Shown here: positions 1 through 64,000 of the stretch, in pieces
Layout of the letters: each line of letters opens with the position of its first letter
How positions within the stretch are numbered: position 1 is the stretch's first letter
Assembly: GCA_902618945.1 (NCBI GenBank)
Contig: CACNCK010000006.1
Span: forward strand, 1 to 64,000
DNA length: 64,000 bases
Source: an uncultured SAR86 cluster bacterium
GTDB taxonomy: Bacteria; Pseudomonadota; Gammaproteobacteria; Magnimaribacterales; Magnimaribacteraceae
Reading direction: 5' to 3'
Notes under the pieces: generated by a model
The model's database searches: none
The model's input: only the letters and a program-made list of their open reading frames with translations
What the model was told of the DNA's origin: nothing
Position numbers and translations under genes: made by a program

Positions 1-435
1 TTAATGGTTACAAATTGCACACATGCTATTGCGACTGAAGAGGCTAAGTTCTCAGCTCCAGAGATTCTTAGAGGTGTCTGGCCTCATATGGTTATGGCCG
101 GATTATTTAGAGTTATGCCAAAAAGAGCTGGATTAGATTTTTGTATGAGAGGTCAAGCAATTGACTCTAAGAAGGCTGAAGAATGGGGTTTAATTAATCA
201 ATCTGTACCTAGCGATCAATTAGATGAGGCTGTTGATAGACTAGCATCGGATCTTGCAAACTTAGCACCCGGAACAATGCAATTTGGTTTAGAAGCTTAT
301 GTTAATCAAGATGCTATGAATTTTGATGAAGCTCTTCCATATCTAGGTAAGAAGAGTGCTGAAACATTCGCCAGTCCTGATGCCCAAGAGGGTATAGCAG
401 CTTTTCTTGAGAAAAGAGAACCTAAATGGGATTAG
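1..435 (+). CDS. Enoyl-CoA hydratase/isomerase (crotonase) family protein, 5' truncated by window edge
   Basis: C-terminal ~144 residues of a crotonase-fold protein. The frame is open back to base 1, so the ATG at 4 is internal, not the start. Residues resembling the crotonase core are visible (CTHAIATEEAKFSAPEI, matching the family pattern A-D-x-A-x-F-x-x-PE), followed by the usual helical C-terminus ending REPKWD. Family members hydrate or isomerise acyl-CoA thioesters in beta-oxidation and related routes; the substrate cannot be told from this fragment. It ends 1 nt before the convergent EamA gene, with no room for a separate terminator. Confidence 0.85.
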   Translation, partial: LMVTNCTHAIATEEAKFSAPEILRGVWPHMVMAGLFRVMPKRAGLDFCMRGQAIDSKKAEEWGLINQSVPSDQLDEAVDRLASDLANLAPGTMQFGLEAYVNQDAMNFDEALPYLGKKSAETFASPDAQEGIAAFLEKREPKWD

Positions 436-436
436 C

Positions 437-1312
437 TCATTCTCTTGAAGCTAAATAAATAGCAGCCAAAACTATTAATCCCCCGGCCATTTGTAACGGG
501 CTCAATAACTCTTGCAGAAAAAACCATCCATAAAATGCAGCCGCCACAGGTTGCATCAAAAGTACTAATGAAGATAAATGGGCGGAAACTTTTGAAATTC
601 CTGAGGTAATTAAACCTTGAGCAAGAGTTTGAGAAAAAATAGCATAAGAGATGAGTATAAAAAACTCTGATTTGCTTAAGATCAAGCTGTCCGCTTCAAT
701 CAAGCTAATGGGAAGCAAACAAAGAGTAGTTATTATTGTTACCAAAAAAAGAGTTCTTGCTGGTTGAAGCATAGTGGTCAAATCTTTTATAGATAATATA
801 TATCCTGCATAAAAAACAGCAGCCAGGATTCCCAATGAATCCCCGAAAACCATTATTTGCTCTCCTGGCAAAATGACAAGAAATACTCCTATTAAGGCAA
901 GCAATAAAGTAACTACAAAAAAGATTTCAATTTTATAGCCAAGAAAAAAGACACCAAAGATAACAACAAAGACTGGCGCTATATTTGCCATGAGTGTTGC
1001 ATTAGCAACCGACGTAAAAGTCAAAGACCAATTCCAAATTGACATGTCCAAAGCAAAACATAATCCGCCTAATACCAAAAAGAAAAATGTCCTTTTATCC
1101 CAAATTATCTTTGAGGAATCATTTCTTTCTTCAAATTTCATCCAGGCATATAAAAAAGGCAATGCAAAGAGGGATCTATAAAACGCTATCAATGAGGGTG
1201 ATGAATCACTTAGTTTTACAAAAATTCCGGAACCTCCCAACATTGAAGCACCAATAAGTAATAAGAAAATACCTTTAACAAGATCTCTCGATATATTTTT
1301 TTCTTCGTTCAA
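437..1312 (-). CDS. EamA/DMT-family inner membrane transporter
   Basis: A 291-aa highly hydrophobic protein with about ten membrane segments arranged as two EamA repeats (roughly residues 15-145 and 155-290). Recognisable features are the early glycine-rich helix (IGASMLGGSGIFVKLS) and LIAFYRSLFALPFL, typical of the drug/metabolite transporter superfamily. Members export or import small metabolites; the substrate is unknown. It diverges from xseA across a 24-nt gap, so the two promoters must overlap. Family assignment is firm, function is not. Confidence 0.85.
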   Translation of the reverse strand: MNEEKNISRDLVKGIFLLLIGASMLGGSGIFVKLSDSSPSLIAFYRSLFALPFLYAWMKFEERNDSSKIIWDKRTFFFLVLGGLCFALDMSIWNWSLTFTSVANATLMANIAPVFVVIFGVFFLGYKIEIFFVVTLLLALIGVFLVILPGEQIMVFGDSLGILAAVFYAGYILSIKDLTTMLQPARTLFLVTIITTLCLLPISLIEADSLILSKSEFFILISYAIFSQTLAQGLITSGISKVSAHLSSLVLLMQPVAAAFYGWFFLQELLSPLQMAGGLIVLAAIYLASRE

Positions 1313-1336
1313 AATCTTAAGTTATACTTTTGTAAC

Positions 1337-2686
1337 ATGAGCCAAGTTCCATCGAATAATCAAGAAATTATTTCGGTATCTGACATTAATAACCTTGCTA
1401 AAGGTTTATTAGAAAAGGATTTATCTAATGTTTGGATACAAGGCGAAATTTCTAGCTTCACAGCTCATGGATCAGGCCATTGGTACTTTACCATAAAAGA
1501 TAAGAAGTCCTCTTTGAGTTGTGTCATGTTTAAATTTGAAAACCAAAGTGTTTTATTTGATCCTAAGATCGGGGATGAACTAATTCTAAATGGCAATATT
1601 AGTATTTACGCACCTTCAGGAAGATATCAATTTAATGTTAAACATATCGAGGTTTTTGGCGAAGGAGCATTATTAAAAGCATTTGAAGATCTAAAAATAA
1701 AGCTAGAAAATGATGGTCTCTTTGATCAAAGTAGAAAAAAATTGATTCCTAAACTTCCTTTAGCAGTTGCTGTAATAACTTCGGAAACGGGAGCGGTATT
1801 TCAAGACATCATAAACGTGCTTAGAAGAAGATCACCATTTCTTAAACTCACTTTGGTGGAATCTCAAGTTCAAGGAAGAACGGCAGATAAAGAAATTGTT
1901 AAAGCAATTAGGAGAGCCAATGAAGTAGAAGATTTTGATGTGATTATTTTAGCTAGAGGTGGCGGATCAATAGAAGACTTGTGGTGTTTTAATATGGAAT
2001 CTGTTGCAAGAGAGATCTCAAAATCTCAAGTTCCAATAATTAGTGCTATTGGTCATGAAACTGACTTTACAATTAGCGATTTTGTTTCGGATTTAAGAGC
2101 ACCAACGCCGTCTGCAGCCGCTGAAATAATAAGTCAGAATCATACTAATTTATTGGAATCCTTCTCAAGGAACAAAGACACTATTGTAAAGGGATTACTA
2201 AATAAAATTGAAGCCTTGAAAGAAGTGCTCGATTTTAAAATGGCTCTCATCAGACATCCCGGCGAAAAATTGAGAGAGACATCACAAAAATTAGATAATT
2301 TTGAAACAAGGATGAAAGATCTTTTGTTGAATATAGCCTTAGATAAGAAAAATAGATTAGAGAGAAATACCTCACAACTGAAGGCCTCTTCTCCAAAAAT
2401 AGATATCAAATTTAAACAAACTAAAATAAACGAAAGTTATTTAAATCTTATTAACTCCATAAAATTGAATATAGAGAAAACCAAAAAAAGCTATCTTAAA
2501 AATATCAATACTTTAGAGGCGGTAAGCCCTTTGGCTGTATTGAGCAGGGGCTACTCAATTGTGACAGACGATACTAATAAAATTATTACCTCTTCTGAAG
2601 AGTTAAACATAAATCAAAAAATTAAAGCAAGATTTCAAAAAGGAGAAATTCTTGCTCAAATACTTAAGAAGACTGATGAAGACTAA
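1337..2686 (+). CDS. xseA: Exodeoxyribonuclease VII large subunit
   Basis: 449 aa, the usual family length. An N-terminal OB-fold (about 1-105, with VWIQGEISSFTAHGSGHWYF) is followed by the Exonuc_VII_L catalytic domain with SETGAVFQDI and RGGGSIEDLWCFN, the GHETDFTISDFVSDLRAPTPSAAAE block, then a coiled-coil tail. XseA with XseB degrades single-stranded DNA from both ends to oligonucleotides. No xseB is present here. Its stop codon overlaps the start of the downstream M23 peptidase gene, so the two are probably co-transcribed. Confidence 0.96.
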   Translation: MSQVPSNNQEIISVSDINNLAKGLLEKDLSNVWIQGEISSFTAHGSGHWYFTIKDKKSSLSCVMFKFENQSVLFDPKIGDELILNGNISIYAPSGRYQFNVKHIEVFGEGALLKAFEDLKIKLENDGLFDQSRKKLIPKLPLAVAVITSETGAVFQDIINVLRRRSPFLKLTLVESQVQGRTADKEIVKAIRRANEVEDFDVIILARGGGSIEDLWCFNMESVAREISKSQVPIISAIGHETDFTISDFVSDLRAPTPSAAAEIISQNHTNLLESFSRNKDTIVKGLLNKIEALKEVLDFKMALIRHPGEKLRETSQKLDNFETRMKDLLLNIALDKKNRLERNTSQLKASSPKIDIKFKQTKINESYLNLINSIKLNIEKTKKSYLKNINTLEAVSPLAVLSRGYSIVTDDTNKIITSSEELNINQKIKARFQKGEILAQILKKTDED

Positions 2687-3512
2687 GTCTTTAGTTTTAT
2701 TGATATGTTTATCATCATCTTGTGCAAACCTTCCTACTCTTAGCAAAATAGAAAGCTGTTCTTTTCCTATGGATAAGAATTATCCAGGAGGATTGGTTAA
2801 CTATTATCTGAAGTCAAATGATTCAGATTTAAAGAATAAGTTACAAATGGGCAATCTCAAATTTACGATTTGTAGAGATGATGATTTTAATGCGAACATT
2901 CTTGTTCCAATTCCACTTACGTATAGTAAGAATAAAATTGAAGTAATCCTCAATAATGAACTTATAGACTCGATAGGTATTGAGAATAAATTTTATAGGG
3001 AATCTAGGATACAGATACAGAATAAAGACTTTGTTAATCCTCCAAGTTCAATGCAAGAAAGAATCGAAAGAGAGTACCTACAAGGTTTGACCGCGAAAAA
3101 TACCTTATCGTCCTCAGATCTCAAGCAAACAAAGATGGTTATACCCGTAATAGGTATAACTAGCAGTGAATTTGGTGTGAGAAGGTTTATAAATGGGAAG
3201 CCTAGAAATAGACACATAGGTTTGGATATTGCTGCCAATGAGGGCGAACCTATTAGAACTCCTTTAGATGGTAAAGTAATTCTTATCGGTAATTTCTTTT
3301 ATAAAGGAAATGTCGTTTACCTAGATCATGGAAACGGCTTGGTAAGTAGTTATTCTCATATGAGTAAAGAGGCTGTCGTTATGAACCAATCGTTGATTGC
3401 AGGAGAAGTACTTGGATATGTTGGTAGCACAGGAAGAGTTACGGGACCTCATTTACATTGGGAGGTATATTTCCTGGGTATACCAATAAATCCAGAAATA
3501 TTTGTTAATTAG
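2676..3512 (+). CDS. M23-family peptidoglycan metallopeptidase, lipoprotein
   Basis: I place the start at the ATG at 2676, inside the xseA 3' end, not the ORF-track 2652, because it gives a clean lipoprotein signal (MKTKSLVLLICLSSSC, Cys16). The C-terminal ~130 residues are a LytM/M23 domain: SEFGVRRFINGK, the zinc-ligand motif HIGLD, YSHM, and the closing HLHWEVYF. M23 enzymes cut peptide cross-links in the cell wall, and some family members act as activators of amidases. All expected zinc ligands are visible, so it is likely active. The partner is unknown. Confidence 0.9.
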   Translation: MKTKSLVLLICLSSSCANLPTLSKIESCSFPMDKNYPGGLVNYYLKSNDSDLKNKLQMGNLKFTICRDDDFNANILVPIPLTYSKNKIEVILNNELIDSIGIENKFYRESRIQIQNKDFVNPPSSMQERIEREYLQGLTAKNTLSSSDLKQTKMVIPVIGITSSEFGVRRFINGKPRNRHIGLDIAANEGEPIRTPLDGKVILIGNFFYKGNVVYLDHGNGLVSSYSHMSKEAVVMNQSLIAGEVLGYVGSTGRVTGPHLHWEVYFLGIPINPEIFVN

Positions 3513-3518
3513 TTATTT

Positions 3519-3983
3519 TCAGAGCCCTAATAGAGCTTCGAGGCTCTCCTGTGTTTGAGGTCCTATTAATGTGTGGATGAGCTTACCCTCGGGATCAAGA
3601 ACATAGGTAGCTGGTAAGCTTGGTGGAGACTCCCATCCAAACAATGTTCCAGGATCATTTAAAATACTTGGGACATTAACACCAAATCTGATAATTTGAT
3701 TTTCCAATTCTTCATCTTCGAGTCTATCGAAGTTATAAGTTAATACTAGAGCCTGTGCCTTATTATCATTATAAAAATTTTCAAGTTCAGGCATCTCTTT
3801 AATACAAGGTGGGCACCAGTCTGCCCAATAATTTACGATTAACCACTTTCCTAAGAAGTCATCCACTTTCCCAGAACCACCATCAACAAGCCTGTAATCT
3901 GGTTCTGAGCAAGCACTTAAAATAAAAATAAGATTTATAAGTAAAATATATTTTGTCTTGTAATATAGATCTTTTAATGTCAT
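3519..3983 (-). CDS. TlpA/ResA-like thioredoxin-fold lipoprotein
   Basis: 154 aa with a lipobox near residue 25 (FILSACSEP), so exported and membrane anchored. The thioredoxin fold carries the active site WADWCPPC and the later cis-proline region (PPSLPATYVLDPEG). Such proteins reduce disulfides in periplasmic clients, often apocytochromes or metal chaperones. The gene converges on the M23 peptidase with a 6-nt gap and diverges from arsC across 15 nt. It is distinct from the CcmG homologue at the right end of the window. Confidence 0.85.
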   Translation of the reverse strand: MTLKDLYYKTKYILLINLIFILSACSEPDYRLVDGGSGKVDDFLGKWLIVNYWADWCPPCIKEMPELENFYNDNKAQALVLTYNFDRLEDEELENQIIRFGVNVPSILNDPGTLFGWESPPSLPATYVLDPEGKLIHTLIGPQTQESLEALLGL

Positions 3984-3998
3984 TTAATTTTTTATCCT

Positions 3999-4352
3999 AT
4001 GAAGCATTTTACCATTTACCACAATCCAAGGTGTAGTAAATCCAGACAAACATTAGATTTATTAAAGCAGGAAGGTATCAATCCAAAAATCGTCCTATAT
4101 CTTGAAGACCCACCGTCAGAATCTGATTTAACAAAAATTTTGGATTTTTTAGGAATTGAACCTAGAGAATTACTTCGAACCGCTGAAGTTGAATATAAAG
4201 AATTGAATTTGAAAGACAGAACTCTAGACAACTCAAAAATTATTAAACTTATGTCTGAAAATCCAAAATTAATTGAAAGACCAATTGTTGTTTCAAGCAA
4301 TCAAGCTATCATAGGTAGACCTCCAGAAAATGTCTTAAATTTAATAAACTAA
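3999..4352 (+). CDS. arsC: ArsC-family reductase (arsenate reductase, glutaredoxin-type)
   Basis: 117 aa, the normal size for ArsC. The catalytic Cys is in YHNPRCSKSRQT near the N-terminus and the late IERPIVV segment matches the arginine-bearing loop. The classic enzyme reduces arsenate to arsenite using glutathione and glutaredoxin. No arsR, acr3 or arsB lies nearby, so a housekeeping YffB/Spx-like role is possible. It is followed 7 nt later by sppA, an operon-like spacing. Confidence 0.8.
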   Translation: MKHFTIYHNPRCSKSRQTLDLLKQEGINPKIVLYLEDPPSESDLTKILDFLGIEPRELLRTAEVEYKELNLKDRTLDNSKIIKLMSENPKLIERPIVVSSNQAIIGRPPENVLNLIN

Positions 4353-4359
4353 AAGGAAT

Positions 4360-6195
4360 ATGGAACAAAAAACTCTCTTAGAAAAATTTAAAAGTAATCC
4401 ACTTTTTTGGCTTTTTTCAGGAAAATTATTTTTTTTATCACTGAATATAATTTTTTCAATCGTCATAATCATTTCAATATTTTCTTTTATCAGCTCTTTA
4501 TTTGTAGATGAATTTAAAGATCCAACTAATAAAGCACTTGTAATAAGTCCAATGGGTCCGATTGTTGAACAAATTACAGGGTCAAACGATCCTATTGATC
4601 AGCTGAGTGGGAATTTGCCTAGGGAGTTATACGTTGGAGACTTACTAGAAGTCCTTGAATCTGCTGCTCAAGATGAGAGAGTACAGAATGTACTATTAAG
4701 CCTTGATAACATAGATGGGACCGGTCAGGCTGTTTTATATGATGTAGGAGTTGCTTTACAAAAAATTCAAGACGCAGATAAGACCATAATTGCTGTCGGT
4801 GATTATTATTCTAGAAGTGGCTATTATCTCGCGTCATATGCCGATGAGATAATTATGAATAACGACGGATTGATTAGCATAGATGGGTTCGGACGAAGTA
4901 GATTATTCTTTAAATCTTTTCTTGATAAAATCAAGGTAGATTTTAATGTTTTCAGAGTAGGCACTTACAAATCTGCAGTGGAGCCTTATTTAGATAATAA
5001 AATGTCTCGAGAAGCTAAAGAAGCTAATTTAGCTTACTTAAATGTTCTTTGGAATTCTTATAAAGATGAAGTTTCTAAGAATAGAGGGATTACATCTGAT
5101 GAAATTCAGTACCTAGTTGATAATGCCGACAAAGTTTTGATAGATAAAAGCGGTTCAACATCTGAAGCTTTTCTAAATTATGGCTTGGTGGATAAGTTAT
5201 TGCCCAGAACAAAGACAAGATCTTATCTTAAAGAATTATTTGGTGAATCTGAAGATAAGAAGTCCTTTGCTAGAATTTCTGGCTTTGAATATTTTCAACT
5301 TATACGTTCAGAGAAAACAAAGCAGCAAGGCAAAAATAAGATTGCCGTCATCGTAGCAAAAGGAACCATAGTTGACGGAGTGCAACCTCCTGGGACAATT
5401 GGAGGCGATTCAACTTCAAGACTTATTAGGGAAGCGCATGAAGACGAAAATGTTAAAGCTATAGTACTTAGAGTCGATTCAGGTGGAGGTGGGGTATTTG
5501 CTTCTGAACAAATTAGACAAGAGCTTCTAGAAGCGAAAGAAAAGGGTTTAAAAATAATTGCTTCCATGGGCAATGTTGCTGCTTCCGGCGGATATTGGAT
5601 TTCAGCTAATGCACATGAAATTTGGGCTTCTCATAACACTATAACTGGATCAATAGGAATCTTTGGTCTGCTTCCTACATTTGATAGAGCTCTTAACGAA
5701 ATTGGTATAAACAGTGATGGTGTCAAAACCTCAAAGATCGATCTATCAGGAGACATTACTCGACCTCTAAGTGAAGGACTGTCAAATATAATCCAAAGTG
5801 AAATAGAGTATGGCTATAAAAGATTTATAGGATTAGTCAGTGAAGCAAGAGATATTCCGATAGATCAAGTTGACCAAATTGCACAAGGTAGAGTATGGGC
5901 CGGGTCTTCGGCAAAAGAACTAGGCTTAGTTGATGAAATAGGAAATCTAAAAATGGCCATTAGAAGAGCTGCTGAACTAGCAGAAATTACCGAATACTCA
6001 ACCTACTATCCTCTCCAAACTATTGATTGGAGAGCTCAATTGGCAAAAAGATTTTCAGGTTATGTTGGTTGGATGATCCCTACATACATAAAAGACAACT
6101 TCATACTAGAAAATGTAATAAATTCCCTTAAAGACATTTATCAACTCAATGACCCAAAAGGAATCTACATTATTTGTGAGGATTGTCCGATCTAA
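4360..6195 (+). CDS. sppA: Signal peptide peptidase SppA, 67K type
   Basis: 611 aa, matching the long two-domain enterobacterial SppA. An N-terminal membrane anchor (about residues 20-48) is followed by two ClpP/crotonase-like repeats. The N-terminal repeat holds the expected general-base lysine in FRVGTYKSAVEPYL; the C-terminal repeat holds the nucleophile serine in MGNVAASGGYWIS. It degrades signal peptides left in the inner membrane. AGG-containing ribosome site just upstream (aaaaggaat). Its 3' end overlaps the convergent hda gene by 26 nt. Confidence 0.95.
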   Translation: MEQKTLLEKFKSNPLFWLFSGKLFFLSLNIIFSIVIIISIFSFISSLFVDEFKDPTNKALVISPMGPIVEQITGSNDPIDQLSGNLPRELYVGDLLEVLESAAQDERVQNVLLSLDNIDGTGQAVLYDVGVALQKIQDADKTIIAVGDYYSRSGYYLASYADEIIMNNDGLISIDGFGRSRLFFKSFLDKIKVDFNVFRVGTYKSAVEPYLDNKMSREAKEANLAYLNVLWNSYKDEVSKNRGITSDEIQYLVDNADKVLIDKSGSTSEAFLNYGLVDKLLPRTKTRSYLKELFGESEDKKSFARISGFEYFQLIRSEKTKQQGKNKIAVIVAKGTIVDGVQPPGTIGGDSTSRLIREAHEDENVKAIVLRVDSGGGGVFASEQIRQELLEAKEKGLKIIASMGNVAASGGYWISANAHEIWASHNTITGSIGIFGLLPTFDRALNEIGINSDGVKTSKIDLSGDITRPLSEGLSNIIQSEIEYGYKRFIGLVSEARDIPIDQVDQIAQGRVWAGSSAKELGLVDEIGNLKMAIRRAAELAEITEYSTYYPLQTIDWRAQLAKRFSGYVGWMIPTYIKDNFILENVINSLKDIYQLNDPKGIYIICEDCPI

Positions 6196-6898
6196 CTTTT
6201 AATAGTTGTCTTATAAGTGATGGGGTAACTTTTTTCTTTTTTTTGAGTGAATACGCATCTAAATCATTCAAGAACTGTAACAAATCGGATAAGCCTCTAG
6301 AGGTATTATTGATAATAAATTCTTTTGTTTTGTTGTCCAAATCAATACCCTTTCGAGCTGAAGACTGAGATAAAGCATCTAATTTTTCTTCATTGCTAAT
6401 TTCAGGTATTTCAATCGCAGTAAAATATGACAATCTTGACTTTAAATCTTTAAGGCTTATTTGCAGTTCTTTTGAAACTTTACATGAAGAGAGATAAATT
6501 TTAATTTTGCTGGTAAGGGCATTATTAATGAGTGAAAAAACTTGAGTTTCCCATTCTTCATCTTTTGGAAGACTATCTATGTTCTCTATTAGTATCACAT
6601 CTAAGGACTCTAAGTTTTGTAGAATTTCATGAGATGATGCTCTCTTATCATTAAGAGATAAATGAAAGGTCCTTTTATTTAGATTGATAAACTCTCTGTT
6701 TAGGGCCTGCATAATATAAGATTTTCCTACCCCTTCTCTACCCCATATATAAAATAAGTTTGAGATAGAGTCTTCCTTTAGTGTATTCTTGAGGTAGTTT
6801 AAACAATCTATATTACTATCGCATTCAATAAACTTATCCAAGCTCACAGAGTCATCAAGTTTGATATTCAAACTAAGCTGATCAGGTGATTCGCTCAT
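6170..6898 (-). CDS. hda: DnaA-related regulatory inactivator Hda
   Basis: 242 aa AAA+ protein related to DnaA domain III but with no DNA-binding domain IV. The N-terminal QLSLNIKL fits the sliding-clamp-binding motif of Hda. Walker A is GREGVGKS, Walker B-like VILIENID. Hda with the DNA-loaded clamp stimulates ATP hydrolysis by DnaA and prevents re-initiation. It overlaps the upstream pgsA by 4 nt, in the same leftward run with DUF2066, an arrangement familiar from gammaproteobacteria near purMN. Its tail overlaps convergent sppA by 26 nt. Confidence 0.85.
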   Translation of the reverse strand: MSESPDQLSLNIKLDDSVSLDKFIECDSNIDCLNYLKNTLKEDSISNLFYIWGREGVGKSYIMQALNREFINLNKRTFHLSLNDKRASSHEILQNLESLDVILIENIDSLPKDEEWETQVFSLINNALTSKIKIYLSSCKVSKELQISLKDLKSRLSYFTAIEIPEISNEEKLDALSQSSARKGIDLDNKTKEFIINNTSRGLSDLLQFLNDLDAYSLKKKKKVTPSLIRQLLKVRSDNPHK

Positions 6899-7440
6899 AA
6901 AAATTGTTCAAAAATTAATTTCCCTTCACTTTTAAAGTAATTAAAAAGACTTAAGAATGTGAAAATTATCACCCCAGTCATAGCTATCCATTCAAAGTAA
7001 AAAGGTAAAATTTGAAAAGCAGATTGAATTAGAAGAATAATAAATAATGCTATTGTCCATCCTGTGTAATGTTTCCCCCATCTATTAGAGAGAGCTTGTT
7101 TATTATTAAATAGAAGAAGATGTAGCATAGCTCCTATTAATACGATTCCATCTCTTGAAAGGATGATATATACAAACCACAGAGGGAGTTTGTCCGAAAA
7201 AGCTAGAGCTAATAAGGTTGCCACAATCAGACATTTATCAGCTAATGGATCAGCAAATTGACCAAAGTCGCTTTGCCAATTGAATTTACGTGCCAAATAT
7301 CCATCTATGCCATCAGATAGACCGGCAATTATGAAAAGAATCAAAGCCAAAAGATCATTGCCTTGATAAATATAAAAGCTAATTGGCACTACCAAAATAA
7401 ATCTTAAAGAGGTGATGATGTTGGGGAGAGCAGATAACAT
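6895..7440 (-). CDS. pgsA: CDP-alcohol phosphatidyltransferase, likely PgsA
   Basis: 181 aa multi-pass inner-membrane protein. The full CDP-alcohol phosphotransferase signature DG-x2-AR-x8-G-x3-D-x3-D is visible in DGYLARKFNWQSDFGQFADPLAD. Length and the N-terminal LPNIITSLRFILVVPI favour phosphatidylglycerophosphate synthase, which makes PGP from CDP-diacylglycerol and glycerol-3-phosphate. Another CDP-alcohol transferase subtype (for example cardiolipin synthase-like) cannot be excluded. It sits 3 nt after the DUF2066 gene and overlaps hda. Confidence 0.8.
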   Translation of the reverse strand: MLSALPNIITSLRFILVVPISFYIYQGNDLLALILFIIAGLSDGIDGYLARKFNWQSDFGQFADPLADKCLIVATLLALAFSDKLPLWFVYIILSRDGIVLIGAMLHLLLFNNKQALSNRWGKHYTGWTIALFIILLIQSAFQILPFYFEWIAMTGVIIFTFLSLFNYFKSEGKLIFEQFL

Positions 7441-7443
7441 GAC

Positions 7444-8454
7444 TTAACTATTATTATATTTGTAAGAAATTATTTCCCTAGAACTATTGTCTATTCCTTT
7501 AAAATCATCATTGATATTTAATAAGTTTTTGAGATCTTCAGATTTGCCATAATGTGAAAGTGTAATATCTAGTTTATCTCCCTCAACCTTTTCTAAAGAA
7601 ACCCCGTACACAAGTACTTGCGATTTCAAGTCACTCAAAACATCTTCTAAAAAAGAAAGATTAGTTATACCAATTATCCTTATGGAGGTTTTATTTTTTA
7701 ATTTTTTGTCTACGATTAGCGATTTTTTTGAATTAACTCTATCTAATAAATAATTAAGGGCTTCTGAAGGAGAAGACTGTTTTCCCAAAGATGTAAAGCA
7801 TTTGGGACTATCTAGTAGAAGACCAAATTCATCCTTAATTGTGCATAGTAACCAGGCATCTAAGTCATATCTTCTGGAAATTCTTTTCATAAATTTTTCT
7901 GCAGATATTGATCCTAGAGATTCAAGATAATTGATATCCATCAGATCCATTAATGGATATATAATTTTTGAATTTCTCTTAGCGGACAAAGGGGTAAGTA
8001 TTTTTTCTAAATTATTACATTTCTCGTATTCCTCTTTTGATTTAATGCTATTGCTCTCTTCTTTGCATGGTAGATAAGATAAAACTGAATTGTCATTAGA
8101 TAACCAAAGGGGTAATTCATTTTCGGATAGATAAGATCGAATGAGATCCCCTTCAAAAATAAAACTTGCATAAATTTGTTTATCTTCCGTTCCCAATTTG
8201 TATTGATTAATATATTTTTCAGGAGTGTCTAACATTTTGGTGATAGATTTTTCTTTTATTATTTGTGAATCTCCACTGATAGTCACTAATAATGAAGATA
8301 GCCCAAGTTGCATTCCTTTTTTAATTGAAAACTGATCTGTTCCTTCAATAAAAACTTGAGATTCATATGTCTTTTTTAAGCTGAATATTTCTTGGGAGTT
8401 AGCAAAGCTAGTTAAATGCAGAAGTGCCAACCAGAAAATAAATTTTTGTAACAT
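7444..8454 (-). CDS. DUF2066-family secreted protein
   Basis: 336 aa with a signal peptide (MLQKFIFWLALLHLTSFANS). The body matches my recollection of DUF2066: an opening around QVFIEGTDQFSIKKGMQLGLSSLLVTISGD, with the gene directly upstream of purM and diverging from it, the usual gammaproteobacterial setting. Function unknown; envelope location is predicted. First gene of a leftward operon DUF2066-pgsA-hda. The family call rests on context and general pattern rather than a signature motif. Confidence 0.7.
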   Translation of the reverse strand: MLQKFIFWLALLHLTSFANSQEIFSLKKTYESQVFIEGTDQFSIKKGMQLGLSSLLVTISGDSQIIKEKSITKMLDTPEKYINQYKLGTEDKQIYASFIFEGDLIRSYLSENELPLWLSNDNSVLSYLPCKEESNSIKSKEEYEKCNNLEKILTPLSAKRNSKIIYPLMDLMDINYLESLGSISAEKFMKRISRRYDLDAWLLCTIKDEFGLLLDSPKCFTSLGKQSSPSEALNYLLDRVNSKKSLIVDKKLKNKTSIRIIGITNLSFLEDVLSDLKSQVLVYGVSLEKVEGDKLDITLSHYGKSEDLKNLLNINDDFKGIDNSSREIISYKYNNS

Positions 8455-8518
8455 CTTTAATAAATCAGGAAGTATTTACCTAAGGTTGATAAAATAAAGC
8501 AAAATCTAATTTAAGTCG

Positions 8519-9571
8519 ATGACTATAGAAGATAAAGACAACAAAGAATTGAACTACAAACAATCTGGTGTTGATGTTGAAGCTGGATATGCTCTTATAG
8601 ATAAAATTAAACCTTTTGTGGAAAAAACAAAAAGACCGGAAATCTTAAGTGGCCTTGGTTCCTTTTCAGCTCTGAGTAGAATTCCAAAACATATAAAGAA
8701 TCCTATTTTAGTGACTTGCACAGACGGTGTGGGTACAAAGATCGAAATAGCAAAGGAATTAAATACTTTTGACACTATTGGAATTGATCTTGTAGCTATG
8801 TGTGTCAATGATTTAATAGTTTGCGGTGCTGAACCACTTGTATTTTTAGATTACTATGTAACTGATAAGCTGAAAGTTGAAACAGCTGCAGAAGTCATCA
8901 AAGGGATTGCAAAAGGTTGTGAATTAGCAAATTGTTCTTTGGTGGGCGGTGAAACAGCGGAGCATCCTGGTGCCTTTCCTGAAAATAGTTTTGACCTTGC
9001 AGGGTTTGCACTAGGTGTAGTAGAAGAAGGAGAAATTCTAGGCATAGAAGGTCCTAAAAATGATGATATCTTAATTGGGATAGAGTCTTCTGGTTTTCAC
9101 TCTAATGGGTTTTCCTTAATCCGTAAGGTTATAAAGGACTTTGACATTGATCTAGAGAAAAAAATTGGTCGTGAGAAACTTGGGAACATACTTCTAAAGC
9201 CAACTCATGTATACGTAAATGAAATCTTAGCTTTAAAAAAAATAACATCCATCAATGCCATTGCACACATAACTGGAGGTGGATTCGATGAGAATATTCC
9301 ACGGATGCTTGGAGAAAATCAAAAGGCTATCATTGAACATGACTTTGATGATTGGCCCTCCGGGAAATACTTCAAATGGCTAATGGAAACAACCGGTATA
9401 CCTAAAGAAAATCTAGTTAATACATTTAATTGCGGTGTAGGTTTGATAATCTCAGTAAATAAATCAAATGAAGCGGATGTTTTAGGTGCCTTGAACCAAT
9501 CTTTGTTTGCAAAAACCATTGGAAAAATTCAAGAAAAAGAGCCGAACGAATCACAACTCTCATATGTCTAA
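8519..9571 (+). CDS. purM: Phosphoribosylformylglycinamidine cyclo-ligase (AIR synthetase)
   Basis: 350 aa, standard length. Characteristic blocks: SGVDVEAGYALI at the N-terminus, the nucleotide loop VTCTDGVGTKIEIA, GGETAEHPG, and HITGGGFDENIPRML. Catalyses ATP-dependent closure of FGAM to AIR in purine synthesis. PurN starts 5 nt after its stop, giving a purM-purN operon as in E. coli. The leader between the DUF2066 and purM starts is only 64 nt and I see no PurR-like palindrome in it. Confidence 0.97.
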   Translation: MTIEDKDNKELNYKQSGVDVEAGYALIDKIKPFVEKTKRPEILSGLGSFSALSRIPKHIKNPILVTCTDGVGTKIEIAKELNTFDTIGIDLVAMCVNDLIVCGAEPLVFLDYYVTDKLKVETAAEVIKGIAKGCELANCSLVGGETAEHPGAFPENSFDLAGFALGVVEEGEILGIEGPKNDDILIGIESSGFHSNGFSLIRKVIKDFDIDLEKKIGREKLGNILLKPTHVYVNEILALKKITSINAIAHITGGGFDENIPRMLGENQKAIIEHDFDDWPSGKYFKWLMETTGIPKENLVNTFNCGVGLIISVNKSNEADVLGALNQSLFAKTIGKIQEKEPNESQLSYV

Positions 9572-9576
9572 ATTTA

Positions 9577-10182
9577 ATGAGTAAGTTTAAAGTAGCCGTC
9601 CTAATATCAGGCAATGGTTCTAATCTACAGGCAATAATTGATAAATTCCAATCAGACGAAACTGTTGAGCTGTCTTGCGTTTTAAGCAATAAAAAAGAAG
9701 CATATGGGCTAAAGAGAGCTTCCAAAGCAAATATTGATAATTTCTTTCTGGATCATACCATTCACTCTACTAGAGAGGACTTTGACAGAGAATTAATAGG
9801 AATTCTGGAAAAATATAAACCCGATTTAGTTGTTCTAGCAGGATTTATGAGAATTCTTAGTCCCCTATTTGTAAATAAATACTCAGGTAAGTTAATAAAC
9901 ATACATCCCTCTTTATTACCTAAATACAAAGGCCTGGATACTCACAAAAGAGTATTAGATAATAATGAAGAATATCATGGCGTTACTGTTCATTTTGTTG
10001 ACAATACGTTAGATGGAGGGCCAATATGTGCCCAATCGAGCTTAAAAATAGAAACAAAAGATATAAATGAATTGCAAAAAGCTATCCATAAATTAGAGCA
10101 TAAGCTTTATCCATGGGTTATTGATCAAATAGCAAATAAAAAAATTTTTTTGTCTGACGGGGAAATAATTAAAAAAGTATAG
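9577..10182 (+). CDS. purN: Phosphoribosylglycinamide formyltransferase
   Basis: 201 aa, standard PurN length. The N-terminal substrate-binding loop VLISGNGSNLQAII, the catalytic NIHPSLLPKYKGLDTHKRVL (Asn and His) and the Asp-containing HFVDNTLDGGPI are all present. Transfers the formyl group of 10-formyl-THF to GAR in purine synthesis. Part of purM-purN-DUF3108; the next start is 3 nt after its stop. Confidence 0.97.
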   Translation: MSKFKVAVLISGNGSNLQAIIDKFQSDETVELSCVLSNKKEAYGLKRASKANIDNFFLDHTIHSTREDFDRELIGILEKYKPDLVVLAGFMRILSPLFVNKYSGKLINIHPSLLPKYKGLDTHKRVLDNNEEYHGVTVHFVDNTLDGGPICAQSSLKIETKDINELQKAIHKLEHKLYPWVIDQIANKKIFLSDGEIIKKV

Positions 10183-10185
10183 ATA

Positions 10186-10881
10186 ATGAAAATAACTCAT
10201 TACTTGTTACTAATAATTGCTGTATCAATGCAAATAATAAAAGCTGCAGAAGAAATCAAACCTTCTCGCGCTACACTTGAAAGTAATGTGGGAGAAATGC
10301 AAGTTGAAATGATCAAGCTAGACAATGGCTTCTGGAAGTTAACATCTTTATTGGATGGGGGTTCAATAGTCAGAAGAGAGGAATCTGAGGTTCTTGAACT
10401 TATTGATAATCAAATTAAACCTCTAAACTATAATCTAAATCAAAGAATATTTTTAAGAAGGTATAAGGCTTCGGCTGAATTTGATTGGAGCAAAGATGAA
10501 GTCTCATTTATTGAAAATAAAGATCAAGGAATTATTGCTCTCGAAGATGATGTATTAGGTCCTAGTTCGGCATCGTTGCAACTACGTCTAGACTTTAGAG
10601 AATTCGGTGAAGAAAATATTCCTGATGAGATTTCTTACATCGTGTATTACAGAGGTAATATAAAAAATAGAATTTACAGCATAAATAAACAAAAAGAACC
10701 AGTTGAAACAACTTTTGGAACCTATCAGGCTTATAAAGTTTCTAGAAAATTTAGTGACAAAAGTGATCGTTCGCAAGTATTTTGGTTAGCACCTGATTTA
10801 GATTACTCAATCATTAAAATTTATGACAAAAATGACAGAGAATTCGAAGCAAAGATTAAATACTTTCAGGAGATAGGTTAG
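10186..10881 (+). CDS. DUF3108-family exported protein
   Basis: 231 aa with a cleavable signal peptide ([22 protein letters not shown]). The periplasmic part is beta-rich and matches the DUF3108 pattern seen after purN in many gammaproteobacteria (ends in [13 protein letters not shown], a segment near the family C-terminus). No catalytic motif. Translationally close to purN but its link with purine synthesis is unproven. It overlaps the end of convergent dcd by 4 nt. Confidence 0.7.
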
Positions 10882-11447
10882 GCCTTAGGCAATGTTACGC
10901 CTCTTTGGCCTTGATATTTACCCCCTCTGTCTTTGTAACTGACTTCGCATTCTTCATCAGATTCTAAAAATAGCATCTGAGCCACGCCTTCATTGGCATA
11001 AATCTTAGCAGGCAGGCTGGTGGTATTGGAAAACTCCAAGGTAACATGGCCTTCCCATTCTGGTTCTAAGGGGGTTACGTTCACTATAATTCCACACCTT
11101 GCATAAGTAGATTTACCTAAGCAAATTGTTAAAACATTTCTTGGTATTTTGAAATATTCAATAGTACTAGCAAGCGCAAAAGAATTAGGTGGAATTACAC
11201 AAACCTCACTTTGAATATCAACAAAACTATCTTCATCAAACCTCTTCGGATCAACAGTAGCGGAATTGATATTGGTAAAGACCTTAAATTCATCTGAACA
11301 TCTAACATCATAGCCATATGAAGAAGTACCGTAAGATATTAATTTCTCTTCATTTTTTCCAAGTCTTACTTGTTCTAATTCGAAAGGCTTAATCATTTCA
11401 TGATTAATTGCCATTTCCTTGATCCACCTATCAGATTTAATACTCAT
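10878..11447 (-). CDS. dcd: dCTP deaminase
   Basis: 189 aa, trimeric dUTPase-fold enzyme. Diagnostic stretches are [34 protein letters not shown] and the C-terminal [13 protein letters not shown] lid. It deaminates dCTP to dUTP for thymidylate synthesis. Length and motifs match the monofunctional proteobacterial enzyme. Transcribed alone; a 92-nt gap separates it from the next leftward gene. Confidence 0.95.
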
Positions 11448-11539
11448 GTTTTTTAAAGATTATTGCTACGTATAATACTGCTGAGTAAATAAAAAACATA
11501 AATATTTATTTCAAGGATGAAATGATTTAGCCATTTCTT

Positions 11540-11947
11540 TTAAAGAGCACCTAAATGTTTTGGTTTCACAAACTTTGATAATAAGTACCCTGTTATGAGC
11601 CAATTTATTGATTCACCAGCAATTATTACCAAACTCCAAGTTAGCGAATTATTGGCCCAAAAAATATCAACTTCGTTATAAATTGAAAAAGAACTTCCTA
11701 AAAGAAAAATAAATAATATTCTTTTTTTTGGTGTGTCTAACATGGACATCACTCTGTGCATTATCCAAGTTAAAATCAGAATAACCATAAATTTTAAAAA
11801 GAAACTCCATAAATAGTCATAATTGGTAATGATAGTTTGCTGTTGAGGGATAAAAGGCACTAGGAATGAACCCGCTAGGTAAAAGCCTACAATTCCACAA
11901 GAAAAATTTACTAATGTTGTTAAAAGAAGACCAAAGAAAACCTTCAT
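11540..11947 (-). CDS. Hypothetical four-helix membrane protein
   Basis: 135 aa, about four predicted membrane segments (around residues 3-30, 48-68, 76-92, 100-122). I do not recognise a family. It starts 1 nt after the recR stop codon, so it is the last gene of a dnaX-recR-this operon. No signal cleavage site or catalytic motif is visible. Its conserved position in related genomes would need to be checked before any link with replication is drawn. Confidence 0.65.
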   Translation of the reverse strand: MKVFFGLLLTTLVNFSCGIVGFYLAGSFLVPFIPQQQTIITNYDYLWSFFLKFMVILILTWIMHRVMSMLDTPKKRILFIFLLGSSFSIYNEVDIFWANNSLTWSLVIIAGESINWLITGYLLSKFVKPKHLGAL

Positions 11948-12562
11948 TTAGTCTTCAATCCCTATATTCTGTCTTCCACTAAATGCATGCATTATCGTTC
12001 CTTTATCAACATACTCTAACTCACCCCCTAAAGGAACACCCCTTGCTAACTTTGTAACCTTAAGATTCTCTATAGTCTTGATTTTGTCATATATGAAATG
12101 AGATGTCGTTTCTCCTTCTAACGTTGAATTAGTAGCTAAAATAATTTCTTCTATCCTCTCTTCTTTAACTCTTGCAAATAGTTTTTCAAGTCCAAGCTCA
12201 TCAGGACCAATATCATCGATCGGTGAAAGGTGTCCATGCAATATAAAATATTGACCTGTAAATTGGTTGCTCATCTCAATTGCAAATACATCTGAAACTG
12301 ATTCAACAACACAAATCTGCTTCTTGTTGCGTTTTTCATTTGAACAAATTTGGCAAATCTCATCTTCTGTAAATATTCTACAATTCAAACATTTATCAAC
12401 ACTTTCCAAGGCCTTAGTAAGCGCATTGGCCAATATTAAGCCACCATTCTTATTTCTTTCAAGAAGATAAAGAACCATCCTCTGCGCTGACTTAGGGCCT
12501 ACGCCAGGCAAACACTGAAATGCCTCTATCAAGCTATCTACTAGAGGGCTAACTTTACTCAC
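11948..12562 (-). CDS. recR: Recombination protein RecR
   Basis: 204 aa, normal length. HhH region (FQCLPGVGPKSAQRM), a four-cysteine zinc finger (CLNCRIFTEDEICQIC), and a Toprim domain (ICVVESVSDVFAIE ... YFILHGHLSPIDDIGPDEL). RecR works with RecF/RecO to load RecA on gapped DNA. It overlaps dnaX by 4 nt. The YbaB/EbfC gene usually found between dnaX and recR is missing here. Confidence 0.96.
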   Translation of the reverse strand: MSKVSPLVDSLIEAFQCLPGVGPKSAQRMVLYLLERNKNGGLILANALTKALESVDKCLNCRIFTEDEICQICSNEKRNKKQICVVESVSDVFAIEMSNQFTGQYFILHGHLSPIDDIGPDELGLEKLFARVKEERIEEIILATNSTLEGETTSHFIYDKIKTIENLKVTKLARGVPLGGELEYVDKGTIMHAFSGRQNIGIED

Positions 12563-14193
12563 TTTTCTGTTCTAGGTTCTATTGATGACTCAACTACCTT
12601 AGCTCCAAAAGCTTCAACTAAACTTTGGACATTAGGATCTTGCTCAATTTCTCTTTGAGCCTGTCTTAATTCTTTTCTTTTTTCTTCTTCCTTAATCTGA
12701 TTTGGAGATTCTTCTGAGTACTCTCCCTCCTCCAAAAATAAGTTACATTGAATGTTGTAGTGAGAAGAAAGAGCATCTTGAAGTTGTTTTCTATGCTTTC
12801 CACTAAAAACATTTAGTTTTTCACTAGGCATAGATAAATAAATTACCGTTTCGTCAGACTTGATAAAGGAACAATGAGAGGCTAATTGCTTAGTACCAGG
12901 ATCGAGTTTTAATTGGTCAAACACTCGCTTCCAGTTTGTTGAAGTGATGTCTAGTTTTTGAAAATTCTTTACTTCAATATCTTGATTTATTTCTTCTTTT
13001 TCTACTTTTAAATCTTCAGTAGAATTTTCAGTCTTCCTTATTTGTGAAAAAGTATCAGTTTTGTTTTCTAATTCTAATGACTCAACTTTTTTTTTAACTT
13101 CTTCCATTTCATTAGGAATAAAAGAGACCATTCTGAGAAGAGCCATATCGAAACCACCAGACAAGCTTGGAGCTAATTCCATATCTCGTTTAGCAATTAG
13201 TCCGATTTGATATAGCATTTGCAGATCTTCTTCAGAAAGTAGCTCCATCAATTTCATTGCTTCCCCTTTATTGAGATCAATTTCATCAAGAATCTCTTCA
13301 GAAACTTTGGCAAAAGATAGTAATTGTAGGTTTTCTAAAATTAAGTCCATCAACCTAAAATAATCGATACTTAATTGGTTGATTTCATTTAGATTATTCA
13401 ATAAAGACTTTGGATCTCTTTGAGCTATACTGTTGATCAATTTGAGTACGTTGTCTGAAGGAAGTGTGCCTAACATATTAGCTACAGCTTCATCAGAAAG
13501 TTTACCTTCACAAAAAGCAATGGCTTGATCGGTAATAGTTAAAGAATCTCTCAAGCTTCCTCTTCCTGCTCTAGCTATTTGCTCTATGGCATTAATATCA
13601 AAATCGATATCCTCTTCTTTCAAAATATAAGATAGTCTTTCTATTAATTGTTTATTAGTGAGATTTTTAAGATTGAATTGTAGACATCTTGAAAGAACAG
13701 TAGCAGGAATTTTCTCAGGTAAAGTAGTAGCTAAAATAAAGATAACATGCTCGGGTGGCTCTTCTAAAGTTTTTAGAAGCATATTAAAACTTTGAGTTGA
13801 AAGCATATGCACTTCATCTAAAAGGTAGACTTTATATCTTGAAGAACTAGGCATATGCATAACTGTTTCTAAAAGTTGTTTAGTATCATCAACTCCTCTG
13901 CTAGATGCAGCATCTATTTCCTGGAAATCCATAAAACTTCCTTCAGCAATTGATAAGCATGTGGGGCATTTTCCACAAGGTTTAGAGTCTAGTCCCTCTT
14001 CACAATTGAGACTCTTAGCTAATATCCTTGCAATGGTTGTTTTTCCAACACCTCTGGTGCCACTTAAAACAAATGCCTGATGAACCTTTTGATTATCCAA
14101 ACTATTAGATAGGGCCTGAACGACATGTTCTTGCCCGACGACTTCTGAAAAGTCATTGGGTCTCCATTTTCTAGCTAAAACTTGGTAACTCAT
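12559..14193 (-). CDS. dnaX: DNA polymerase III tau (and possibly gamma) subunit
   Basis: 544 aa. N-terminal AAA+ clamp-loader ATPase with MSYQVLARKWRPNDF, Walker A GTRGVGKTT, a zinc module CGKCPTC, DEVHMLS and the SRC sensor region; domain III runs to about residue 365. The tail (366-544) is charged and corresponds to tau domains IV-V. Opens and loads the sliding clamp and couples polymerases to helicase. A run of nine A residues encoding KKK at 367-369 sits at the domain III/IV border; see findings. Overlaps recR by 4 nt. Confidence 0.96.
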   Translation of the reverse strand: MSYQVLARKWRPNDFSEVVGQEHVVQALSNSLDNQKVHQAFVLSGTRGVGKTTIARILAKSLNCEEGLDSKPCGKCPTCLSIAEGSFMDFQEIDAASSRGVDDTKQLLETVMHMPSSSRYKVYLLDEVHMLSTQSFNMLLKTLEEPPEHVIFILATTLPEKIPATVLSRCLQFNLKNLTNKQLIERLSYILKEEDIDFDINAIEQIARAGRGSLRDSLTITDQAIAFCEGKLSDEAVANMLGTLPSDNVLKLINSIAQRDPKSLLNNLNEINQLSIDYFRLMDLILENLQLLSFAKVSEEILDEIDLNKGEAMKLMELLSEEDLQMLYQIGLIAKRDMELAPSLSGGFDMALLRMVSFIPNEMEEVKKKVESLELENKTDTFSQIRKTENSTEDLKVEKEEINQDIEVKNFQKLDITSTNWKRVFDQLKLDPGTKQLASHCSFIKSDETVIYLSMPSEKLNVFSGKHRKQLQDALSSHYNIQCNLFLEEGEYSEESPNQIKEEEKRKELRQAQREIEQDPNVQSLVEAFGAKVVESSIEPRTEK

Positions 14194-14230
14194 GTTGTCT
14201 TCATTAGTATAGTTTAAGTTAAAAGAAGTT

Positions 14231-14692
14231 TTATAAATTTTCCCTACTGAATTCTGAAAAAGCCTTGTCTATATCTTGAAATTCGTAACCTCGGTAATTT
14301 AAGAATTTTTTTAATTTAAGAATCTCCCTCGTTTCCATAAGCTCTTTTCCGTTCGTTTTCTTTTTTAAAGATTTCAGAGCACATGCCGTCCAATCAGTAT
14401 CTTTTTGAATAGAATCAAAAATACTTTCTTTTATACCTCGTTGACTAAGTTCATTTTTGATTCTAAGGGGGCCAAAACCTTTATTTTTTCTGCTTTGAAA
14501 ATAACTTTCGGCAAATCTTTCGTCACTTAATAAGCCATCCTTCACTAGATCACCAATGACTTGAAGCAACATATCCTGAGACTCAACCCTGTATGAAAGT
14601 TTTTGAAAAATCTCTTTTTCGGAGTGTTCTCTTCTTGAAAGAAAATCCATAATCTTCAATCTAATTGTTTTTGGTTGATCTAAAATTTTCAT
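14231..14692 (-). CDS. recX: Regulatory protein RecX
   Basis: 153 aa, typical RecX size, built of three-helix repeats. Recognisable are FLSRREHSEKEIFQKL at the N-terminus, DERFAESYFQSRKNKGFGPLRIKNELSQRGI in the middle, and KFLNYRGYEFQDIDKAF at the end. It binds and limits RecA filaments. recA is not adjacent in this window, unlike many genomes. Possibly co-transcribed with dnaX, 38 nt downstream. Confidence 0.9.
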   Translation of the reverse strand: MKILDQPKTIRLKIMDFLSRREHSEKEIFQKLSYRVESQDMLLQVIGDLVKDGLLSDERFAESYFQSRKNKGFGPLRIKNELSQRGIKESIFDSIQKDTDWTACALKSLKKKTNGKELMETREILKLKKFLNYRGYEFQDIDKAFSEFSRENL

Positions 14693-14763
14693 ACCTCATT
14701 AAGTATATTCTTTCTAAATATATAAAAACATATAGAATTATGTTCTTTATTTGGAAGAAAATT

Positions 14764-15894
14764 ATGCAGCTAAATTATTTAAATAAACCTTACTTTGAAA
14801 ATGGATCAATAAAAAATATATCTTTGGTATTACAAGAGCTTGGAGTAAAAAACCCACTCATATGCACTGATCCTGGCCTAGCTTCCATCGGGATGTCCGA
14901 TAAGATAAGGGGCCTTCTTTCAAATGAATTATCTCCTACTTTCTATGAAGAAACTCCTGCAAATCCTACCGAAGAGGCAGTTAATATTGCCCTCAAAGCA
15001 TACAAAGAAAATAATTGTGATGGAGTAATAGGTTTTGGAGGTGGTTCAAGTATGGATTTAGCTAAAGCTGTTGCATTAATGGCTAATCATGAAGGAGATG
15101 TTGTAGATTATTCTGTTAATGAGGGAGGTGTAGGAAAAATCAATGAAACTATGCCAATGATAGCTATACCTACAACTTCAGGTACTGGCAGTGAAGTATC
15201 ATTAGGAGCAGTGATAATCATGAATGATGGAAGAAAGCTTATTTTAGCTAGTGAACATTTAAGACCTGATGCTGCAATCTGTGACCCGGAGCTTACCCTA
15301 GGATTGCCACCTGTTCTTACGGCAGGGGCAGGAATGGATGCTTTAACGCATTGCATAGAAGCGATTCTTTCTCCAGTTATAGACCCACCTGCCGAAGCAG
15401 TAGGTTTAGATGGAGTTGAAAAGGTTGTTGGGGAAGAGAGCTTGATTAGGGCAGTAAAAGATGGTCAAGATAAAGAGGCAAGATGGAACATGATGATGGC
15501 CTCAACTGAGGGAGCAATGGCTTTTTCGAAAGGACTGGGCGCTGTTCATTCCATGAGCCATGCAATTGGTGCAGACCAAGAACTTAGACTGCATCACGGA
15601 ACATTAAATGGTGTTATCTTGCCCACAATCTTGAGGTTCAACAGAGATCATGTTGGCGATAAGTACTCAAAAATATTGCGTGCCATGGGAAAAGATAAAT
15701 CTAATGATCTCGCTGAGGAAATAGAAATCCTTAATAAAGCCATCGGTCTACCCGGTGGTTTAAAAGAGATGGGAATTACAGAAGAAATGATTCCAGGGCT
15801 TGTAGCTCACTCGATGACTGACCCTAGTAATGCTACAACACCAAGGCTTCCATCGCAGGAAGAGTGGGAAAAATTGTTTTTAGATGCTATGTAA
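14764..15894 (+). CDS. Iron-containing alcohol dehydrogenase
   Basis: 376 aa from the ATG at 14764, which has a GGAAG ribosome site and aligns with the family start; the 33-codon upstream extension in the ORF track overlaps recX and looks spurious. Contains GFGGGSSMDLAKAVAL (NAD-binding), PTTSGTGSEVSLGAV, and the metal-ligand region DALTHCIEA, then HSMSHAIGA and LHHGTLNGVILP. Type III alcohol dehydrogenases oxidise or reduce alcohols/aldehydes, some gamma-hydroxybutyrate. Substrate unknown. Confidence 0.9.
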   Translation: MQLNYLNKPYFENGSIKNISLVLQELGVKNPLICTDPGLASIGMSDKIRGLLSNELSPTFYEETPANPTEEAVNIALKAYKENNCDGVIGFGGGSSMDLAKAVALMANHEGDVVDYSVNEGGVGKINETMPMIAIPTTSGTGSEVSLGAVIIMNDGRKLILASEHLRPDAAICDPELTLGLPPVLTAGAGMDALTHCIEAILSPVIDPPAEAVGLDGVEKVVGEESLIRAVKDGQDKEARWNMMMASTEGAMAFSKGLGAVHSMSHAIGADQELRLHHGTLNGVILPTILRFNRDHVGDKYSKILRAMGKDKSNDLAEEIEILNKAIGLPGGLKEMGITEEMIPGLVAHSMTDPSNATTPRLPSQEEWEKLFLDAM

Positions 15895-15899
15895 TTGGT

Positions 15900-16082
15900 T
15901 TATTTATCTGGAAAATCAGCATCATCAGAATTAGTTTTATTCTCCTTATCTTTGTAAGGGATGTATTTAGACCATTTAGGTCTATTAATTCTATTGGTTT
16001 GTTTTTTGGATGCCTTAAACCTGAGAAGGTAGAAAAAAATTAGGAAAGATAGTATTCCTAGTATCGCGATAAATGTATTCAC
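15900..16082 (-). CDS. Small single-pass membrane protein, unknown
   Basis: 60 aa: one N-terminal membrane helix (about 4-21) then a basic, asparagine-rich cytoplasmic tail. It lies 7 nt downstream of the Bax-inhibitor gene on the same strand and ends 5 nt from the convergent alcohol dehydrogenase, filling an otherwise empty gap. No family recognised. Kept because of tight packing and a plausible membrane topology; could be non-coding. Confidence 0.45.
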   Translation of the reverse strand: MNTFIAILGILSFLIFFYLLRFKASKKQTNRINRPKWSKYIPYKDKENKTNSDDADFPDK

Positions 16083-16089
16083 ATCTTTA

Positions 16090-16878
16090 TCATCTTGATC
16101 TTAATTTCATTAACAGTCTAAGAATTTCAATATAAAGCCATATTAGAGTTGCAACTAAAGCCATAGCACCAAACCACTCCATATATTTTGGAGCTCCCTG
16201 CTCATCCGCTTGTTCAATAATGTCGAAGTCCAGGACCAAATTAAGTGCCGCAATAGCGACGACGAAAAGGCTTATACCTATACCCATCCAACCAGTATCG
16301 GAAAAAATTGAGAAGGAGCTTCCGGTGAAAAGACTAAAAATAAAACTGGAAAAGTAAGTGAGAAAAATACCCAGAGTTGCTGCAAATATCATCAAGACAA
16401 AATTTTGAGTAGGTCTAATTATTCCAGTCTTGTAAGCCAACAATAAGGAAGCTGCAACGAAGAAAGTCAGAGAAACTGCCTGTATAACAATTCCAGGAAA
16501 CATTGCTTCAGCTTGTTGAGAAATGATTCCAATCACAAAGCCCATACCTACCGCATATATTGGGCCAGTTTTAGGTGCTAGATGTGGTCGGGGATTTATT
16601 ATCCACCCAATAAAAAAGAAGTAAAAACCGAAAGTTGAAATAGCGGCTATTACACCAGAAACTACTCCAATTGTTGAAACTAAAGACATAAAAGGTCCCT
16701 GAAAATTCCAACTGATAGCCGCAGAAAAAACTGTTAAAAACAGTAAAATACCAGTTTTATTGACTGCACCTTCCAACGTCATCTTTTCTCCACTTGTTGA
16801 AGTTTCTTGAAAAGCTGATGACCTGATTATTGGATTACCTGATCTTCCAAAAGTATCTAAAGCTTGATGTCTTGACAT
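16090..16878 (-). CDS. Bax inhibitor-1/YccA-like membrane protein
   Basis: 262 aa with a polar N-terminal ~35 residues and about seven membrane helices. The motifs RPHLAPKTGPIYAVGMGFVIG and the closing EWFGAMALVATLIWLYIEILRLL are those I associate with the BaxI_1/YccA family. Members are thought to be proton-sensitive Ca2+ leak channels or stress modulators of membrane proteases; the role here is not known. Start MSRHQALDTFG fits family members. Downstream on the same strand from the DedA gene by 14 nt. Confidence 0.8.
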   Translation of the reverse strand: MSRHQALDTFGRSGNPIIRSSAFQETSTSGEKMTLEGAVNKTGILLFLTVFSAAISWNFQGPFMSLVSTIGVVSGVIAAISTFGFYFFFIGWIINPRPHLAPKTGPIYAVGMGFVIGIISQQAEAMFPGIVIQAVSLTFFVAASLLLAYKTGIIRPTQNFVLMIFAATLGIFLTYFSSFIFSLFTGSSFSIFSDTGWMGIGISLFVVAIAALNLVLDFDIIEQADEQGAPKYMEWFGAMALVATLIWLYIEILRLLMKLRSR

Positions 16879-16892
16879 AATTTTATTAGTTG

Positions 16893-17402
16893 TTAAAAAA
16901 AATTTACTATATTATCTATTCCTATTATCAAAATTGCCAGTGCAATTGACCATATTAAGCAAGCGATTATTGAGCTAATAAAAAAGACAACCGATGTCAT
17001 CGATGAAATGCCGGCTATAAAAGGAATAAAAGGTCTTATTGCTGGTATCAGTCTTCCAATTAAGATTCCACCCCAACCATATTTTTTAAAAAAATCTTCT
17101 CCTCTTATAAAAACAGCTTCTCTTTTTTGTAAAAACTTTAGTCTCTTCAGTCTCGGACCAAAAAATAATCCAGAGTAAAAACTTAGGATATCTCCTACCC
17201 AAGAACCTAATCCTGCTCCTATGCAAATATAAGTAAGCTTGATATCGGATTCACTTAGCCCAACTGCAAATAATAAAAGAATTACACTAGGCCAAACTGC
17301 ACCTGAAATAAAAAAAGATTCAAGAAAACCTATAATAAACATCGCAAGGCCAGCATACTCAGGATTGCTTATAATCCAATTTAAGAACTGTTCTGAATTC
17401 AT
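16893..17402 (-). CDS. DedA/VTT-domain membrane protein
   Basis: 169 aa. VTT-domain signatures: an N-terminal re-entrant region with FLESFFISGAVWPSVILLLFAVG, GAGLGSWVGDILSFYSG, and FFKKYGWGGILIGRLIPAIRPFIPFIAGISSM. DedA proteins move undecaprenyl phosphate or phospholipids across the inner membrane and support membrane potential tolerance. The usual acidic residue and the GRxxPxxR motif are present. First gene of a leftward pair with the Bax-inhibitor gene. Confidence 0.88.
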   Translation of the reverse strand: MNSEQFLNWIISNPEYAGLAMFIIGFLESFFISGAVWPSVILLLFAVGLSESDIKLTYICIGAGLGSWVGDILSFYSGLFFGPRLKRLKFLQKREAVFIRGEDFFKKYGWGGILIGRLIPAIRPFIPFIAGISSMTSVVFFISSIIACLIWSIALAILIIGIDNIVNFF

Positions 17403-17449
17403 TTGAGTTAGGATAATTATTAAGAAAATTTTAAATTTAAGGTAAGTAC

Positions 17450-18001
17450 ATGATAAAGAAATGGGAAAAAAATTCTTCTAAATATTTATTAGAAAATAAA
17501 ATCTTTAAAATGAGGGAAGATTTAGTCACTTCTCCAAAACTTGGTACAGAACATAGTGTTTGGGTGATGGAAGTACCCACATGGGTAAATATTATTCCTA
17601 TTACCTCTTCAGGAGAGGTAATTTTGGTAAATCAATACAGATTTGGTCTAGAAAAGACATCGTTAGAAATACCTGGAGGAATGGCTGATCATGGGGAAGA
17701 TCCAAAACAAGCAGCTATTCGAGAATTGAAAGAAGAAACAGGTTTTGAAGGAAGTGAAGTTGTTGAGATAGGAAGAGTAGAATCTAATCCTGCAATTTTT
17801 GCCAACCATACATATACATACCTAGCTCTTAATTGCGAAAAGTCTGCTGATCAGAATTTGGATGGAACCGAGGACATTGAGATTATCACTAAAAATATTG
17901 ACGAGATACCTTCTTTGATAAAAAATCGGGAGATTGAACATGCTTTGGTTATAAGTGCCTTTTATTTTTATAACTTGTATAAGCTAAGTCAAAATATGTA
18001 A
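17450..18001 (+). CDS. NUDIX hydrolase, ADP-ribose pyrophosphatase-like
   Basis: 183 aa. The Nudix box GxxxxxEx7REUxEExGU is complete: GMADHGEDPKQAAIRELKEETGF. The preceding VILVNQYRFGLEKTSLEIPGG is typical of the ADP-ribose/NDP-sugar subgroup. Hydrolyses nucleoside diphosphate derivatives, probably ADP-ribose, to clear reactive metabolites. Its stop codon overlaps the start of the YqgE gene (1 nt), making a NUDIX-YqgE-SGNH operon. Confidence 0.9.
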   Translation: MIKKWEKNSSKYLLENKIFKMREDLVTSPKLGTEHSVWVMEVPTWVNIIPITSSGEVILVNQYRFGLEKTSLEIPGGMADHGEDPKQAAIRELKEETGFEGSEVVEIGRVESNPAIFANHTYTYLALNCEKSADQNLDGTEDIEIITKNIDEIPSLIKNREIEHALVISAFYFYNLYKLSQNM

Positions 18002-18564
18002 TGTGGACTGAAGAAGACAAAATAAAAGGGAAAATTCTTTTCTTTTCTCCGAACGAAGAAGGTACATCTTATTTTACCGACTCGTTAATATATATATGCG
18101 ATCATAATGAGCAAGGTTCGCTAGGCTTGATTTTTAATAGACCTTTAGAGCTTGATTTAAAGGAGCTACTGAGAGGCTTAAAGATTAGTGAAGTTGATAA
18201 TGCTAAAGGGAATGTATTTTTAGGTGGGCCCGTTAATCCCGGAGCAATATTCATACTTCATAGTTCAGATAAATGCTGGAAAGGAACCTTAAAAGTGAGT
18301 GAACATGTTTACATGAGTACTGATTTTGAGGCTATAGAGGACATTGCTAAAGGAGATGGCCCCAAAAATTTTAGGTTAACACTAGGTTATACAGGCTGGG
18401 GTCCGGGACAGCTCAATACTGAAATCTCAGATAATGCTTGGATTGCATTTGAAGAAAATAGTAATTTAATTTTTGAAATAAATCCAAGTGACCAAATCAA
18501 TGAAATGTCAAAAATTGTTGGTTATGATATCCGAATGATAAGTCCTAATTTTGGTAGCGCATGA
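18001..18564 (+). CDS. YqgE/AlgH family protein
   Basis: 187 aa, right size. YqgE/AlgH hallmarks: FTDSLIYICDHNEQGSLGLIFNRPLEL, VFLGGPVNPGAIFILH, and the C-terminal LGYTGWGPGQLNTEISDNAWI. The molecular function of the family is unsettled. It is usually next to yqgF (ruvX), which is not here. Embedded in a tightly coupled three-gene operon with overlaps of 1 nt upstream and 4 nt downstream. Confidence 0.92.
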   Translation: MWTEEDKIKGKILFFSPNEEGTSYFTDSLIYICDHNEQGSLGLIFNRPLELDLKELLRGLKISEVDNAKGNVFLGGPVNPGAIFILHSSDKCWKGTLKVSEHVYMSTDFEAIEDIAKGDGPKNFRLTLGYTGWGPGQLNTEISDNAWIAFEENSNLIFEINPSDQINEMSKIVGYDIRMISPNFGSA

Positions 18565-19334
18565 AAATAAGCAGATTAGTATCAATATTATTAGCACTTA
18601 CCTTTTTTGGGTGCTCTGATGATATTCAAATTTTGGAAGAGAGAATTAAAACTCAAGCAGAATTAAATAATACAGAAATTTCTTCTGCAGAGATAAAAAG
18701 GACTGCACTCTATCTCCATGCTTGGAGTAAAAAAGATTTTTATAAGGATGCAATAAATGAGTTCTTAGAAGAGGATAAGTTAGATTTTCCTGAAGAAATT
18801 GAAGTTCTTTTTACAGGTAGTTCTAGTATAAGATTTTGGAATTCTTTGGAAGATGATATGCAACCTCTCAAAGTTTTAAACAGAGGTTTTGGTGGTGCCC
18901 ATATCTCCCATGTCAATCATCATTTTGAAGATGTCATTCAACGTTACTCTCCTAAAGCTATTGTTTTCTTTTGTGGCACAAATGACTTAACTGCTTTGAA
19001 AACACCTGAGGAAACTATTCAAGATTTCGAAGTCCTAAAAGACAAGATTCATCAAGCTTTACCTGGCGTTCATTTATTCGTAATAGGTATAAAACCGTCT
19101 CCAGCTAGAGTTTATTTAGAAAAAGAAGAGATAGCTTACAACGAGATGATTGCCGAAATAGCCTCGAGAGATGATTTGGTAACTTTTATTGATATCTGGG
19201 ATGCTATGTTATCGGCTGAGGGAGAACGTATTCCTGACCTGTTTATTGAAGATGGTCTTCATATAAATGCTAAGGGGTACGAGATTTGGACAAAACTAGT
19301 CAGAGAGCAATTAAAAACAATGTTTACTCTTTAG
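18561..19334 (+). CDS. SGNH/GDSL-family hydrolase, lipoprotein
   Basis: 257 aa. Signal peptide with lipobox (LLALTFFGCSDD). SGNH blocks: nucleophile Ser in FTGSSSIRFW, Gly in NRGFGGAHISHV, Asn in FFCGTNDL, and Asp/His in DGLHINAKGYEIW. A GDSL-like esterase/acylhydrolase held at the membrane in the periplasm; substrate may be an acyl or acetyl ester. Overlaps YqgE by 4 nt and converges with the dioxygenase gene, overlapping it by 11 nt. Confidence 0.88.
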   Translation: MKISRLVSILLALTFFGCSDDIQILEERIKTQAELNNTEISSAEIKRTALYLHAWSKKDFYKDAINEFLEEDKLDFPEEIEVLFTGSSSIRFWNSLEDDMQPLKVLNRGFGGAHISHVNHHFEDVIQRYSPKAIVFFCGTNDLTALKTPEETIQDFEVLKDKIHQALPGVHLFVIGIKPSPARVYLEKEEIAYNEMIAEIASRDDLVTFIDIWDAMLSAEGERIPDLFIEDGLHINAKGYEIWTKLVREQLKTMFTL

Positions 19335-20175
19335 GTAATAATCCAAACATCTTATAACCAATAAAATCATCTGAAATACCATTTTTTGGTCTCTCAGGGA
19401 GGGTAGTAATGGGAAAAGCAATAGGAGTTACGTCACTATCAATTTTTTCTCCTACCTTAATCTTAGATCTATCGACACTAAAATGAAATTTATCATCGCC
19501 CCTAGTGCATCCATCAGCAAAAAAAATCGCGGTATGAACTATTCTGTCATAGTTTGAAATATTTGATTTAGCTCTGTGAAATGTCAAACCATGGTGAAAG
19601 GAAACATCACCCTCTTTCATAGATTGATAACTTATTTGATCTGGACTTACATTAGCAGTTTCCAAAAAATTATTTTCATCAACCTTACCTGAGAAAATAT
19701 TGATAAATTTTTTGTCCTTAATCTTATGAGAGCCTGAATAAAATCCTAATTGACCATTAGTCTCATCAATATCACATAATGGAATCCAGGCTGTTATTGT
19801 TTTGGTTTCTTTTATAGGCCAATAGGGCTGATCATGATGAGGGTCAGTTTCTCTACCGCCCGATTCCTTCACTAAAGCTTGATCATGCCATAGTCTGATT
19901 GCCTTAGTATCTAAAAGATTTGATGCTATTTTACAGACCCTTTGATCGAAAGTTAGCTTTCTAATATCTATGTAATCTTCCCATAAATTTTGGCATTGAG
20001 TAAATGACTGTTCATATTCTGATCGATCTTTTAAAACCCTTTCATCAAAGTGTTTTCTCTCTTTAATAGCTTCTTTTATTACTTCTCTGTAAAATTTAAT
20101 TTCAGAGCTATCAAATAAGTCTCTTACGACTACAAAACCGTCTTCGTTAAAACTTTTTTTTAAATCTTCAAACAT
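19324..20175 (-). CDS. Phytanoyl-CoA dioxygenase (PhyH) family protein
   Basis: 283 aa Fe(II)/2-oxoglutarate oxygenase. The metal facial triad is visible: HHDQPYWP supplies His and Asp, and FHHGLTFHRAKSNIS the distal His and following Arg for 2-oxoglutarate. PhyH proteins hydroxylate lipids or small molecules; substrate unknown. A second family member lies at 23259. Its start codon shares bases with the divergent dsbD start (CATG), so no intergenic promoter exists. Confidence 0.88.
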   Translation of the reverse strand: MFEDLKKSFNEDGFVVVRDLFDSSEIKFYREVIKEAIKERKHFDERVLKDRSEYEQSFTQCQNLWEDYIDIRKLTFDQRVCKIASNLLDTKAIRLWHDQALVKESGGRETDPHHDQPYWPIKETKTITAWIPLCDIDETNGQLGFYSGSHKIKDKKFINIFSGKVDENNFLETANVSPDQISYQSMKEGDVSFHHGLTFHRAKSNISNYDRIVHTAIFFADGCTRGDDKFHFSVDRSKIKVGEKIDSDVTPIAFPITTLPERPKNGISDDFIGYKMFGLLPKE

Positions 20176-22222
20176 GCTTAAAGAGATTAATTACAAACTT
20201 AATAAGAATATCATAAAGTGCTTAATTCTTTGTGGAGTTATCTTTACGAATCACAATGTATTTTCAGAGGCAAAGTACTACGAAAGCGACTCAAGTATCG
20301 AACTAATATCAGAAACATACTACATTCAACCTGGAGACAGTTTTATGTTGGGTGTTAAATTTAAACTTGCAAAAGATTGGCATACTTACTGGGAAAATCC
20401 AGGTGATGCCGGTGAAGGAGCTACTATAGATTGGATATTGCCAAAAGGTTTAGAAGCTTCATCAATTCTTTGGCCAGGACCAGAAAGGATTCCCGTTGAG
20501 CCCTTAATGACTTTTGGTTATAACAATGAAGTGGTTTTATTAACAAAGATATCTTCATCAAATGACATTGAGTTTCCTATTAATATTGAAGCGAAAGTTG
20601 GTTGGTTTACGTGCAAAGATATATGTATTCCTCAAGAAGGTACCGTAGACATTCAAATAAATGAAGGTTTATTCATATCTTCATCAAATCGAGAAGAAAT
20701 AAATGATTATTTAGAAACAGTGCCTAGTGACTTTAATCAAGAATATCGAATTGAGAAATTAGATGATAGTTTCTTCCTTCAGACGTCTATAAAAGATGGA
20801 GAACATTTTGATGACATCTATTTCTTTCCTAAAGAATACGGCTTAACCAGTTATGTTGAAGAACAAATTTTTGAAAAGAATCAAAATAGTTTCATTTTAG
20901 AAATTAAAGCTTCTAAAGCTGATCTTAATTTAAGTAAATTTGAAGGTGTAATAGAGGCGTCAAACAAAGAAGGTAAATCCTATTATCAAATATCATTCCC
21001 TCTGACTGCAGATTTACCAAAAAATGAACAAGGAATATTGCTATTGATTGTGTTTGCTTTCCTTGGCGGATTGATCCTTAACATCATGCCATGTGTATTT
21101 CCCATACTTAGCATCAAAATATTGAGATTTATGGAACATGGAGAAAATTCAGCCTCAAAAGCCTATAAATTCGGATTATTTTATACCTTAGGGGTAATCT
21201 TGAGTTTCTTGTTAATTGCACTACTTTTAATCTTATTAAAATCAAGTGGTGAAAATATAGGTTGGGGATTTCAGCTACAGTACCCCTTAGTCATAAGTAT
21301 TCTTTTTTATTTATTTGTTGCACTAGGCTTTATGTTCATGAGTAATTTAGTCTTTGGCAGTCAAATGGGGCAATTGAGCTCTATGGCCCAAGTAAAGAAT
21401 GAATCTCTCGAATCTTTTCTTACAGGCATCTTAGCGGTAGTAGTGGCCTCGCCTTGTACAGCTCCTTTCATGGGTTCTGCAATTGGTTTTGCATTGCTTC
21501 AGCCCAGTGGAAGTTCATTTCTTATTTTTCTTAGCTTAGGATTTGGATTTGCACTTCCTTACTTAGTGCTCAGTGTAAAGCCTTCATTATTATCTTTCTT
21601 ACCAAAACCTGGTGCATGGATGGAGACGTTCAAACAATTTATGGCATTTCCTATGTGGGCATCCGCTCTTTGGCTTTTGTGGGTATTAAGCGGTCAGGTA
21701 GATAGCAATACAGTGTTATTGGTCTTAGTTGGCGGTCTAGTTATCAGCCTTTCATTATGGATATTAGAAAAGAATACTTCATCTCAAAAGTGGATAAGGT
21801 GGTTGGTAAGATTTTTTGTTTTAATTTTAGTTGTGGGTTCAATATCAATTATTCCAACTGAATACAGCACTAAAGATACTCAAGAAGAAAAAGTTTTTAG
21901 TGAAGAAATATTGAATGAATATAGAGAAGCTAAAGAACTTGTCTTTTTAAATTTCACAGCTGACTGGTGTATTACTTGCAAGGTAAATGAAAGAGTTGCT
22001 TTGAGTTCAAAGAAAGTCACCGAATTAATGATTAAACGCAATATTATCTATCTAGAGGCTGATTGGACTAGGAAAGATGGAGTCATTGCCAAAAAATTAG
22101 AACAATTTGGTAGAACTGGTGTACCTCTATATTTACTTTATCCTTCAGAGGGCGAACCAATTATATTGCCAGAAATTCTTACAGAAGATATTCTATTAAG
22201 ATATCTAAACGAGCTTAGCTGA
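20174..22222 (+). CDS. Protein-disulfide reductase DsbD/ScsB family
   Basis: 682 aa, three-part electron relay. Signal peptide (to about 30); periplasmic N-domain of the ScsB kind (WHTYWENPGDAGEGATI, WFTCKDICIPQEG with a redox Cys pair); an eight-helix core with redox cysteines in NIMPCVFPILSIKIL and ASPCTAPFMG; and a C-terminal thioredoxin domain with FTADWCITCKVNE. It carries reducing power from cytoplasmic thioredoxin to the periplasm. The next gene, overlapping by 1 nt, encodes a redoxin that may be its client. Confidence 0.92.
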   Translation: MLKEINYKLNKNIIKCLILCGVIFTNHNVFSEAKYYESDSSIELISETYYIQPGDSFMLGVKFKLAKDWHTYWENPGDAGEGATIDWILPKGLEASSILWPGPERIPVEPLMTFGYNNEVVLLTKISSSNDIEFPINIEAKVGWFTCKDICIPQEGTVDIQINEGLFISSSNREEINDYLETVPSDFNQEYRIEKLDDSFFLQTSIKDGEHFDDIYFFPKEYGLTSYVEEQIFEKNQNSFILEIKASKADLNLSKFEGVIEASNKEGKSYYQISFPLTADLPKNEQGILLLIVFAFLGGLILNIMPCVFPILSIKILRFMEHGENSASKAYKFGLFYTLGVILSFLLIALLLILLKSSGENIGWGFQLQYPLVISILFYLFVALGFMFMSNLVFGSQMGQLSSMAQVKNESLESFLTGILAVVVASPCTAPFMGSAIGFALLQPSGSSFLIFLSLGFGFALPYLVLSVKPSLLSFLPKPGAWMETFKQFMAFPMWASALWLLWVLSGQVDSNTVLLVLVGGLVISLSLWILEKNTSSQKWIRWLVRFFVLILVVGSISIIPTEYSTKDTQEEKVFSEEILNEYREAKELVFLNFTADWCITCKVNERVALSSKKVTELMIKRNIIYLEADWTRKDGVIAKKLEQFGRTGVPLYLLYPSEGEPIILPEILTEDILLRYLNELS

Positions 22223-22833
22223 TGAAAAAATTTATTACTCTCACTTTCCTGATTTTCTATTTTTCACAATTCTTATCGAGTTATGTAGAAAATGAGGATA
22301 GCGCACCCGAATTCAAATTATCTGACAGCTATGGAAACGAAATATCTCTAAGTTCATTCATAGGTAAAAAAGTTGTACTGGAGTGGACAAATCATGGGTG
22401 TCCTTATGTTGCAAAGCATTATGAGACAGGAAATATGCAGTCTACTCAAGAATTTGCTAAAGAAGAAGAAATCATATGGTTGAGCATTATTTCCTCAGCT
22501 CCAGGCACTCAAGGATACGTTTCATCGGATGAAGCCAATGCGCTAACCATTACGAGGAAGGCTTCTCCATCACATGTTCTATTCGATCCAACAGGCGAAG
22601 TTGGTCGAATTTATGATGCCAAGACTACTCCTCATATGTATATAATCAATGAGGAAGGCCTACTAAAATATCAGGGAGCAATTGATGATGCTGGTGGTAG
22701 AGGGTTTATGAGTAGAGATCTTCTAAAAGCAAAGAACTATGTAAAAGAGAGCCTGAAAGAGATGGGTACCGGCGAAGCAATATCTTCACCAGTTACAAAG
22801 CCTTATGGGTGTTCTGTAAAATATGCCTCTTGA
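22222..22833 (+). CDS. Exported redoxin/peroxiredoxin-like protein
   Basis: 203 aa with an N-terminal signal peptide. AhpC/TSA-like fold: APEFKLSDSYGNEISLSSFIGKKVVLEWTNHGCPYVAKHY, with a single Cys where peroxiredoxins have the peroxidatic Cys, and TTPHMYIINEEG with the cis-proline region. The CPYVAKHY motif is that of a widespread thioredoxin-family group of unproven activity. Placed after a DsbD/ScsB reductase, so it probably receives electrons from it. Reaction is inferred only. Confidence 0.82.
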   Translation: MKKFITLTFLIFYFSQFLSSYVENEDSAPEFKLSDSYGNEISLSSFIGKKVVLEWTNHGCPYVAKHYETGNMQSTQEFAKEEEIIWLSIISSAPGTQGYVSSDEANALTITRKASPSHVLFDPTGEVGRIYDAKTTPHMYIINEEGLLKYQGAIDDAGGRGFMSRDLLKAKNYVKESLKEMGTGEAISSPVTKPYGCSVKYAS

Positions 22834-22838
22834 AAGAT

Positions 22839-23165
22839 TTATTCCGGGGCTTTAAATACTGATCCTAGCTTTTGTCCTAATCCCATATCTCCCGAAAACT
22901 TAACTTTACCTTGCATAAAAGCTCCCATTGCCGCTTGCTGATCTCCAGAAAATACTTTTTCCATAGTCTCTTGGCTATCAAAAGTTAAAGTTAAACCTGG
23001 ATCTTCATGCTCAGACTCTACTACAGATAAAGCTCCATCATTTATATCCACATAGAAATTTGTTAGATCTTCGATATTAATTTGAATTGTTGCTTTTATT
23101 CCTTTAGCACCTTCAGCATCAAAGGCAGTTTCAAGTCCACTTTTTAATTCTTCAAAAGTTGCCAT
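22839..23165 (-). CDS. SCP2 sterol-binding domain protein
   Basis: 108 aa single-domain SCP2: ATIQINIEDLTNFYVDINDGALSVVESEHEDPGLTLTFDSQETMEKVFSGDQQAAMGAFMQGKVKFSGDMGLGQKL. This FMQGKVKxxGDM block is typical. SCP2 domains bind acyl-CoA or sterol-like lipids. Expressed alone; faces the redoxin gene with a 5-nt gap and diverges from the second PhyH gene, which fits a lipid-processing neighbourhood. Confidence 0.92.
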   Translation of the reverse strand: MATFEELKSGLETAFDAEGAKGIKATIQINIEDLTNFYVDINDGALSVVESEHEDPGLTLTFDSQETMEKVFSGDQQAAMGAFMQGKVKFSGDMGLGQKLGSVFKAPE

Positions 23166-23258
23166 ATTTACTCCATTTCATTTTTTTGTGGACTTATCTT
23201 CTCAAATTAAGTGAACTTAAACCACCCTATGCGGAAATAAATTGATAAAATTTTTGTC

Positions 23259-24143
23259 ATGGATAGAAAAGACATAGATCAACAAGCTAAAAAAGATTTC
23301 TCAAGTAAGATTAATGAGCAAGTAGGAAGAACTTCTAGTAGAGAATTAACTCTCACAAAGCACATGACTGAAGAACAGAAAAAAAGTTGGAATGATTCAG
23401 GCTATATTTTGATACCTAATTTTGTTGATGAGAACTTCTGTAATGAGATGAATGATGAAGTGATAAGCATCATAAAATCTATTGTTCCAGAGGATAGTGC
23501 TTTTAGTCACGCCTATGCGGGTGATGGTCACATAGCGATAAGAGAAATGAAACCCAGTAAAAATGCTACTAGCATTGAGGATGAGATATCCAAGCTCTTT
23601 AGAATTCACTCAAAGGGTATTTTTAATTCATTTATCAGAGATGAGACCTTATGCAATCTACTGGAAGATATAATTGGACCTGATATAGATTGTTTTCTAA
23701 GTCAATTTATATTCAAGAATCCAGGAGCATGGGGACAACCCTGGCATCAAGATTCTTCTTATTTTCCTTTCGACAGAGAACCGCAAGTTGCAGCTTGGTT
23801 AGCAACAAGCGAAGCTACACTAGATAATGGATGTCTGGTAGTTCTTCCTGGTTCACATCATGAACATCTTCATGAACATCTACCGGATGAAAGAAAAGAA
23901 TCAAATTATGGATATACCGAAATAAAGGATCATGATTTCAGCGATGAAATACCAATGACCTTAAATAAAGGGGATTTACTATTGTTTCACAGCTTTCTAA
24001 TGCATAAATCCTATGACAATAGGTCTGATTCTAGAAGAACAGCAATGGTTTATCATTTTGCTGAAACCGGTACTGATTATGGAGCTATTGATAGTCCAAC
24101 TAACGAGTGGATCTCTATTAGAGGTCGTGGACTAAATGCTTAA
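23259..24143 (+). CDS. Phytanoyl-CoA dioxygenase (PhyH) family protein
   Basis: 294 aa Fe(II)/2-oxoglutarate oxygenase. Ligand motif WHQDSSYFPFD (HxD), LDNGCLVVLPGSH, and distal His in LLFHSFLMHKSYDNRSDSRRTAMVYHF with the following Arg. Paralogous to the enzyme at 19324 but with clear differences, closer to the PhyH type that acts on free acids or CoA esters. It overlaps the DUF3604 gene by 8 nt, so the two are co-expressed. Substrate unknown. Confidence 0.88.
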   Translation: MDRKDIDQQAKKDFSSKINEQVGRTSSRELTLTKHMTEEQKKSWNDSGYILIPNFVDENFCNEMNDEVISIIKSIVPEDSAFSHAYAGDGHIAIREMKPSKNATSIEDEISKLFRIHSKGIFNSFIRDETLCNLLEDIIGPDIDCFLSQFIFKNPGAWGQPWHQDSSYFPFDREPQVAAWLATSEATLDNGCLVVLPGSHHEHLHEHLPDERKESNYGYTEIKDHDFSDEIPMTLNKGDLLLFHSFLMHKSYDNRSDSRRTAMVYHFAETGTDYGAIDSPTNEWISIRGRGLNA

Positions 24144-26223
24144 ATTTTTAAAATTAATAGGATTAGTTTTAAGTCCTTTTCTTTTAATATTTATCTATGT
24201 CTTTATTTCCTCTTCAGGCCTAGTTGGTAATCTTCCTGAAGATGGAGAATTAGTCTATTCTCCTAGACCAGTTGACAATATTCCATTAAGTGAAAAGCAA
24301 ATATTTTTTGGTGATTTGCATGTTCACACTACCTTTTCACAAGATGCATTTCTCTTCAGCTTGCCCATGCTTCAGGGAGAAGGAGTTCATCCTCCGGCTG
24401 ATGCATGTAATTTTGCTCGTTTTTGCTCCTCTTTGGACTTTTTTTCAATTACTGACCACGCAGAAGGAATGACTAAGAAGATGTGGCAAGATTCCTTAGA
24501 ATCTATGAGGAACTGTGATTCTATTTCAGATGGAAACAATAAGGATTTGGTTGTTTTTGCCGGTTGGGAATGGACACAAATGGGGGCTAATCCAGAAACA
24601 CACTATGCGCATAAAAATGTAATCCTTAGAGACTTAAATAATGTTCCTGATGTACCAATTGGAGCAGGTCTTACCGGTCTTGATTTGCTGATTGAAAATG
24701 GCCTGACACCTTTTTTACCATTAGTTGCTGATTTTCCTCCTGAAGCAATTGATTTTGATTTTCTAAAATTTAGAGATGAATCCTATTCGATCCCATTTTG
24801 TGATCAAGAAAGGAATTTAAATGAGGAATGTAAGGAAAGGGCCGAAACTCCCAAAGAATTATTTGGTAAACTCGATGAGCTAGGTTTAGAAGCAATTGTC
24901 ATACCGCATGGGACAACATGGGGAATACACTCTCCAGCGAATTCTAGTATGAGCTCCCAACTCTATAATGGTAATCATGATCCTGATAAACAAAGACTTA
25001 TGGAAGTATATTCGGGTCATGGAAATTCAGAAATCTATCAGAAATTTCTTCATGCTGAAGAAATTTCTCCAGGAATATTCAAATGCCCTCCTCCAACAGA
25101 TAACTTTGAGCCTTGTTGCTGGAGGGCGGGATTAATAGTTAATGAACAATGTAAAAAGGAAACTGGTGTTGCATGTACAGAGAAAGCAAATGATATTAAA
25201 GAACAGTTTGCCAATAATGCCTCAGGATTATTAAGATTTGGTCTTGTTGAAAATGCAACAGAAGAAGATTGGAATCAATGTGGACAACTAAAAGATTCTT
25301 TTCTTCCAGCCTATACCTACAGGCCTGCTATGAGCTCTCAAGCTGCATTAGCATCTCAAATTAATACAAGTGGAGTCTTAAATTCCTTTAAATTAGGTCT
25401 CATAGGATCAACAGATAATCATAAGGCCAGGGCTGGAGCAGGTTATAAAGAATTTGCAAGAAAATCGATGGGGGATTCTTGGGGAGCGAAAGATAATTTA
25501 ACTTGGATATTACCTCCTGAACGTGGTGCATCTTTTTATTCAACAGGAGGTTTAGTAGCAGTTCATGCTGATAGGTTAGATAGGCACAAAATTTATGATT
25601 CTTTGTATGAGAGAGAAGTATACGCAACATCGGGTGAAAGAATCTTACTTTGGTTTAATTTAATTAATGGTCAGGAAGAAGTTCCTATGGGAAGTGAATT
25701 GGCTTTTTCTGAGAATCCATTTTTTGAAGTAAGAGCTGTTGGATCTTATAAACAGCTTCCTGGGTGTCCTGATTATGTAAATAATTCTATGTCAAAAGAA
25801 GAGATAGAACGTCTTTGCTTAAATGAGTGCTATAACCCAACTAACGAGAGAAATTTAATAGATAGAATTGAGGTTATTAAAATAATACCTACCGAAAATT
25901 TAGATGCATTGGATAATGCTATTCAAGACCCATGGTTAGTTTTTGAGTGCAATGACACCGGCCAAGGTTGTTTGATATCTTTCGAAGACAAACAATTTAC
26001 TGAAGAAAAAGTTAGTTCCGTTTACTACATAAGAGCCATTCAAGAAGAAAGCCTAGCTGTGGGGGGAGACCCTCTTCGTTGTGAATACAACGAAAAAGGA
26101 GAATGTATAAAAATTAAGCCCTGTTATGCCAGTGGACCGGATTTTGAACCTTCTGATGACTGTTTAGCTCCTATTGGAGAAAGGGCTTGGTCATCCCCAA
26201 TTTTCTTAAACTATCTAAATTAA
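24136..26223 (+). CDS. DUF3604-family protein
   Basis: 695 aa with an N-terminal membrane helix (about 5-27) and a large external domain. The DUF3604 opening FFGDLHVHTTFSQDAF, with an HxH pair reminiscent of the PHP superfamily metal site, then DFFSITDHAEGM, WEWTQMGANPETHYAHKNVI and GSTDNHKARAG are visible. Many cysteines support an extracytoplasmic location. Predicted metal-dependent hydrolase of unknown substrate, common in marine bacteria. Coupled by overlap with the PhyH gene. Confidence 0.82.
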   Translation: MLKFLKLIGLVLSPFLLIFIYVFISSSGLVGNLPEDGELVYSPRPVDNIPLSEKQIFFGDLHVHTTFSQDAFLFSLPMLQGEGVHPPADACNFARFCSSLDFFSITDHAEGMTKKMWQDSLESMRNCDSISDGNNKDLVVFAGWEWTQMGANPETHYAHKNVILRDLNNVPDVPIGAGLTGLDLLIENGLTPFLPLVADFPPEAIDFDFLKFRDESYSIPFCDQERNLNEECKERAETPKELFGKLDELGLEAIVIPHGTTWGIHSPANSSMSSQLYNGNHDPDKQRLMEVYSGHGNSEIYQKFLHAEEISPGIFKCPPPTDNFEPCCWRAGLIVNEQCKKETGVACTEKANDIKEQFANNASGLLRFGLVENATEEDWNQCGQLKDSFLPAYTYRPAMSSQAALASQINTSGVLNSFKLGLIGSTDNHKARAGAGYKEFARKSMGDSWGAKDNLTWILPPERGASFYSTGGLVAVHADRLDRHKIYDSLYEREVYATSGERILLWFNLINGQEEVPMGSELAFSENPFFEVRAVGSYKQLPGCPDYVNNSMSKEEIERLCLNECYNPTNERNLIDRIEVIKIIPTENLDALDNAIQDPWLVFECNDTGQGCLISFEDKQFTEEKVSSVYYIRAIQEESLAVGGDPLRCEYNEKGECIKIKPCYASGPDFEPSDDCLAPIGERAWSSPIFLNYLN

Positions 26224-26264
26224 AGCTAAAGATGATAATATGCCATCTCAAATGTTAATAGTAG

Positions 26265-27278
26265 ATGGATTTTAGCGGTAACCACATCCTTTCTATAGAT
26301 CAGTTCGATCGTAAAGGCATAGAAAAATTATTTTCTGTTGCAGATAAATTAGAACCTTTCGCCTCCAAAGAAAAAATAACACGAGTGCTTGAAGGCGCGA
26401 TCCTAGGGAATATGTTCTTTGAACCAAGTACAAGAACTAGGATAAGCTTTGGTGCTTCATTTAACTTACTTGGAGGAAATGTAAGAGAAATTACAGAAGT
26501 AGGAAGCTCTTCCCTAGCTAAAGGTGAATCTCTTGCAGATACAGCTCAAGTTCTAAGTGGATACAGCGATATTATAGTTATGCGACATCCTGAGAATGGA
26601 TCAGTAAAACGCTTTGCAGATTCAAGTAGAGTTCCGGTGATAAATGCTGGAGATGGATCAAATGAGCATCCCTCTCAAGCTCTTCTAGATCTCTATACTA
26701 TTCAAAAAGAACTGTCAGAAAATAATAAAACGTTAGATGGCCTTAGAATCGCCTTAGTGGGAGATTTGAAATATGGAAGAGCCGTTCACTCATTATGTAA
26801 AATTCTCTCTTTTTACTCTAATGTAAAATTAAATCTCATTTCTCCTAAAGAACTAAAACTTCCTCCGGAGTTATTAAATCAGCTAAATGAATCTGGTCTA
26901 GGTCTATCTGAGACTGGGAATCTTGAAGAGGGAATATCTGAAGTTGATATTATTTATATAACGAGAATTCAAGAAGAAAGGTTTAAGAGTAAATCAGATG
27001 CCAATAAATACAGAGGACTACTAAGCCTTAACCAGTCTATTTATACTGCTAATTGTGAACCAAATACCGTAATTATGCATCCTTTACCCAGAGACTCTAG
27101 AAGTGATGCAAATGAATTAGATAGCGACTTATACGAAAATCCCAATCTAGCAATTTTTAGGCAGGCAGATAATGGCGTTGTAATTAGAATGGCCATGTTT
27201 GCTTTAGTTCTGGGTATAGAGGACAAAATTGAGGAATCTTCAAAATTAGTAAACTGGAATGTAGGTTTGGATAATTAG
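26265..27278 (+). CDS. pyrB: Aspartate carbamoyltransferase catalytic subunit
   Basis: 337 aa. Carbamoyl-phosphate loop FFEPSTRTRISFGASFNLLGG, HPSQALLDLYTI, and MHPLPRDSRSD near the C-terminus. Forms carbamoyl aspartate, the committed pyrimidine step. No pyrI or pyrC follows. The length, slightly above the ~310 aa norm, is close to the type seen in some alpha/gammaproteobacteria. It overlaps the convergent trans-sulfuration gene by 4 nt. Confidence 0.95.
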   Translation: MDFSGNHILSIDQFDRKGIEKLFSVADKLEPFASKEKITRVLEGAILGNMFFEPSTRTRISFGASFNLLGGNVREITEVGSSSLAKGESLADTAQVLSGYSDIIVMRHPENGSVKRFADSSRVPVINAGDGSNEHPSQALLDLYTIQKELSENNKTLDGLRIALVGDLKYGRAVHSLCKILSFYSNVKLNLISPKELKLPPELLNQLNESGLGLSETGNLEEGISEVDIIYITRIQEERFKSKSDANKYRGLLSLNQSIYTANCEPNTVIMHPLPRDSRSDANELDSDLYENPNLAIFRQADNGVVIRMAMFALVLGIEDKIEESSKLVNWNVGLDN

Positions 27279-28441
27279 GTTAAAGAACTTTCTATATCTT
27301 CCAACAAATCGTCGATAGACTCTATACCTGCTGAAAGCCTCACTAGACCATCACTTATTCCAATCTCTTCTCGAATTTCAGGTGGAACTGATGCGTGAGT
27401 CATAATTGCTGGGTGCTCAATAAGACTCTCAACTCCCCCTAGACTCTCTGCCAAAGAAAATAATTTCGTTTTTTCAAGAAAGTTAGTAGCACTTTCTAAA
27501 CCGCCTTTTATTACCACCGATATCATACCTCCGAATCCATTCATTTGCTTCTTGGCAATATTGTGCTGTGGATGACTTTCCAGACCAGGATAAATTACTT
27601 TCTCAATTGAAGAATGGGACTCTAAAAAAAAAGCAATATCCAGCGCATTTTTACAATGTCTCTCCATTCTAACTGGCAGGGTCTTTAAACTTCTCAATAG
27701 CAAAAATGAATCAAATGGATTCATAATTGAACCTACGGCATTTTGAAGATAAAGAATTTCGTTAGCTATTTTTTCTTTATCTGGCGAACAAACTACAACT
27801 CCTCCTATTAAGTCCGAATGACCATTCAAGTACTTAGTTGCAGAATGAACGACAATATCAAAACCTAGTTCTATTGGATTCTGAACAAAAGGAGAGCAGA
27901 AAGTATTATCGCAAACTGAGATTAAGTTATGTTGTTTAGCAAAAGCGGAGATAGCAGATAAATCAGCGATTTTAAGAAGAGGATTTGTAGGGCTCTCAAC
28001 CCAAATCATTCTGGTCTTATCATTAATTGATGCTTCAAGGTTATTTAGATCGCTTAAATCACAAAATGTAAAATCGAGTCCAGCAGAGCGTTTTCTTACA
28101 TTCTCAAAAAGTCGATAAGTTCCCCCGTACAAATCATCCATTGCAATCACATGATCTCCCGCATTTAGTAGTTCTAATACAGTTGCACTTGCTGCCATAC
28201 CGGAAGCAAAAGCATATCCGAAAGTGCTACCCTCTAGATCAGCTATGCAAGATTCCAGTGCTTTACGAGTTGGGTTAGTGCTTCTTGAATAATCATAGCC
28301 TTTGTGGACTCCTGGACTTTCTTGCACGTAAGTTGAGCTTGTATAAATAGGAGTCATTATGGCCCCAGTAGTTGGATCAGGTTCTTGTCCAGCATGAATG
28401 GCTCTTGTTTCAAACCCTTGTTTATTCTTTTTTAAAGACAT
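27275..28441 (-). CDS. Cys/Met-metabolism PLP enzyme, probably cystathionine gamma-lyase or -synthase
   Basis: 388 aa, fold-type I PLP enzyme. The PLP lysine is in VVHSATKYLNGHSDLIGG; substrate/cofactor residues are in YDYSRSTNPTRKALE and GGVESLIEHPAIMTHASVP. The family cannot be split into CGL, CGS or O-acetylhomoserine enzymes by eye. Pairing with a cystathionine beta-synthase 5 nt upstream favours cystathionine gamma-lyase, giving reverse trans-sulfuration from homocysteine to cysteine. Confidence 0.88.
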   Translation of the reverse strand: MSLKKNKQGFETRAIHAGQEPDPTTGAIMTPIYTSSTYVQESPGVHKGYDYSRSTNPTRKALESCIADLEGSTFGYAFASGMAASATVLELLNAGDHVIAMDDLYGGTYRLFENVRKRSAGLDFTFCDLSDLNNLEASINDKTRMIWVESPTNPLLKIADLSAISAFAKQHNLISVCDNTFCSPFVQNPIELGFDIVVHSATKYLNGHSDLIGGVVVCSPDKEKIANEILYLQNAVGSIMNPFDSFLLLRSLKTLPVRMERHCKNALDIAFFLESHSSIEKVIYPGLESHPQHNIAKKQMNGFGGMISVVIKGGLESATNFLEKTKLFSLAESLGGVESLIEHPAIMTHASVPPEIREEIGISDGLVRLSAGIESIDDLLEDIESSLT

Positions 28442-28446
28442 AAAAA

Positions 28447-29832
28447 CTATTTGAATTTATTACGATAGTAATTAATTAAATCTACTTTAGTTACGAAACC
28501 AATAAAAGTTTCACCATCAAAAATTATGGCTACTTTACCTTCAGTAAGTATTGAAAGTAATTCATCTTTCGAGGCATCAAATTTTAATGTGTCTAAATGA
28601 TCCATCATGTAATCAGAAACATTATTAGAGAAAGAAGATTGATCTTTGCTAACAGCAAAAAGTAAATCTTCTTCATCGAGAATACCCACTAACTTATCTC
28701 CTTTCATAACCGGTATTTGAGATACGTCCGATGCTCTCATTCTATTGTATGCAACAAGTAAAGAATCGGTTTCGTTGACACTTATCATTTCTCCTTTATC
28801 AGCTCTTCTATTGATTAAATCCCTTAAGTCTCCATAAGTTTTTAAATCAAGGAGATTGTTATCCTGCAACCAGGCCTTATTGAAAGCTTTTGATAAATAT
28901 TTGTTACCTGTGTCACATATAAAGGTCACTACATTTTTATGTTCCTTTTGCTTACGACACCACTTTGCTGCAGCAGCAACCAAAGTGCCTGTGGAAGATC
29001 CGCCAAGAATACCCTCTTCTTTCAAAATGATTTGTAAGACTTCAAAAGCTTCTTTATCTGAGACTGTTTCAGCATCATCCATAAGAGAGACCTCGAATGT
29101 ATCTGGAATGAAATCTTCTCCTACACCTTCTACTAGCCAGCTTCCGCCATCGTAATTATATTCACCTTTGAGAACTGCATCTGAAATTACGGAACCTTCA
29201 GGATCGGCTGCAACCATGCAGATAGATGGATCTTTAGACTTGAAGAACTCTGCAAGTCCTGTAAGTGTTCCACCAGAGCCTACCCCTGCTACTACTGCAT
29301 CGATATTCCCTTGCATTTGCTCCCATATTTCAGGTGCTGTGGTTGTCCTGTGAGCAGTTGGATTAGCTGGGTTACCAAATTGATTTGCAAGAAATGCTCC
29401 TGGTGTTTCTTGGGCTAACTTTCTAGCCATATCTTGATAATATTCAGGATGACCTTCTGGAACATCGGATCTAGTTAAAATTATCTCAGCGCCAAGACCC
29501 TCGAGGTGTAAGATTTTTTCTCTACTCATCTTGTCTGGAATTACCAAAATAATTTTATAACCTTTTAACGCAGCTATTAATGCTAACCCAATTCCAGTAT
29601 TACCTGCTGTTGCTTCTATAATTGTTCCACCGGGCTTAAGTTCACCCGACTTCTCTGCTTCCTCAATAATAGAAAGACCGACTCGATCTTTTATGGATCC
29701 TCCAGGATTGTTCAATTCTAATTTCACATAAAGGTCGCAAGGCCCTGTATCAAGAGACTTCAATTTCATCATAGGTGTATTACCTATTAGATCTAAAAGG
29801 GAGTCATTCACGTCCATATTCATAAGGTGCAA
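28447..29832 (-). CDS. Cystathionine beta-synthase with C-terminal CBS domain pair
   Basis: 461 aa. Fold-type II PLP domain (1-320): NTPMMKLKSL, PLP lysine in NNPGGSIKDRVGL, EATAGNTGIGLALIAA, and GVGSGGTLTGLAEFF. Two tandem CBS domains (about 335-455, with SDVSQIPVMKGDKLVGILDEEDL) may bind an adenosyl ligand. Condenses homocysteine with serine, or acts as cysteine synthase. No N-terminal haem domain. Three in-frame ATGs (29832, 29823, 29817) make the exact start uncertain. Confidence 0.9.
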   Translation of the reverse strand: MHLMNMDVNDSLLDLIGNTPMMKLKSLDTGPCDLYVKLELNNPGGSIKDRVGLSIIEEAEKSGELKPGGTIIEATAGNTGIGLALIAALKGYKIILVIPDKMSREKILHLEGLGAEIILTRSDVPEGHPEYYQDMARKLAQETPGAFLANQFGNPANPTAHRTTTAPEIWEQMQGNIDAVVAGVGSGGTLTGLAEFFKSKDPSICMVAADPEGSVISDAVLKGEYNYDGGSWLVEGVGEDFIPDTFEVSLMDDAETVSDKEAFEVLQIILKEEGILGGSSTGTLVAAAAKWCRKQKEHKNVVTFICDTGNKYLSKAFNKAWLQDNNLLDLKTYGDLRDLINRRADKGEMISVNETDSLLVAYNRMRASDVSQIPVMKGDKLVGILDEEDLLFAVSKDQSSFSNNVSDYMMDHLDTLKFDASKDELLSILTEGKVAIIFDGETFIGFVTKVDLINYYRNKFK

Positions 29833-29877
29833 ATCTTACATTAATTCTTATAAAATGATACGCATCAATATAAGGAT

Positions 29878-30726
29878 ATGACTATGGAAGAAATAAATTT
29901 AAAACAGAGAGAATTCTGGTCTGGTTCAGGTGGTGATGTTTGGGTAAACAAACAAAGTGAGATGGATATTATGCTTAATCCATTGGGAACTAAAGCAATA
30001 AGTAAACTAGATTTAAGTGGAGTAACAAAAATAATAGATATTGGTTGTGGCTGTGGCGCAACTACTCTAGAAATTGCAAAGCAATTAGGTGAAGGAGAGA
30101 TCATAGGTGTAGATATATCCGAGCCTATGCTGGCTAGGGCAGCTCAAAATGCTTCTGATCAATCTTTATCTAATGCTAATTTTCAAGTTTTAGATGTGCA
30201 AGTTGACGATATGCCATCTGATTTTGATATTGCCTTTTCTAGATTTGGTGTTATGTTTTTTGAAGATCCATACCAGGCTTTTTCAAACATATACAAATCT
30301 ATAAAAGAAAATGGTCAACTCAGTTTTGTATGTTGGCAAAATCCATCTTTGAATCCTTGGCAGAGTTTATCCTTACAAGTTATAAAAGAGTACCTTGATC
30401 TGCCCTCTCCTCCTCCAAAGAGCCCTGGACCATTTGCATTTGAAGATAAAAATTATATTTCAGATATTCTCAATCAATCTAATTTTAAAGATATAGAGAT
30501 AGAAGATAATCAAGAAGACATTGTTATGTTTTCAGGAAAATCTATTGAAGAGGCTTGTGAGGACTATCTAACTATTAATCCTGTAGTGACTGAAATGCTT
30601 AAAAATTCAAAAGAAGAACTGAAAGATGAAATCCTTAAAGCATTAGTTCTCAAGTTTTCAGAGTTTCACAATGGCGATGGGCTGTTGTTTCCAAGTGCAA
30701 CTTGGATAGTTACAGCAAGAAAGTAG
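29878..30726 (+). CDS. Class I SAM-dependent methyltransferase
   Basis: 282 aa. Motif I is IIDIGCGCGATTLEIAKQLG, followed by the acidic loop EIIGVDISEPML and FDIAFSRFGVMFFEDPYQAFSNI. Resembles Methyltransf_11/UbiE-like enzymes acting on small molecules. Preceded by a good AAGGA ribosome site (ataaggatatg). Substrate unknown. Transcribed alone, towards the 383-nt intergenic stretch that follows. Confidence 0.85.
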   Translation: MTMEEINLKQREFWSGSGGDVWVNKQSEMDIMLNPLGTKAISKLDLSGVTKIIDIGCGCGATTLEIAKQLGEGEIIGVDISEPMLARAAQNASDQSLSNANFQVLDVQVDDMPSDFDIAFSRFGVMFFEDPYQAFSNIYKSIKENGQLSFVCWQNPSLNPWQSLSLQVIKEYLDLPSPPPKSPGPFAFEDKNYISDILNQSNFKDIEIEDNQEDIVMFSGKSIEEACEDYLTINPVVTEMLKNSKEELKDEILKALVLKFSEFHNGDGLLFPSATWIVTARK

Positions 30727-30760
30727 CAATTGTTCGTTTTTTATACAAAAGAATTTGCGT

Positions 30761-30790
30761 TTGCACTAAATTTGTACGAATAGCGATAAT
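30761..30790 (+). promoter_or_regulatory. Candidate sigma70 promoter in the 30.7-31.1 kb gap
   Basis: TTGCAC at 30761-30766 and GATAAT at 30785-30790, separated by 18 nt. Both hexamers differ from consensus by one base. Start of transcription would be near 30797 and would feed the 39-codon ORF at 30834 and the palindromic stretch after it. Prediction by eye only. Confidence 0.5.
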
Positions 30791-30833
30791 AAGATAGTAA
30801 AATCTATGGCATAGAGATTGCATATGATCAGGT

Positions 30834-30953
30834 ATGGAATCTAATAAAAATCTAAAACTTAAAACCCTCGGCAAAATAGGAAAAGAAATCAGCTATTTCA
30901 TTCCTTTGGTAATGGGAGTCTATTTCATAGCAAGCTTTGTAAGTTCGACCTAA
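30834..30953 (+). CDS. Putative 39-aa membrane microprotein
   Basis: A short ORF below the ORF-track cutoff: basic N-terminus (MESNKNLKLKTLGKIGKEI) followed by a hydrophobic helix (SYFIPLVMGVYFIASFV). It lies 44 nt after a near-consensus promoter in the only sizeable gap in the left half of the window. The ribosome site is poor, which weakens the call. It could instead be an incidental ORF inside a small RNA. Confidence 0.35.
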   Translation: MESNKNLKLKTLGKIGKEISYFIPLVMGVYFIASFVSST

Positions 30954-31109
30954 CCTTATGTCTGCAGAAATTCATGTCTGCAGACATAACGCCAAATAAT
31001 ACAAAAAAGAAATGGGGTATTGAAATGAGTGATTTGCTAAGAACCACACTCACAATATAAATATTAGTCTCTTATGTGATTTTCGATACTATCGCTGATC
31101 GTCTATAAA
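30954..31109. other. Gap containing a direct repeat and perfect palindrome
   Basis: The stretch after the 39-aa ORF contains ATGTCTGCAGA twice (from 30958 and 30974); the second copy forms the perfect 14-bp palindrome ATGTCTGCAGACAT (30974-30987). Reading frames here are 11-13 codons only. No tRNA, terminator with a T-tract, or known RNA was recognised. The whole gap between the methyltransferase and glyoxalase is 30727-31109. Confidence 0.5.
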
Positions 31110-31490
31110 CTAACCAAACTTACAGATTGTAAGTTTATTGCCGTCCAAATCTCTGACATACCCACCATAAAAAATGGGTGCCCTTTGACCTGGAGCTCCT
31201 TCATCTGTAGCACCCAATGATAAAGCTTTTTCATAAAGAGCATTAACATCTTCTTCAGTTTCCATAGTAAAACCTATCATACTTCCATTACCCACAGTGG
31301 CCTCTTCACCATCATAAGGAACAAATACGGCAAAATTTGTATCATCTCCTGGCATGGTCCAAAAAAAGCTTCTTTCATTTGGTCCAAAGCTAGTAGCTCC
31401 CATATCCTCAAACAAGGCATCATAAAAACTTTTTGCTCTTTCTAAATCATTAGTTCCAACTGTTACATATTTAGCTATTTTTCCCTTCAT
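31110..31490 (-). CDS. VOC/glyoxalase family protein
   Basis: 126 aa with two beta-alpha-beta-beta-beta modules. KYVTVGTNDLERAKSFYDALFEDMGA is the classic opening and PIFYGGYVRDLDGNKLTICKFG the classic ending, with the metal-ligand Glu position not obvious. Family members include glyoxalase I, dioxygenases and resistance proteins; the exact reaction is unknown. It overlaps the msrAB gene by 4 nt, so it belongs to the same leftward operon, which suggests a detoxification role. Confidence 0.85.
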   Translation of the reverse strand: MKGKIAKYVTVGTNDLERAKSFYDALFEDMGATSFGPNERSFFWTMPGDDTNFAVFVPYDGEEATVGNGSMIGFTMETEEDVNALYEKALSLGATDEGAPGQRAPIFYGGYVRDLDGNKLTICKFG

Positions 31491-32767
31491 ACCTTCTCCT
31501 TAATTTTTAATTTGTTAAATTCGTCCCTAGTTTTGAATTCTAAAACTGTAGCGTTAATACAGTATCTCGGCAAACCATTTGGCCCATCTGGAAATACGTG
31601 ACCTAAATGTATATCCGAAGTTACCGATCTTATTTCAATCCTTCTCATTCCATAGCTATTATCCGCGAGTCTATATACTGAACCTTCAACAGGTCTCGTG
31701 AAAGATAACCAGCCTGTTCTAGAATTAAATCTATATTTTGTATCAAATAAGGGAGCTCCACTTAATTTATCAATGAAAACTCCATCGGGTGTATTCTTAA
31801 AGATTTCGTATTCCTTACAATATCTTGCATCAGTCCCATCATTAAATGCCACTCGGTATGCCTCAGTATTTCCTAATTTAAATAACCCCAGAGCTTGATA
31901 AAACTCTTTGGAAGATAAGTAACCTTGATGTCCGAAAACTTCAGAACCTCTCTCTAAAAATAGTATGGTAGGCGTTGCCCATGTTGGAGTCTTTACAGCC
32001 AAACCCTCTAAGTTGGATGCATCTCTGTAAACTAAAGGTATGCTCCCTGCGTATTCATCAGAAACATCTTCACGAAATTTCTGGCAATATGGACAAAAAC
32101 CTTCAGGTTCAATTACGACGATACTCTTTCCAATCTTTAAAAGATCGTTGTCTTTTTTAGGTAAATAATCATTCCTAGCAAACTTAATACCAGTTGAATG
32201 ATCTGGACAATAGCCATTTGGATTCTTCTTTATGTAATCCTGATGATAATTTTCTGCAACAAAGAACTGCGATAAAGGCTTTACGATAGTTTGAATATCA
32301 CCGTATCCACCATCTTTTAGCAATATTTGATATTCCGCAATTAATTCCAAGATTTTGCTGTGCTGTGCCTTATCTGAATACAAAACTATTGATCTATATT
32401 GAGTTCCTATGTCATTACCCTGCCTATTTAGCTGAGTGGGATCATGAGATTCCAAATAATGAATTATCAATTCTTCAAGTTTTATCAAATTTTTGTTGTA
32501 GGTAACCTCTACAACCTCAGCATGATTATTTGGGTTGAATTTATTGGAGAATTTTGTAATGTCTCTATAAGTTGGTCTTACGCCTTCTCCATCAGCGTAA
32601 CCAGATACAGCATCTATGACTCCATCTAGCGCCTCATAGCCTTTCTCCGCCCCCCAAAAGCAACCAGAACCTAGTACGATTTTCTCTATATGGTTTGTAG
32701 AGTCATTTTCAGAAGAAAATAAAAGAATACTTATAAAGACAGTAAAAACAGTAAGAAACTTTTTCAT
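31487..32767 (-). CDS. Secreted MsrA-thioredoxin-MsrB methionine sulfoxide reductase fusion
   Basis: 426 aa. Signal peptide (1-19); MsrA domain with catalytic Cys36 in GSGCFWG and HDPTQLNRQGNDIGTQYRS; a thioredoxin-like domain about 205-295 with FCPYC (225-228) and the cis-proline loop TWATPTILF; MsrB domain about 305-426 with SGAPLFDTKYRFNSRTGWLSF, HLGHVFPDGP and catalytic Cys403 in RYCINAT. The usual MsrB zinc CxxC pair is missing (FIDKLSGAP). Predicted to repair both sulfoxide epimers outside the cytoplasm, with its own electron carrier. Confidence 0.92.
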   Translation of the reverse strand: MKKFLTVFTVFISILLFSSENDSTNHIEKIVLGSGCFWGAEKGYEALDGVIDAVSGYADGEGVRPTYRDITKFSNKFNPNNHAEVVEVTYNKNLIKLEELIIHYLESHDPTQLNRQGNDIGTQYRSIVLYSDKAQHSKILELIAEYQILLKDGGYGDIQTIVKPLSQFFVAENYHQDYIKKNPNGYCPDHSTGIKFARNDYLPKKDNDLLKIGKSIVVIEPEGFCPYCQKFREDVSDEYAGSIPLVYRDASNLEGLAVKTPTWATPTILFLERGSEVFGHQGYLSSKEFYQALGLFKLGNTEAYRVAFNDGTDARYCKEYEIFKNTPDGVFIDKLSGAPLFDTKYRFNSRTGWLSFTRPVEGSVYRLADNSYGMRRIEIRSVTSDIHLGHVFPDGPNGLPRYCINATVLEFKTRDEFNKLKIKEKV

Positions 32768-32773
32768 CTTAAA

Positions 32774-33184
32774 TTAAAGCCCCCAATTATTATTTGCCAA
32801 CCAACTTATCGAAATAATAAAGCCCCAGATTGATTGAGTAATCAGAACTATTAGACTACCGATAGTACCTAGTGCTCTAAATATGCTACTTGCCCCCTCT
32901 CTGGTGATACCATAAGCATGAGATATTCTAGAGATTAAAAAAACATCTCCAAGGATAGCGATAGCCAGAGTTGGAATGTTTCCAACTGTCTCAAGAAGGA
33001 ATGAAAGAATAAGAAATAGAAGTGCATTTTCTAATAAATTAGCATGGGCTCTTGAGATTTGTAACAATTCAAAGCTATCGCCTAAACCAAGGTTTGTTCC
33101 AGTTTTAAATCTTTGACGACCAGTTAAATAAGCCAATATCAATGCGAGTATTGTGAGTGCGCAAGCATAAAAAAGTGTGACCAT
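32774..33184 (-). CDS. MAPEG-family membrane protein
   Basis: 136 aa with four membrane helices. The MAPEG pattern is visible: RQRFKTGTNLGLGDSFELLQISRAHANLLENALLFLILSFLLE, with the conserved R-AHxN-ExxP/A segment. The family includes glutathione transferases and peroxidases; bacterial members are mostly uncharacterised. It is 6 nt upstream of the msrAB fusion, in a redox-themed operon MAPEG-MsrAB-VOC. It is the last chromosomal gene before the island. Confidence 0.88.
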   Translation of the reverse strand: MVTLFYACALTILALILAYLTGRQRFKTGTNLGLGDSFELLQISRAHANLLENALLFLILSFLLETVGNIPTLAIAILGDVFLISRISHAYGITREGASSIFRALGTIGSLIVLITQSIWGFIISISWLANNNWGL

Positions 33185-33417
33185 TTTAATCTCTATAATT
33201 CAATTTGATGGAAGTGTATTGTAATAAAGTTATTTAATTAGGTGTAAAAAATGAAATCTTTCTTTTAAATTTTCATAGTATTTTTTTGAAAAGCCTTTAA
33301 ATCAAAGGGAAAGTAGCCCTTCAAAGGTGGAACGTGTTTATTCCTGAAAAATTTAACTAATTCTCGCAACATAGTTTTGTCTATTAACTATATCAGAGGT
33401 TTTTATTTGATAAGAAA
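33185..33417. other. Left junction of the island, no gene seen
   Basis: This 233-nt gap lacks a credible ORF. It holds the 19-bp repeat copy at 33287 and a small hairpin AAGGG-N7-CCCTT (about 33305-33321) without a T-tract. The left edge of the accessory island is placed here. Confidence 0.5.
33287..33305 (+). repeat. Left 19-bp direct repeat, candidate att-like site
   Basis: TGAAAAGCCTTTAAATCAA, identical to 43322-43340. About 20 nt further on is AGGTGG (33325), matching AGGTGG at the tRNA-Val 3' end (43359) at nearly the same offset (38 versus 37 nt). The pair brackets ~10 kb of accessory genes. Confidence 0.6.
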
Positions 33418-34029
33418 TTAACCATATTTAGAGCTTTTCTTACACTCCTCTATTAGATGAACCATTAGTGTTCTGAACCCCAACATTCTGTATTGTCTTT
33501 CAGGAAAAGCAAAATATTTGATAAAGGGATGATCGTCTTGAATTTTTAAGTTTAATACTTCCCATCCTAGTAGATTCTCATAAGCCTCCTCTATAGCCAA
33601 GAAAGATTTATAGACTCTACCCAAGTTAAGTTGGATAGCGTGGTCTCCATTGTCAAATTCAAATGCATTAATTATCTTGGCATGATTATTTTCAATATAT
33701 TTGCCATCAAAATTTAAGACCAAATCAACGTATTTCTCTTCCAAAGAAGTGAAATCAAAATCTGGGAACTTAGTTTTCACTTTATTGGTAGAGAGTTGTA
33801 CAAAAATTGAAGGTTCTGCTAAGCAGTCTGAGTCATCAACCATCACATACATTCTGTCCTCCCAAATCAAGTTACTTCTTACGCTTCCTGCATGAACTCC
33901 TTCAAGAGTGAATTCGCTGTTGGGAAACCAATGTGTCTCATCATGCAGAGAGTTATATTCAACTTCGCCAAAAATAAAATTGATATAGAAAAGCATAATT
34001 AAGATATGTATTGATCTATTCATTTTCAA
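33418..34029 (-). CDS. Secreted protein, unknown, paralogue of the 34544 gene
   Basis: 203 aa with an N-terminal signal sequence (MNRSIHILIMLFYINFIFG). No family recognised. The middle contains a C-x-AEPS-IFV-QLS pattern that also appears in the 173-aa protein at 34544 (C-x-AD-QPSFVMYS), both followed by an acidic stretch and a charged beta-rich segment, so I treat them as distant paralogues. Last gene in a five-gene leftward operon; overlaps the 34016 gene by 14 nt. Confidence 0.6.
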   Translation of the reverse strand: MKMNRSIHILIMLFYINFIFGEVEYNSLHDETHWFPNSEFTLEGVHAGSVRSNLIWEDRMYVMVDDSDCLAEPSIFVQLSTNKVKTKFPDFDFTSLEEKYVDLVLNFDGKYIENNHAKIINAFEFDNGDHAIQLNLGRVYKSFLAIEEAYENLLGWEVLNLKIQDDHPFIKYFAFPERQYRMLGFRTLMVHLIEECKKSSKYG

Positions 34030-34297
34030 AAGTTCCCAAATAAATCAATGCCCTTTTTTTGCAAGTTGGAAATACATTAGTAACCTGCCCTTTTGTTTGG
34101 TCTGATGGAACTGCTGAGCAACCTAAATCAACAAATAGACCGCGAAAAGGAAATTGCTTTTGTACCTCAGAATCATATCCTGCAGGAATTCCATAGCTTG
34201 GTTCTGCGATACCTTTTGAAAGGTTATCTCCATGCACCCAACATATATTTTTTCGCAGAGCATTGATCTCTCTTTTATGCTGCTCTTTAGTTTTCAT
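34016..34297 (-). CDS. Small soluble protein, unknown
   Basis: 93 aa, no signal peptide or membrane helix. Basic N-terminus (MKTKEQHKREINALRKNICWVHGDN) then a glycine/proline-rich part with several cysteines (VDLGCSAVPSD, FPTCKKRALIYLG). Family unrecognised. Fourth of five tightly packed genes in the island. Overlap with the following gene (14 nt) argues for real coding. Confidence 0.5.
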   Translation of the reverse strand: MKTKEQHKREINALRKNICWVHGDNLSKGIAEPSYGIPAGYDSEVQKQFPFRGLFVDLGCSAVPSDQTKGQVTNVFPTCKKRALIYLGTFENE

Positions 34298-34322
34298 ATA
34301 TTTATAAAAATTTTTTTTAAAT

Positions 34323-34544
34323 TCAATAAAGAGAAAATTTTCCTATTACTTCTAAATCTTCTTCTGAATCCTCTTGATAGTCCTTAGCATTAGTCAAACT
34401 CAAAATATAAGTTCCTAAGGTCAAAGTTGAGGTGGAGAATAAAAATATGAATAACAGTTGAAAAGAATAGTCTCTATATGCAAAAGACAAAACAAGAAAA
34501 GATAACAAGCCTAGTAAATAGATAAAAAATCCTATTAATCTCAT
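34323..34544 (-). CDS. Small two-helix membrane protein, unknown
   Basis: 73 aa with two predicted membrane helices (about 5-21 and 27-50) and an acidic C-terminal tail (DYQEDSEEDLEVIG). Its start overlaps the stop of the upstream gene (TAATG), a sign of translational coupling. Unknown family; position inside the five-gene island operon suggests a membrane partner for the two secreted proteins. Confidence 0.5.
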   Translation of the reverse strand: MRLIGFFIYLLGLLSFLVLSFAYRDYSFQLLFIFLFSTSTLTLGTYILSLTNAKDYQEDSEEDLEVIGKFSLY

Positions 34545-35065
34545 TAGACTTTAGTCTCCTTTACGGTCTCTTCTTCATAAGGAACAAAAGATTCACAAAT
34601 CTTTGTTGCTTCCACAATTGCTTTATCTAGATGATCTAATACCCATTTATCTTTCCCATAAATAGAGTCTAATTCCATTACTCTTGCGCCTCTTAAGCTA
34701 GGAAAATTTCCTTTAAGTTCAAGCACTGATCTTTCCTTTAAAGCTAGATAAACTTTAAGATCTATCTCTTTTTTCTTTTTATGATTAACTCTTATATTTG
34801 CCTTTATTACAGAGTCCTCATCTGGCTCATCAAAATCCTCTGAATCAGGTGAATACATAACAAAACTGGGTTGATCTGCAAAACAATGAGGTCTTTTTAC
34901 ATGAAAAATAAAGCCATTATCAGACTGGGGATTCTCGGAATACTTCTTTACTAAAAGCATATGAGGTCCGGCATTTATAATCCGGAATGAGTCAATTGTT
35001 GTTATATCAATTTCAGAGAAAATACTAAGAGGAAAAAAGGCAAAGAAAAAAAGAAAAAATTTCAT
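34544..35065 (-). CDS. Secreted protein, unknown, paralogue of the 33418 gene
   Basis: 173 aa with signal peptide (MKFFLFFFAFFPLSIFSE). Contains FIFHVKRPHCFADQPSFVMYS followed by an acidic run and NIRVNHKKKKEIDLKVYL, the pattern shared with the 203-aa protein at 33418. No catalytic motif. Second gene of the operon whose first start codon is preceded by the candidate WYL operator. Confidence 0.55.
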   Translation of the reverse strand: MKFFLFFFAFFPLSIFSEIDITTIDSFRIINAGPHMLLVKKYSENPQSDNGFIFHVKRPHCFADQPSFVMYSPDSEDFDEPDEDSVIKANIRVNHKKKKEIDLKVYLALKERSVLELKGNFPSLRGARVMELDSIYGKDKWVLDHLDKAIVEATKICESFVPYEEETVKETKV

Positions 35066-35069
35066 ATAA

Positions 35070-35429
35070 TTATTGAACGGTTGGTTTATTTGATGGATCT
35101 AAAAAAATTGAAAAGAAATCTGCTTGATGAATATCCGATGAATCATCAAGTTTTTTCTTTTCTTCTAAGGAACGCTCTAGACCAATTTCCAAAAATGCAT
35201 TTACTCTTTGCCTGGCGAACTCTAAGTCCTTTGATTCCATACAGAACCTTGAAACACAAAAAAACGCCATAGCATCAGATATTTCTTCTGGATCAAGTCC
35301 TAGATCTAGAAAATACTCCTTTAGACAGTCTAGTCCTAAGAATATCCGATGAGTGTCATCTTCAATTTCATCTTCATCAGGAAGAGATATTTTGATAATT
35401 GTTTCTTGGTTTAAGTCTTTTATTTCCAT
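35070..35429 (-). CDS. Acidic soluble protein, unknown, first gene of the five-gene operon
   Basis: 119 aa, strongly acidic and probably helical (LGLDPEEISDAMAFFCVSRFCMESKDLEFARQRVNAFLEIGLERS). No family recognised. Its start codon lies exactly 23 nt from a palindromic motif also found 23 nt from the WYL regulator start. It follows the helicase gene by 39 nt on the same strand, so it may be read from its own promoter and from read-through. Confidence 0.6.
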   Translation of the reverse strand: MEIKDLNQETIIKISLPDEDEIEDDTHRIFLGLDCLKEYFLDLGLDPEEISDAMAFFCVSRFCMESKDLEFARQRVNAFLEIGLERSLEEKKKLDDSSDIHQADFFSIFLDPSNKPTVQ

Positions 35430-35448
35430 CTGGAAATAGTAACTTATT

Positions 35449-35467
35449 TGACGTCATATCATGACGC
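35449..35467 (-). promoter_or_regulatory. Candidate WYL operator, copy 1
   Basis: Plus-strand TGACGTCATATCATGACGC, with the perfect inverted repeat CGTCAT-ATC-ATGACG at 35452-35466. It sits between the helicase stop and the start of the five-gene operon, 23 nt upstream of that start codon. Shares GCGTC-N5-ATGACGTCA (minus strand) with copy 2. Confidence 0.6.
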
Positions 35468-35468
35468 A

Positions 35469-38400
35469 CTAATGTACAGCGTAATCTACCAAGTCCATAT
35501 AAAAATTTACCAAGGACATTTCTTTTGAAGAATTTGCTATTGGTTGATTGAGGTTTGGAGAAGCTACCAGAATAGCTAAAGTTTGAGCTCGTGAAAGAGC
35601 TACGTTGAGACGGTTTCTCTCTAAAAGAAAATCTGCACCTCTTGGAGCACTTTCTAAATCACTTGCAGCCATAGAGATAAGAACAATAGGTGCTTCCCTG
35701 CCTTGGAACTTATCAACTGTTCCAACTTCAAATGATGACCCCATAGCCTCTTGGAGTAATCTTATTTGATGATTGTATGGAGAGACTATTAAAATATCTT
35801 TTGGAGTTATGAACGACTCATTGCCCTCTTCATCTGTTTTTTTACCTTTTAGAAGATTAACAACTAATTTTTCTATAGCCTCAACTTCTTCAGCACTAGA
35901 TTGCTCATTACCTTCATGATGAACAGGTAAGTAACAGATACCTGACTCCTTTTCTAAATTCGCTTTACTTATTTGTATCTTTCTAGAGTTTGCTACGTCT
36001 ACAGACTGTAATCTTCCGTCGTACACCCTAGATGATATGAAATTACATATATTTGAATTAAGTCTATAGGTATCAGGTAAGAGTAAGCCTTTATCTGCTG
36101 GAACAGTAGAAAATTCTCCTAGCAAGTAATCAAGGCAAGAAACCCCGGAGTCCTCGGGATGGACTCCTTGAGTTGGTTGAGATAACTGCATTTGATCTCC
36201 CATAAGAATAATATTTTTACAGCATTTACTCATTCCTACCATGTTTGCCAAAGATACTTGTCCAGCCTCATCTATAAGAAGATAATCCAGTTCGTTCTCC
36301 ATTTTGTCATTTGCAAATGTCCAAGCCACCCCGGCAACTATCTTAATTTCATCTGATAATTCGGCTTGACCAACATTTTTAAAAAGTTGAATCCTAGAAT
36401 TATCATAAAGTTCATCCTGCCCACTATCTATTCTAGCTATATCACCCGAGATGCCGTCCTCATCCATAACATTTATTACTTTTTCAAGAATATTATTTAT
36501 AGCTTTGTGGCTATTAGAGGCAATCCCAATCTTATAACCTTGATTGACTAAGGAAGATATAACTCTTGAGCCAACATAGGTTTTTCCTGTACCTGGTGGA
36601 CCTTGCATACATAAATACCCTCCATCCAAGGAAGAAGAGATCTCGATAGCTGCTTCCAAAGTATTACTGCCCCATTTTGATAAATTAATATCTCCCTCCT
36701 TTTTTAAGTTAGGTCGATCTTTGGACAAAAAATTATCTAAGCATTTATTTAATTTACCAGTCTTTAAATAGTTTTCTGCTATTTCTTGAATGCTTGTATC
36801 AATAGGTCTTGCAGGAACAATGTTGAGAGGAATCAAACTTAAATGATTGGGTAGCTCCTTAGTTGATTTAAGTTTTATATTGCCGTCATTAGAATTCATC
36901 TCATGCACGGTAACGTTTATGTTTGTGTCTTGCTTTACACGCACTGAATCACCTCGTTTGATCTTTGTTTCTTGGTTTGGATCAAATGAAAATGTATACG
37001 CTGAAGACTTGGTAGTGATTTCTTCAATTTCTCCAGTTGCGACTAGATCTCCCAGGCAATCTAGATCTTCAACAAGCTCTTCATCGGTTGACTCTAGTCG
37101 ATCAAAAAGTCGCCAGTAGGCAGGCTTATTTTCTCTTTTATGGTAAAGACATAGATTTGCCAAGATCCGAGCATGAGGCTTTTTATCTTTCTCTGATAAG
37201 CTGCTGACTAATTCATCTAAAAGATTTGATGCATCAATCCTCTCAACCTCTCGTTCTTTGCTTGCTCTAAATAAATAAGAAATACCTTCTTTTTCTTGAA
37301 TAACTCTCAACCAATCGGACAAAGAAATTAATGAAACACAATCATCTTTGTTGTAATTCCAAATCTCTTTCAAATATTCACTATCAGTATGATCTTTTGT
37401 ATCTCCCCTTTCTGCAGACCAGACTTCATAAACTACTGTTGAATCTTGACCACTACTTACTTCGTTATCCCTTTCCTCTCTAAACAAAGGCTCTATAGCT
37501 TTTAAACCATAGCCTTCCGCTCCTATGCACAAAGACTGTTTTACTACTCTATATAAATCCACGAACACTTCATTTCTCAAAAGATTGTCAACCTCTCTTT
37601 CGCGAGTCCCGAAATGACCCATGAGCTCCCTTATAGCTGTTATCTCAAATTGACCGTAATGATATACGTGCATTGCATTATCTTGTTCCCATCTTGCATA
37701 AGTCCAATCAATGAAGTCTTCAAAAGCAGTTTTCATTTCTTCTTCAGAATGAGCCCACCAACAGTCGAAACCTTCAGCGTTATCTTCATGTGCTGCACCC
37801 CATAAATAATGAAGAGGAATCTTAGTAAGCAAAGGATTACTTTCAATATCGAAATAAATATCTAATTCAGATTTAGGAGGCAGTGAGGATAAACCAAGCC
37901 CTATTTCTACATTTGAGAGTAAAGAATAAGGTATGCCTCCACTTTCTTTGGCTTGATTTTGCATAACTGCCTGCAACCTTAATCTGTCTAAAACTCTCTT
38001 ATCTAAATTGTGAACTTTGATATCGCTGGTAGCTAATTCTTTTAAAGTATTAATACCCGCTTCATTTAATTTAATAATTTGAGAATGTTTGATATTGGCT
38101 ACTTGAAATAAATGATCTCTTTCTTCAAGAGTTTTTTTCGCATGTTCACTAAAACGTCCCCAATTTCTATAAATATCAGGATCAGGAAGCTCACTAGTCA
38201 TGTTGGTGTTTTGGAAGACTAAGAACTGTTTTCTGATTTCTTTATAAAAAACAAAATAATCTTTTACTTGAAAACGTTCCTTTTCTTTATTGCCATATAT
38301 AAGAACACAAGTGTCTGTCAAAGTGCCCTGGAGCTCCGATAACATCTCTGAATAGCAACACAATTGAATTAAAAATTTCGGTCTGGATTTATTAGCTAGT

Positions 38401-38795
38401 TTTGCATCCCAAATCTCATAAGCGTAATCACCAAAATCTGATTTGCCTTCAATTTTATGAAGGAAGTCTGCTCTTCCAAAAAAATTTTTATCTCCCAAAG
38501 CTGCTTGATAAATAAGTTCAACACCTTCTTTCATAGCTTCTTTGGTGGCATCAATCATATCCTGTTGATCGCCATCTAGAATGATTCGTGAAGACATTTC
38601 GGAGGAAAGATCATGAAATAAATCCATTTCATGCTGATCGCCTTTCTTGGAAGCAACTTGCATAAAAGGATCTTCTTGGTCTTCCTTTACAGCGTCTTTA
38701 TCAACCTCTCTTAGATACTTATAAATAAGTGATTCAAAAGGTGATTCAAAGAATCTCATTAGACTGGATGGTGAATGTCTCCTGATATCGCTCAT
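35469..38795 (-). CDS. TM0106-type RecB-like nuclease / RNase H-like exonuclease / superfamily 1 helicase
   Basis: 1108 aa in one chain. N-terminal RecB/Cas4-like nuclease with GRADFL (107-112), EIWDAKL (127-133) and QLCCYSEML; a helix-hairpin-helix-like region (IIKLNEAGINTLKELATSD, 240-258); a ribonuclease H-like exonuclease with FDIESN (315-320) and YNKDDC (481-486); and a Dna2/Upf1-like helicase with Walker A GPPGTGKT (732-739), LLIDEAGQ, GDQMQLSQP, GTVDKFQGREA and NVALSRAQ. Predicted DNA unwinding and degradation. Its ATG overlaps the stop of the WYL gene, so they form one operon. Confidence 0.88.
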   Translation of the reverse strand: MSDIRRHSPSSLMRFFESPFESLIYKYLREVDKDAVKEDQEDPFMQVASKKGDQHEMDLFHDLSSEMSSRIILDGDQQDMIDATKEAMKEGVELIYQAALGDKNFFGRADFLHKIEGKSDFGDYAYEIWDAKLANKSRPKFLIQLCCYSEMLSELQGTLTDTCVLIYGNKEKERFQVKDYFVFYKEIRKQFLVFQNTNMTSELPDPDIYRNWGRFSEHAKKTLEERDHLFQVANIKHSQIIKLNEAGINTLKELATSDIKVHNLDKRVLDRLRLQAVMQNQAKESGGIPYSLLSNVEIGLGLSSLPPKSELDIYFDIESNPLLTKIPLHYLWGAAHEDNAEGFDCWWAHSEEEMKTAFEDFIDWTYARWEQDNAMHVYHYGQFEITAIRELMGHFGTREREVDNLLRNEVFVDLYRVVKQSLCIGAEGYGLKAIEPLFREERDNEVSSGQDSTVVYEVWSAERGDTKDHTDSEYLKEIWNYNKDDCVSLISLSDWLRVIQEKEGISYLFRASKEREVERIDASNLLDELVSSLSEKDKKPHARILANLCLYHKRENKPAYWRLFDRLESTDEELVEDLDCLGDLVATGEIEEITTKSSAYTFSFDPNQETKIKRGDSVRVKQDTNINVTVHEMNSNDGNIKLKSTKELPNHLSLIPLNIVPARPIDTSIQEIAENYLKTGKLNKCLDNFLSKDRPNLKKEGDINLSKWGSNTLEAAIEISSSLDGGYLCMQGPPGTGKTYVGSRVISSLVNQGYKIGIASNSHKAINNILEKVINVMDEDGISGDIARIDSGQDELYDNSRIQLFKNVGQAELSDEIKIVAGVAWTFANDKMENELDYLLIDEAGQVSLANMVGMSKCCKNIILMGDQMQLSQPTQGVHPEDSGVSCLDYLLGEFSTVPADKGLLLPDTYRLNSNICNFISSRVYDGRLQSVDVANSRKIQISKANLEKESGICYLPVHHEGNEQSSAEEVEAIEKLVVNLLKGKKTDEEGNESFITPKDILIVSPYNHQIRLLQEAMGSSFEVGTVDKFQGREAPIVLISMAASDLESAPRGADFLLERNRLNVALSRAQTLAILVASPNLNQPIANSSKEMSLVNFYMDLVDYAVH

Positions 38796-39787
38796 TTATA
38801 TTTCTTATTCATAGATTTGATATTTTGAATCATTTCCTCTCTTAAAAAGTTCGGTCTTATGACTTCAACTTGACCTGCAAAACCAAGTAGCCACCATCTT
38901 AATTGAGCTGTATCACTTACTTTAGCTTTTACAAGCAATCTACCATCATCAAGAGGTGTAATTTCTTGATCTTTAGATAAAGAGCTTTCTGTTAAATGAA
39001 AGCCAGCAGATCTATCAAATTTAGCCTCAAGGTTTATAGATTGGTTGGAATAGAGGTATCCCAAATTATTATCTTTTATATATTTATCTACAGAGAATCC
39101 TTTAGGTTCATAGGAGGTATTGCCATTCCATTCGGCTTTGGTAAATCTGTGCAAAGGTAAAAATCTTGGATTATCCTTATCCTCATCCATAGAACAGATT
39201 AAATAATGAATCTGTCCCCTTAAAACTAAACCTAACGGATTAATAATTCTCTCTTTAGCCCTTTTCTCTGCTCTATTCGTATAAAGCACTGAAAGCTGTC
39301 TGTCCTTAAGAAGAGCATCGTAAATCTCAGCTTCAACTTGATCATTAATCTTAGGAGCTTCTAATCTTTGCCATTGATGCTCTACCCTAACACGCTCTCT
39401 CCAACGACTGATTTCATTTCTCTTTATTTTTTTCAAAATAGAATTAGCACGATCAAAGAAAACTTTAATTCTTTTAAAGCTCTTGCTGGGCATCAAAGGT
39501 TCTAAGTACTGTTCTGCCAAACTAAAAGTCAGCGCTTCAATCGGGTCCATAGAAGGTTGTAAACCAAAAGCGCTTTGATGCCAAGACCATCCAAAGGGTC
39601 TTTCTCTATCATCGCATACGATTGGCATAACAGACTCAAGAGACTCTAAGTCTCTTTGTATCATTCGAAGCGACACCGAGTATCCCAAGTCATTTAATTG
39701 AGCTTGGATTTCCAATGTACTGATCTTGCTAGGATGTCTTGGCAATATCTGAAGAAGTTGGAGCTGTCTAAGACTACTTTCAGGCAT
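38792..39787 (-). CDS. WYL-domain transcriptional regulator
   Basis: 331 aa. N-terminal winged helix-turn-helix (SSLRQLQLLQILPRHPSKISTLEIQAQLNDLGYSVSLRMIQRDLESL), a central WYL domain (about 150-230, with LVLRGQIHYLICS in place of the canonical WYL triad) and a C-terminal WCX-like domain (LRWWLLGFAGQVEVIRPNFLREEM). Relatives such as BrxR and CapW repress phage-defence operons and sense a nucleic-acid or nucleotide signal. Overlap of 4 nt with the nuclease/helicase gene and an operator-like palindrome 23 nt before its start suggest autoregulation. Confidence 0.88.
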   Translation of the reverse strand: MPESSLRQLQLLQILPRHPSKISTLEIQAQLNDLGYSVSLRMIQRDLESLESVMPIVCDDRERPFGWSWHQSAFGLQPSMDPIEALTFSLAEQYLEPLMPSKSFKRIKVFFDRANSILKKIKRNEISRWRERVRVEHQWQRLEAPKINDQVEAEIYDALLKDRQLSVLYTNRAEKRAKERIINPLGLVLRGQIHYLICSMDEDKDNPRFLPLHRFTKAEWNGNTSYEPKGFSVDKYIKDNNLGYLYSNQSINLEAKFDRSAGFHLTESSLSKDQEITPLDDGRLLVKAKVSDTAQLRWWLLGFAGQVEVIRPNFLREEMIQNIKSMNKKYK

Positions 39788-39806
39788 GAATGTATTTAAT
39801 TAATTG

Positions 39807-39827
39807 TGACGTCATTATAGGACGCTT
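39807..39827 (-). promoter_or_regulatory. Candidate WYL operator overlapping a -10 box, copy 2
   Basis: Plus strand TGACGTCAT-N5-GACGC. On the minus strand the motif contains TATAAT, a perfect -10 sequence for the WYL gene, so binding here would block transcription. Inverted repeat CGTCAT-TAT-AGGACG (one mismatch) starts 23 nt upstream of the WYL start codon. Confidence 0.6.
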
Positions 39828-39850
39828 TATAAAAATATACTTATAAAAGG

Positions 39851-39879
39851 TTGACAATGCTCAAAAAATAGTATAAAAT
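39851..39879 (+). promoter_or_regulatory. Strong sigma70-like promoter
   Basis: TTGACA (39851-39856), 17-nt spacer, TAAAAT (39874-39879). Best match to consensus I found in the window. Reads rightward into the 62-aa ORF at 39917 and the structured stretch beyond, divergent from the WYL gene. Confidence 0.65.
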
Positions 39880-39916
39880 TTTTTCTTGTATTTAAACAAA
39901 TTTTATTGATCAACCT

Positions 39917-40105
39917 ATGCGAAATTACTTCTCCCAACCAAGACCTTACGTTAAGTTCCAAAATAGCCAATTAATCGAAGAAACCTTCTCTGCTCATTTA
40001 GCTGGCGATACATTAAAGCTTGAAGATATACGATATGAACTATCATTTAGAAATCGGAAAGTCGCACAAAGTCTCCTAAAAGGTATAGATCTACTTACAA
40101 GCTAG
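39917..40105 (+). CDS. Small protein of 62 aa, unknown
   Basis: Soluble, basic, with MRNYFSQPRPYVKFQNSQLIEETFSAHLAGDTLKLEDIRYELSFRNRKVAQSLLKGIDLLTS composition (no signal peptide or membrane helix). Lies 38 nt after a near-consensus promoter. A good ribosome site is absent. Function unknown; location between the regulator and the structured RNA region of the island makes it a candidate accessory factor. Confidence 0.5.
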   Translation: MRNYFSQPRPYVKFQNSQLIEETFSAHLAGDTLKLEDIRYELSFRNRKVAQSLLKGIDLLTS

Positions 40106-40111
40106 TTTTAA

Positions 40112-40262
40112 AAATTACTCCTCCGACAAGAGGTAGTGCCAGCAGACGGTGCACTACATAGAAAAACATCTGCAATGTGAGCTTTCCTCCTTGAAGTGAT
40201 CGCATTGACAGCCTGGAAAGACGGGCATTCTTATGAGTCACCTCATGACGCCTTACAGGTTA
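40112..40262. ncRNA. Strongly structured intergenic element, candidate RNA or 5' leader
   Basis: GC-richer than its surroundings. Stems: GTAGTGC/GCACTAC (40133-40139 with 40151-40157); CAATGTGA/TCGCATTG (40173-40180 with 40200-40207, one G-U); and a nested stem AGCCTG/CAGGTT, GGC/GCC, TTATGAG/CTCATGA with loop TCAC (40210-40261). Strand is unclear: plus-strand it would be a leader for the ORF at 40273; minus-strand it ends in a hairpin followed by AATTTTT, like a terminator. No known RNA family recognised. Confidence 0.45.
40235..40252 (-). promoter_or_regulatory. Degenerate operator-like motif, copy 3
   Basis: Minus-strand GCGTCATGAGGTGACTCA resembles copy 1 (GCGTCATGATATGACGTCA) with one gap and two substitutions, in the same orientation. 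It overlaps the third stem of the structured element, so the similarity could also reflect RNA folding. Confidence 0.35.
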
Positions 40263-40272
40263 AAGTAAATCG

Positions 40273-40614
40273 ATGAACCAACTTACAAAAATTGAACAAA
40301 GGAGAAGTAAACTTAAAAATCTGCTTTACCATGTACTAGATTTTATTTTCTCTTTTGCTATTGGAGTAACAGGTCTAGTTGTCTTAGTAGCATATGTTTT
40401 AACTGGAATGCATGTTTACTTAAAGATTGCCTCCCTACTCTCATTGCTTGTAATTTTGATTTTTTTAACTACTACAATTATTTCTTTATTTAAGTTTGGC
40501 TTTGATACCCTGATTGTAGAAATGGAAGTAAAATTTTTAGATGTATCTCTTTATTCAACTTTTATTTTTATAACTTTTCTATTTCAATTCTTAGAACTAT
40601 TTTATTCTGTTTAA
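40273..40614 (+). CDS. Three-helix membrane protein, unknown
   Basis: 113 aa: basic N-terminus (KIEQRRSKLKN) then three or more hydrophobic helices (about 22-44, 52-75, 90-110). Unrecognised family. Begins 11 nt after the structured element and overlaps the convergent restriction enzyme gene by 4 nt. Membrane proteins of this size occur next to defence genes, but nothing here shows a function. Confidence 0.55.
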   Translation: MNQLTKIEQRRSKLKNLLYHVLDFIFSFAIGVTGLVVLVAYVLTGMHVYLKIASLLSLLVILIFLTTTIISLFKFGFDTLIVEMEVKFLDVSLYSTFIFITFLFQFLELFYSV

Positions 40615-41690
40615 TTCATTCTTATGTTGAGACTTAAATAAAGGATTACTTGCGTATCTTTCTCACCTTTATCATTTATTATTTCTTTCTCTACTACATG
40701 ATCTATTATTGTTGAAGTTTTTGATGACGGCGTATCAAAGGCTGTAACTTCAAATAAATAGTCTTCATAAGCAGAGCTAATTTCAGATGATCTATATAAA
40801 GCAATTTTATCGTCTCTAAAATCTAGAATACATTTACAAGGTAAAGTTCCATCCCATTCTATGCTAGGTGTAACGCCTGAATGATAAATCATTAAGAAAT
40901 CTTTAAACATCTCTTTTTCATCATCTATAAAACCGTTATTTGCAAATAAAAAGCTACTTTTTCTGCTGTTGCTTAAATAAGAATAATAAGTAAGTTGTCC
41001 AATTAGATTTGGTAAATCTTTGTTTATTTTCGTAAGAGTTTTTTTAAAGTTCTCTCCTTCTATACAACATTCCCAGGAAGTAGAGTTTTCTTCGACGTAT
41101 CTAACCGATCCCTCAACATCAGAACTTTCTTTTAATCCGCTTTGAGTTCTTCTTAATTTTTTGGGATTAGCCTTTAGGATATTGAAATCTCTAGTTGTAG
41201 TAATCTTGTAAGAAATAAGGGTTTGAGCAGAAGCGTTGACTAGAGTAGGCTTTCCACCTACTGAACTCTTTAAACTAACTCCTTCAAATAAATCTTCGTC
41301 TTTAAACTTAAATAATAGGTCTGCTTTCACACCTGCTGGAGCTTTTGAAGGTAAATCAATGGAATCACAAAATTCTATAATTTTGTCATCCTCAATTAAG
41401 AAAGCACTACTTCCATCCCTTACTAAGGAATAAAAGTCATGAAAAACCTCTTCTGCATCTTTTTTATTAAACCTTTTATCATTAACATAGAATGCTTCAT
41501 CATCTATATTTCTATATATTGTTTTATCTTTTTCTGAAGCTTTAATTTCGACTACCTCAGCATATTCTTCGGTGATCTTTCCCTCTTTATTCCCCAGGTT
41601 TATATGCCAATTTGATGAATATAGTAATTTTAAAAGGGCTAAAGATTCAGACCATTCTCCTTTGTTCTTTTTTGCTTTCCAGTCAATCAC
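40611..41690 (-). CDS. Type II restriction endonuclease, HpaII-like
   Basis: 359 aa, matching the ~358 aa of HpaII. N-terminal KKNKGEWSESLALLKLLY and the central GVKADLLFKFKDEDLFEGVSLKSSVGGKPTLVNAS fit the HpaII-family pattern, with a D...(S)xK nuclease core. Would cleave double-stranded DNA, probably at CCGG, judged partly from the partner methylase. It is the last gene of the R-M operon, 13 nt after the methylase. Specificity is inferred. Confidence 0.75.
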   Translation of the reverse strand: MIDWKAKKNKGEWSESLALLKLLYSSNWHINLGNKEGKITEEYAEVVEIKASEKDKTIYRNIDDEAFYVNDKRFNKKDAEEVFHDFYSLVRDGSSAFLIEDDKIIEFCDSIDLPSKAPAGVKADLLFKFKDEDLFEGVSLKSSVGGKPTLVNASAQTLISYKITTTRDFNILKANPKKLRRTQSGLKESSDVEGSVRYVEENSTSWECCIEGENFKKTLTKINKDLPNLIGQLTYYSYLSNSRKSSFLFANNGFIDDEKEMFKDFLMIYHSGVTPSIEWDGTLPCKCILDFRDDKIALYRSSEISSAYEDYLFEVTAFDTPSSKTSTIIDHVVEKEIINDKGEKDTQVILYLSLNIRMN

Positions 41691-41703
41691 AGAATATGGC
41701 TAA

Positions 41704-42657
41704 TCAAAAAAAATCGAGCTTTTTAGGATCGTAACTTTTTCCTTTGGGTTCTTCTCCGCTCTTCAAATAAAAAAGAATATTTTCTAAGGTTGCCTGAACA
41801 GCATTTACTGCCACGCTATTACCCAGTTGTTTCATAGCCGCTTGCTTGCCAACTGGAAATTTAAACGATTTTGGATAGCCCATCATTTCTCTTCCTTCTT
41901 CTACTGATAATACTCTGACCTCTCCATTCACTCTGTAAGAATCCCAATTCCTTCTATCGTCAATACCAGATCTTGCGCCACCTACTCTAAGTGTGAAACC
42001 TATCTCTCTATCACATTCTCCCTTTAGTATATCCGACATGGTTTTCTTGAGAGGTATGGGTTTTGGAAATAGAAATTTACTACTGCTTGTAGTTTCATCT
42101 CTAAACCCTACCATAAAAACTCTCGGTCTGTGCTGAGGAAGACCATAATCAGAAGCTTTAATTGTTTCGTACCTAAATGAATAACCTAATTGCTGCAAAG
42201 TTTGTCTGATTGTTAAAAAGGTTTTTTTATCGTCGTGATTTATGAGATGTCTTACATTCTCAAGAAAGAAGGCTTTAGGTCTCTTTGCCTGAATAATGCT
42301 AACAATCTCAAAAAACATATTTCCTCTATTTTCATGTGCTTCTTGAAATCCTTTTTTATATCCCGCTTGAGAAAAAGGTTGGCAAGGAAACCCAGCACAC
42401 AAAACATCATGGTCTGGTATAGAAGATATATCTTTATGAGTTATTTCTTGGATATCACCAACAAAATTATTTTTTTGTTTGAGCTTATTGAAGTTCGGAT
42501 CAATCTTAGAAAAATTGAAATCATAAGTTTTGCAAGCATCCTTATCTATCTCAGAAACAAATACGCATTCATTTGGATATTTCTTTCTTAGCTTGTGAAA
42601 AGCCATATGAAAACCTCCAATGCCTGCAAAAAGATCTATAAATTTAATTTTCTTCAC
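41704..42657 (-). CDS. DNA (cytosine-5-)-methyltransferase, CCGG-type
   Basis: 317 aa. Motif I FIDLFAGIGGFHMAF, motif IV with catalytic Cys in GFPCQPFSQAG, motif VI FLENVRHL, motif VIII QHRPRVFMVGF, and motifs IX-X with MKQLGNSVAVNAV. The recognition region before motif IX (IGFTLRVGGARSGIDDRRNW) resembles that of CCGG methylases. Protects host DNA from the adjacent endonuclease. Slightly shorter than M.HpaII. Confidence 0.9.
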   Translation of the reverse strand: MKKIKFIDLFAGIGGFHMAFHKLRKKYPNECVFVSEIDKDACKTYDFNFSKIDPNFNKLKQKNNFVGDIQEITHKDISSIPDHDVLCAGFPCQPFSQAGYKKGFQEAHENRGNMFFEIVSIIQAKRPKAFFLENVRHLINHDDKKTFLTIRQTLQQLGYSFRYETIKASDYGLPQHRPRVFMVGFRDETTSSSKFLFPKPIPLKKTMSDILKGECDREIGFTLRVGGARSGIDDRRNWDSYRVNGEVRVLSVEEGREMMGYPKSFKFPVGKQAAMKQLGNSVAVNAVQATLENILFYLKSGEEPKGKSYDPKKLDFF

Positions 42658-42684
42658 TAATTCAATTCCTAGAGTTTAGAGTAA

Positions 42685-43173
42685 CTACCTTTCAAAATTA
42701 TTCTCTAACCATTCAATATCCTCACTCCATTCCTTCAAAGCTTCATGATGTGTTTCATGAATTTTTGCAGAACTAAATGCCATCAAACAATTAAAAGTCT
42801 TTTTTATCCTTTTACTTGAACCATCCTCGCCCCACTCTTCCATATAGGAAGGATTATTTACCAAAGGAATAGGACCAGATATGACATCGGTTAGAATTTT
42901 TTGTCTGGTCAAAGGTTTTAAGCCATCCATGCCAACTTTGTATCCCATTGCTGATAGTAAACCGTCAGACTGAGAGAGATATTCTCGATTTTCTGATGAT
43001 TTCCTACTCACCCACTCTTCTTTAATAAGGTTAATTCTCTCTTCAAGTATATGAGAAGAAGATAGGTTATCTGCATCAATTAATTTTTTTCTAAGCGAGA
43101 TATAGGATTTACTCAACCTCTCATATTCCCAGGTCTTAATCTTCTCTTTTAATTCTCTAGAATCCACAGCCAT
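42685..43173 (-). CDS. Unknown 162-aa protein leading the R-M operon
   Basis: Soluble, mixed charge. N-terminal coiled-coil-like helix (LKEKIKTWEYERLSKSYISLRKKL), then a block GLLSAMGYKVGMDGLKPLTRQKILTDVISGPIPL, then YMEEWGEDGSSKRIKKTFNCLMAF. I have a vague impression of similar small proteins near DNA-defence genes but cannot name a family. It precedes the methylase by 27 nt on the same strand, so it is either a controller or an accessory. It has no obvious helix-turn-helix. Confidence 0.65.
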   Translation of the reverse strand: MAVDSRELKEKIKTWEYERLSKSYISLRKKLIDADNLSSSHILEERINLIKEEWVSRKSSENREYLSQSDGLLSAMGYKVGMDGLKPLTRQKILTDVISGPIPLVNNPSYMEEWGEDGSSKRIKKTFNCLMAFSSAKIHETHHEALKEWSEDIEWLENNFER

Positions 43174-43237
43174 AACTATATCAAAGTACCACTCAAACTG
43201 ATTAAGGTATATTTCTTAGAATTCCTACTATTCTAGT

Positions 43238-43264
43238 GTGCCACTTACTGTGCCACTTTTGTGC
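43238..43264 (+). repeat. Tandem 12-bp repeats, arm-site-like
   Basis: TGTGCCACTT occurs at 43238 and 43250, followed by a partial TGTGC. Short tandem repeats of this kind beside a tRNA resemble arm-type binding sites of tyrosine integrases (general knowledge of P4-type integrases). Non-coding position, between the R-M operon and tRNA-Val. Confidence 0.45.
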
Positions 43265-43321
43265 ATCATAAAACGACCTTAATCTGTTTAAACCTTCTTA
43301 ATCGGTAAAACGGGATTTGGC

Positions 43322-43340
43322 TGAAAAGCCTTTAAATCAA
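43322..43340 (+). repeat. Right 19-bp direct repeat, candidate att-like site
   Basis: TGAAAAGCCTTTAAATCAA, identical to 33287-33305, 21 nt from the tRNA-Val CCA. This copy also forms GGCT-GAAA-AGCC (43319-43330), a small tetraloop hairpin that the left copy lacks, which could be part of the tRNA transcript's end. Confidence 0.6.
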
Positions 43341-43361
43341 TGGAAAACTAGCTATGAGAGG

Positions 43362-43439
43362 TGGTAGACACGAGTGGACTCGAACCACCGACCCCCACCA
43401 TGTCAAGGTGGTGCTCTAACCAGACTGAGCTACGTGTCT
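43362..43439 (-). tRNA. tRNA-Val (GAC)
   Basis: Full cloverleaf read on the minus strand. Acceptor AGACACG pairs with CGTGTCT, CCA is encoded, D-arm GCTCAGTCTGGTTAGAGC, anticodon stem CCACC/GGTGG with loop TTGACAT giving anticodon GAC, variable GGGTC, T-arm GGTGGTTCGAGTCCACT. It closely matches gammaproteobacterial valine GAC tRNAs. Its 3' end is the likely insertion point of the neighbouring island. Confidence 0.97.
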
Positions 43440-43455
43440 ATCGTTGAAATGAGGC

Positions 43456-43461
43456 ATTATA
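43456..43461 (-). promoter_or_regulatory. -10 box of the tRNA-Val promoter
   Basis: TATAAT on the minus strand, 17 nt before the mature 5' end, followed by a GC-leaning discriminator (GCCTC). No good -35 at 17 nt; a TTGTCA lies 21 nt upstream, too far for a standard spacing. Confidence 0.5.
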
Positions 43462-43545
43462 TAGAGAATTTTAAGAGTTTGATGACAAATTTAAGGTACA
43501 TTTAAGGGGTAAACACCTCTACTTTTCTAATAGATAGAGATTTGT

Positions 43546-43665
43546 ATGAGTAAGAGTTTCCTTTGTATACAAGACAAATGTAAGATAGAACAAAGAATGA
43601 AGAAAATAAAAAAAATAGAAGTTGAAATGCTTTGCATACAACGTAGAGGAGATTTGAATGGATAA
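43546..43665 (+). CDS. Putative 39-aa basic microprotein
   Basis: MSKSFLCIQDKCKIEQRMKKIKK... , rich in Lys/Arg and Cys. Its stop overlaps the start of the next ORF (ATGGATAA), which hints at coupling. Below the ORF-track cutoff and without a convincing ribosome site, so tentative. It may be only the leader of the 63-aa ORF. Confidence 0.25.
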   Translation: MSKSFLCIQDKCKIEQRMKKIKKIEVEMLCIQRRGDLNG

Positions 43666-43849
43666 AAATACCTTACTAACAATAACTGCTTTCATATACT
43701 TTTCAATGGCAGTTGCTCACACTGCTAGGGTTGTCTTTGGGGCAGAAATGATTTTTTTTGGTATCAGTTTGCCTTATATAGCTTCAATATTAATTGCTAT
43801 AGGAATCTCTTATTTAGGCTGGAAATCATTAAGCTATAGAGAGAATTGA
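43658..43849 (+). CDS. Small two-helix membrane protein, unknown
   Basis: 63 aa with two hydrophobic helices (about 5-24 and 32-52) joined by a short loop. A good AGGAG ribosome site six bases before ATG supports expression. Unrecognised family. First well-supported gene in a rightward series of tiny membrane or secreted ORFs between tRNA-Val and lpdA. Confidence 0.55.
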   Translation: MDKNTLLTITAFIYFSMAVAHTARVVFGAEMIFFGISLPYIASILIAIGISYLGWKSLSYREN

Positions 43850-43975
43850 TTAAAATATTTATATTAATATTTTCCTTTATCATTATGTTCTCTATATCTC
43901 TTCTTCATGACTAGATGAAGGACCTTCTAATATTCTTGTCTTGCATAATAATATTTGTAATATTAATTAACATTT

Positions 43976-44365
43976 ATGATTAAAAAACTTGTGTTCATAT
44001 TGGGGGTTCTGCTGTCTGCCTTTGCTTGGACTGATGTAAGAACAGATGATGAAACTATCCAACTGGAATGTGAAAAAACTTATTGGTTTCAAATTGATTT
44101 AGTCAGAAATGAGCATCTTGCTTGGAAATATGATGAACCCAAAACTCCGCTTATTTTGAAAAGTATTGAAATGAAGCCAACCGAAATTAAATTTGTTGTG
44201 AGTAATGAAGATGCACTTATCAATAGAAATACAGGTCAGGTAACTTTAAAAAAATGTCCCGCATGCGATTTGGAAACTTATCAATGTAAAAGGATTACTA
44301 TTGAACAATCTGCAGAGGCTAGAGAAATAAGACTGCAGGATATTGAAAGTTCGAGATTATTTTAG
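43976..44365 (+). CDS. Secreted protein, unknown
   Basis: 129 aa with signal peptide (MIKKLVFILGVLLSAFAWTDV). The mature part has cysteines including KKCPACDLETYQCKR, a possible disulfide-bonded or metal-binding cluster. No family recognised. Separated from neighbours by 126 and 74 nt, so possibly its own unit. Confidence 0.6.
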   Translation: MIKKLVFILGVLLSAFAWTDVRTDDETIQLECEKTYWFQIDLVRNEHLAWKYDEPKTPLILKSIEMKPTEIKFVVSNEDALINRNTGQVTLKKCPACDLETYQCKRITIEQSAEAREIRLQDIESSRLF

Positions 44366-44439
44366 ATGAACTACGTTAGTGAAGTTTTATTTACTCTGAT
44401 AATCCTCACAGATTTTGAGGATAAATAAACATAGCCCTG

Positions 44440-44679
44440 ATGAATATACTTAAAGGATTTAGTTTAGTTGTTCATTGGGGAAGTTTCCTATCGGGAATTC
44501 TTTTTGCGCTCACTGCGCTTTATATTAGTGTCCTTCCAAATTTATATAATATTCAAAGGTTTGGTTTAATTGTGTTTGCTTTATTCGTTTTCTTTTCTTG
44601 TTCTGGATTAGGTTGGCTAGCAAGGTACACCTTAGTTGGGAAGATACACTTTCTACCCTGGAAGAAAATAAATGATTAA
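44440..44679 (+). CDS. Small membrane protein, unknown
   Basis: 79 aa with two hydrophobic helices (about 10-32 and 43-66) and a basic C-terminus (FLPWKKIND). Unrecognised family. Placed between other small membrane ORFs on the same strand. Confidence 0.5.
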   Translation: MNILKGFSLVVHWGSFLSGILFALTALYISVLPNLYNIQRFGLIVFALFVFFSCSGLGWLARYTLVGKIHFLPWKKIND

Positions 44680-44724
44680 AAAAGAGTAATTAATATTATT
44701 CTTAATATCTAAAATAATCATCAA

Positions 44725-44913
44725 ATGTTGATAATTTTATTAGTTTTATTAACTGCTTGGGAGGTTTATTGGACTTATCATGCTTGTTGGATTGCTTCCA
44801 AACTAAATGAAAAAAAGACTTTTTTATTTTTTTTAATTTTTAATCTTTTAGGAATTCCCGAAATCATCTACATTTATAGAAAGAAAAAAGAATATACTAA
44901 TTTGAATGAATAA
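44725..44913 (+). CDS. Small membrane protein, unknown
   Basis: 62 aa with two hydrophobic segments (LIILLVLLTAWEVYWTYHACWIA and TFLFFLIFNLLGIPEIIYIYR) and a basic tail. Layout is like small inner-membrane proteins of the DUF5652 kind, a weak resemblance. Its last codons overlap the start of a 23-codon hydrophobic ORF (ATGAATAA). Confidence 0.5.
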   Translation: MLIILLVLLTAWEVYWTYHACWIASKLNEKKTFLFFLIFNLLGIPEIIYIYRKKKEYTNLNE

Positions 44914-44977
44914 CTGGGTGAATTGGGTAATAGGTATTTGTCTTATAATTGTAGTTGCAATTGAACTGTTCTTTTAA
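44906..44977 (+). CDS. Putative 23-aa transmembrane microprotein
   Basis: MNNWVNWVIGICLIIVVAIELFF: a single hydrophobic helix. Its start overlaps the stop of the upstream ORF by 8 nt (ATGAATAA), the same junction used by ccmG/ccmH in this window, and the next ORF starts 7 nt later. Too short for statistical support, but arrangement and composition are consistent with a membrane microprotein. Confidence 0.35.
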   Translation: MNNWVNWVIGICLIIVVAIELFF

Positions 44978-44983
44978 AGAAAT

Positions 44984-45190
44984 ATGATTGAACTTATTTT
45001 ATTAGCAATATTAATTTTTATCGGAATATTATGGTTTAGAAATTTATCCGATAACTCTAATAAAGAAGATAATCCAGATGTTGAAAAAGCAAGAAAACAA
45101 ATGACTAATAAATGGAGTGTCTACATCTCAATACTTGTAGTGAGTGGATTTTTTGTATGGTTACTTATTACAAATGGAAACTTTAATTAG
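44984..45190 (+). CDS. Small membrane protein, unknown
   Basis: 68 aa: N-terminal helix (LILLAILIFIGILWFRNL), a charged middle (NKEDNPDVEKARKQM) and a second helix (VYISILVVSGFFVWLLI). Hairpin topology with a cytoplasmic loop. Unrecognised family. Confidence 0.5.
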   Translation: MIELILLAILIFIGILWFRNLSDNSNKEDNPDVEKARKQMTNKWSVYISILVVSGFFVWLLITNGNFN

Positions 45191-45203
45191 TGATCTTAAG
45201 TCT

Positions 45204-45335
45204 ATGCCAAAAAAACTTTATAAAATTGGTGATACAAAAAAAGACCGAAAAGGTAGGAAAATTTTCTTTAAAGGTTATTCAACTGAGCGCTCAAAGAAAG
45301 GTTTTCCTATAGAGCTTTGGGAGCCTTTTGAATAG
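45204..45335 (+). CDS. Small basic protein, unknown
   Basis: 43 aa from the ATG at 45204 (MPKKLYKIGDTKKDRKGRKIFFKGYSTERSKKGFPIELWEPFE), soluble and strongly basic. The ORF-track start at 45144 would overlap the preceding gene by 47 nt; ATGs at 45174 and 45204 are alternatives. No clear ribosome site. The next gene's GTG start overlaps its TAG. Confidence 0.35.
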   Translation: MPKKLYKIGDTKKDRKGRKIFFKGYSTERSKKGFPIELWEPFE

Positions 45336-45559
45336 TGATAAAAAAATTGCTCAAATTGTTTTGGAGAGCAGGCGTTGATGAGGTCAAGCCGCCTATGCGT
45401 CAACTAATGACAGAGGACGAATTTAGTAAAAGGTCTCTTATAGGTGATGAGGGGGATTATGACGACATGTCTGAGCTGATAGATGAGTTTGGTGAAAGCC
45501 TCGAGGAAGAAGAAGTCAATTCGGTATTCGATAACCTAAAGGAAAATAAACGAAATTAG
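45335..45559 (+). CDS. Small acidic protein, unknown
   Basis: 74 aa, GTG start overlapping the previous stop. Basic first 12 residues (MIKKLLKLFWRAG) then a strongly acidic body (DEGDYDDMSELIDEFGESLEEEEV). No family recognised. Opposite charge to the basic protein just upstream makes a pair conceivable, an inference only. Confidence 0.45.
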   Translation: MIKKLLKLFWRAGVDEVKPPMRQLMTEDEFSKRSLIGDEGDYDDMSELIDEFGESLEEEEVNSVFDNLKENKRN

Positions 45560-45568
45560 GATATATCT

Positions 45569-45790
45569 ATGAAAAAATTACTGTTAACACTATGGTTTTT
45601 ATCTTCTTATAGTCTTTATTCTTTATCTTTCGATGATCAACTAAAAAATATTATAAGTACCGATGATTCCAGATTGAGCAAAGTTGAAGAGTCAATGAAG
45701 AAAAAATGTAATAGAACATTCCCAAATTATGGAAATAAGCTCAGAAAGAAATGGGTAAGTTGTAAAAGGTCAGACGAGAATTCTGTCTAG
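45569..45790 (+). CDS. Small secreted protein, unknown
   Basis: 73 aa with signal peptide (MKKLLLTLWFLSSYSLYSLS) and a short mature part with two cysteines (KKKCNRTFPNYGNKLRKKWVSCKR). Ribosome site AGGA upstream. Ends overlapping the convergent lpdA by 4 nt. Unknown function. Confidence 0.5.
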   Translation: MKKLLLTLWFLSSYSLYSLSFDDQLKNIISTDDSRLSKVEESMKKKCNRTFPNYGNKLRKKWVSCKRSDENSV

Positions 45791-47193
45791 GTGCTCATTT
45801 TCTTCTTTCTATTTTGAATATGAATAGCCTTTTGATTCATCGCTAGTGTCGCTTCATGAAGCGCCTCTGAAACGGTGGGGTGACTGAATATAGCTGTACT
45901 AAATTTTTCCGATGTAACTTTATTATCCATTGCAATCAAGCCTTGTTGCATGATCTCAGATGCGGAAGGTCCAAAGACTTGAATCCCTAGTATTTGATCT
46001 GTTTTATTATCAGCATGGATGGTAACAGAACCTATTGAATCTCCAGATGCGAGTGCTCTTCCGCTAGCAGCAAAAGGGAAAGATCCAGATTTGTAATCTA
46101 CCTTAAGCTTCTTAAGCTCATTTTCACTTCTACCAACCCAAGCCACTTCTGGATAAGTATAAATAACATTGGGGATGTGTGCATAATTGATTAGGGAATC
46201 TTCACCAGATATTCTCTCTGCAACCATAATTCCTTCTTCCGAAGCTTTATGAGCTAGCATTGGTCCTCTCACAGCATCTCCAATTGCCCATATGTTCTTA
46301 GTCTTAGTCTGGCAATGTTCATCTACTTCGATAAAGCCTTTATCATCTATGGAAACTAAATCATTATTGAATAAATCTTGAGTATTGGGCTTTCTTCCAA
46401 TTGCTATAATCATTTTTTCAGCCTTCAGATTAATATTTTCTCCATTTTCTTGGAACTTAACTTCCACACCAGTCGTTGTATCTGAAATATCTAAAATGTT
46501 AGACCCAAATCTTATATCTAACCCTTGTCTGTTAAATTCTCTAAGAATTTGTCTAGACATCCTTGCATCCAACATTGGCAAGAACTCTTGTTGAGCTTCT
46601 AAAATTGTTACTTCGGACCCTAATCTTGCCCAAACACTTCCTAATTCCAGCCCGATTATTCCTGCTCCAACAACTATTAATTGTTTGGGTATTCCATCAA
46701 ACTTCAAAGCGCCCTCACTATCGACGATGTTGTTTGTGAAGTTGATATTATTTAATTCTGTAGGTCTAGAACCAGTAGCAATAATGATATTCTTGGTTTC
46801 ATAAAAATGACTTCCACTATCTTTAGATACTTCAACTGATGTATCAGATGTAACTTTTGCTTTGCCTTCGATCATATCAATCTTATTAGACTTAAATAAC
46901 GCACTCACTCCATTAGTCAGCTGCTTTACGACTTCATCTTTCCTGGACATCATCTTTTTCAAATCAATACTTACATCCTTTATTTCTATACCATGTTTTG
47001 AATACTGGTCCTCCAACTGATAATGCTTATATGAAGAATCTAGTAACGATTTTGATGGAATACAGCCAATATTTAAGCAAGTTCCACCAATAGATGATTG
47101 CTCAACACACCCTACTTTCAGTCCGAGTTGCGCAGCTCTTATTGCAGAGACATATCCCGCCGGTCCGCTTCCAATTATTAAAATGTCGTACAT
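45787..47193 (-). CDS. lpdA: Dihydrolipoyl dehydrogenase
   Basis: 468 aa. FAD-binding IIGSGPAGYVSAIRAAQLG, redox-active disulfide GGTCLNIGCIPSKSLL, NAD-binding IVVGAGIIGLELGSVWARLGSEV, FAD IWAIGDAVRG, and catalytic His/Glu in IFSHPTVSEALHEA. E3 of 2-oxoacid dehydrogenase or glycine cleavage complexes. No E1/E2 genes are adjacent, so it is probably the shared subunit. Confidence 0.95.
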   Translation of the reverse strand: MYDILIIGSGPAGYVSAIRAAQLGLKVGCVEQSSIGGTCLNIGCIPSKSLLDSSYKHYQLEDQYSKHGIEIKDVSIDLKKMMSRKDEVVKQLTNGVSALFKSNKIDMIEGKAKVTSDTSVEVSKDSGSHFYETKNIIIATGSRPTELNNINFTNNIVDSEGALKFDGIPKQLIVVGAGIIGLELGSVWARLGSEVTILEAQQEFLPMLDARMSRQILREFNRQGLDIRFGSNILDISDTTTGVEVKFQENGENINLKAEKMIIAIGRKPNTQDLFNNDLVSIDDKGFIEVDEHCQTKTKNIWAIGDAVRGPMLAHKASEEGIMVAERISGEDSLINYAHIPNVIYTYPEVAWVGRSENELKKLKVDYKSGSFPFAASGRALASGDSIGSVTIHADNKTDQILGIQVFGPSASEIMQQGLIAMDNKVTSEKFSTAIFSHPTVSEALHEATLAMNQKAIHIQNRKKKMST

Positions 47194-47316
47194 ACTAAAA
47201 ATGTAGTAATCATATCATCTATAAATTCTCCTTATTAATTCTTTATTCTTAAGAAATAAAACTTTAAGGTATATTTATAAAGTGAAAAAAACTCATTTTG
47301 GGGCTTTTAATTAATT

Positions 47317-48321
47317 ATGATAAGACTGATACTGATGCTGCCAAATTTTATCCTTCTGTGGTTATCTGGCAAAAAACAAATCACACTAGGAGGAAGAAAA
47401 TTACTTCCTGCATTTCAACTTATTTGTGAGCAAAACGAAAAGCTTGGAATCCAATATAAAGATATCTCACCAACTGACTTAAGAGAGAATTATATAACTC
47501 AGAATATTGCCAAGATTGGCCTTGAAGAGATAATTACTACAAACCACAAGGTGCCAGTTGAAGGCGATACCATAGAAGTAAGAGAATATTCTTCTGATAG
47601 TATTAATAAATCTGGATCATCACTAGTTTACTTTCATGGAGGCGGTTGGGTAATTGGTGATACCGATACTCATGACAATGTCTGCAGATATATCTGTAAG
47701 AAATTAAATATAAAAATATTTTCAGTAAATTACAGGCTCTCACCAGAATATAAATTTCCTATTCCCTTTAATGATTGCTTTGATGCTTACGAATGGATAT
47801 CAAATCATGCAGAACTCTTAGAGGTTGATCCAGAAATGATATCAGTCGGTGGAGACAGTGCCGGAGGAAACTTAGCTACTTCAATATGTATTGAGAGGAA
47901 GAAAAAAGAAAAACCTCTACCAAACGCTCAACTTCTTATCTACCCTGCGACCGACCTTAGATTGGTAACTAATTCAATGATAAAAGATTGTAATGAAGGA
48001 TTTGTGCTTACTGAGGAGTTGATGAAGTGGTTTGTTGATCATTATCTGGATTCGGATCAGCTAAAAAATGATCCACGAGTTTCGCCTTTGCTAGCAGAAA
48101 AGCTTGATGGCCTTCCCCCGGCTTTAATTATAACCGCCGGTTTTGACCCATTAAGAGATGAAGGACTGCAATATTCAGAAAAGATGAAACAAGACAATGT
48201 TACTGTTGTTTACAAAGAATATCCGGCTTATATCCATGGTTTCTTTAATATGCTACAAGTTCCAGGTATAAAAAAATCCATAGATGAGATATGTGAAGAG
48301 TTTAAAGGGCTCATAAAATAA
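47317..48321 (+). CDS. Alpha/beta hydrolase, hormone-sensitive-lipase-like esterase
   Basis: 334 aa. Oxyanion-hole motif YFHGGGWVIGD, nucleophile in GGDSAGGNLA, and catalytic Asp/His in DPLRDEG and YIHGFFNM. Matches the Abhydrolase_3/HSL family. Hydrolyses short or medium acyl esters; substrate unknown. Followed by a terminator shared with the convergent acyl-CoA dehydrogenase. Confidence 0.9.
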   Translation: MIRLILMLPNFILLWLSGKKQITLGGRKLLPAFQLICEQNEKLGIQYKDISPTDLRENYITQNIAKIGLEEIITTNHKVPVEGDTIEVREYSSDSINKSGSSLVYFHGGGWVIGDTDTHDNVCRYICKKLNIKIFSVNYRLSPEYKFPIPFNDCFDAYEWISNHAELLEVDPEMISVGGDSAGGNLATSICIERKKKEKPLPNAQLLIYPATDLRLVTNSMIKDCNEGFVLTEELMKWFVDHYLDSDQLKNDPRVSPLLAEKLDGLPPALIITAGFDPLRDEGLQYSEKMKQDNVTVVYKEYPAYIHGFFNMLQVPGIKKSIDEICEEFKGLIK

Positions 48322-48342
48322 AAGGCCCTATTGGACCTTTTA
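48321..48342. terminator. Bidirectional terminator between esterase and acyl-CoA dehydrogenase
   Basis: AAAGGCCC-TATT-GGACCTTT: an eight-pair stem with one C-A mismatch and a 4-nt loop, flanked by TTTTATTA rightward and TTTTATTT leftward, so it can end both convergent genes. Confidence 0.6.
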
Positions 48343-48362
48343 TTAGTTAATAATATGAAACC

Positions 48363-49610
48363 TTAATCTCTAGTAATAATAGCCTCTGTAGATTGGTCGG
48401 AGTATTTAGAAAGTTCTTCCCTTGCAATAACCCTTCTATGAACTTCATCAGGTCCATCAGCTAATCTGAGTGTTCTCATGTGAGCATACATGCTAGCTAA
48501 AGGAAAGTCCTGACTAACTCCTCCGCCACCGTGCATTTGTATTGCTCTGTCAATTAACCTGCATGCTACAATAGGTACATGTACCTTTATTTGTGCGATT
48601 TCACTTCTAGCTACTTTATTTCCAACAGTATCCATCATATGTGCGGCATTTAAAGTGAGTAGTCTTGATGTTTCTATATCTATTCTACTTTCAGCTATAT
48701 AGTCATAGTTAGCGCCTAAAGTTGAAATTTTCTTTCCAAATGCAATTCTTTCTTCAGATCGTTTGATCATAAATTCTAGTGCCCTTTCCATAACACCAAT
48801 GGTTCTCATGCAATGATGGATTCTTCCTGGACCCAATCTTCCTTGAGAAATCTCAAAACCTCTCCCTTCACCAAGCAGTAAATTTTCCTTTGGCACTCTT
48901 ACATCTTTAAAAGAAACACGACCGTGACCGTGAGGTGCATCATCATATCCAAAAACATGCATCATTTTTTCAATTTTTATTCCAGGAGTGTCCATAGGAA
49001 CAATAATCTGCGATTGCCTTTGATGTTTAGGATTATCTGGATTTGTCATGCACATAAAAATGAGAACTTTACATCGAGGATCGCCTGCTCCTGATGTCCA
49101 CCATTTCTCACCGTTAATCACATACTCATCCCCATCTAGCACCGCCGATGAACATATATTTGTGGCATCAGAAGAAGCGACAGCAGGTTCAGTCATTGCA
49201 AAGGCAGATCTTATCTCTCCATTCAATAATGGCTTCAACCATCTTTCTTGTTGCTCCTCATTTGCATATCTTGCCAAAACCTCCATATTTCCAGTATCCG
49301 GAGCAGAGCAATTGAATATTTCTGAAGCTATACCAGATCTTCCCATAATTTCAGCTAAAGGTGCATAATCCAAGTTACTCATACTTTCACCCATAGGATT
49401 CTCGGGAAGAAATAAATTCCAAAGACCTTCAGACTTTGCTATTTCTTTTTTATCTTCAATTATTTGTGGAATTTGCCATCTATCCCCTTGCTGCGTAAAT
49501 TCTTCCATTTGTTGGGCGTATATAGCTTCGGCCGGATATATATGATCATCTAAAAATTTAGAGATACGCAATTGCAAATCTTTGGATCTATCAGAAAATT
49601 CAAAACTCAT
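48363..49610 (-). CDS. Acyl-CoA dehydrogenase
   Basis: 415 aa. [17 protein letters not shown] and [25 protein letters not shown] are FAD/substrate signatures, [42 protein letters not shown] the C-terminal one. Similar to the ACAD10/11-like group in the family. Introduces the alpha-beta double bond of an acyl-CoA. Divergent from a LysR regulator, with a T-N11-A palindrome 26 nt before its start. Confidence 0.92.
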
Positions 49611-49635
49611 TTTTTTCCCCTTATCATTTATATAA

Positions 49636-49650
49636 ATACCGTTTTGGTAT
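49636..49650 (-). promoter_or_regulatory. LysR-box-like palindrome in the acyl-CoA dehydrogenase / LysR interval
   Basis: ATACC-GTTTT-GGTAT, a perfect inverted repeat that satisfies the LysR T-N11-A rule. It lies in the 149-nt divergent interval, nearer the dehydrogenase. The likely binder is the LysR protein encoded at 49760. Confidence 0.5.
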
Positions 49651-49759
49651 ATTATAAATCTTAGTTATAACGTTTTATTATCAATTTTGCAAATCATAGA
49701 GATATATAACTTGTTAGTCTATAAAACTCAGTTAATTCTGCAAAAAAATCTAATCCAAT

Positions 49760-50668
49760 ATGAAAATTAAAGATACAGACCTAAATTTATTCATAGCATT
49801 TGATGTCATCTATACAGAAAAAAACTTGACCAAGTCTGGGCAGGTTCTTGGTATAACACAACCGGCTGTAAGTAATGCGTTGGCAAGGTTAAGGGACCTT
49901 TTTAACGATGAGTTATTTATAAGAACATCGAGAGGAATGATTCCAACACCTGTTGCAAATCAATTGATTGGAGACGTAAGAAACGCTTTATCCCTAATAC
50001 AGAATACAATTTCCGTAAGTGAAAAGTTTGATCCATCAACTGCAGAAATGACTTTTAAAATTTCAATTGGTGATACTTCAGAATATAGGCTTCTTCCTTT
50101 ATTGATCAAAGAACTTGCGAAGATAGCTCCTAAGGTAAAAGTTGAGACCTACCTCACTGCAAGAAAAGATGCTCCTAGAGAACTGGCCTCAGGTGCAATA
50201 GATTTTAGCATTGACCCTCCTCTTCAAAGTGATCAACACCTAAAACATGAAAAAATATATCAAGAAGATTATGTGATGATCGTTAGAAAAGATCATCCCA
50301 TATTAGATAAGGAAAAAATAACCATTGAAGATTACCTAGATCTTTCTCATATCCATATTTCAAACAGAAAGACTGGGATGGGCCATGTGGACATGACACT
50401 CTACAAATTAGGTTTGACCAGGGATATTTACTTAAGAGCTCAACACTTCCTTGTAGCACCTTACATAGTTGAACAGTCCGATATGGCCATAACTACTACC
50501 AAAGGGTTTGCCGTCGATCGAAATCTAGCCTGGAGAGAATTGCCTTTCGATATTGATCCACTAGTTTTGCATCTGTATTGGCACGAGAATAATGATAACG
50601 AGTCTTCATCAAAATGGATGAGAGAACTAATGCTAAAAACTTACGGAAAACTTCAACAAGTTAGTTGA
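49760..50668 (+). CDS. LysR-family transcriptional regulator
   Basis: 302 aa. N-terminal winged helix (DLNLFIAFDVIYTEKNLTKSGQVLGITQPAVSNALARLRDLFNDELFIRTSRGMIPT), then a periplasmic-binding-like effector domain. Close to the NodD/LinR-type subgroup by its ELFIRTSRGM segment. Divergent from an acyl-CoA dehydrogenase it probably controls. Ends 4 nt before the convergent tRNA-Leu. Confidence 0.93.
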   Translation: MKIKDTDLNLFIAFDVIYTEKNLTKSGQVLGITQPAVSNALARLRDLFNDELFIRTSRGMIPTPVANQLIGDVRNALSLIQNTISVSEKFDPSTAEMTFKISIGDTSEYRLLPLLIKELAKIAPKVKVETYLTARKDAPRELASGAIDFSIDPPLQSDQHLKHEKIYQEDYVMIVRKDHPILDKEKITIEDYLDLSHIHISNRKTGMGHVDMTLYKLGLTRDIYLRAQHFLVAPYIVEQSDMAITTTKGFAVDRNLAWRELPFDIDPLVLHLYWHENNDNESSSKWMRELMLKTYGKLQQVS

Positions 50669-50672
50669 TTAT

Positions 50673-50757
<85 letters not shown>

Positions 50758-50767
50758 GAGAGCGATC

Positions 50768-50796
50768 ATTATAGGCATACAAGTGAAGAATGTAAC
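50768..50796 (-). promoter_or_regulatory. tRNA-Leu promoter
   Basis: On the minus strand GTTACA, a 17-nt spacer and TATAAT, ending 10 nt before the mature tRNA 5' end. Confidence 0.6.
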
Positions 50797-51474
50797 CTAT
50801 TCGTTTTCAGCTTGAGACATGGCTAACTCAAGTTTATTAAGCTCCTCTCTTAGATTTAGTAATGATTGATTTACCTGAACGCGATATGCATTAAAGGAAT
50901 CGATACTCTCTTCAATATCTGTCAATCTATCAGAGCCTATTTCTACAGGTGCAGTATCATCAAAGCTATCTATCTGACTATTAATATTTTCTTGAATATT
51001 TTTAATTCTAGCTAACTCGAGTGAAAGGGCTCGGTGTTGAGCAGATAAAACTTCATCTTTTTTATCTATACTTTCAATTTTTTCATTCAAACTCTCAATA
51101 GAATTTAAATTTTCAGAAATATTTTTTCTATTTCTCTTATTACTAAGATCCCACAATTTTCTTACTTCTTTATTGACAAACTTTAAATCTGCATCGACTT
51201 CTTCAGTTAAGTTACTTATTTGATCATCCTTCTCTGCGAGTCTCTCTTCCAGAATACTAATTCTTTCAACAAAATTTTGTCCAGCTTCTTGTTGATTTCC
51301 TGAGGTGTTAAAAAACCATAGAAATAAAATTATCAAACCGATTGAATTTAATACCAATAACAAAGAGGAAAATAAAAAACCTCCTCCACCAGTCCTTCTC
51401 GTTTTTCTATTTGAGGGTAATTCCGGTCTTTCAGGTTTTATGTCCTTTTTTTCTTCACTAAGATTTTGATTCAT
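50797..51474 (-). CDS. Single-pass coiled-coil membrane protein, unknown
   Basis: 225 aa. Basic cytoplasmic N-terminus (PSNRKTRRTGGGG), one membrane helix (about 32-55), then long coiled-coil helices (ISILEERLAEKDDQISNLTEEV ... LNLREELNKLELAMSQ). No family recognised; layout resembles envelope or division accessory proteins. Adjacent to tRNA-Leu and divergent from an acyl-CoA dehydrogenase pair. Confidence 0.65.
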   Translation of the reverse strand: MNQNLSEEKKDIKPERPELPSNRKTRRTGGGGFLFSSLLLVLNSIGLIILFLWFFNTSGNQQEAGQNFVERISILEERLAEKDDQISNLTEEVDADLKFVNKEVRKLWDLSNKRNRKNISENLNSIESLNEKIESIDKKDEVLSAQHRALSLELARIKNIQENINSQIDSFDDTAPVEIGSDRLTDIEESIDSFNAYRVQVNQSLLNLREELNKLELAMSQAENE

Positions 51475-51545
51475 AGTTTCTTAATTTGCTCTTTAATTCT
51501 ATTTGATCGCATATACAATAGATCCTAAAATAGAGTTTAACAATT

Positions 51546-51566
51546 AATCTAAAATAGGATTAGATT
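51546..51566 (+). promoter_or_regulatory. Inverted repeat upstream of the acyl-CoA dehydrogenase pair
   Basis: AATCTA-N9-TAGATT, a perfect 6-bp inverted repeat, within a stretch where TAAAATAG recurs three times (51526, 51550, 51566). It ends 16 nt before the ATG at 51583. Candidate repressor site; binder unknown and AT-rich sequence makes chance more likely. Confidence 0.3.
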
Positions 51567-51582
51567 AAAATAGAGGAATATT

Positions 51583-52686
51583 ATGAATTTTGAATTTTCT
51601 GCTGATCAAATGCAATTAAAAGATATTGCTAGAAAATTTCTTGCAAAAGAAGAATCAGTCAAAAGAGCTAGAAAAGTATTAGAAGGTGAAGAATCATTTG
51701 ATCAAGATCTCTGGGCTCAAATTATAGAAATGGGTTTCACCGCTACTGCAATCCCTGAAGAATATGGCGGACTCGGATTAGGGTACTTAGAATTATGTGT
51801 TATTGCTGAAGAGCTAGGAAGAAGCTTGGCTCCAACACCTTTCTCTTCTAGTGTGTACCTGGCATCTGAAGCAATAATAAATTTTGGTGATGAATCACAG
51901 AAAAAATCTTTTCTTCCAGGTCTTGCTTCTGGAGAAAAAATCGGCGCTTTTGCTCATAATGAAACTAATACTTCACCTACAGAAGCTAATATCAGCTGCT
52001 CTTTTACCGGCGGAACTTTATCGGGTACAAAAATTGCTGTAGCTGATGGAGATGTTGCAAATACTTTTATAGTGACAGCGAATAATGGGACAGGCGTAAG
52101 CCTGTATCTAGTTGATGGATCAGCTGATGGCATACAAATAGAACCTCAATCTACACTAGATCCTTCAAGATCTCATGCTTCTATCACTTTTACTAATACT
52201 CCAGCAACTGAACTTAAATCAGACTGGTCAGATGTTCTATGTTTACTTGATAGAGCAGCTGTTTTGTTTTCATTTGAACAATTAGGTGGTGCTGAAGCTT
52301 GTATGGACATGGCAAAGGAATATGCTATGGGAAGATACGCATTTGGAAGATCTATTGCTTCCTTCCAAGCAATAAAGCATAAGCTGGCAGACATGTTTAT
52401 AGCTGTCGAACTCGCTCGTTCAAATTGCTACTACGGAGCTTGGGCACTAAGTACCGATGCTCCTGAATTACCCACTGCTGCTGCAACTTGTCGCGTTAGC
52501 GCAAGCCAGGCTTTTCACGAGTGCTCAAAAGAAAATATTCAAACTCATGGAGGTATGGGTTTTACTTGGGAATTTGACTGCCATCTCTATTACAGGAGAT
52601 GTCGCCAACTTGCTGCAAACATAGGTAGCCAATCAATTTGGAAAGATAAACTAATCGGTTCTTTAGAAAGAGCCAATCAAATATAG
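51583..52686 (+). CDS. Acyl-CoA dehydrogenase, smaller subunit-like
   Basis: 367 aa. Starts FSADQMQLKDIARKFL and has IPEEYGGLGLGYLELCVIAEELGRSLAPTPF, then FGRSIASFQAIKHKLADMFIAVELAR and HGGMGFTWEFDCHLYYRR. The middle catalytic section is divergent. Its size and pairing with a 409-aa dehydrogenase 9 nt downstream recall FadE heterotetramers of steroid side-chain degradation. Good AGAGGA ribosome site. Confidence 0.88.
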   Translation: MNFEFSADQMQLKDIARKFLAKEESVKRARKVLEGEESFDQDLWAQIIEMGFTATAIPEEYGGLGLGYLELCVIAEELGRSLAPTPFSSSVYLASEAIINFGDESQKKSFLPGLASGEKIGAFAHNETNTSPTEANISCSFTGGTLSGTKIAVADGDVANTFIVTANNGTGVSLYLVDGSADGIQIEPQSTLDPSRSHASITFTNTPATELKSDWSDVLCLLDRAAVLFSFEQLGGAEACMDMAKEYAMGRYAFGRSIASFQAIKHKLADMFIAVELARSNCYYGAWALSTDAPELPTAAATCRVSASQAFHECSKENIQTHGGMGFTWEFDCHLYYRRCRQLAANIGSQSIWKDKLIGSLERANQI

Positions 52687-52695
52687 GAGAAAGAT

Positions 52696-53925
52696 ATGGA
52701 CTTTAATGATACTCCCGAAGAAGCTAAATTTAGAAAAGAAGCTTACGACTGGCTTGCATCAAATGCTGAACTCAAAGAAGGACCAAAAGATAGTTGGAGA
52801 GCATCGTCAGAAGAAGAAGGCCTAAAGCAGGTCAAAGTATGGCAAAAGAAACTTCATGACGGTGGATGGGCATGTCTTCATTGGCCTAAAACATATGGTG
52901 GCAGAGAATCAACTCCTATAGAGAGGGTGATATGGGGCCAAGAAGTCTCGAAATTCAAAGTACCTGGAGGCTACCTTGAAATTGGTCAAGGAATGGCTGG
53001 CCCAGTAATGATGATGTATGCAACTGAGGAACAAAAAGAAAGGTATCTACCTCCTATGGCAACAGGCGAAGAAATTTGGTGTCAGCTCTTCAGCGAACCA
53101 GCTGCAGGTTCTGATGTGGCAGGAATCAAAACTAAAGCCGAACTGGATGGGGACACCTGGACTATTAATGGACAAAAGGTTTGGACTTCCGGTGCCCACT
53201 TTAGTGATTACGGAATACTTGTAACCAGAAGTGATCCCACCGCACCTAAGCACAAAGGTTTAACATTCTTTTTTGTGGATATGAAGTCTCCGCGGATAGA
53301 AGTAAAACCGATTAAACAAATATCTGGCGGTGCGAATTTCAATGAAGTTTATTTCACTGATGTAAAAATACCAGACAGTCAAAGACTTGGGGCTGTAGGA
53401 GATGGGTGGAAAGTTTCTCTTACTACATTAATGAATGAAAGATTAGCTGTTGGTGATGCCTCGGGACCTGACTTCGAAGAAGCATTCTCGCTTGCTAGAG
53501 GACAAGACCTAAATGGTAAATTAGCCATAGAAAATGACTCTGTCAGAGAAAAACTTGCTGATTGGTATTGTCAACAGAGTGGATTGAAATATGCAAAGTA
53601 TAGGAATATTTCAGCCCTATCAAGAGGAGAAACACCTGGACCCCAGTCATCTATAACAAAAATAGTTAGTGGGAATAAACTTCAGGAAATTGCTAATTTT
53701 GGTCTTGATATGCTTGATTCAGCGGGCATTGTAAGATCAGACGAAGAAGGAGCTGAGCAATCGATGTATCAGTTTGGCTTTTGGGGAGCTGCTGGTATTA
53801 GAATTGCCGGTGGTACAGATGAAATACTTAAAAATATTATTTCTGAACAGGTGCTTGGTATGCCTCAGGATATGAGAGCAGATAAAGGGCTACCCTTTAA
53901 CGAAATACCTACAGGAAATAAGTAG
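52696..53925 (+). CDS. Acyl-CoA dehydrogenase, larger subunit-like
   Basis: 409 aa. WACLHWPKTYGGRESTPIERVIW, CQLFSEPAAGSDVAGIKTKAELDGDTWTINGQKVWTSGAHFSDYGIL (FAD/substrate loop) and GIRIAGGTDEILKNIISEQVLGMP near the end are typical. Second gene of a two-gene acyl-CoA dehydrogenase operon with an AGGAG ribosome site. Together they may form a hetero-oligomer for bulky or branched acyl-CoA. Confidence 0.93.
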   Translation: MDFNDTPEEAKFRKEAYDWLASNAELKEGPKDSWRASSEEEGLKQVKVWQKKLHDGGWACLHWPKTYGGRESTPIERVIWGQEVSKFKVPGGYLEIGQGMAGPVMMMYATEEQKERYLPPMATGEEIWCQLFSEPAAGSDVAGIKTKAELDGDTWTINGQKVWTSGAHFSDYGILVTRSDPTAPKHKGLTFFFVDMKSPRIEVKPIKQISGGANFNEVYFTDVKIPDSQRLGAVGDGWKVSLTTLMNERLAVGDASGPDFEEAFSLARGQDLNGKLAIENDSVREKLADWYCQQSGLKYAKYRNISALSRGETPGPQSSITKIVSGNKLQEIANFGLDMLDSAGIVRSDEEGAEQSMYQFGFWGAAGIRIAGGTDEILKNIISEQVLGMPQDMRADKGLPFNEIPTGNK

Positions 53926-53935
53926 AAAAAAAAAT

Positions 53936-55738
53936 ATAAAACAAGGCGTAAACTCTTTTCTTAATTCTGAGTTTGCGCCTTTTTCATTAAAAAATAACAC
54001 TCTCTTTTCAGAGGAATTCGATGATCTCTACTCATCTTCGCAAGGTGCAGTCGCTGAATGTGATTATGTATTTATCAAGGGAAATAACCTTAAAGAGAGA
54101 TTTGAAATCCTCGAAGAAAATTCAAGGTTTTACATCGGAGAGATAGGTTTTGGCATCGGAATTAATTTTATCACCACATGCATGGCCTGGTTGAACCATG
54201 TTAAAAAAGATCAGGTACTAGAGTTTTACTCCTTTGATAAATATTTATTCAGATTAAGTGATTTTAAAAAGTTAAATGATTTGTATCCGGAGCTTAGAGA
54301 ATGTATTGCTGAATTAGAACTTAACTATCCAAGAAATATTCAAGGTGTTCAAAAAATACCGTTATTTGATGGGAGGATTATTCTTAATTTAATTGTCGGA
54401 GAAATTGATAAAACTCAAAAATATATTAAATTAATGAATAACGTTGATGCATGGTATCTTGATGGATTCTCTCCTTCAAAAAATCCCGATCTTTGGTCAT
54501 TAAAGCTACTTAAGTATATTTATGAAGCTTGTCATGAAGAAACAACATTTTCCACCTATACATCTTCTGGTTTAGTCAAGAATAATTTGACTGAATCTGG
54601 TTTCAACCATAAAAGAACAGAGGGATTTTTAGATAAAAGACATATGCTTAAAGGTAAGGTCGTCAAGGAACAAAAGAAGAACTCTTTAAATACGAAAGTG
54701 GCAGTTATTGGATCTGGAATAGCAGGATGTATATTAAGTTATACACTTGCCAAGAAAGGCATAGAGGTTGATTTATATGAAAAGTCTGACAATATTTGTG
54801 CAGGGGCCTCTTCACATGAACTACTTGTTACCTACCCGAGACTTTCTGCCCACGACACTGCCTTTGGTTCTTTCACACTCCATTCATATATCTTTGCAAC
54901 AAATTTTTATAAACGGCTAAAAACAGATGCCTGGAAAAGAACAGGAGTTATTATCCTTAACCATGATACAGCTACAGAAAAAAGGCAATCATCACTTCTT
55001 GAAAAAAGAGCTGATGGAGAAATCTATCGATTTATTGATCCTGTCGAAGCTTCAGAAATATCAGGAATAGATATTAAATTGAATGGGCTTATCTATGAAG
55101 ATGCAGGATATATTCTACCTGAGGAGATGTGTAAATTTCTTATAGAATCTCCAAAAATAAATGTTTTTACTTCTTCACAGATAAAAAATATAACGAAAAA
55201 GAAAGAAACTGTTAATTTCAATATTGGAAAGAAAGAATTTAAATATCAGAATGTTTGCTTATGTACTGGTAGTGATACTTCTGAGATTTTAGATATAGAT
55301 GGTTTCAGTATAAAAAGGGGTCAAGTAACCCATATAGAAAGTCTAGATAGTGTTTCAAAAATCAAATTACCTATTTGCGCAAAGGGATATATTTCACCTC
55401 GAATAAATAATATTCATCTAGTCGGGTCAAGTTATAGCGACAGTGAAGATAATGATTTATCTGAGGATGACCATTTATATAATCTGAATAACTTAAAGCT
55501 AGTAATAGATGAAGAAATGAATGTTGTCTCTGGACAAACAGGTCACAGAGCAGTTTCCAAAGATCATATGCCTCTTGTTGGGAAGAAAAATGGTGTCTTC
55601 ATTAATACCTGTCATGGCTCGAGAGCATCTGTTACTGCCCCTATTAGCGCTGAAATTATTGCAAGTATGATTGCGGGAGAGGCGCCGCCTTTAATGGGCA
55701 GAGAATTAGAGTCCTTATCACCTGAAAGATTTAATTAA
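53936..55738 (+). CDS. mnmC: tRNA 5-methylaminomethyl-2-thiouridine biosynthesis bifunctional protein MnmC
   Basis: Methyltransferase (MnmD) half with EEFDDLYSS, IGEIGFGIGINFI and WYLDGFSPSKNPDLWS, then an FAD-dependent oxidoreductase half with VAVIGSGIAGCILSYTLAKKG and the late TGHRAVSKDHMPLVG. It completes the mnm5s2U34 modification of tRNAs. The ORF track starts at ATG 54182, but the conserved N-terminus is encoded upstream in the same frame, open from 53876. No ATG, GTG or TTG exists there; 53936 is an ATA chosen only as a plausible limit. A terminator-like hairpin lies inside. Confidence 0.85.
   Translation: MKQGVNSFLNSEFAPFSLKNNTLFSEEFDDLYSSSQGAVAECDYVFIKGNNLKERFEILEENSRFYIGEIGFGIGINFITTCMAWLNHVKKDQVLEFYSFDKYLFRLSDFKKLNDLYPELRECIAELELNYPRNIQGVQKIPLFDGRIILNLIVGEIDKTQKYIKLMNNVDAWYLDGFSPSKNPDLWSLKLLKYIYEACHEETTFSTYTSSGLVKNNLTESGFNHKRTEGFLDKRHMLKGKVVKEQKKNSLNTKVAVIGSGIAGCILSYTLAKKGIEVDLYEKSDNICAGASSHELLVTYPRLSAHDTAFGSFTLHSYIFATNFYKRLKTDAWKRTGVIILNHDTATEKRQSSLLEKRADGEIYRFIDPVEASEISGIDIKLNGLIYEDAGYILPEEMCKFLIESPKINVFTSSQIKNITKKKETVNFNIGKKEFKYQNVCLCTGSDTSEILDIDGFSIKRGQVTHIESLDSVSKIKLPICAKGYISPRINNIHLVGSSYSDSEDNDLSEDDHLYNLNNLKLVIDEEMNVVSGQTGHRAVSKDHMPLVGKKNGVFINTCHGSRASVTAPISAEIIASMIAGEAPPLMGRELESLSPERFN
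53943..53984 (+). terminator. Terminator-like hairpin after the acyl-CoA dehydrogenase operon
   Basis: AAGGCGTAAACTC and GAGTTTGCGCCTT form a 13-bp stem with one T-G pair, a 13-nt loop and a following TTTT. It starts 18 nt after the dehydrogenase stop. It overlaps the apparent start of mnmC, so the mnmC message may begin downstream of it or depend on read-through. Confidence 0.65.
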
Positions 55739-56258
55739 AATTAGTAAGGACCTCTTGAATTAAAGAATCTACACCAGCTTGATCATACTTATCACTCGCT
55801 CTCTTGAATCTAGTGAAGGCATACCACACAACATCGTCAGTCTTCGTATCATGAAATCTAATTGATATTTCATCTTTTTCTGACCTAATAAAACGTTGGT
55901 CCCTAGAATCAAGGTAACCATATCGATAATAACCATAGCCTCCAAGATCTGTTGCTCTTTCTATTTCCCTCATTGTACCTATGTAAAATCTCACTGTTAT
56001 ATCAGCCTTGTCAGACTTTTTAAGTCCTTTTTGAGTTAATACAGAGTCCAATGATCTTGCGATTCTTTGAATAAGGATAGGGTTTATGCTGAGCATCTCG
56101 TCTTGATCATCAAGAGAAGGTGTGACAATCGAATAGGTTTTATATGCAGATAAGTCATACTGCGAATCAGAGTCAGATTGAACAACAAGAGAGCTAGCAC
56201 ATGAGGTAAGTAATGATAAGAAAGCTACACTAATTGATATTTTAATTTTATGTTTCAT
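55731..56258 (-). CDS. DUF4136-family lipoprotein
   Basis: 175 aa. Signal peptide with lipobox (SLLTSCASSL). DUF4136-like pattern: SDSDSQYDLSAYKTYSI at the start, IARSLDSVLTQKGLKKSDKADITVRFYI in the middle, and ISIRFHDTKTDDVVWYAF near the end. Envelope protein of unknown function. Overlaps mnmC (convergent) by 8 nt and follows the transglycosylase gene by 9 nt. Confidence 0.8.
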   Translation of the reverse strand: MKHKIKISISVAFLSLLTSCASSLVVQSDSDSQYDLSAYKTYSIVTPSLDDQDEMLSINPILIQRIARSLDSVLTQKGLKKSDKADITVRFYIGTMREIERATDLGGYGYYRYGYLDSRDQRFIRSEKDEISIRFHDTKTDDVVWYAFTRFKRASDKYDQAGVDSLIQEVLTNFN

Positions 56259-56267
56259 ATTTAATTT

Positions 56268-56870
56268 TTAGAAAAAAATGAATCTTCTTCCTAATTTCTT
56301 TTTGCAGCCGTCATATTGTACTTGATACCTATCAGCTTGTCTTTGTACTTTGTCCGCTACTGATAATAGCCATGGCTTAGTTCTATAGCTTCCTCTTTTA
56401 TACCCACTTCTCCCTTCATGATATGCCAAATACAGAGCCCTAGCATTTGTAAGTGATATGCCTAGTTGCTTATGAGTCTTATAATTGTACCAACCTACAA
56501 AATCGACAGAATCTTCAAAATCATTTCTACTAACAAACCACCCCCCTCGGTCATTTAGGTACATCTCCCAAGTACCATCAACTGCCTGAGCATAGCCTCT
56601 AGCACTAGTAACTCTTTTCCAGGGTATAAAACCTAAAAGCTTTCTTCTCTCTGGTCGTGCGTCAGCCCTAAAGCTTGATTCTTGTTTAATAATGGCCATT
56701 GAAACAGAAACTGGAATTTTCCATCTTTTCTCTGTCTTTTTTGCAGCCTTATACCAACTGTATCTTTCTTTAAAGATCTTACAAACATCTGTGGTAGTGC
56801 TTGGAGGACTATTTGATGCACAAGCATTTAATATTAATAAAATGAAAATACTTATTAATACTTTATACAT
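56268..56870 (-). CDS. Lytic transglycosylase-like lipoprotein
   Basis: 200 aa. Lipobox ILNACASN, then an SLT-fold: the catalytic Glu in SMAIIKQESSFRADARP, TSARGYAQAVDGTWEMYL, and LYLAYHEGRSGYKRG. Would cleave glycan strands of peptidoglycan between MurNAc and GlcNAc. All core motifs are present, though the domain is compact. Located directly downstream of ligA (1-nt gap). Confidence 0.85.
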   Translation of the reverse strand: MYKVLISIFILLILNACASNSPPSTTTDVCKIFKERYSWYKAAKKTEKRWKIPVSVSMAIIKQESSFRADARPERRKLLGFIPWKRVTSARGYAQAVDGTWEMYLNDRGGWFVSRNDFEDSVDFVGWYNYKTHKQLGISLTNARALYLAYHEGRSGYKRGSYRTKPWLLSVADKVQRQADRYQVQYDGCKKKLGRRFIFF

Positions 56871-59557
<2,687 letters not shown>

Positions 59558-59558
59558 A

Positions 59559-62027
59559 TTAACTTGCAGCCATTTCTACAGCTTGATCTACATCAACTGC
59601 TACCAATCTAGAAACACCAGGCTCTTGCATTGTAACTCCCATGAGATGCTTACTTTTTTCCATAGAGATCTTGTTGTGGGTGATGTAAACAAACTGGACT
59701 CTCTGGGACATTTCCTCAACAAGGTCGATAAATCTCATGGTATTGAGATCATCTAAAGGTGCATCTACCTCATCAAGAAGACAGAAAGGGGCTGGATTAA
59801 GTTCAAAAAAAGCGAAGACAGTAGCTATGGCAGTGAGTGCCTTCTCACCACCTGACAATTGAGAAACGCTTGCATTCTTTTTGCCTGGTGGTCTTGCAGT
59901 AATTCCTATTCCACAAGTTAGTAAATCATCTCCCAACATTACCAATTCAGCATGACCACCCCCAAATAATTTAGGGAATGAAAGTGAGAGACTTTTGTTC
60001 AACTTATCAAAAGTATCTTTAAAAGTGGTACGAGTCTCTTTATCTATTTTAGTTATGGCACGTTCCAGAGTTTCTAGAGCTTCCATAAGTTCTTTATGTT
60101 GCTGATCAAGTAATGTTTTTCTTTTTAACTCTTGATCATATTCTTCCATTGCTACTAGATTTATTGCACCCAATCTAGATATCTTTAATTCTATTTGTTC
60201 TAATTCAGCAGCATAGTTCTCAACTGTTTTGTCTTTATCTAGATCTTCTTTTATTTTTGAGAGATTTCCATTTAAACCAACAACTTGCGATTCAATATTC
60301 TCTTGTTCAATCTTAGAGGCTTGTCTGTCTAACCTAAGATTTTCTAGTAATTCTCTAATTATTATTGCGGCCTGCTCTTTCTCGATCTTTTCTCTTTCAA
60401 TGTTATGAATAGAGGCATTGCATTCTTCAATATCTTTCCTTGATTTCAATAATCTGTCTTCAACCTTTAGTCTATCCGATAAAAGTGAATCTAGCTTATT
60501 TTGTATTTCACTGATTGGTTCTTTCAATTCATTCAACTCGATTTCGAGTTTCGAATTTTCTTTTTTTAGATCATGCATCTTACCATCTATATGAGATCCT
60601 TCAGAATTGAGTGAGGCAAGTTTTGCCTGTAATTCAGCATACTTGTCAGTTTTATCAATTAAGTTTATTCTTTGTTGCTTTGCACCTTCAGATGCATTAA
60701 CCAAAAAATCTTGCGTCAACTTAGTTAACCTTTCAGGTTCAGATTCTAGGTGGCTTATCTCCTTCCTAATAGAATCTACCTTAGCAAATACATCTTCAAC
60801 TGATTCTTTTTTAAATAACTTGGATTGTATATTTTCAATGGCAGCAGAAATATCTACTATCAAGTTTTTAGTTTGAGTTATAAATACAAGCCAAGAGCCT
60901 TCTATTTTCTTGGCCTCAGCTTTATTGGATTCCTCATCACCCGATTCTTTAAGAAACTTTAATTCCTTCTCTATATTAATGAGTTCTTTCTGGGCGGACG
61001 ATTTATTTTCTTCAAGATTTTGTAAATCCTTAGATCGAGTATCAATAAGAATTGAATTAGTGGAAATTTTTTCATTTATTTCATTAACTCTGTCTTTTTT
61101 AAGAGAAATATCTTGTTCTGTTCTAGATATATCGGCACCGAAACTATAAAACTCTTGTTGAACTTTATCTAATGCTGTCTGTAGCTCAATTTGCTTTGCC
61201 CTTAGTCTAATAATCTCACTATCAGATGTATTTTTTTCAGAATTTATTTCTTCGACTTTGAGTTCCTGATTCTTTACTTCCTGTTCTTTCACTATGAGTG
61301 CTGATGAAACATCTCTCCATTTGGAACCTAGGAGTATTAATTGAGCTTGCTTCTCTTCTTTTCTTAGCTCATGATATTTTTCTGCAGCCCTAGCTTGTCT
61401 CTGGAGTTTAAATAACAATCTTGTAATCTCTTCCCTCAAATCGTCTAATCTTGATAAGTTTTCTTTAGTTCTTTTTATTCTTGATTCGGTTTCTTTTTTT
61501 CTCTCAAGGTATCTTGAGATGCCGGCCACTTCTTCTATGTAGCCTCTCATTTCTTCAGGTTTAGCGCTGACTAATTGCGATATCATCCCTTGTTCGATGA
61601 TTGCATACGATCTAGGCCCCAATCCTGTACCCAAGAAAACATCAGTAATATCTTTCTTTCTGCAACTTGTTCCATTTAAATAGTAATTAGATTGGCCATC
61701 TAATTCTAAACTTCGCCTTACAGAAATTTCACTATAACTAGAGAATTCTCCACCTATACGTCCCTCTTTATTGTCAAAAAATAATTCTACTGAAGCTTTT
61801 GAGACTGGTTTTCGTGAAGAGGAGCCATTAAAAACTACATCAGTCATAGAATCACTTCTTAAATTTTTTGCTGAACTCTCACCAAGAACCCATCGAACAG
61901 CATCGATAACATTAGATTTGCCACAACCGTTTGGACCAACAATACACGACATACTTGATGGAAAGGTGACAGAAGTTGGATCAACGAAAGATTTGAAGCC
62001 GGAAAGCTTGATTGAATTGAGTCTCAT
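59559..62027 (-). CDS. smc: Chromosome segregation ATPase SMC, short, no recognisable hinge
   Basis: 822 aa, against about 1150-1200 for standard bacterial SMC. N-terminal ATPase with MRLNSIKLSGFKSFVDPT and Walker A GPNGCGKSN; C-terminal ATPase with signature LSGGEKAL (724) and Walker B CLLDEVDAPLDD (749). Two coiled-coil arms are present, but between them (about 350-450) I find no SMC hinge motif. ScpA/ScpB genes are not in the window. Apart from the shortening, the ATPase head looks intact. Confidence 0.92.
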   Translation of the reverse strand: MRLNSIKLSGFKSFVDPTSVTFPSSMSCIVGPNGCGKSNVIDAVRWVLGESSAKNLRSDSMTDVVFNGSSSRKPVSKASVELFFDNKEGRIGGEFSSYSEISVRRSLELDGQSNYYLNGTSCRKKDITDVFLGTGLGPRSYAIIEQGMISQLVSAKPEEMRGYIEEVAGISRYLERKKETESRIKRTKENLSRLDDLREEITRLLFKLQRQARAAEKYHELRKEEKQAQLILLGSKWRDVSSALIVKEQEVKNQELKVEEINSEKNTSDSEIIRLRAKQIELQTALDKVQQEFYSFGADISRTEQDISLKKDRVNEINEKISTNSILIDTRSKDLQNLEENKSSAQKELINIEKELKFLKESGDEESNKAEAKKIEGSWLVFITQTKNLIVDISAAIENIQSKLFKKESVEDVFAKVDSIRKEISHLESEPERLTKLTQDFLVNASEGAKQQRINLIDKTDKYAELQAKLASLNSEGSHIDGKMHDLKKENSKLEIELNELKEPISEIQNKLDSLLSDRLKVEDRLLKSRKDIEECNASIHNIEREKIEKEQAAIIIRELLENLRLDRQASKIEQENIESQVVGLNGNLSKIKEDLDKDKTVENYAAELEQIELKISRLGAINLVAMEEYDQELKRKTLLDQQHKELMEALETLERAITKIDKETRTTFKDTFDKLNKSLSLSFPKLFGGGHAELVMLGDDLLTCGIGITARPPGKKNASVSQLSGGEKALTAIATVFAFFELNPAPFCLLDEVDAPLDDLNTMRFIDLVEEMSQRVQFVYITHNKISMEKSKHLMGVTMQEPGVSRLVAVDVDQAVEMAAS

Positions 62028-62137
62028 AATTGTAATTCCTTTAGGGGGTAAGAAACCACTGCCTTGAATAAAGGCATGAATGAAACAAAATTATCTTTCA
62101 TTTGCCTAGAAATTTTAGTCTATATAGGCTTTGGAAA

Positions 62138-62803
62138 CTACTGATTTTTTCTTTTTTTTACTGCTTCTATCAACGACCTTAAATCATCTTTCTCTTTCTC
62201 AGAATTCAACAAGGGAATAGCTTGGTTCCATAATTCAATTGTCATTTGAGGATTATTTTTTTCAAGTTCAGCTAAACCCTTCAAAGTTAAAGCTGAAGGA
62301 TTATTTGGATTTTTTTTAAGTGCTTCTTCTAACAAAATATATACAGTATCACTAAATTCTCTACCACTACTCATAAACAACACTTGGGCATATTCAGCAA
62401 CTACTTCTCCGTCCAAATCATTACCAAATCTATTGTAAATCTCCTTATAAAGATCTCTAGAAAGCATAAATTCGTCAATGTTCTTTAACTGGCGTGCAAG
62501 AATGTATAATTCTCCTGGCTCAACATCTCTTTTTTTAATAAGCTGAGTAATCAAGTTATTTACTTCTTCTCTTCTATTTTCTTTTTCCTGCTGATCTTCT
62601 CCAAGAAATATATCCAATGATTGTTTCTGATGGGCTAATTCTAGAGATCCATCAGATAGTATATTTTCATAAACTAGTAAAGAAGAAACTGAAACTAATC
62701 CAGCAATAATTATTTTGATATTAAGTTTCAAAAAATCGTCCTTTTCAACTAATAGAGCATACAAAGGAATAAATATGATTAAAAAAAAATAGATATAGCT
62801 CAT
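62138..62803 (-). CDS. ccmI: Cytochrome c maturation protein CcmI-like, TPR protein
   Basis: 221 aa with two N-terminal membrane helices and tetratricopeptide-like repeats (YILARQLKNIDEFMLSRDLYKEIYNRFG, NPNNPSALTLKGLAELEKNNPQMTIELWNQA). Matches the CcmI/CycH C-terminal half that holds apocytochrome c for haem attachment. Its start overlaps the ccmH stop by 1 nt, the last gene of the ccm operon visible here. Confidence 0.8.
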   Translation of the reverse strand: MSYIYFFLIIFIPLYALLVEKDDFLKLNIKIIIAGLVSVSSLLVYENILSDGSLELAHQKQSLDIFLGEDQQEKENRREEVNNLITQLIKKRDVEPGELYILARQLKNIDEFMLSRDLYKEIYNRFGNDLDGEVVAEYAQVLFMSSGREFSDTVYILLEEALKKNPNNPSALTLKGLAELEKNNPQMTIELWNQAIPLLNSEKEKDDLRSLIEAVKKRKNQ

Positions 62804-63207
62804 TAAATTATTCTTTTTCTAACAAAAATAATTACTAACGCCGATATGAGTATCAAAATGAATGGACCGAACCATAATGCATATGTAGCTGGCTCAATAG
62901 GCGGATTATAGATTATGAAATTACCGTATCTATCAACTAGATGATCTTTAATTTGTTTAGAGGATTTACCTTCTACCACTAATTCATAAACTTCTCGCTT
63001 CAAATCATTTGAAATAGGTGAATTAGAGCCTGCAAGATTTGAGCTTTGGCATTTAGGACACCTTAACTCATTTAGAAGAGAATAAAATAATGACTCTTGT
63101 GCTTCACTTACAAAAGGATATGCCTCATTATCAAAATTTACTTTCTCCTCAACATTTATTTGCATAGAACAAATGAAAAATAATAAAAAGAAAATGAGTT
63201 TATTCAT
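62803..63207 (-). CDS. ccmH: Cytochrome c maturation protein CcmH
   Basis: 134 aa from the ATG at 63207, which gives a signal peptide (MNKLIFFLLFFICSMQINVEEK); the ORF-track start 13 codons earlier lies inside ccmG. Diagnostic redox motif LRCPKCQSSNLAGSNSPISNDLKREVYELV and a C-terminal membrane helix. Reduces or holds apocytochrome c cysteines. The ATGAATAA junction overlaps ccmG by 8 nt. Confidence 0.92.
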   Translation of the reverse strand: MNKLIFFLLFFICSMQINVEEKVNFDNEAYPFVSEAQESLFYSLLNELRCPKCQSSNLAGSNSPISNDLKREVYELVVEGKSSKQIKDHLVDRYGNFIIYNPPIEPATYALWFGPFILILISALVIIFVRKRII

Positions 63208-63721
63208 TGAGGTATTTAGAAAATTTTTCTTCCCACACCTTTTCATCTATTACACCAACATGCCTCTCTCGAATTAGACCATTTTTATCAATAAAGAAGG
63301 TTTCAGGTGCCCCATATACTCCCAAATCAATGGCTAATCTGCCTTCAAAATCATATATAGAAAATTCGAATGGGTTTCCATCTCTTTCAAGTAAATCAAG
63401 AGCTTTTAATTTATTATCTTTGTAATTTAAGCCGTATATTGTAAGTCTTGATTCCTCTTTTAATTTCATTAAAAAAGGATGCTCAACCCTACACGCTATG
63501 CACCACGTAGCCCAAACATTTATCAAAGCTGGCAATTTAATTATGTCTTGCTTTGTCAACACCCTAGATTCGTCTGATAATGATCCAAGTTTGAATTCTG
63601 GAAATGAGCTATCTATCAGCGCTGTTTCTAACTGATCATCTCTGTCGCTTAAAAAAGAGAAAAGAACAATGATTAATGAGGCAAAAGCAACTAGGGGTAA
63701 TGCGTCTATAATTTTTTTCAT
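63200..63721 (-). CDS. ccmG: Thiol:disulfide interchange protein CcmG/DsbE
   Basis: 173 aa. N-terminal membrane anchor, thioredoxin fold with WATWCIACRVEHP, and the cis-proline region VYGAPETFFIDKNGLIRERHVG, which is highly typical of DsbE. Keeps apocytochrome cysteines reduced for haem ligation. Its start overlaps the ccmF stop (ATGA). Confidence 0.93.
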   Translation of the reverse strand: MKKIIDALPLVAFASLIIVLFSFLSDRDDQLETALIDSSFPEFKLGSLSDESRVLTKQDIIKLPALINVWATWCIACRVEHPFLMKLKEESRLTIYGLNYKDNKLKALDLLERDGNPFEFSIYDFEGRLAIDLGVYGAPETFFIDKNGLIRERHVGVIDEKVWEEKFSKYLNE

Positions 63722-64000
63722 ATTCTTTTAAATTGTCTTATTCCCGCCAAGAAACTACCAATTGCGATCAAAAGAGCACCTAGCCAAATCCAACGGATAA
63801 AAGGTTTGATTTGAACCTTAAAAGACCAAATATTAGATTGTAAATTATCTCCAATAGATACATATAAATCTTTGAAAAGGTCTGCTTGAATTCCTGCCTC
63901 AGTTGTTATCTGGCCTGAGGGTAAATAAGTTCTTTTCTCAGTTACTATATTAGAAAGTTCCGCTCCATCATCAAAAGATACAACAGCAGATTTAGATGCG
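63718..64000 (-). CDS. ccmF: Cytochrome c-type biogenesis protein CcmF, C-terminal fragment
   Basis: Not in the ORF track because its start lies beyond the right edge. Minus-strand translation from the edge gives ...EKRTYLPSGQITTEAGIQADLFKDLYVSIGDN... and KPFIRWIWLGALLIAIGSFLAG, the characteristic CcmF C-terminus with its last membrane helix. CcmF is the haem ligase core. Stop TGA overlaps the ccmG start (ATGA). Confidence 0.93.
   Translation of the reverse strand, partial: ASKSAVVSFDDGAELSNIVTEKRTYLPSGQITTEAGIQADLFKDLYVSIGDNLQSNIWSFKVQIKPFIRWIWLGALLIAIGSFLAGIRQFKRI

Follow-up and report, generated by a model that had tools for sequence, protein, structure and literature searches.

A palindromic box shared by the operons of a SAR86 locus and its probable link to a DriD-type WYL regulator

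The window analysed here is a stretch of 64,000 nucleotides from an uncultured SAR86 cluster bacterium, the assembly of which comprises 1.37 Mb in 30 contigs and is about 82% complete. It contains the gene of a WYL regulator that has a match of 95% identity in SAR86 bacterium AG-447-A08 and one of 78% in SAR86 AG-343-J11. On the same strand lie the gene of a nuclease-helicase fusion and a group of small genes that begins with that of a 119-aa protein (p119), while the gene of a small membrane protein of 113 aa (p113) is divergent (Table 1). It had been proposed that the small genes form a five-gene operon, which is correct provided that the 73-aa open reading frame is counted. Among the genomes searched p119 is confined to this SAR86 family. 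It has no matches in Pfam, NCBIfam, PADLOC, PHROG or phage proteins, and its predicted structure is of low confidence (pLDDT 56). Scans of the operon genes of 119, 173, 93 and 203 aa returned no family matches, the window locus contains no CBASS genes, and the intergenic region between the WYL and p113 genes has no credible match in Rfam.

Upstream of both the WYL gene and the p119 gene is an inverted repeat, GCGTC-N5-ATGACGTCA on the minus strand (boxes 1 and 2). The original prediction had reported both copies, and its coordinates hold except that the copy ahead of the WYL gene ends at 39825, 2 nt short of the 39827 given. It had also noted an equal offset of 23 nt, which holds when counted from the final base of the right-hand GACG arm to the A of the ATG (39810 to 39787 and 35452 to 35429), and a TATAAT within the WYL copy, which is present. 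At both boxes 19 nt separate the end of the motif from the ATG. In the 1.37-Mb genome the exact motif occurs twice, as boxes 1 and 2, with no further match at one mismatch, so the concern that it might be common elsewhere in the genome is not borne out; matches with two to three mismatches show no excess over a reversed control pattern. A third, degenerate box lies 21 nt from the ATG of the p113 gene. It has three mismatches to the pattern described earlier, and 11 of the 12 half-site positions of the palindrome match. Box 3 is absent from the original prediction.

Table 1. Genes, boxes and candidate promoter elements of the locus, in coordinates of the window
Feature	Position	Strand	Remarks
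WYL regulator, 331 aa (wHTH, three-helix bundle, WYL, WCX)	38792..39787	-	PF13280, PF25583
TM0106-type RecB-like nuclease fused to DNA2-like SF1 helicase, 1108 aa	35469..38795	-	between boxes 1 and 2
119-aa protein (p119)	35070..35429	-	first gene behind box 2
173-aa protein, signal-peptide-like start	34544..35065	-	box-2 operon gene 2
73-aa small membrane protein	34323..34544	-	box-2 operon gene 3
93-aa gene	34016..34297	-	box-2 operon gene 4
203-aa gene	33418..34029	-	box-2 operon gene 5
113-aa small membrane protein (p113)	40273..40614	+	behind box 3
Box 1, candidate operator upstream of WYL gene	39807..39825	-	GCGTCCTATAATGACGTCA; 17-nt core 39809-39825
Box 2, candidate operator upstream of 119-aa gene	35449..35467	-	GCGTCATGATATGACGTCA; core 35451-35467
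Box 3, degenerate, upstream of divergent 113-aa gene	40235..40251	+	GAGTCACCTCATGACGC
Candidate -10 TACTAT for 119-aa gene	35436..35441	-	offset +18 from centre of box 2; ends 6 nt ahead of ATG
Weak candidate -10 TTAAAT for WYL	39794..39799	-	offset +18 from centre of box 1
TATAAT inside box 1, alternative WYL -10	39814..39819	-	would permit auto-repression; not general among boxes
Candidate -10 TAAAGT for 113-aa gene	40261..40266	+	offset +18 from centre of box 3

Is the box retained in related bacteria? An inverted repeat of the form [A/G]CG[A/T]CA-N5-TG[A/T]CG[T/C], or a near variant, precedes most SAR86 WYL homologues, down to about 31% identity. The half-sites are GCGTCA in the clade of the window and [G/A]CGACA in other SAR86 WYL loci. 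Where the WYL gene is not the first of its operon, the box can sit farther upstream, ahead of a small leading gene. Box 1 is thus kept ahead of WYL homologues across SAR86, which answers the worry that it might not be conserved before orthologous WYL operons. Box 2 is kept in loci L018, L019, L020, L021, L023 and L034. In these relatives the box stands ahead of both the WYL and the p119 genes while the genes between them differ. The helicase-nuclease lies between the two in the window, L018, L019 and L021; there is no gene between them in L020 (WYL 78% and p119 69% identical) or in L034 (77% and 63%); and in L023 (55% and 47%) HmaA, HmaB, HmaC and further genes are found there. In L023 and L034 p119 is followed by genes of 75 and 73 aa. 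When the p119 promoters are compared, the half-sites are 75–92% identical versus 30–47% for the 40 nt upstream.

The box is also found upstream of p113 homologues, in L018, L021, L019 and L080, where the proteins are down to 38% identical. In several SAR86 loci a second box is found a few kilobases away from the WYL gene, beyond a differing gene set. In L024 a similar second box precedes a possible p119 relative, a 125-aa gene with a weak link to p119 (hhalign probability 48%, E 2e-4). In L062, from another SAR86 family, the second box is ahead of a convergent operon that ends in a helicase-nuclease of 46% identity.

The presence of the box follows that of the WYL gene. In a SAR86-order sample of 203 genomes, 29 have a WYL homologue at E<=1e-40. 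The strict box is present in 26 of these 29 and in 14 of the 174 WYL-negative genomes (Fisher p = 1.5e-19), counts that come from incomplete assemblies and from boxes that include related sequences. In addition, the T/A variant of the half-site tracks the WYL clade. The original prediction held that the WYL protein recognises both sites. It very probably does, given that the box tracks the WYL gene and precedes both this gene and a second operon in diverged loci; the comparative evidence strongly supports one WYL regulator that very probably acts on both.

What kind of WYL protein is this? Its AlphaFold2 model (pLDDT 82) has a wHTH, a three-helix bundle at 82-132, a WYL domain and a WCX domain, and the predicted order and lengths of the domains agree with those of DriD (1-70, 79-133, 134-245, 246-327; PMC12340889), with near-equal boundaries. 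A profile built from 17 WYL homologues and searched against PDB found DriD of Caulobacter at E 4e-15 over WYL-WCX, PafBC at 7e-13 and CapW at 0.17-0.73; BrxR was absent at E<=1. Foldseek with the predicted model gave DriD at 7e-16, PafBC at 1e-11, BrxR at 1.5e-6 and CapW at 2e-6. The sequence profile, the predicted fold and the arrangement of the domains all place the WYL protein nearest to DriD of Caulobacter. Membership of the BrxR family has been set at a BLASTP E < 1e-5 to pEFER BrxR (PMC9122601); the WYL protein lies outside it, with a BLASTP E of 0.76 and an hhalign probability of 0.3%.

DriD is an ssDNA-triggered WYL activator of Caulobacter crescentus that serves an SOS-independent DNA damage response. 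Its operator is ATACGAC-N7-GTCGTAT, in which arginines contact guanines, and its sites overlap the -35 at a constant distance from the -10 (PMC12340889). The SAR86 box, [A/G]CGAC-N7-GTCG[T/C] or the CGTC variant, keeps the guanines contacted by DriD. The two systems have in common an operator of the type CGAC-N7-GTCG, a site overlapping the -35 at a fixed -10 distance, and a DNA-repair exonuclease as a target (recJ for DriD, exonuclease I in SAR86). They differ in that the half-sites of the window clade are CGTC-N7-GACG rather than CGAC, with the guanines retained, and in that the identity of DriD to the SAR86 WYL protein is about 18-21%. The described DriD targets are didA, bapE, recJ and dnaG, whereas the SAR86 box is also ahead of defence operons and of the regulator's own gene; autoregulation by way of such a site is not known for DriD (PMC12340889).

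PafBC, a mycobacterial ssDNA-triggered activator, shares WYL/WCX homology and is the second-best match by profile and fold. Unlike the SAR86 protein it is a heterodimer, with a mycobacterial DNA-damage regulon, and its promoter element differs from the SAR86 box.

The position of the box relative to the promoter was analysed in a sample of 62 distinct strict boxes from SAR86 loci, with a -10 matrix that reflects what is commonly known of σ70 promoters. At 43 of the 62 a -10-like hexamer begins at a distance of 18 or 19 nt from the centre of the box, on one side or both, versus a background of about 2 per offset. Counted by offset there are 37 at +19, 10 at +18 and 0-6 at every other offset. 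With contexts collapsed at 60% identity, the -10 is at +19 in 20 of 39, and neighbouring offsets other than +18 have 0-5. Where a box separates divergent genes, it is often flanked by a -10 on either side. At this distance from the -10 the box takes up the place of the -35, and no separate -35 is left, which is also the arrangement of DriD-activated promoters (PMC12340889). There is no enrichment of a -10 within the box itself (0 forward and 6 reverse of 43). Boxes over the -35 could also serve a repressor.

Within the window itself p119 has a fair -10 at +18 and WYL a weak one, which counts against reading the regulator as an activator. The WYL gene itself could be auto-repressed, given the weak -10 and the TATAAT within box 1. 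The p119 transcript would be leaderless. The equal 23-nt spacing would then arise from the succession of box, -10 and a start codon that itself stands at or next to the transcription start, on a near-leaderless mRNA.

Taken together, we consider the motif to be the operator of the WYL protein encoded beside it, a DriD-type transcription activator, with a probability of roughly three in four. The conservation of the box, its linkage to WYL, the -10 geometry and the family resemblance are all read from sequence. We infer binding itself, activation over repression, ssDNA as the ligand, and that the regulated genes serve in defence. A WYL dimer would bind [A/G]CG[A/T]C-N7-G[A/T]CG[T/C], which takes the place of the -35 and has its centre 18-19 nt away from the -10 hexamer, and would recruit RNA polymerase to promoters that have no -35 of their own. 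In the window three transcripts would be switched on: WYL with the helicase-nuclease, the five-gene operon of p119, and the divergent p113 gene. If it behaves as DriD and PafBC do, the protein would be triggered by ssDNA that arises in phage attack or DNA damage, and the outcome would be a damage- or phage-induced activation of exchangeable defence modules.

The alternative that has most to be said for it is a repressor like BrxR, which is associated with BREX, or CapW, which is associated with CBASS: the WYL protein would silence both operons through the palindromes and release them on sensing infection. The original prediction had invoked these proteins. As with BrxR, a WYL regulator adjoins defence genes and there are two operators, before the regulator itself and before a second operon (R-BOX1/2; PMC9122601), with a half-site spacing of about 5 nt. 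Palindromic sites before the own gene and a second operon are not specific to BrxR. CapW, another WYL/WCX protein, likewise governs a defence operon and has a palindromic site. Its sites overlap the -10 (PMC9122588), the WYL box of the window holds TATAAT, and a response to ssDNA is known for CapW and BrxR as well (PMC13373217). Against this, BLASTP finds no similarity to BrxR, and both repressors fall far below DriD and PafBC in the profile and fold searches, the profile match to CapW being very weak. The BrxR site is placed differently, and an operator overlapping the -10, as in CapW, is not what the boxes in general display. Instead the -10 lies 18-19 nt downstream, and polymerase would find no -35 for unaided use. 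The model of a BrxR- or CapW-like repressor is therefore unsupported: BrxR similarity is undetectable, DriD is the closest solved relative, and the box is DriD-like and over the -35 rather than the -10. We regard such a repressor as unlikely and, from sequence comparison, activation of the DriD type as probably the likelier mechanism.

Could a different regulator bind the box, either a second DriD-like protein or an unrelated factor, with the WYL gene merely one of its targets? The 14 WYL-negative genomes with a strict box speak for this. Their boxes include one ahead of exoI in G062 and those between lexA and a 5'-nucleotidase gene in G028 and G029, and another regulator may share the site there. 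However, these assemblies are incomplete and some of the matches look like chance. The strength of the linkage between box and WYL, the half-site variant that goes with the WYL clade and the fit of the box to the operator known for DriD, the closest relative, all argue against it, and we judge this less probable again than the repressor.

Boxes directly upstream of lexA in several genomes raise the question of whether the box is the SAR86 LexA operator and the genes ordinary SOS genes. This is very improbable, since SAR86 lexA and recA have canonical LexA boxes (TACTGTATATAATTACAGTA, TACTGTTTATTTATACAGTA) apart from the WYL-type box, which does not fit the LexA/SOS consensus CTGT-N8-ACAG. Some genomes have the WYL-type box in the interval that separates lexA from its LexA box. 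As elements controlling lexA these boxes were rejected; their -10 at +19 faces the divergent 5'-nucleotidase gene. Finally, although the relaxed pattern (3 mismatches) is weakly enriched within the window alone, with 8 of 100 shuffles reaching the observed level, a chance likeness of two short palindromes can be dismissed, because the box is kept in diverged relatives with unlike flanking sequence and the two exact copies of the genome both precede genes of one locus.

The candidate regulon of the DriD-type activator may extend beyond the loci described so far. Exonuclease I (PF08411/PF00929) has boxes of the same geometry upstream in two SAR86 families; in a third its gene is divergent from WYL with boxes between. 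By co-location, WYL loci are also associated with SspC/SspD-type (L036), Mza-type (L068) and DrmA-type (L073) genes, and a Hhe-like gene adjoins the WYL locus in L034. Outside SAR86, the class sample comprised 368 other genomes, and the same profile detects WYL homologues in 31 of them; an exact CGAC-N7-GTCG occurs within 300 nt upstream of 8 of the 29 non-SAR86 homologues tested versus 33 of 5800 shuffles. Plasmid WYL genes of about 35% identity are near Druantia-like genes in Marinobacter, PDC-M27 in Rhodoferax and AbaSI-like restriction genes in Vibrio echinoideorum; the Marinobacter and Vibrio plasmids have boxes with a -10 at +19. A WYL gene adjacent to ddmDE in Vibrio cholerae is reportedly being studied (PMC12409362).

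Somewhat short of even odds is the broader proposal that SAR86 defence hotspots are under an SOS-independent DNA-damage switch, in which a DriD-type activator would sense ssDNA from infection and fire the operators that surround interchangeable defence modules, and exonuclease I would belong to the regulon in part of the clade. By degrading the ssDNA that acts as the signal, the exonuclease would complete the loop there.

The WYL regulators that the surveyed literature describes for phage defence, BrxR and CapW, act as repressors, whereas DriD and PafBC, which activate, are linked with DNA repair; no account of DriD-type operators within defence islands was found in the literature searched, the coverage of which is incomplete. 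Here a DriD-type protein and its predicted promoters are found around defence modules, namely Hma in one relative, the TM0106 helicase-nuclease in the window and Druantia-like genes on the Marinobacter plasmid, and such promoters are also found ahead of exonuclease I. If true, this joins the defence and DNA-repair branches of the WYL regulators and predicts defence systems that are switched on by ssDNA. The box with a -10 at +18 or +19 would provide a searchable signature for the regulon and for new defence genes in these abundant uncultured bacteria.

Boxes of the WYL type, the proposed operator of the WYL protein, also lie near lexA and at the exonuclease I gene. At four relatives' loci (L081, L087, L090 and L093) such a box sits between the LexA box and lexA, and its -10 hexamer faces the divergent gene for a PF06189 5'-nucleotidase. 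The exonuclease I gene carries a box with a -10 at +18/+19 (nt from the box centre) at six loci (L084, L085, L086, L098, L089 and L092), the -10 often being a perfect TATAAT. A box and -10 of this kind are present at the exonuclease I gene of genome G062, in which no such WYL gene was found. On the Vibrio echinoideorum plasmid (L190) one of two boxes faces the operon of an AbaSI-like restriction gene.

Features and their positions
Feature	Location	Remark
Two boxes	L190, 4835 and 8797	Vibrio echinoideorum plasmid; one, with TATAAT at +19, ahead of WYL/TerB operon
Conserved non-coding stretch	window, about 40150-40235	upstream of p113
HpaII-like restriction endonuclease and C5 methyltransferase	window, 40611-42657	adjoining WYL locus
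tRNA-Val (gac)	window, 43362-43439	near defence-region edge

The non-coding stretch before p113, the divergent small membrane protein gene, reads acatagaaaaacatctgcaat...attgacag..ggaaagacgg and had no match in an Rfam search; in L023 it recurs, in reversed orientation, upstream of WYL.

Contig DKPS01000179.1 (L019) is labelled Saprospiraceae, yet carries this SAR86 WYL locus at 91-94% identity and is probably mis-binned. The WYL homologue of L048 (G124), with one reported in-frame TAG, is possibly a decaying copy or a case of read-through at the gene end.

Because L018 and L021 hold, on the corresponding side, other methyltransferases that are only distantly similar, the flank of the WYL locus looks like an exchangeable restriction-modification slot. 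The tRNA-Val gene is a possible integration site.
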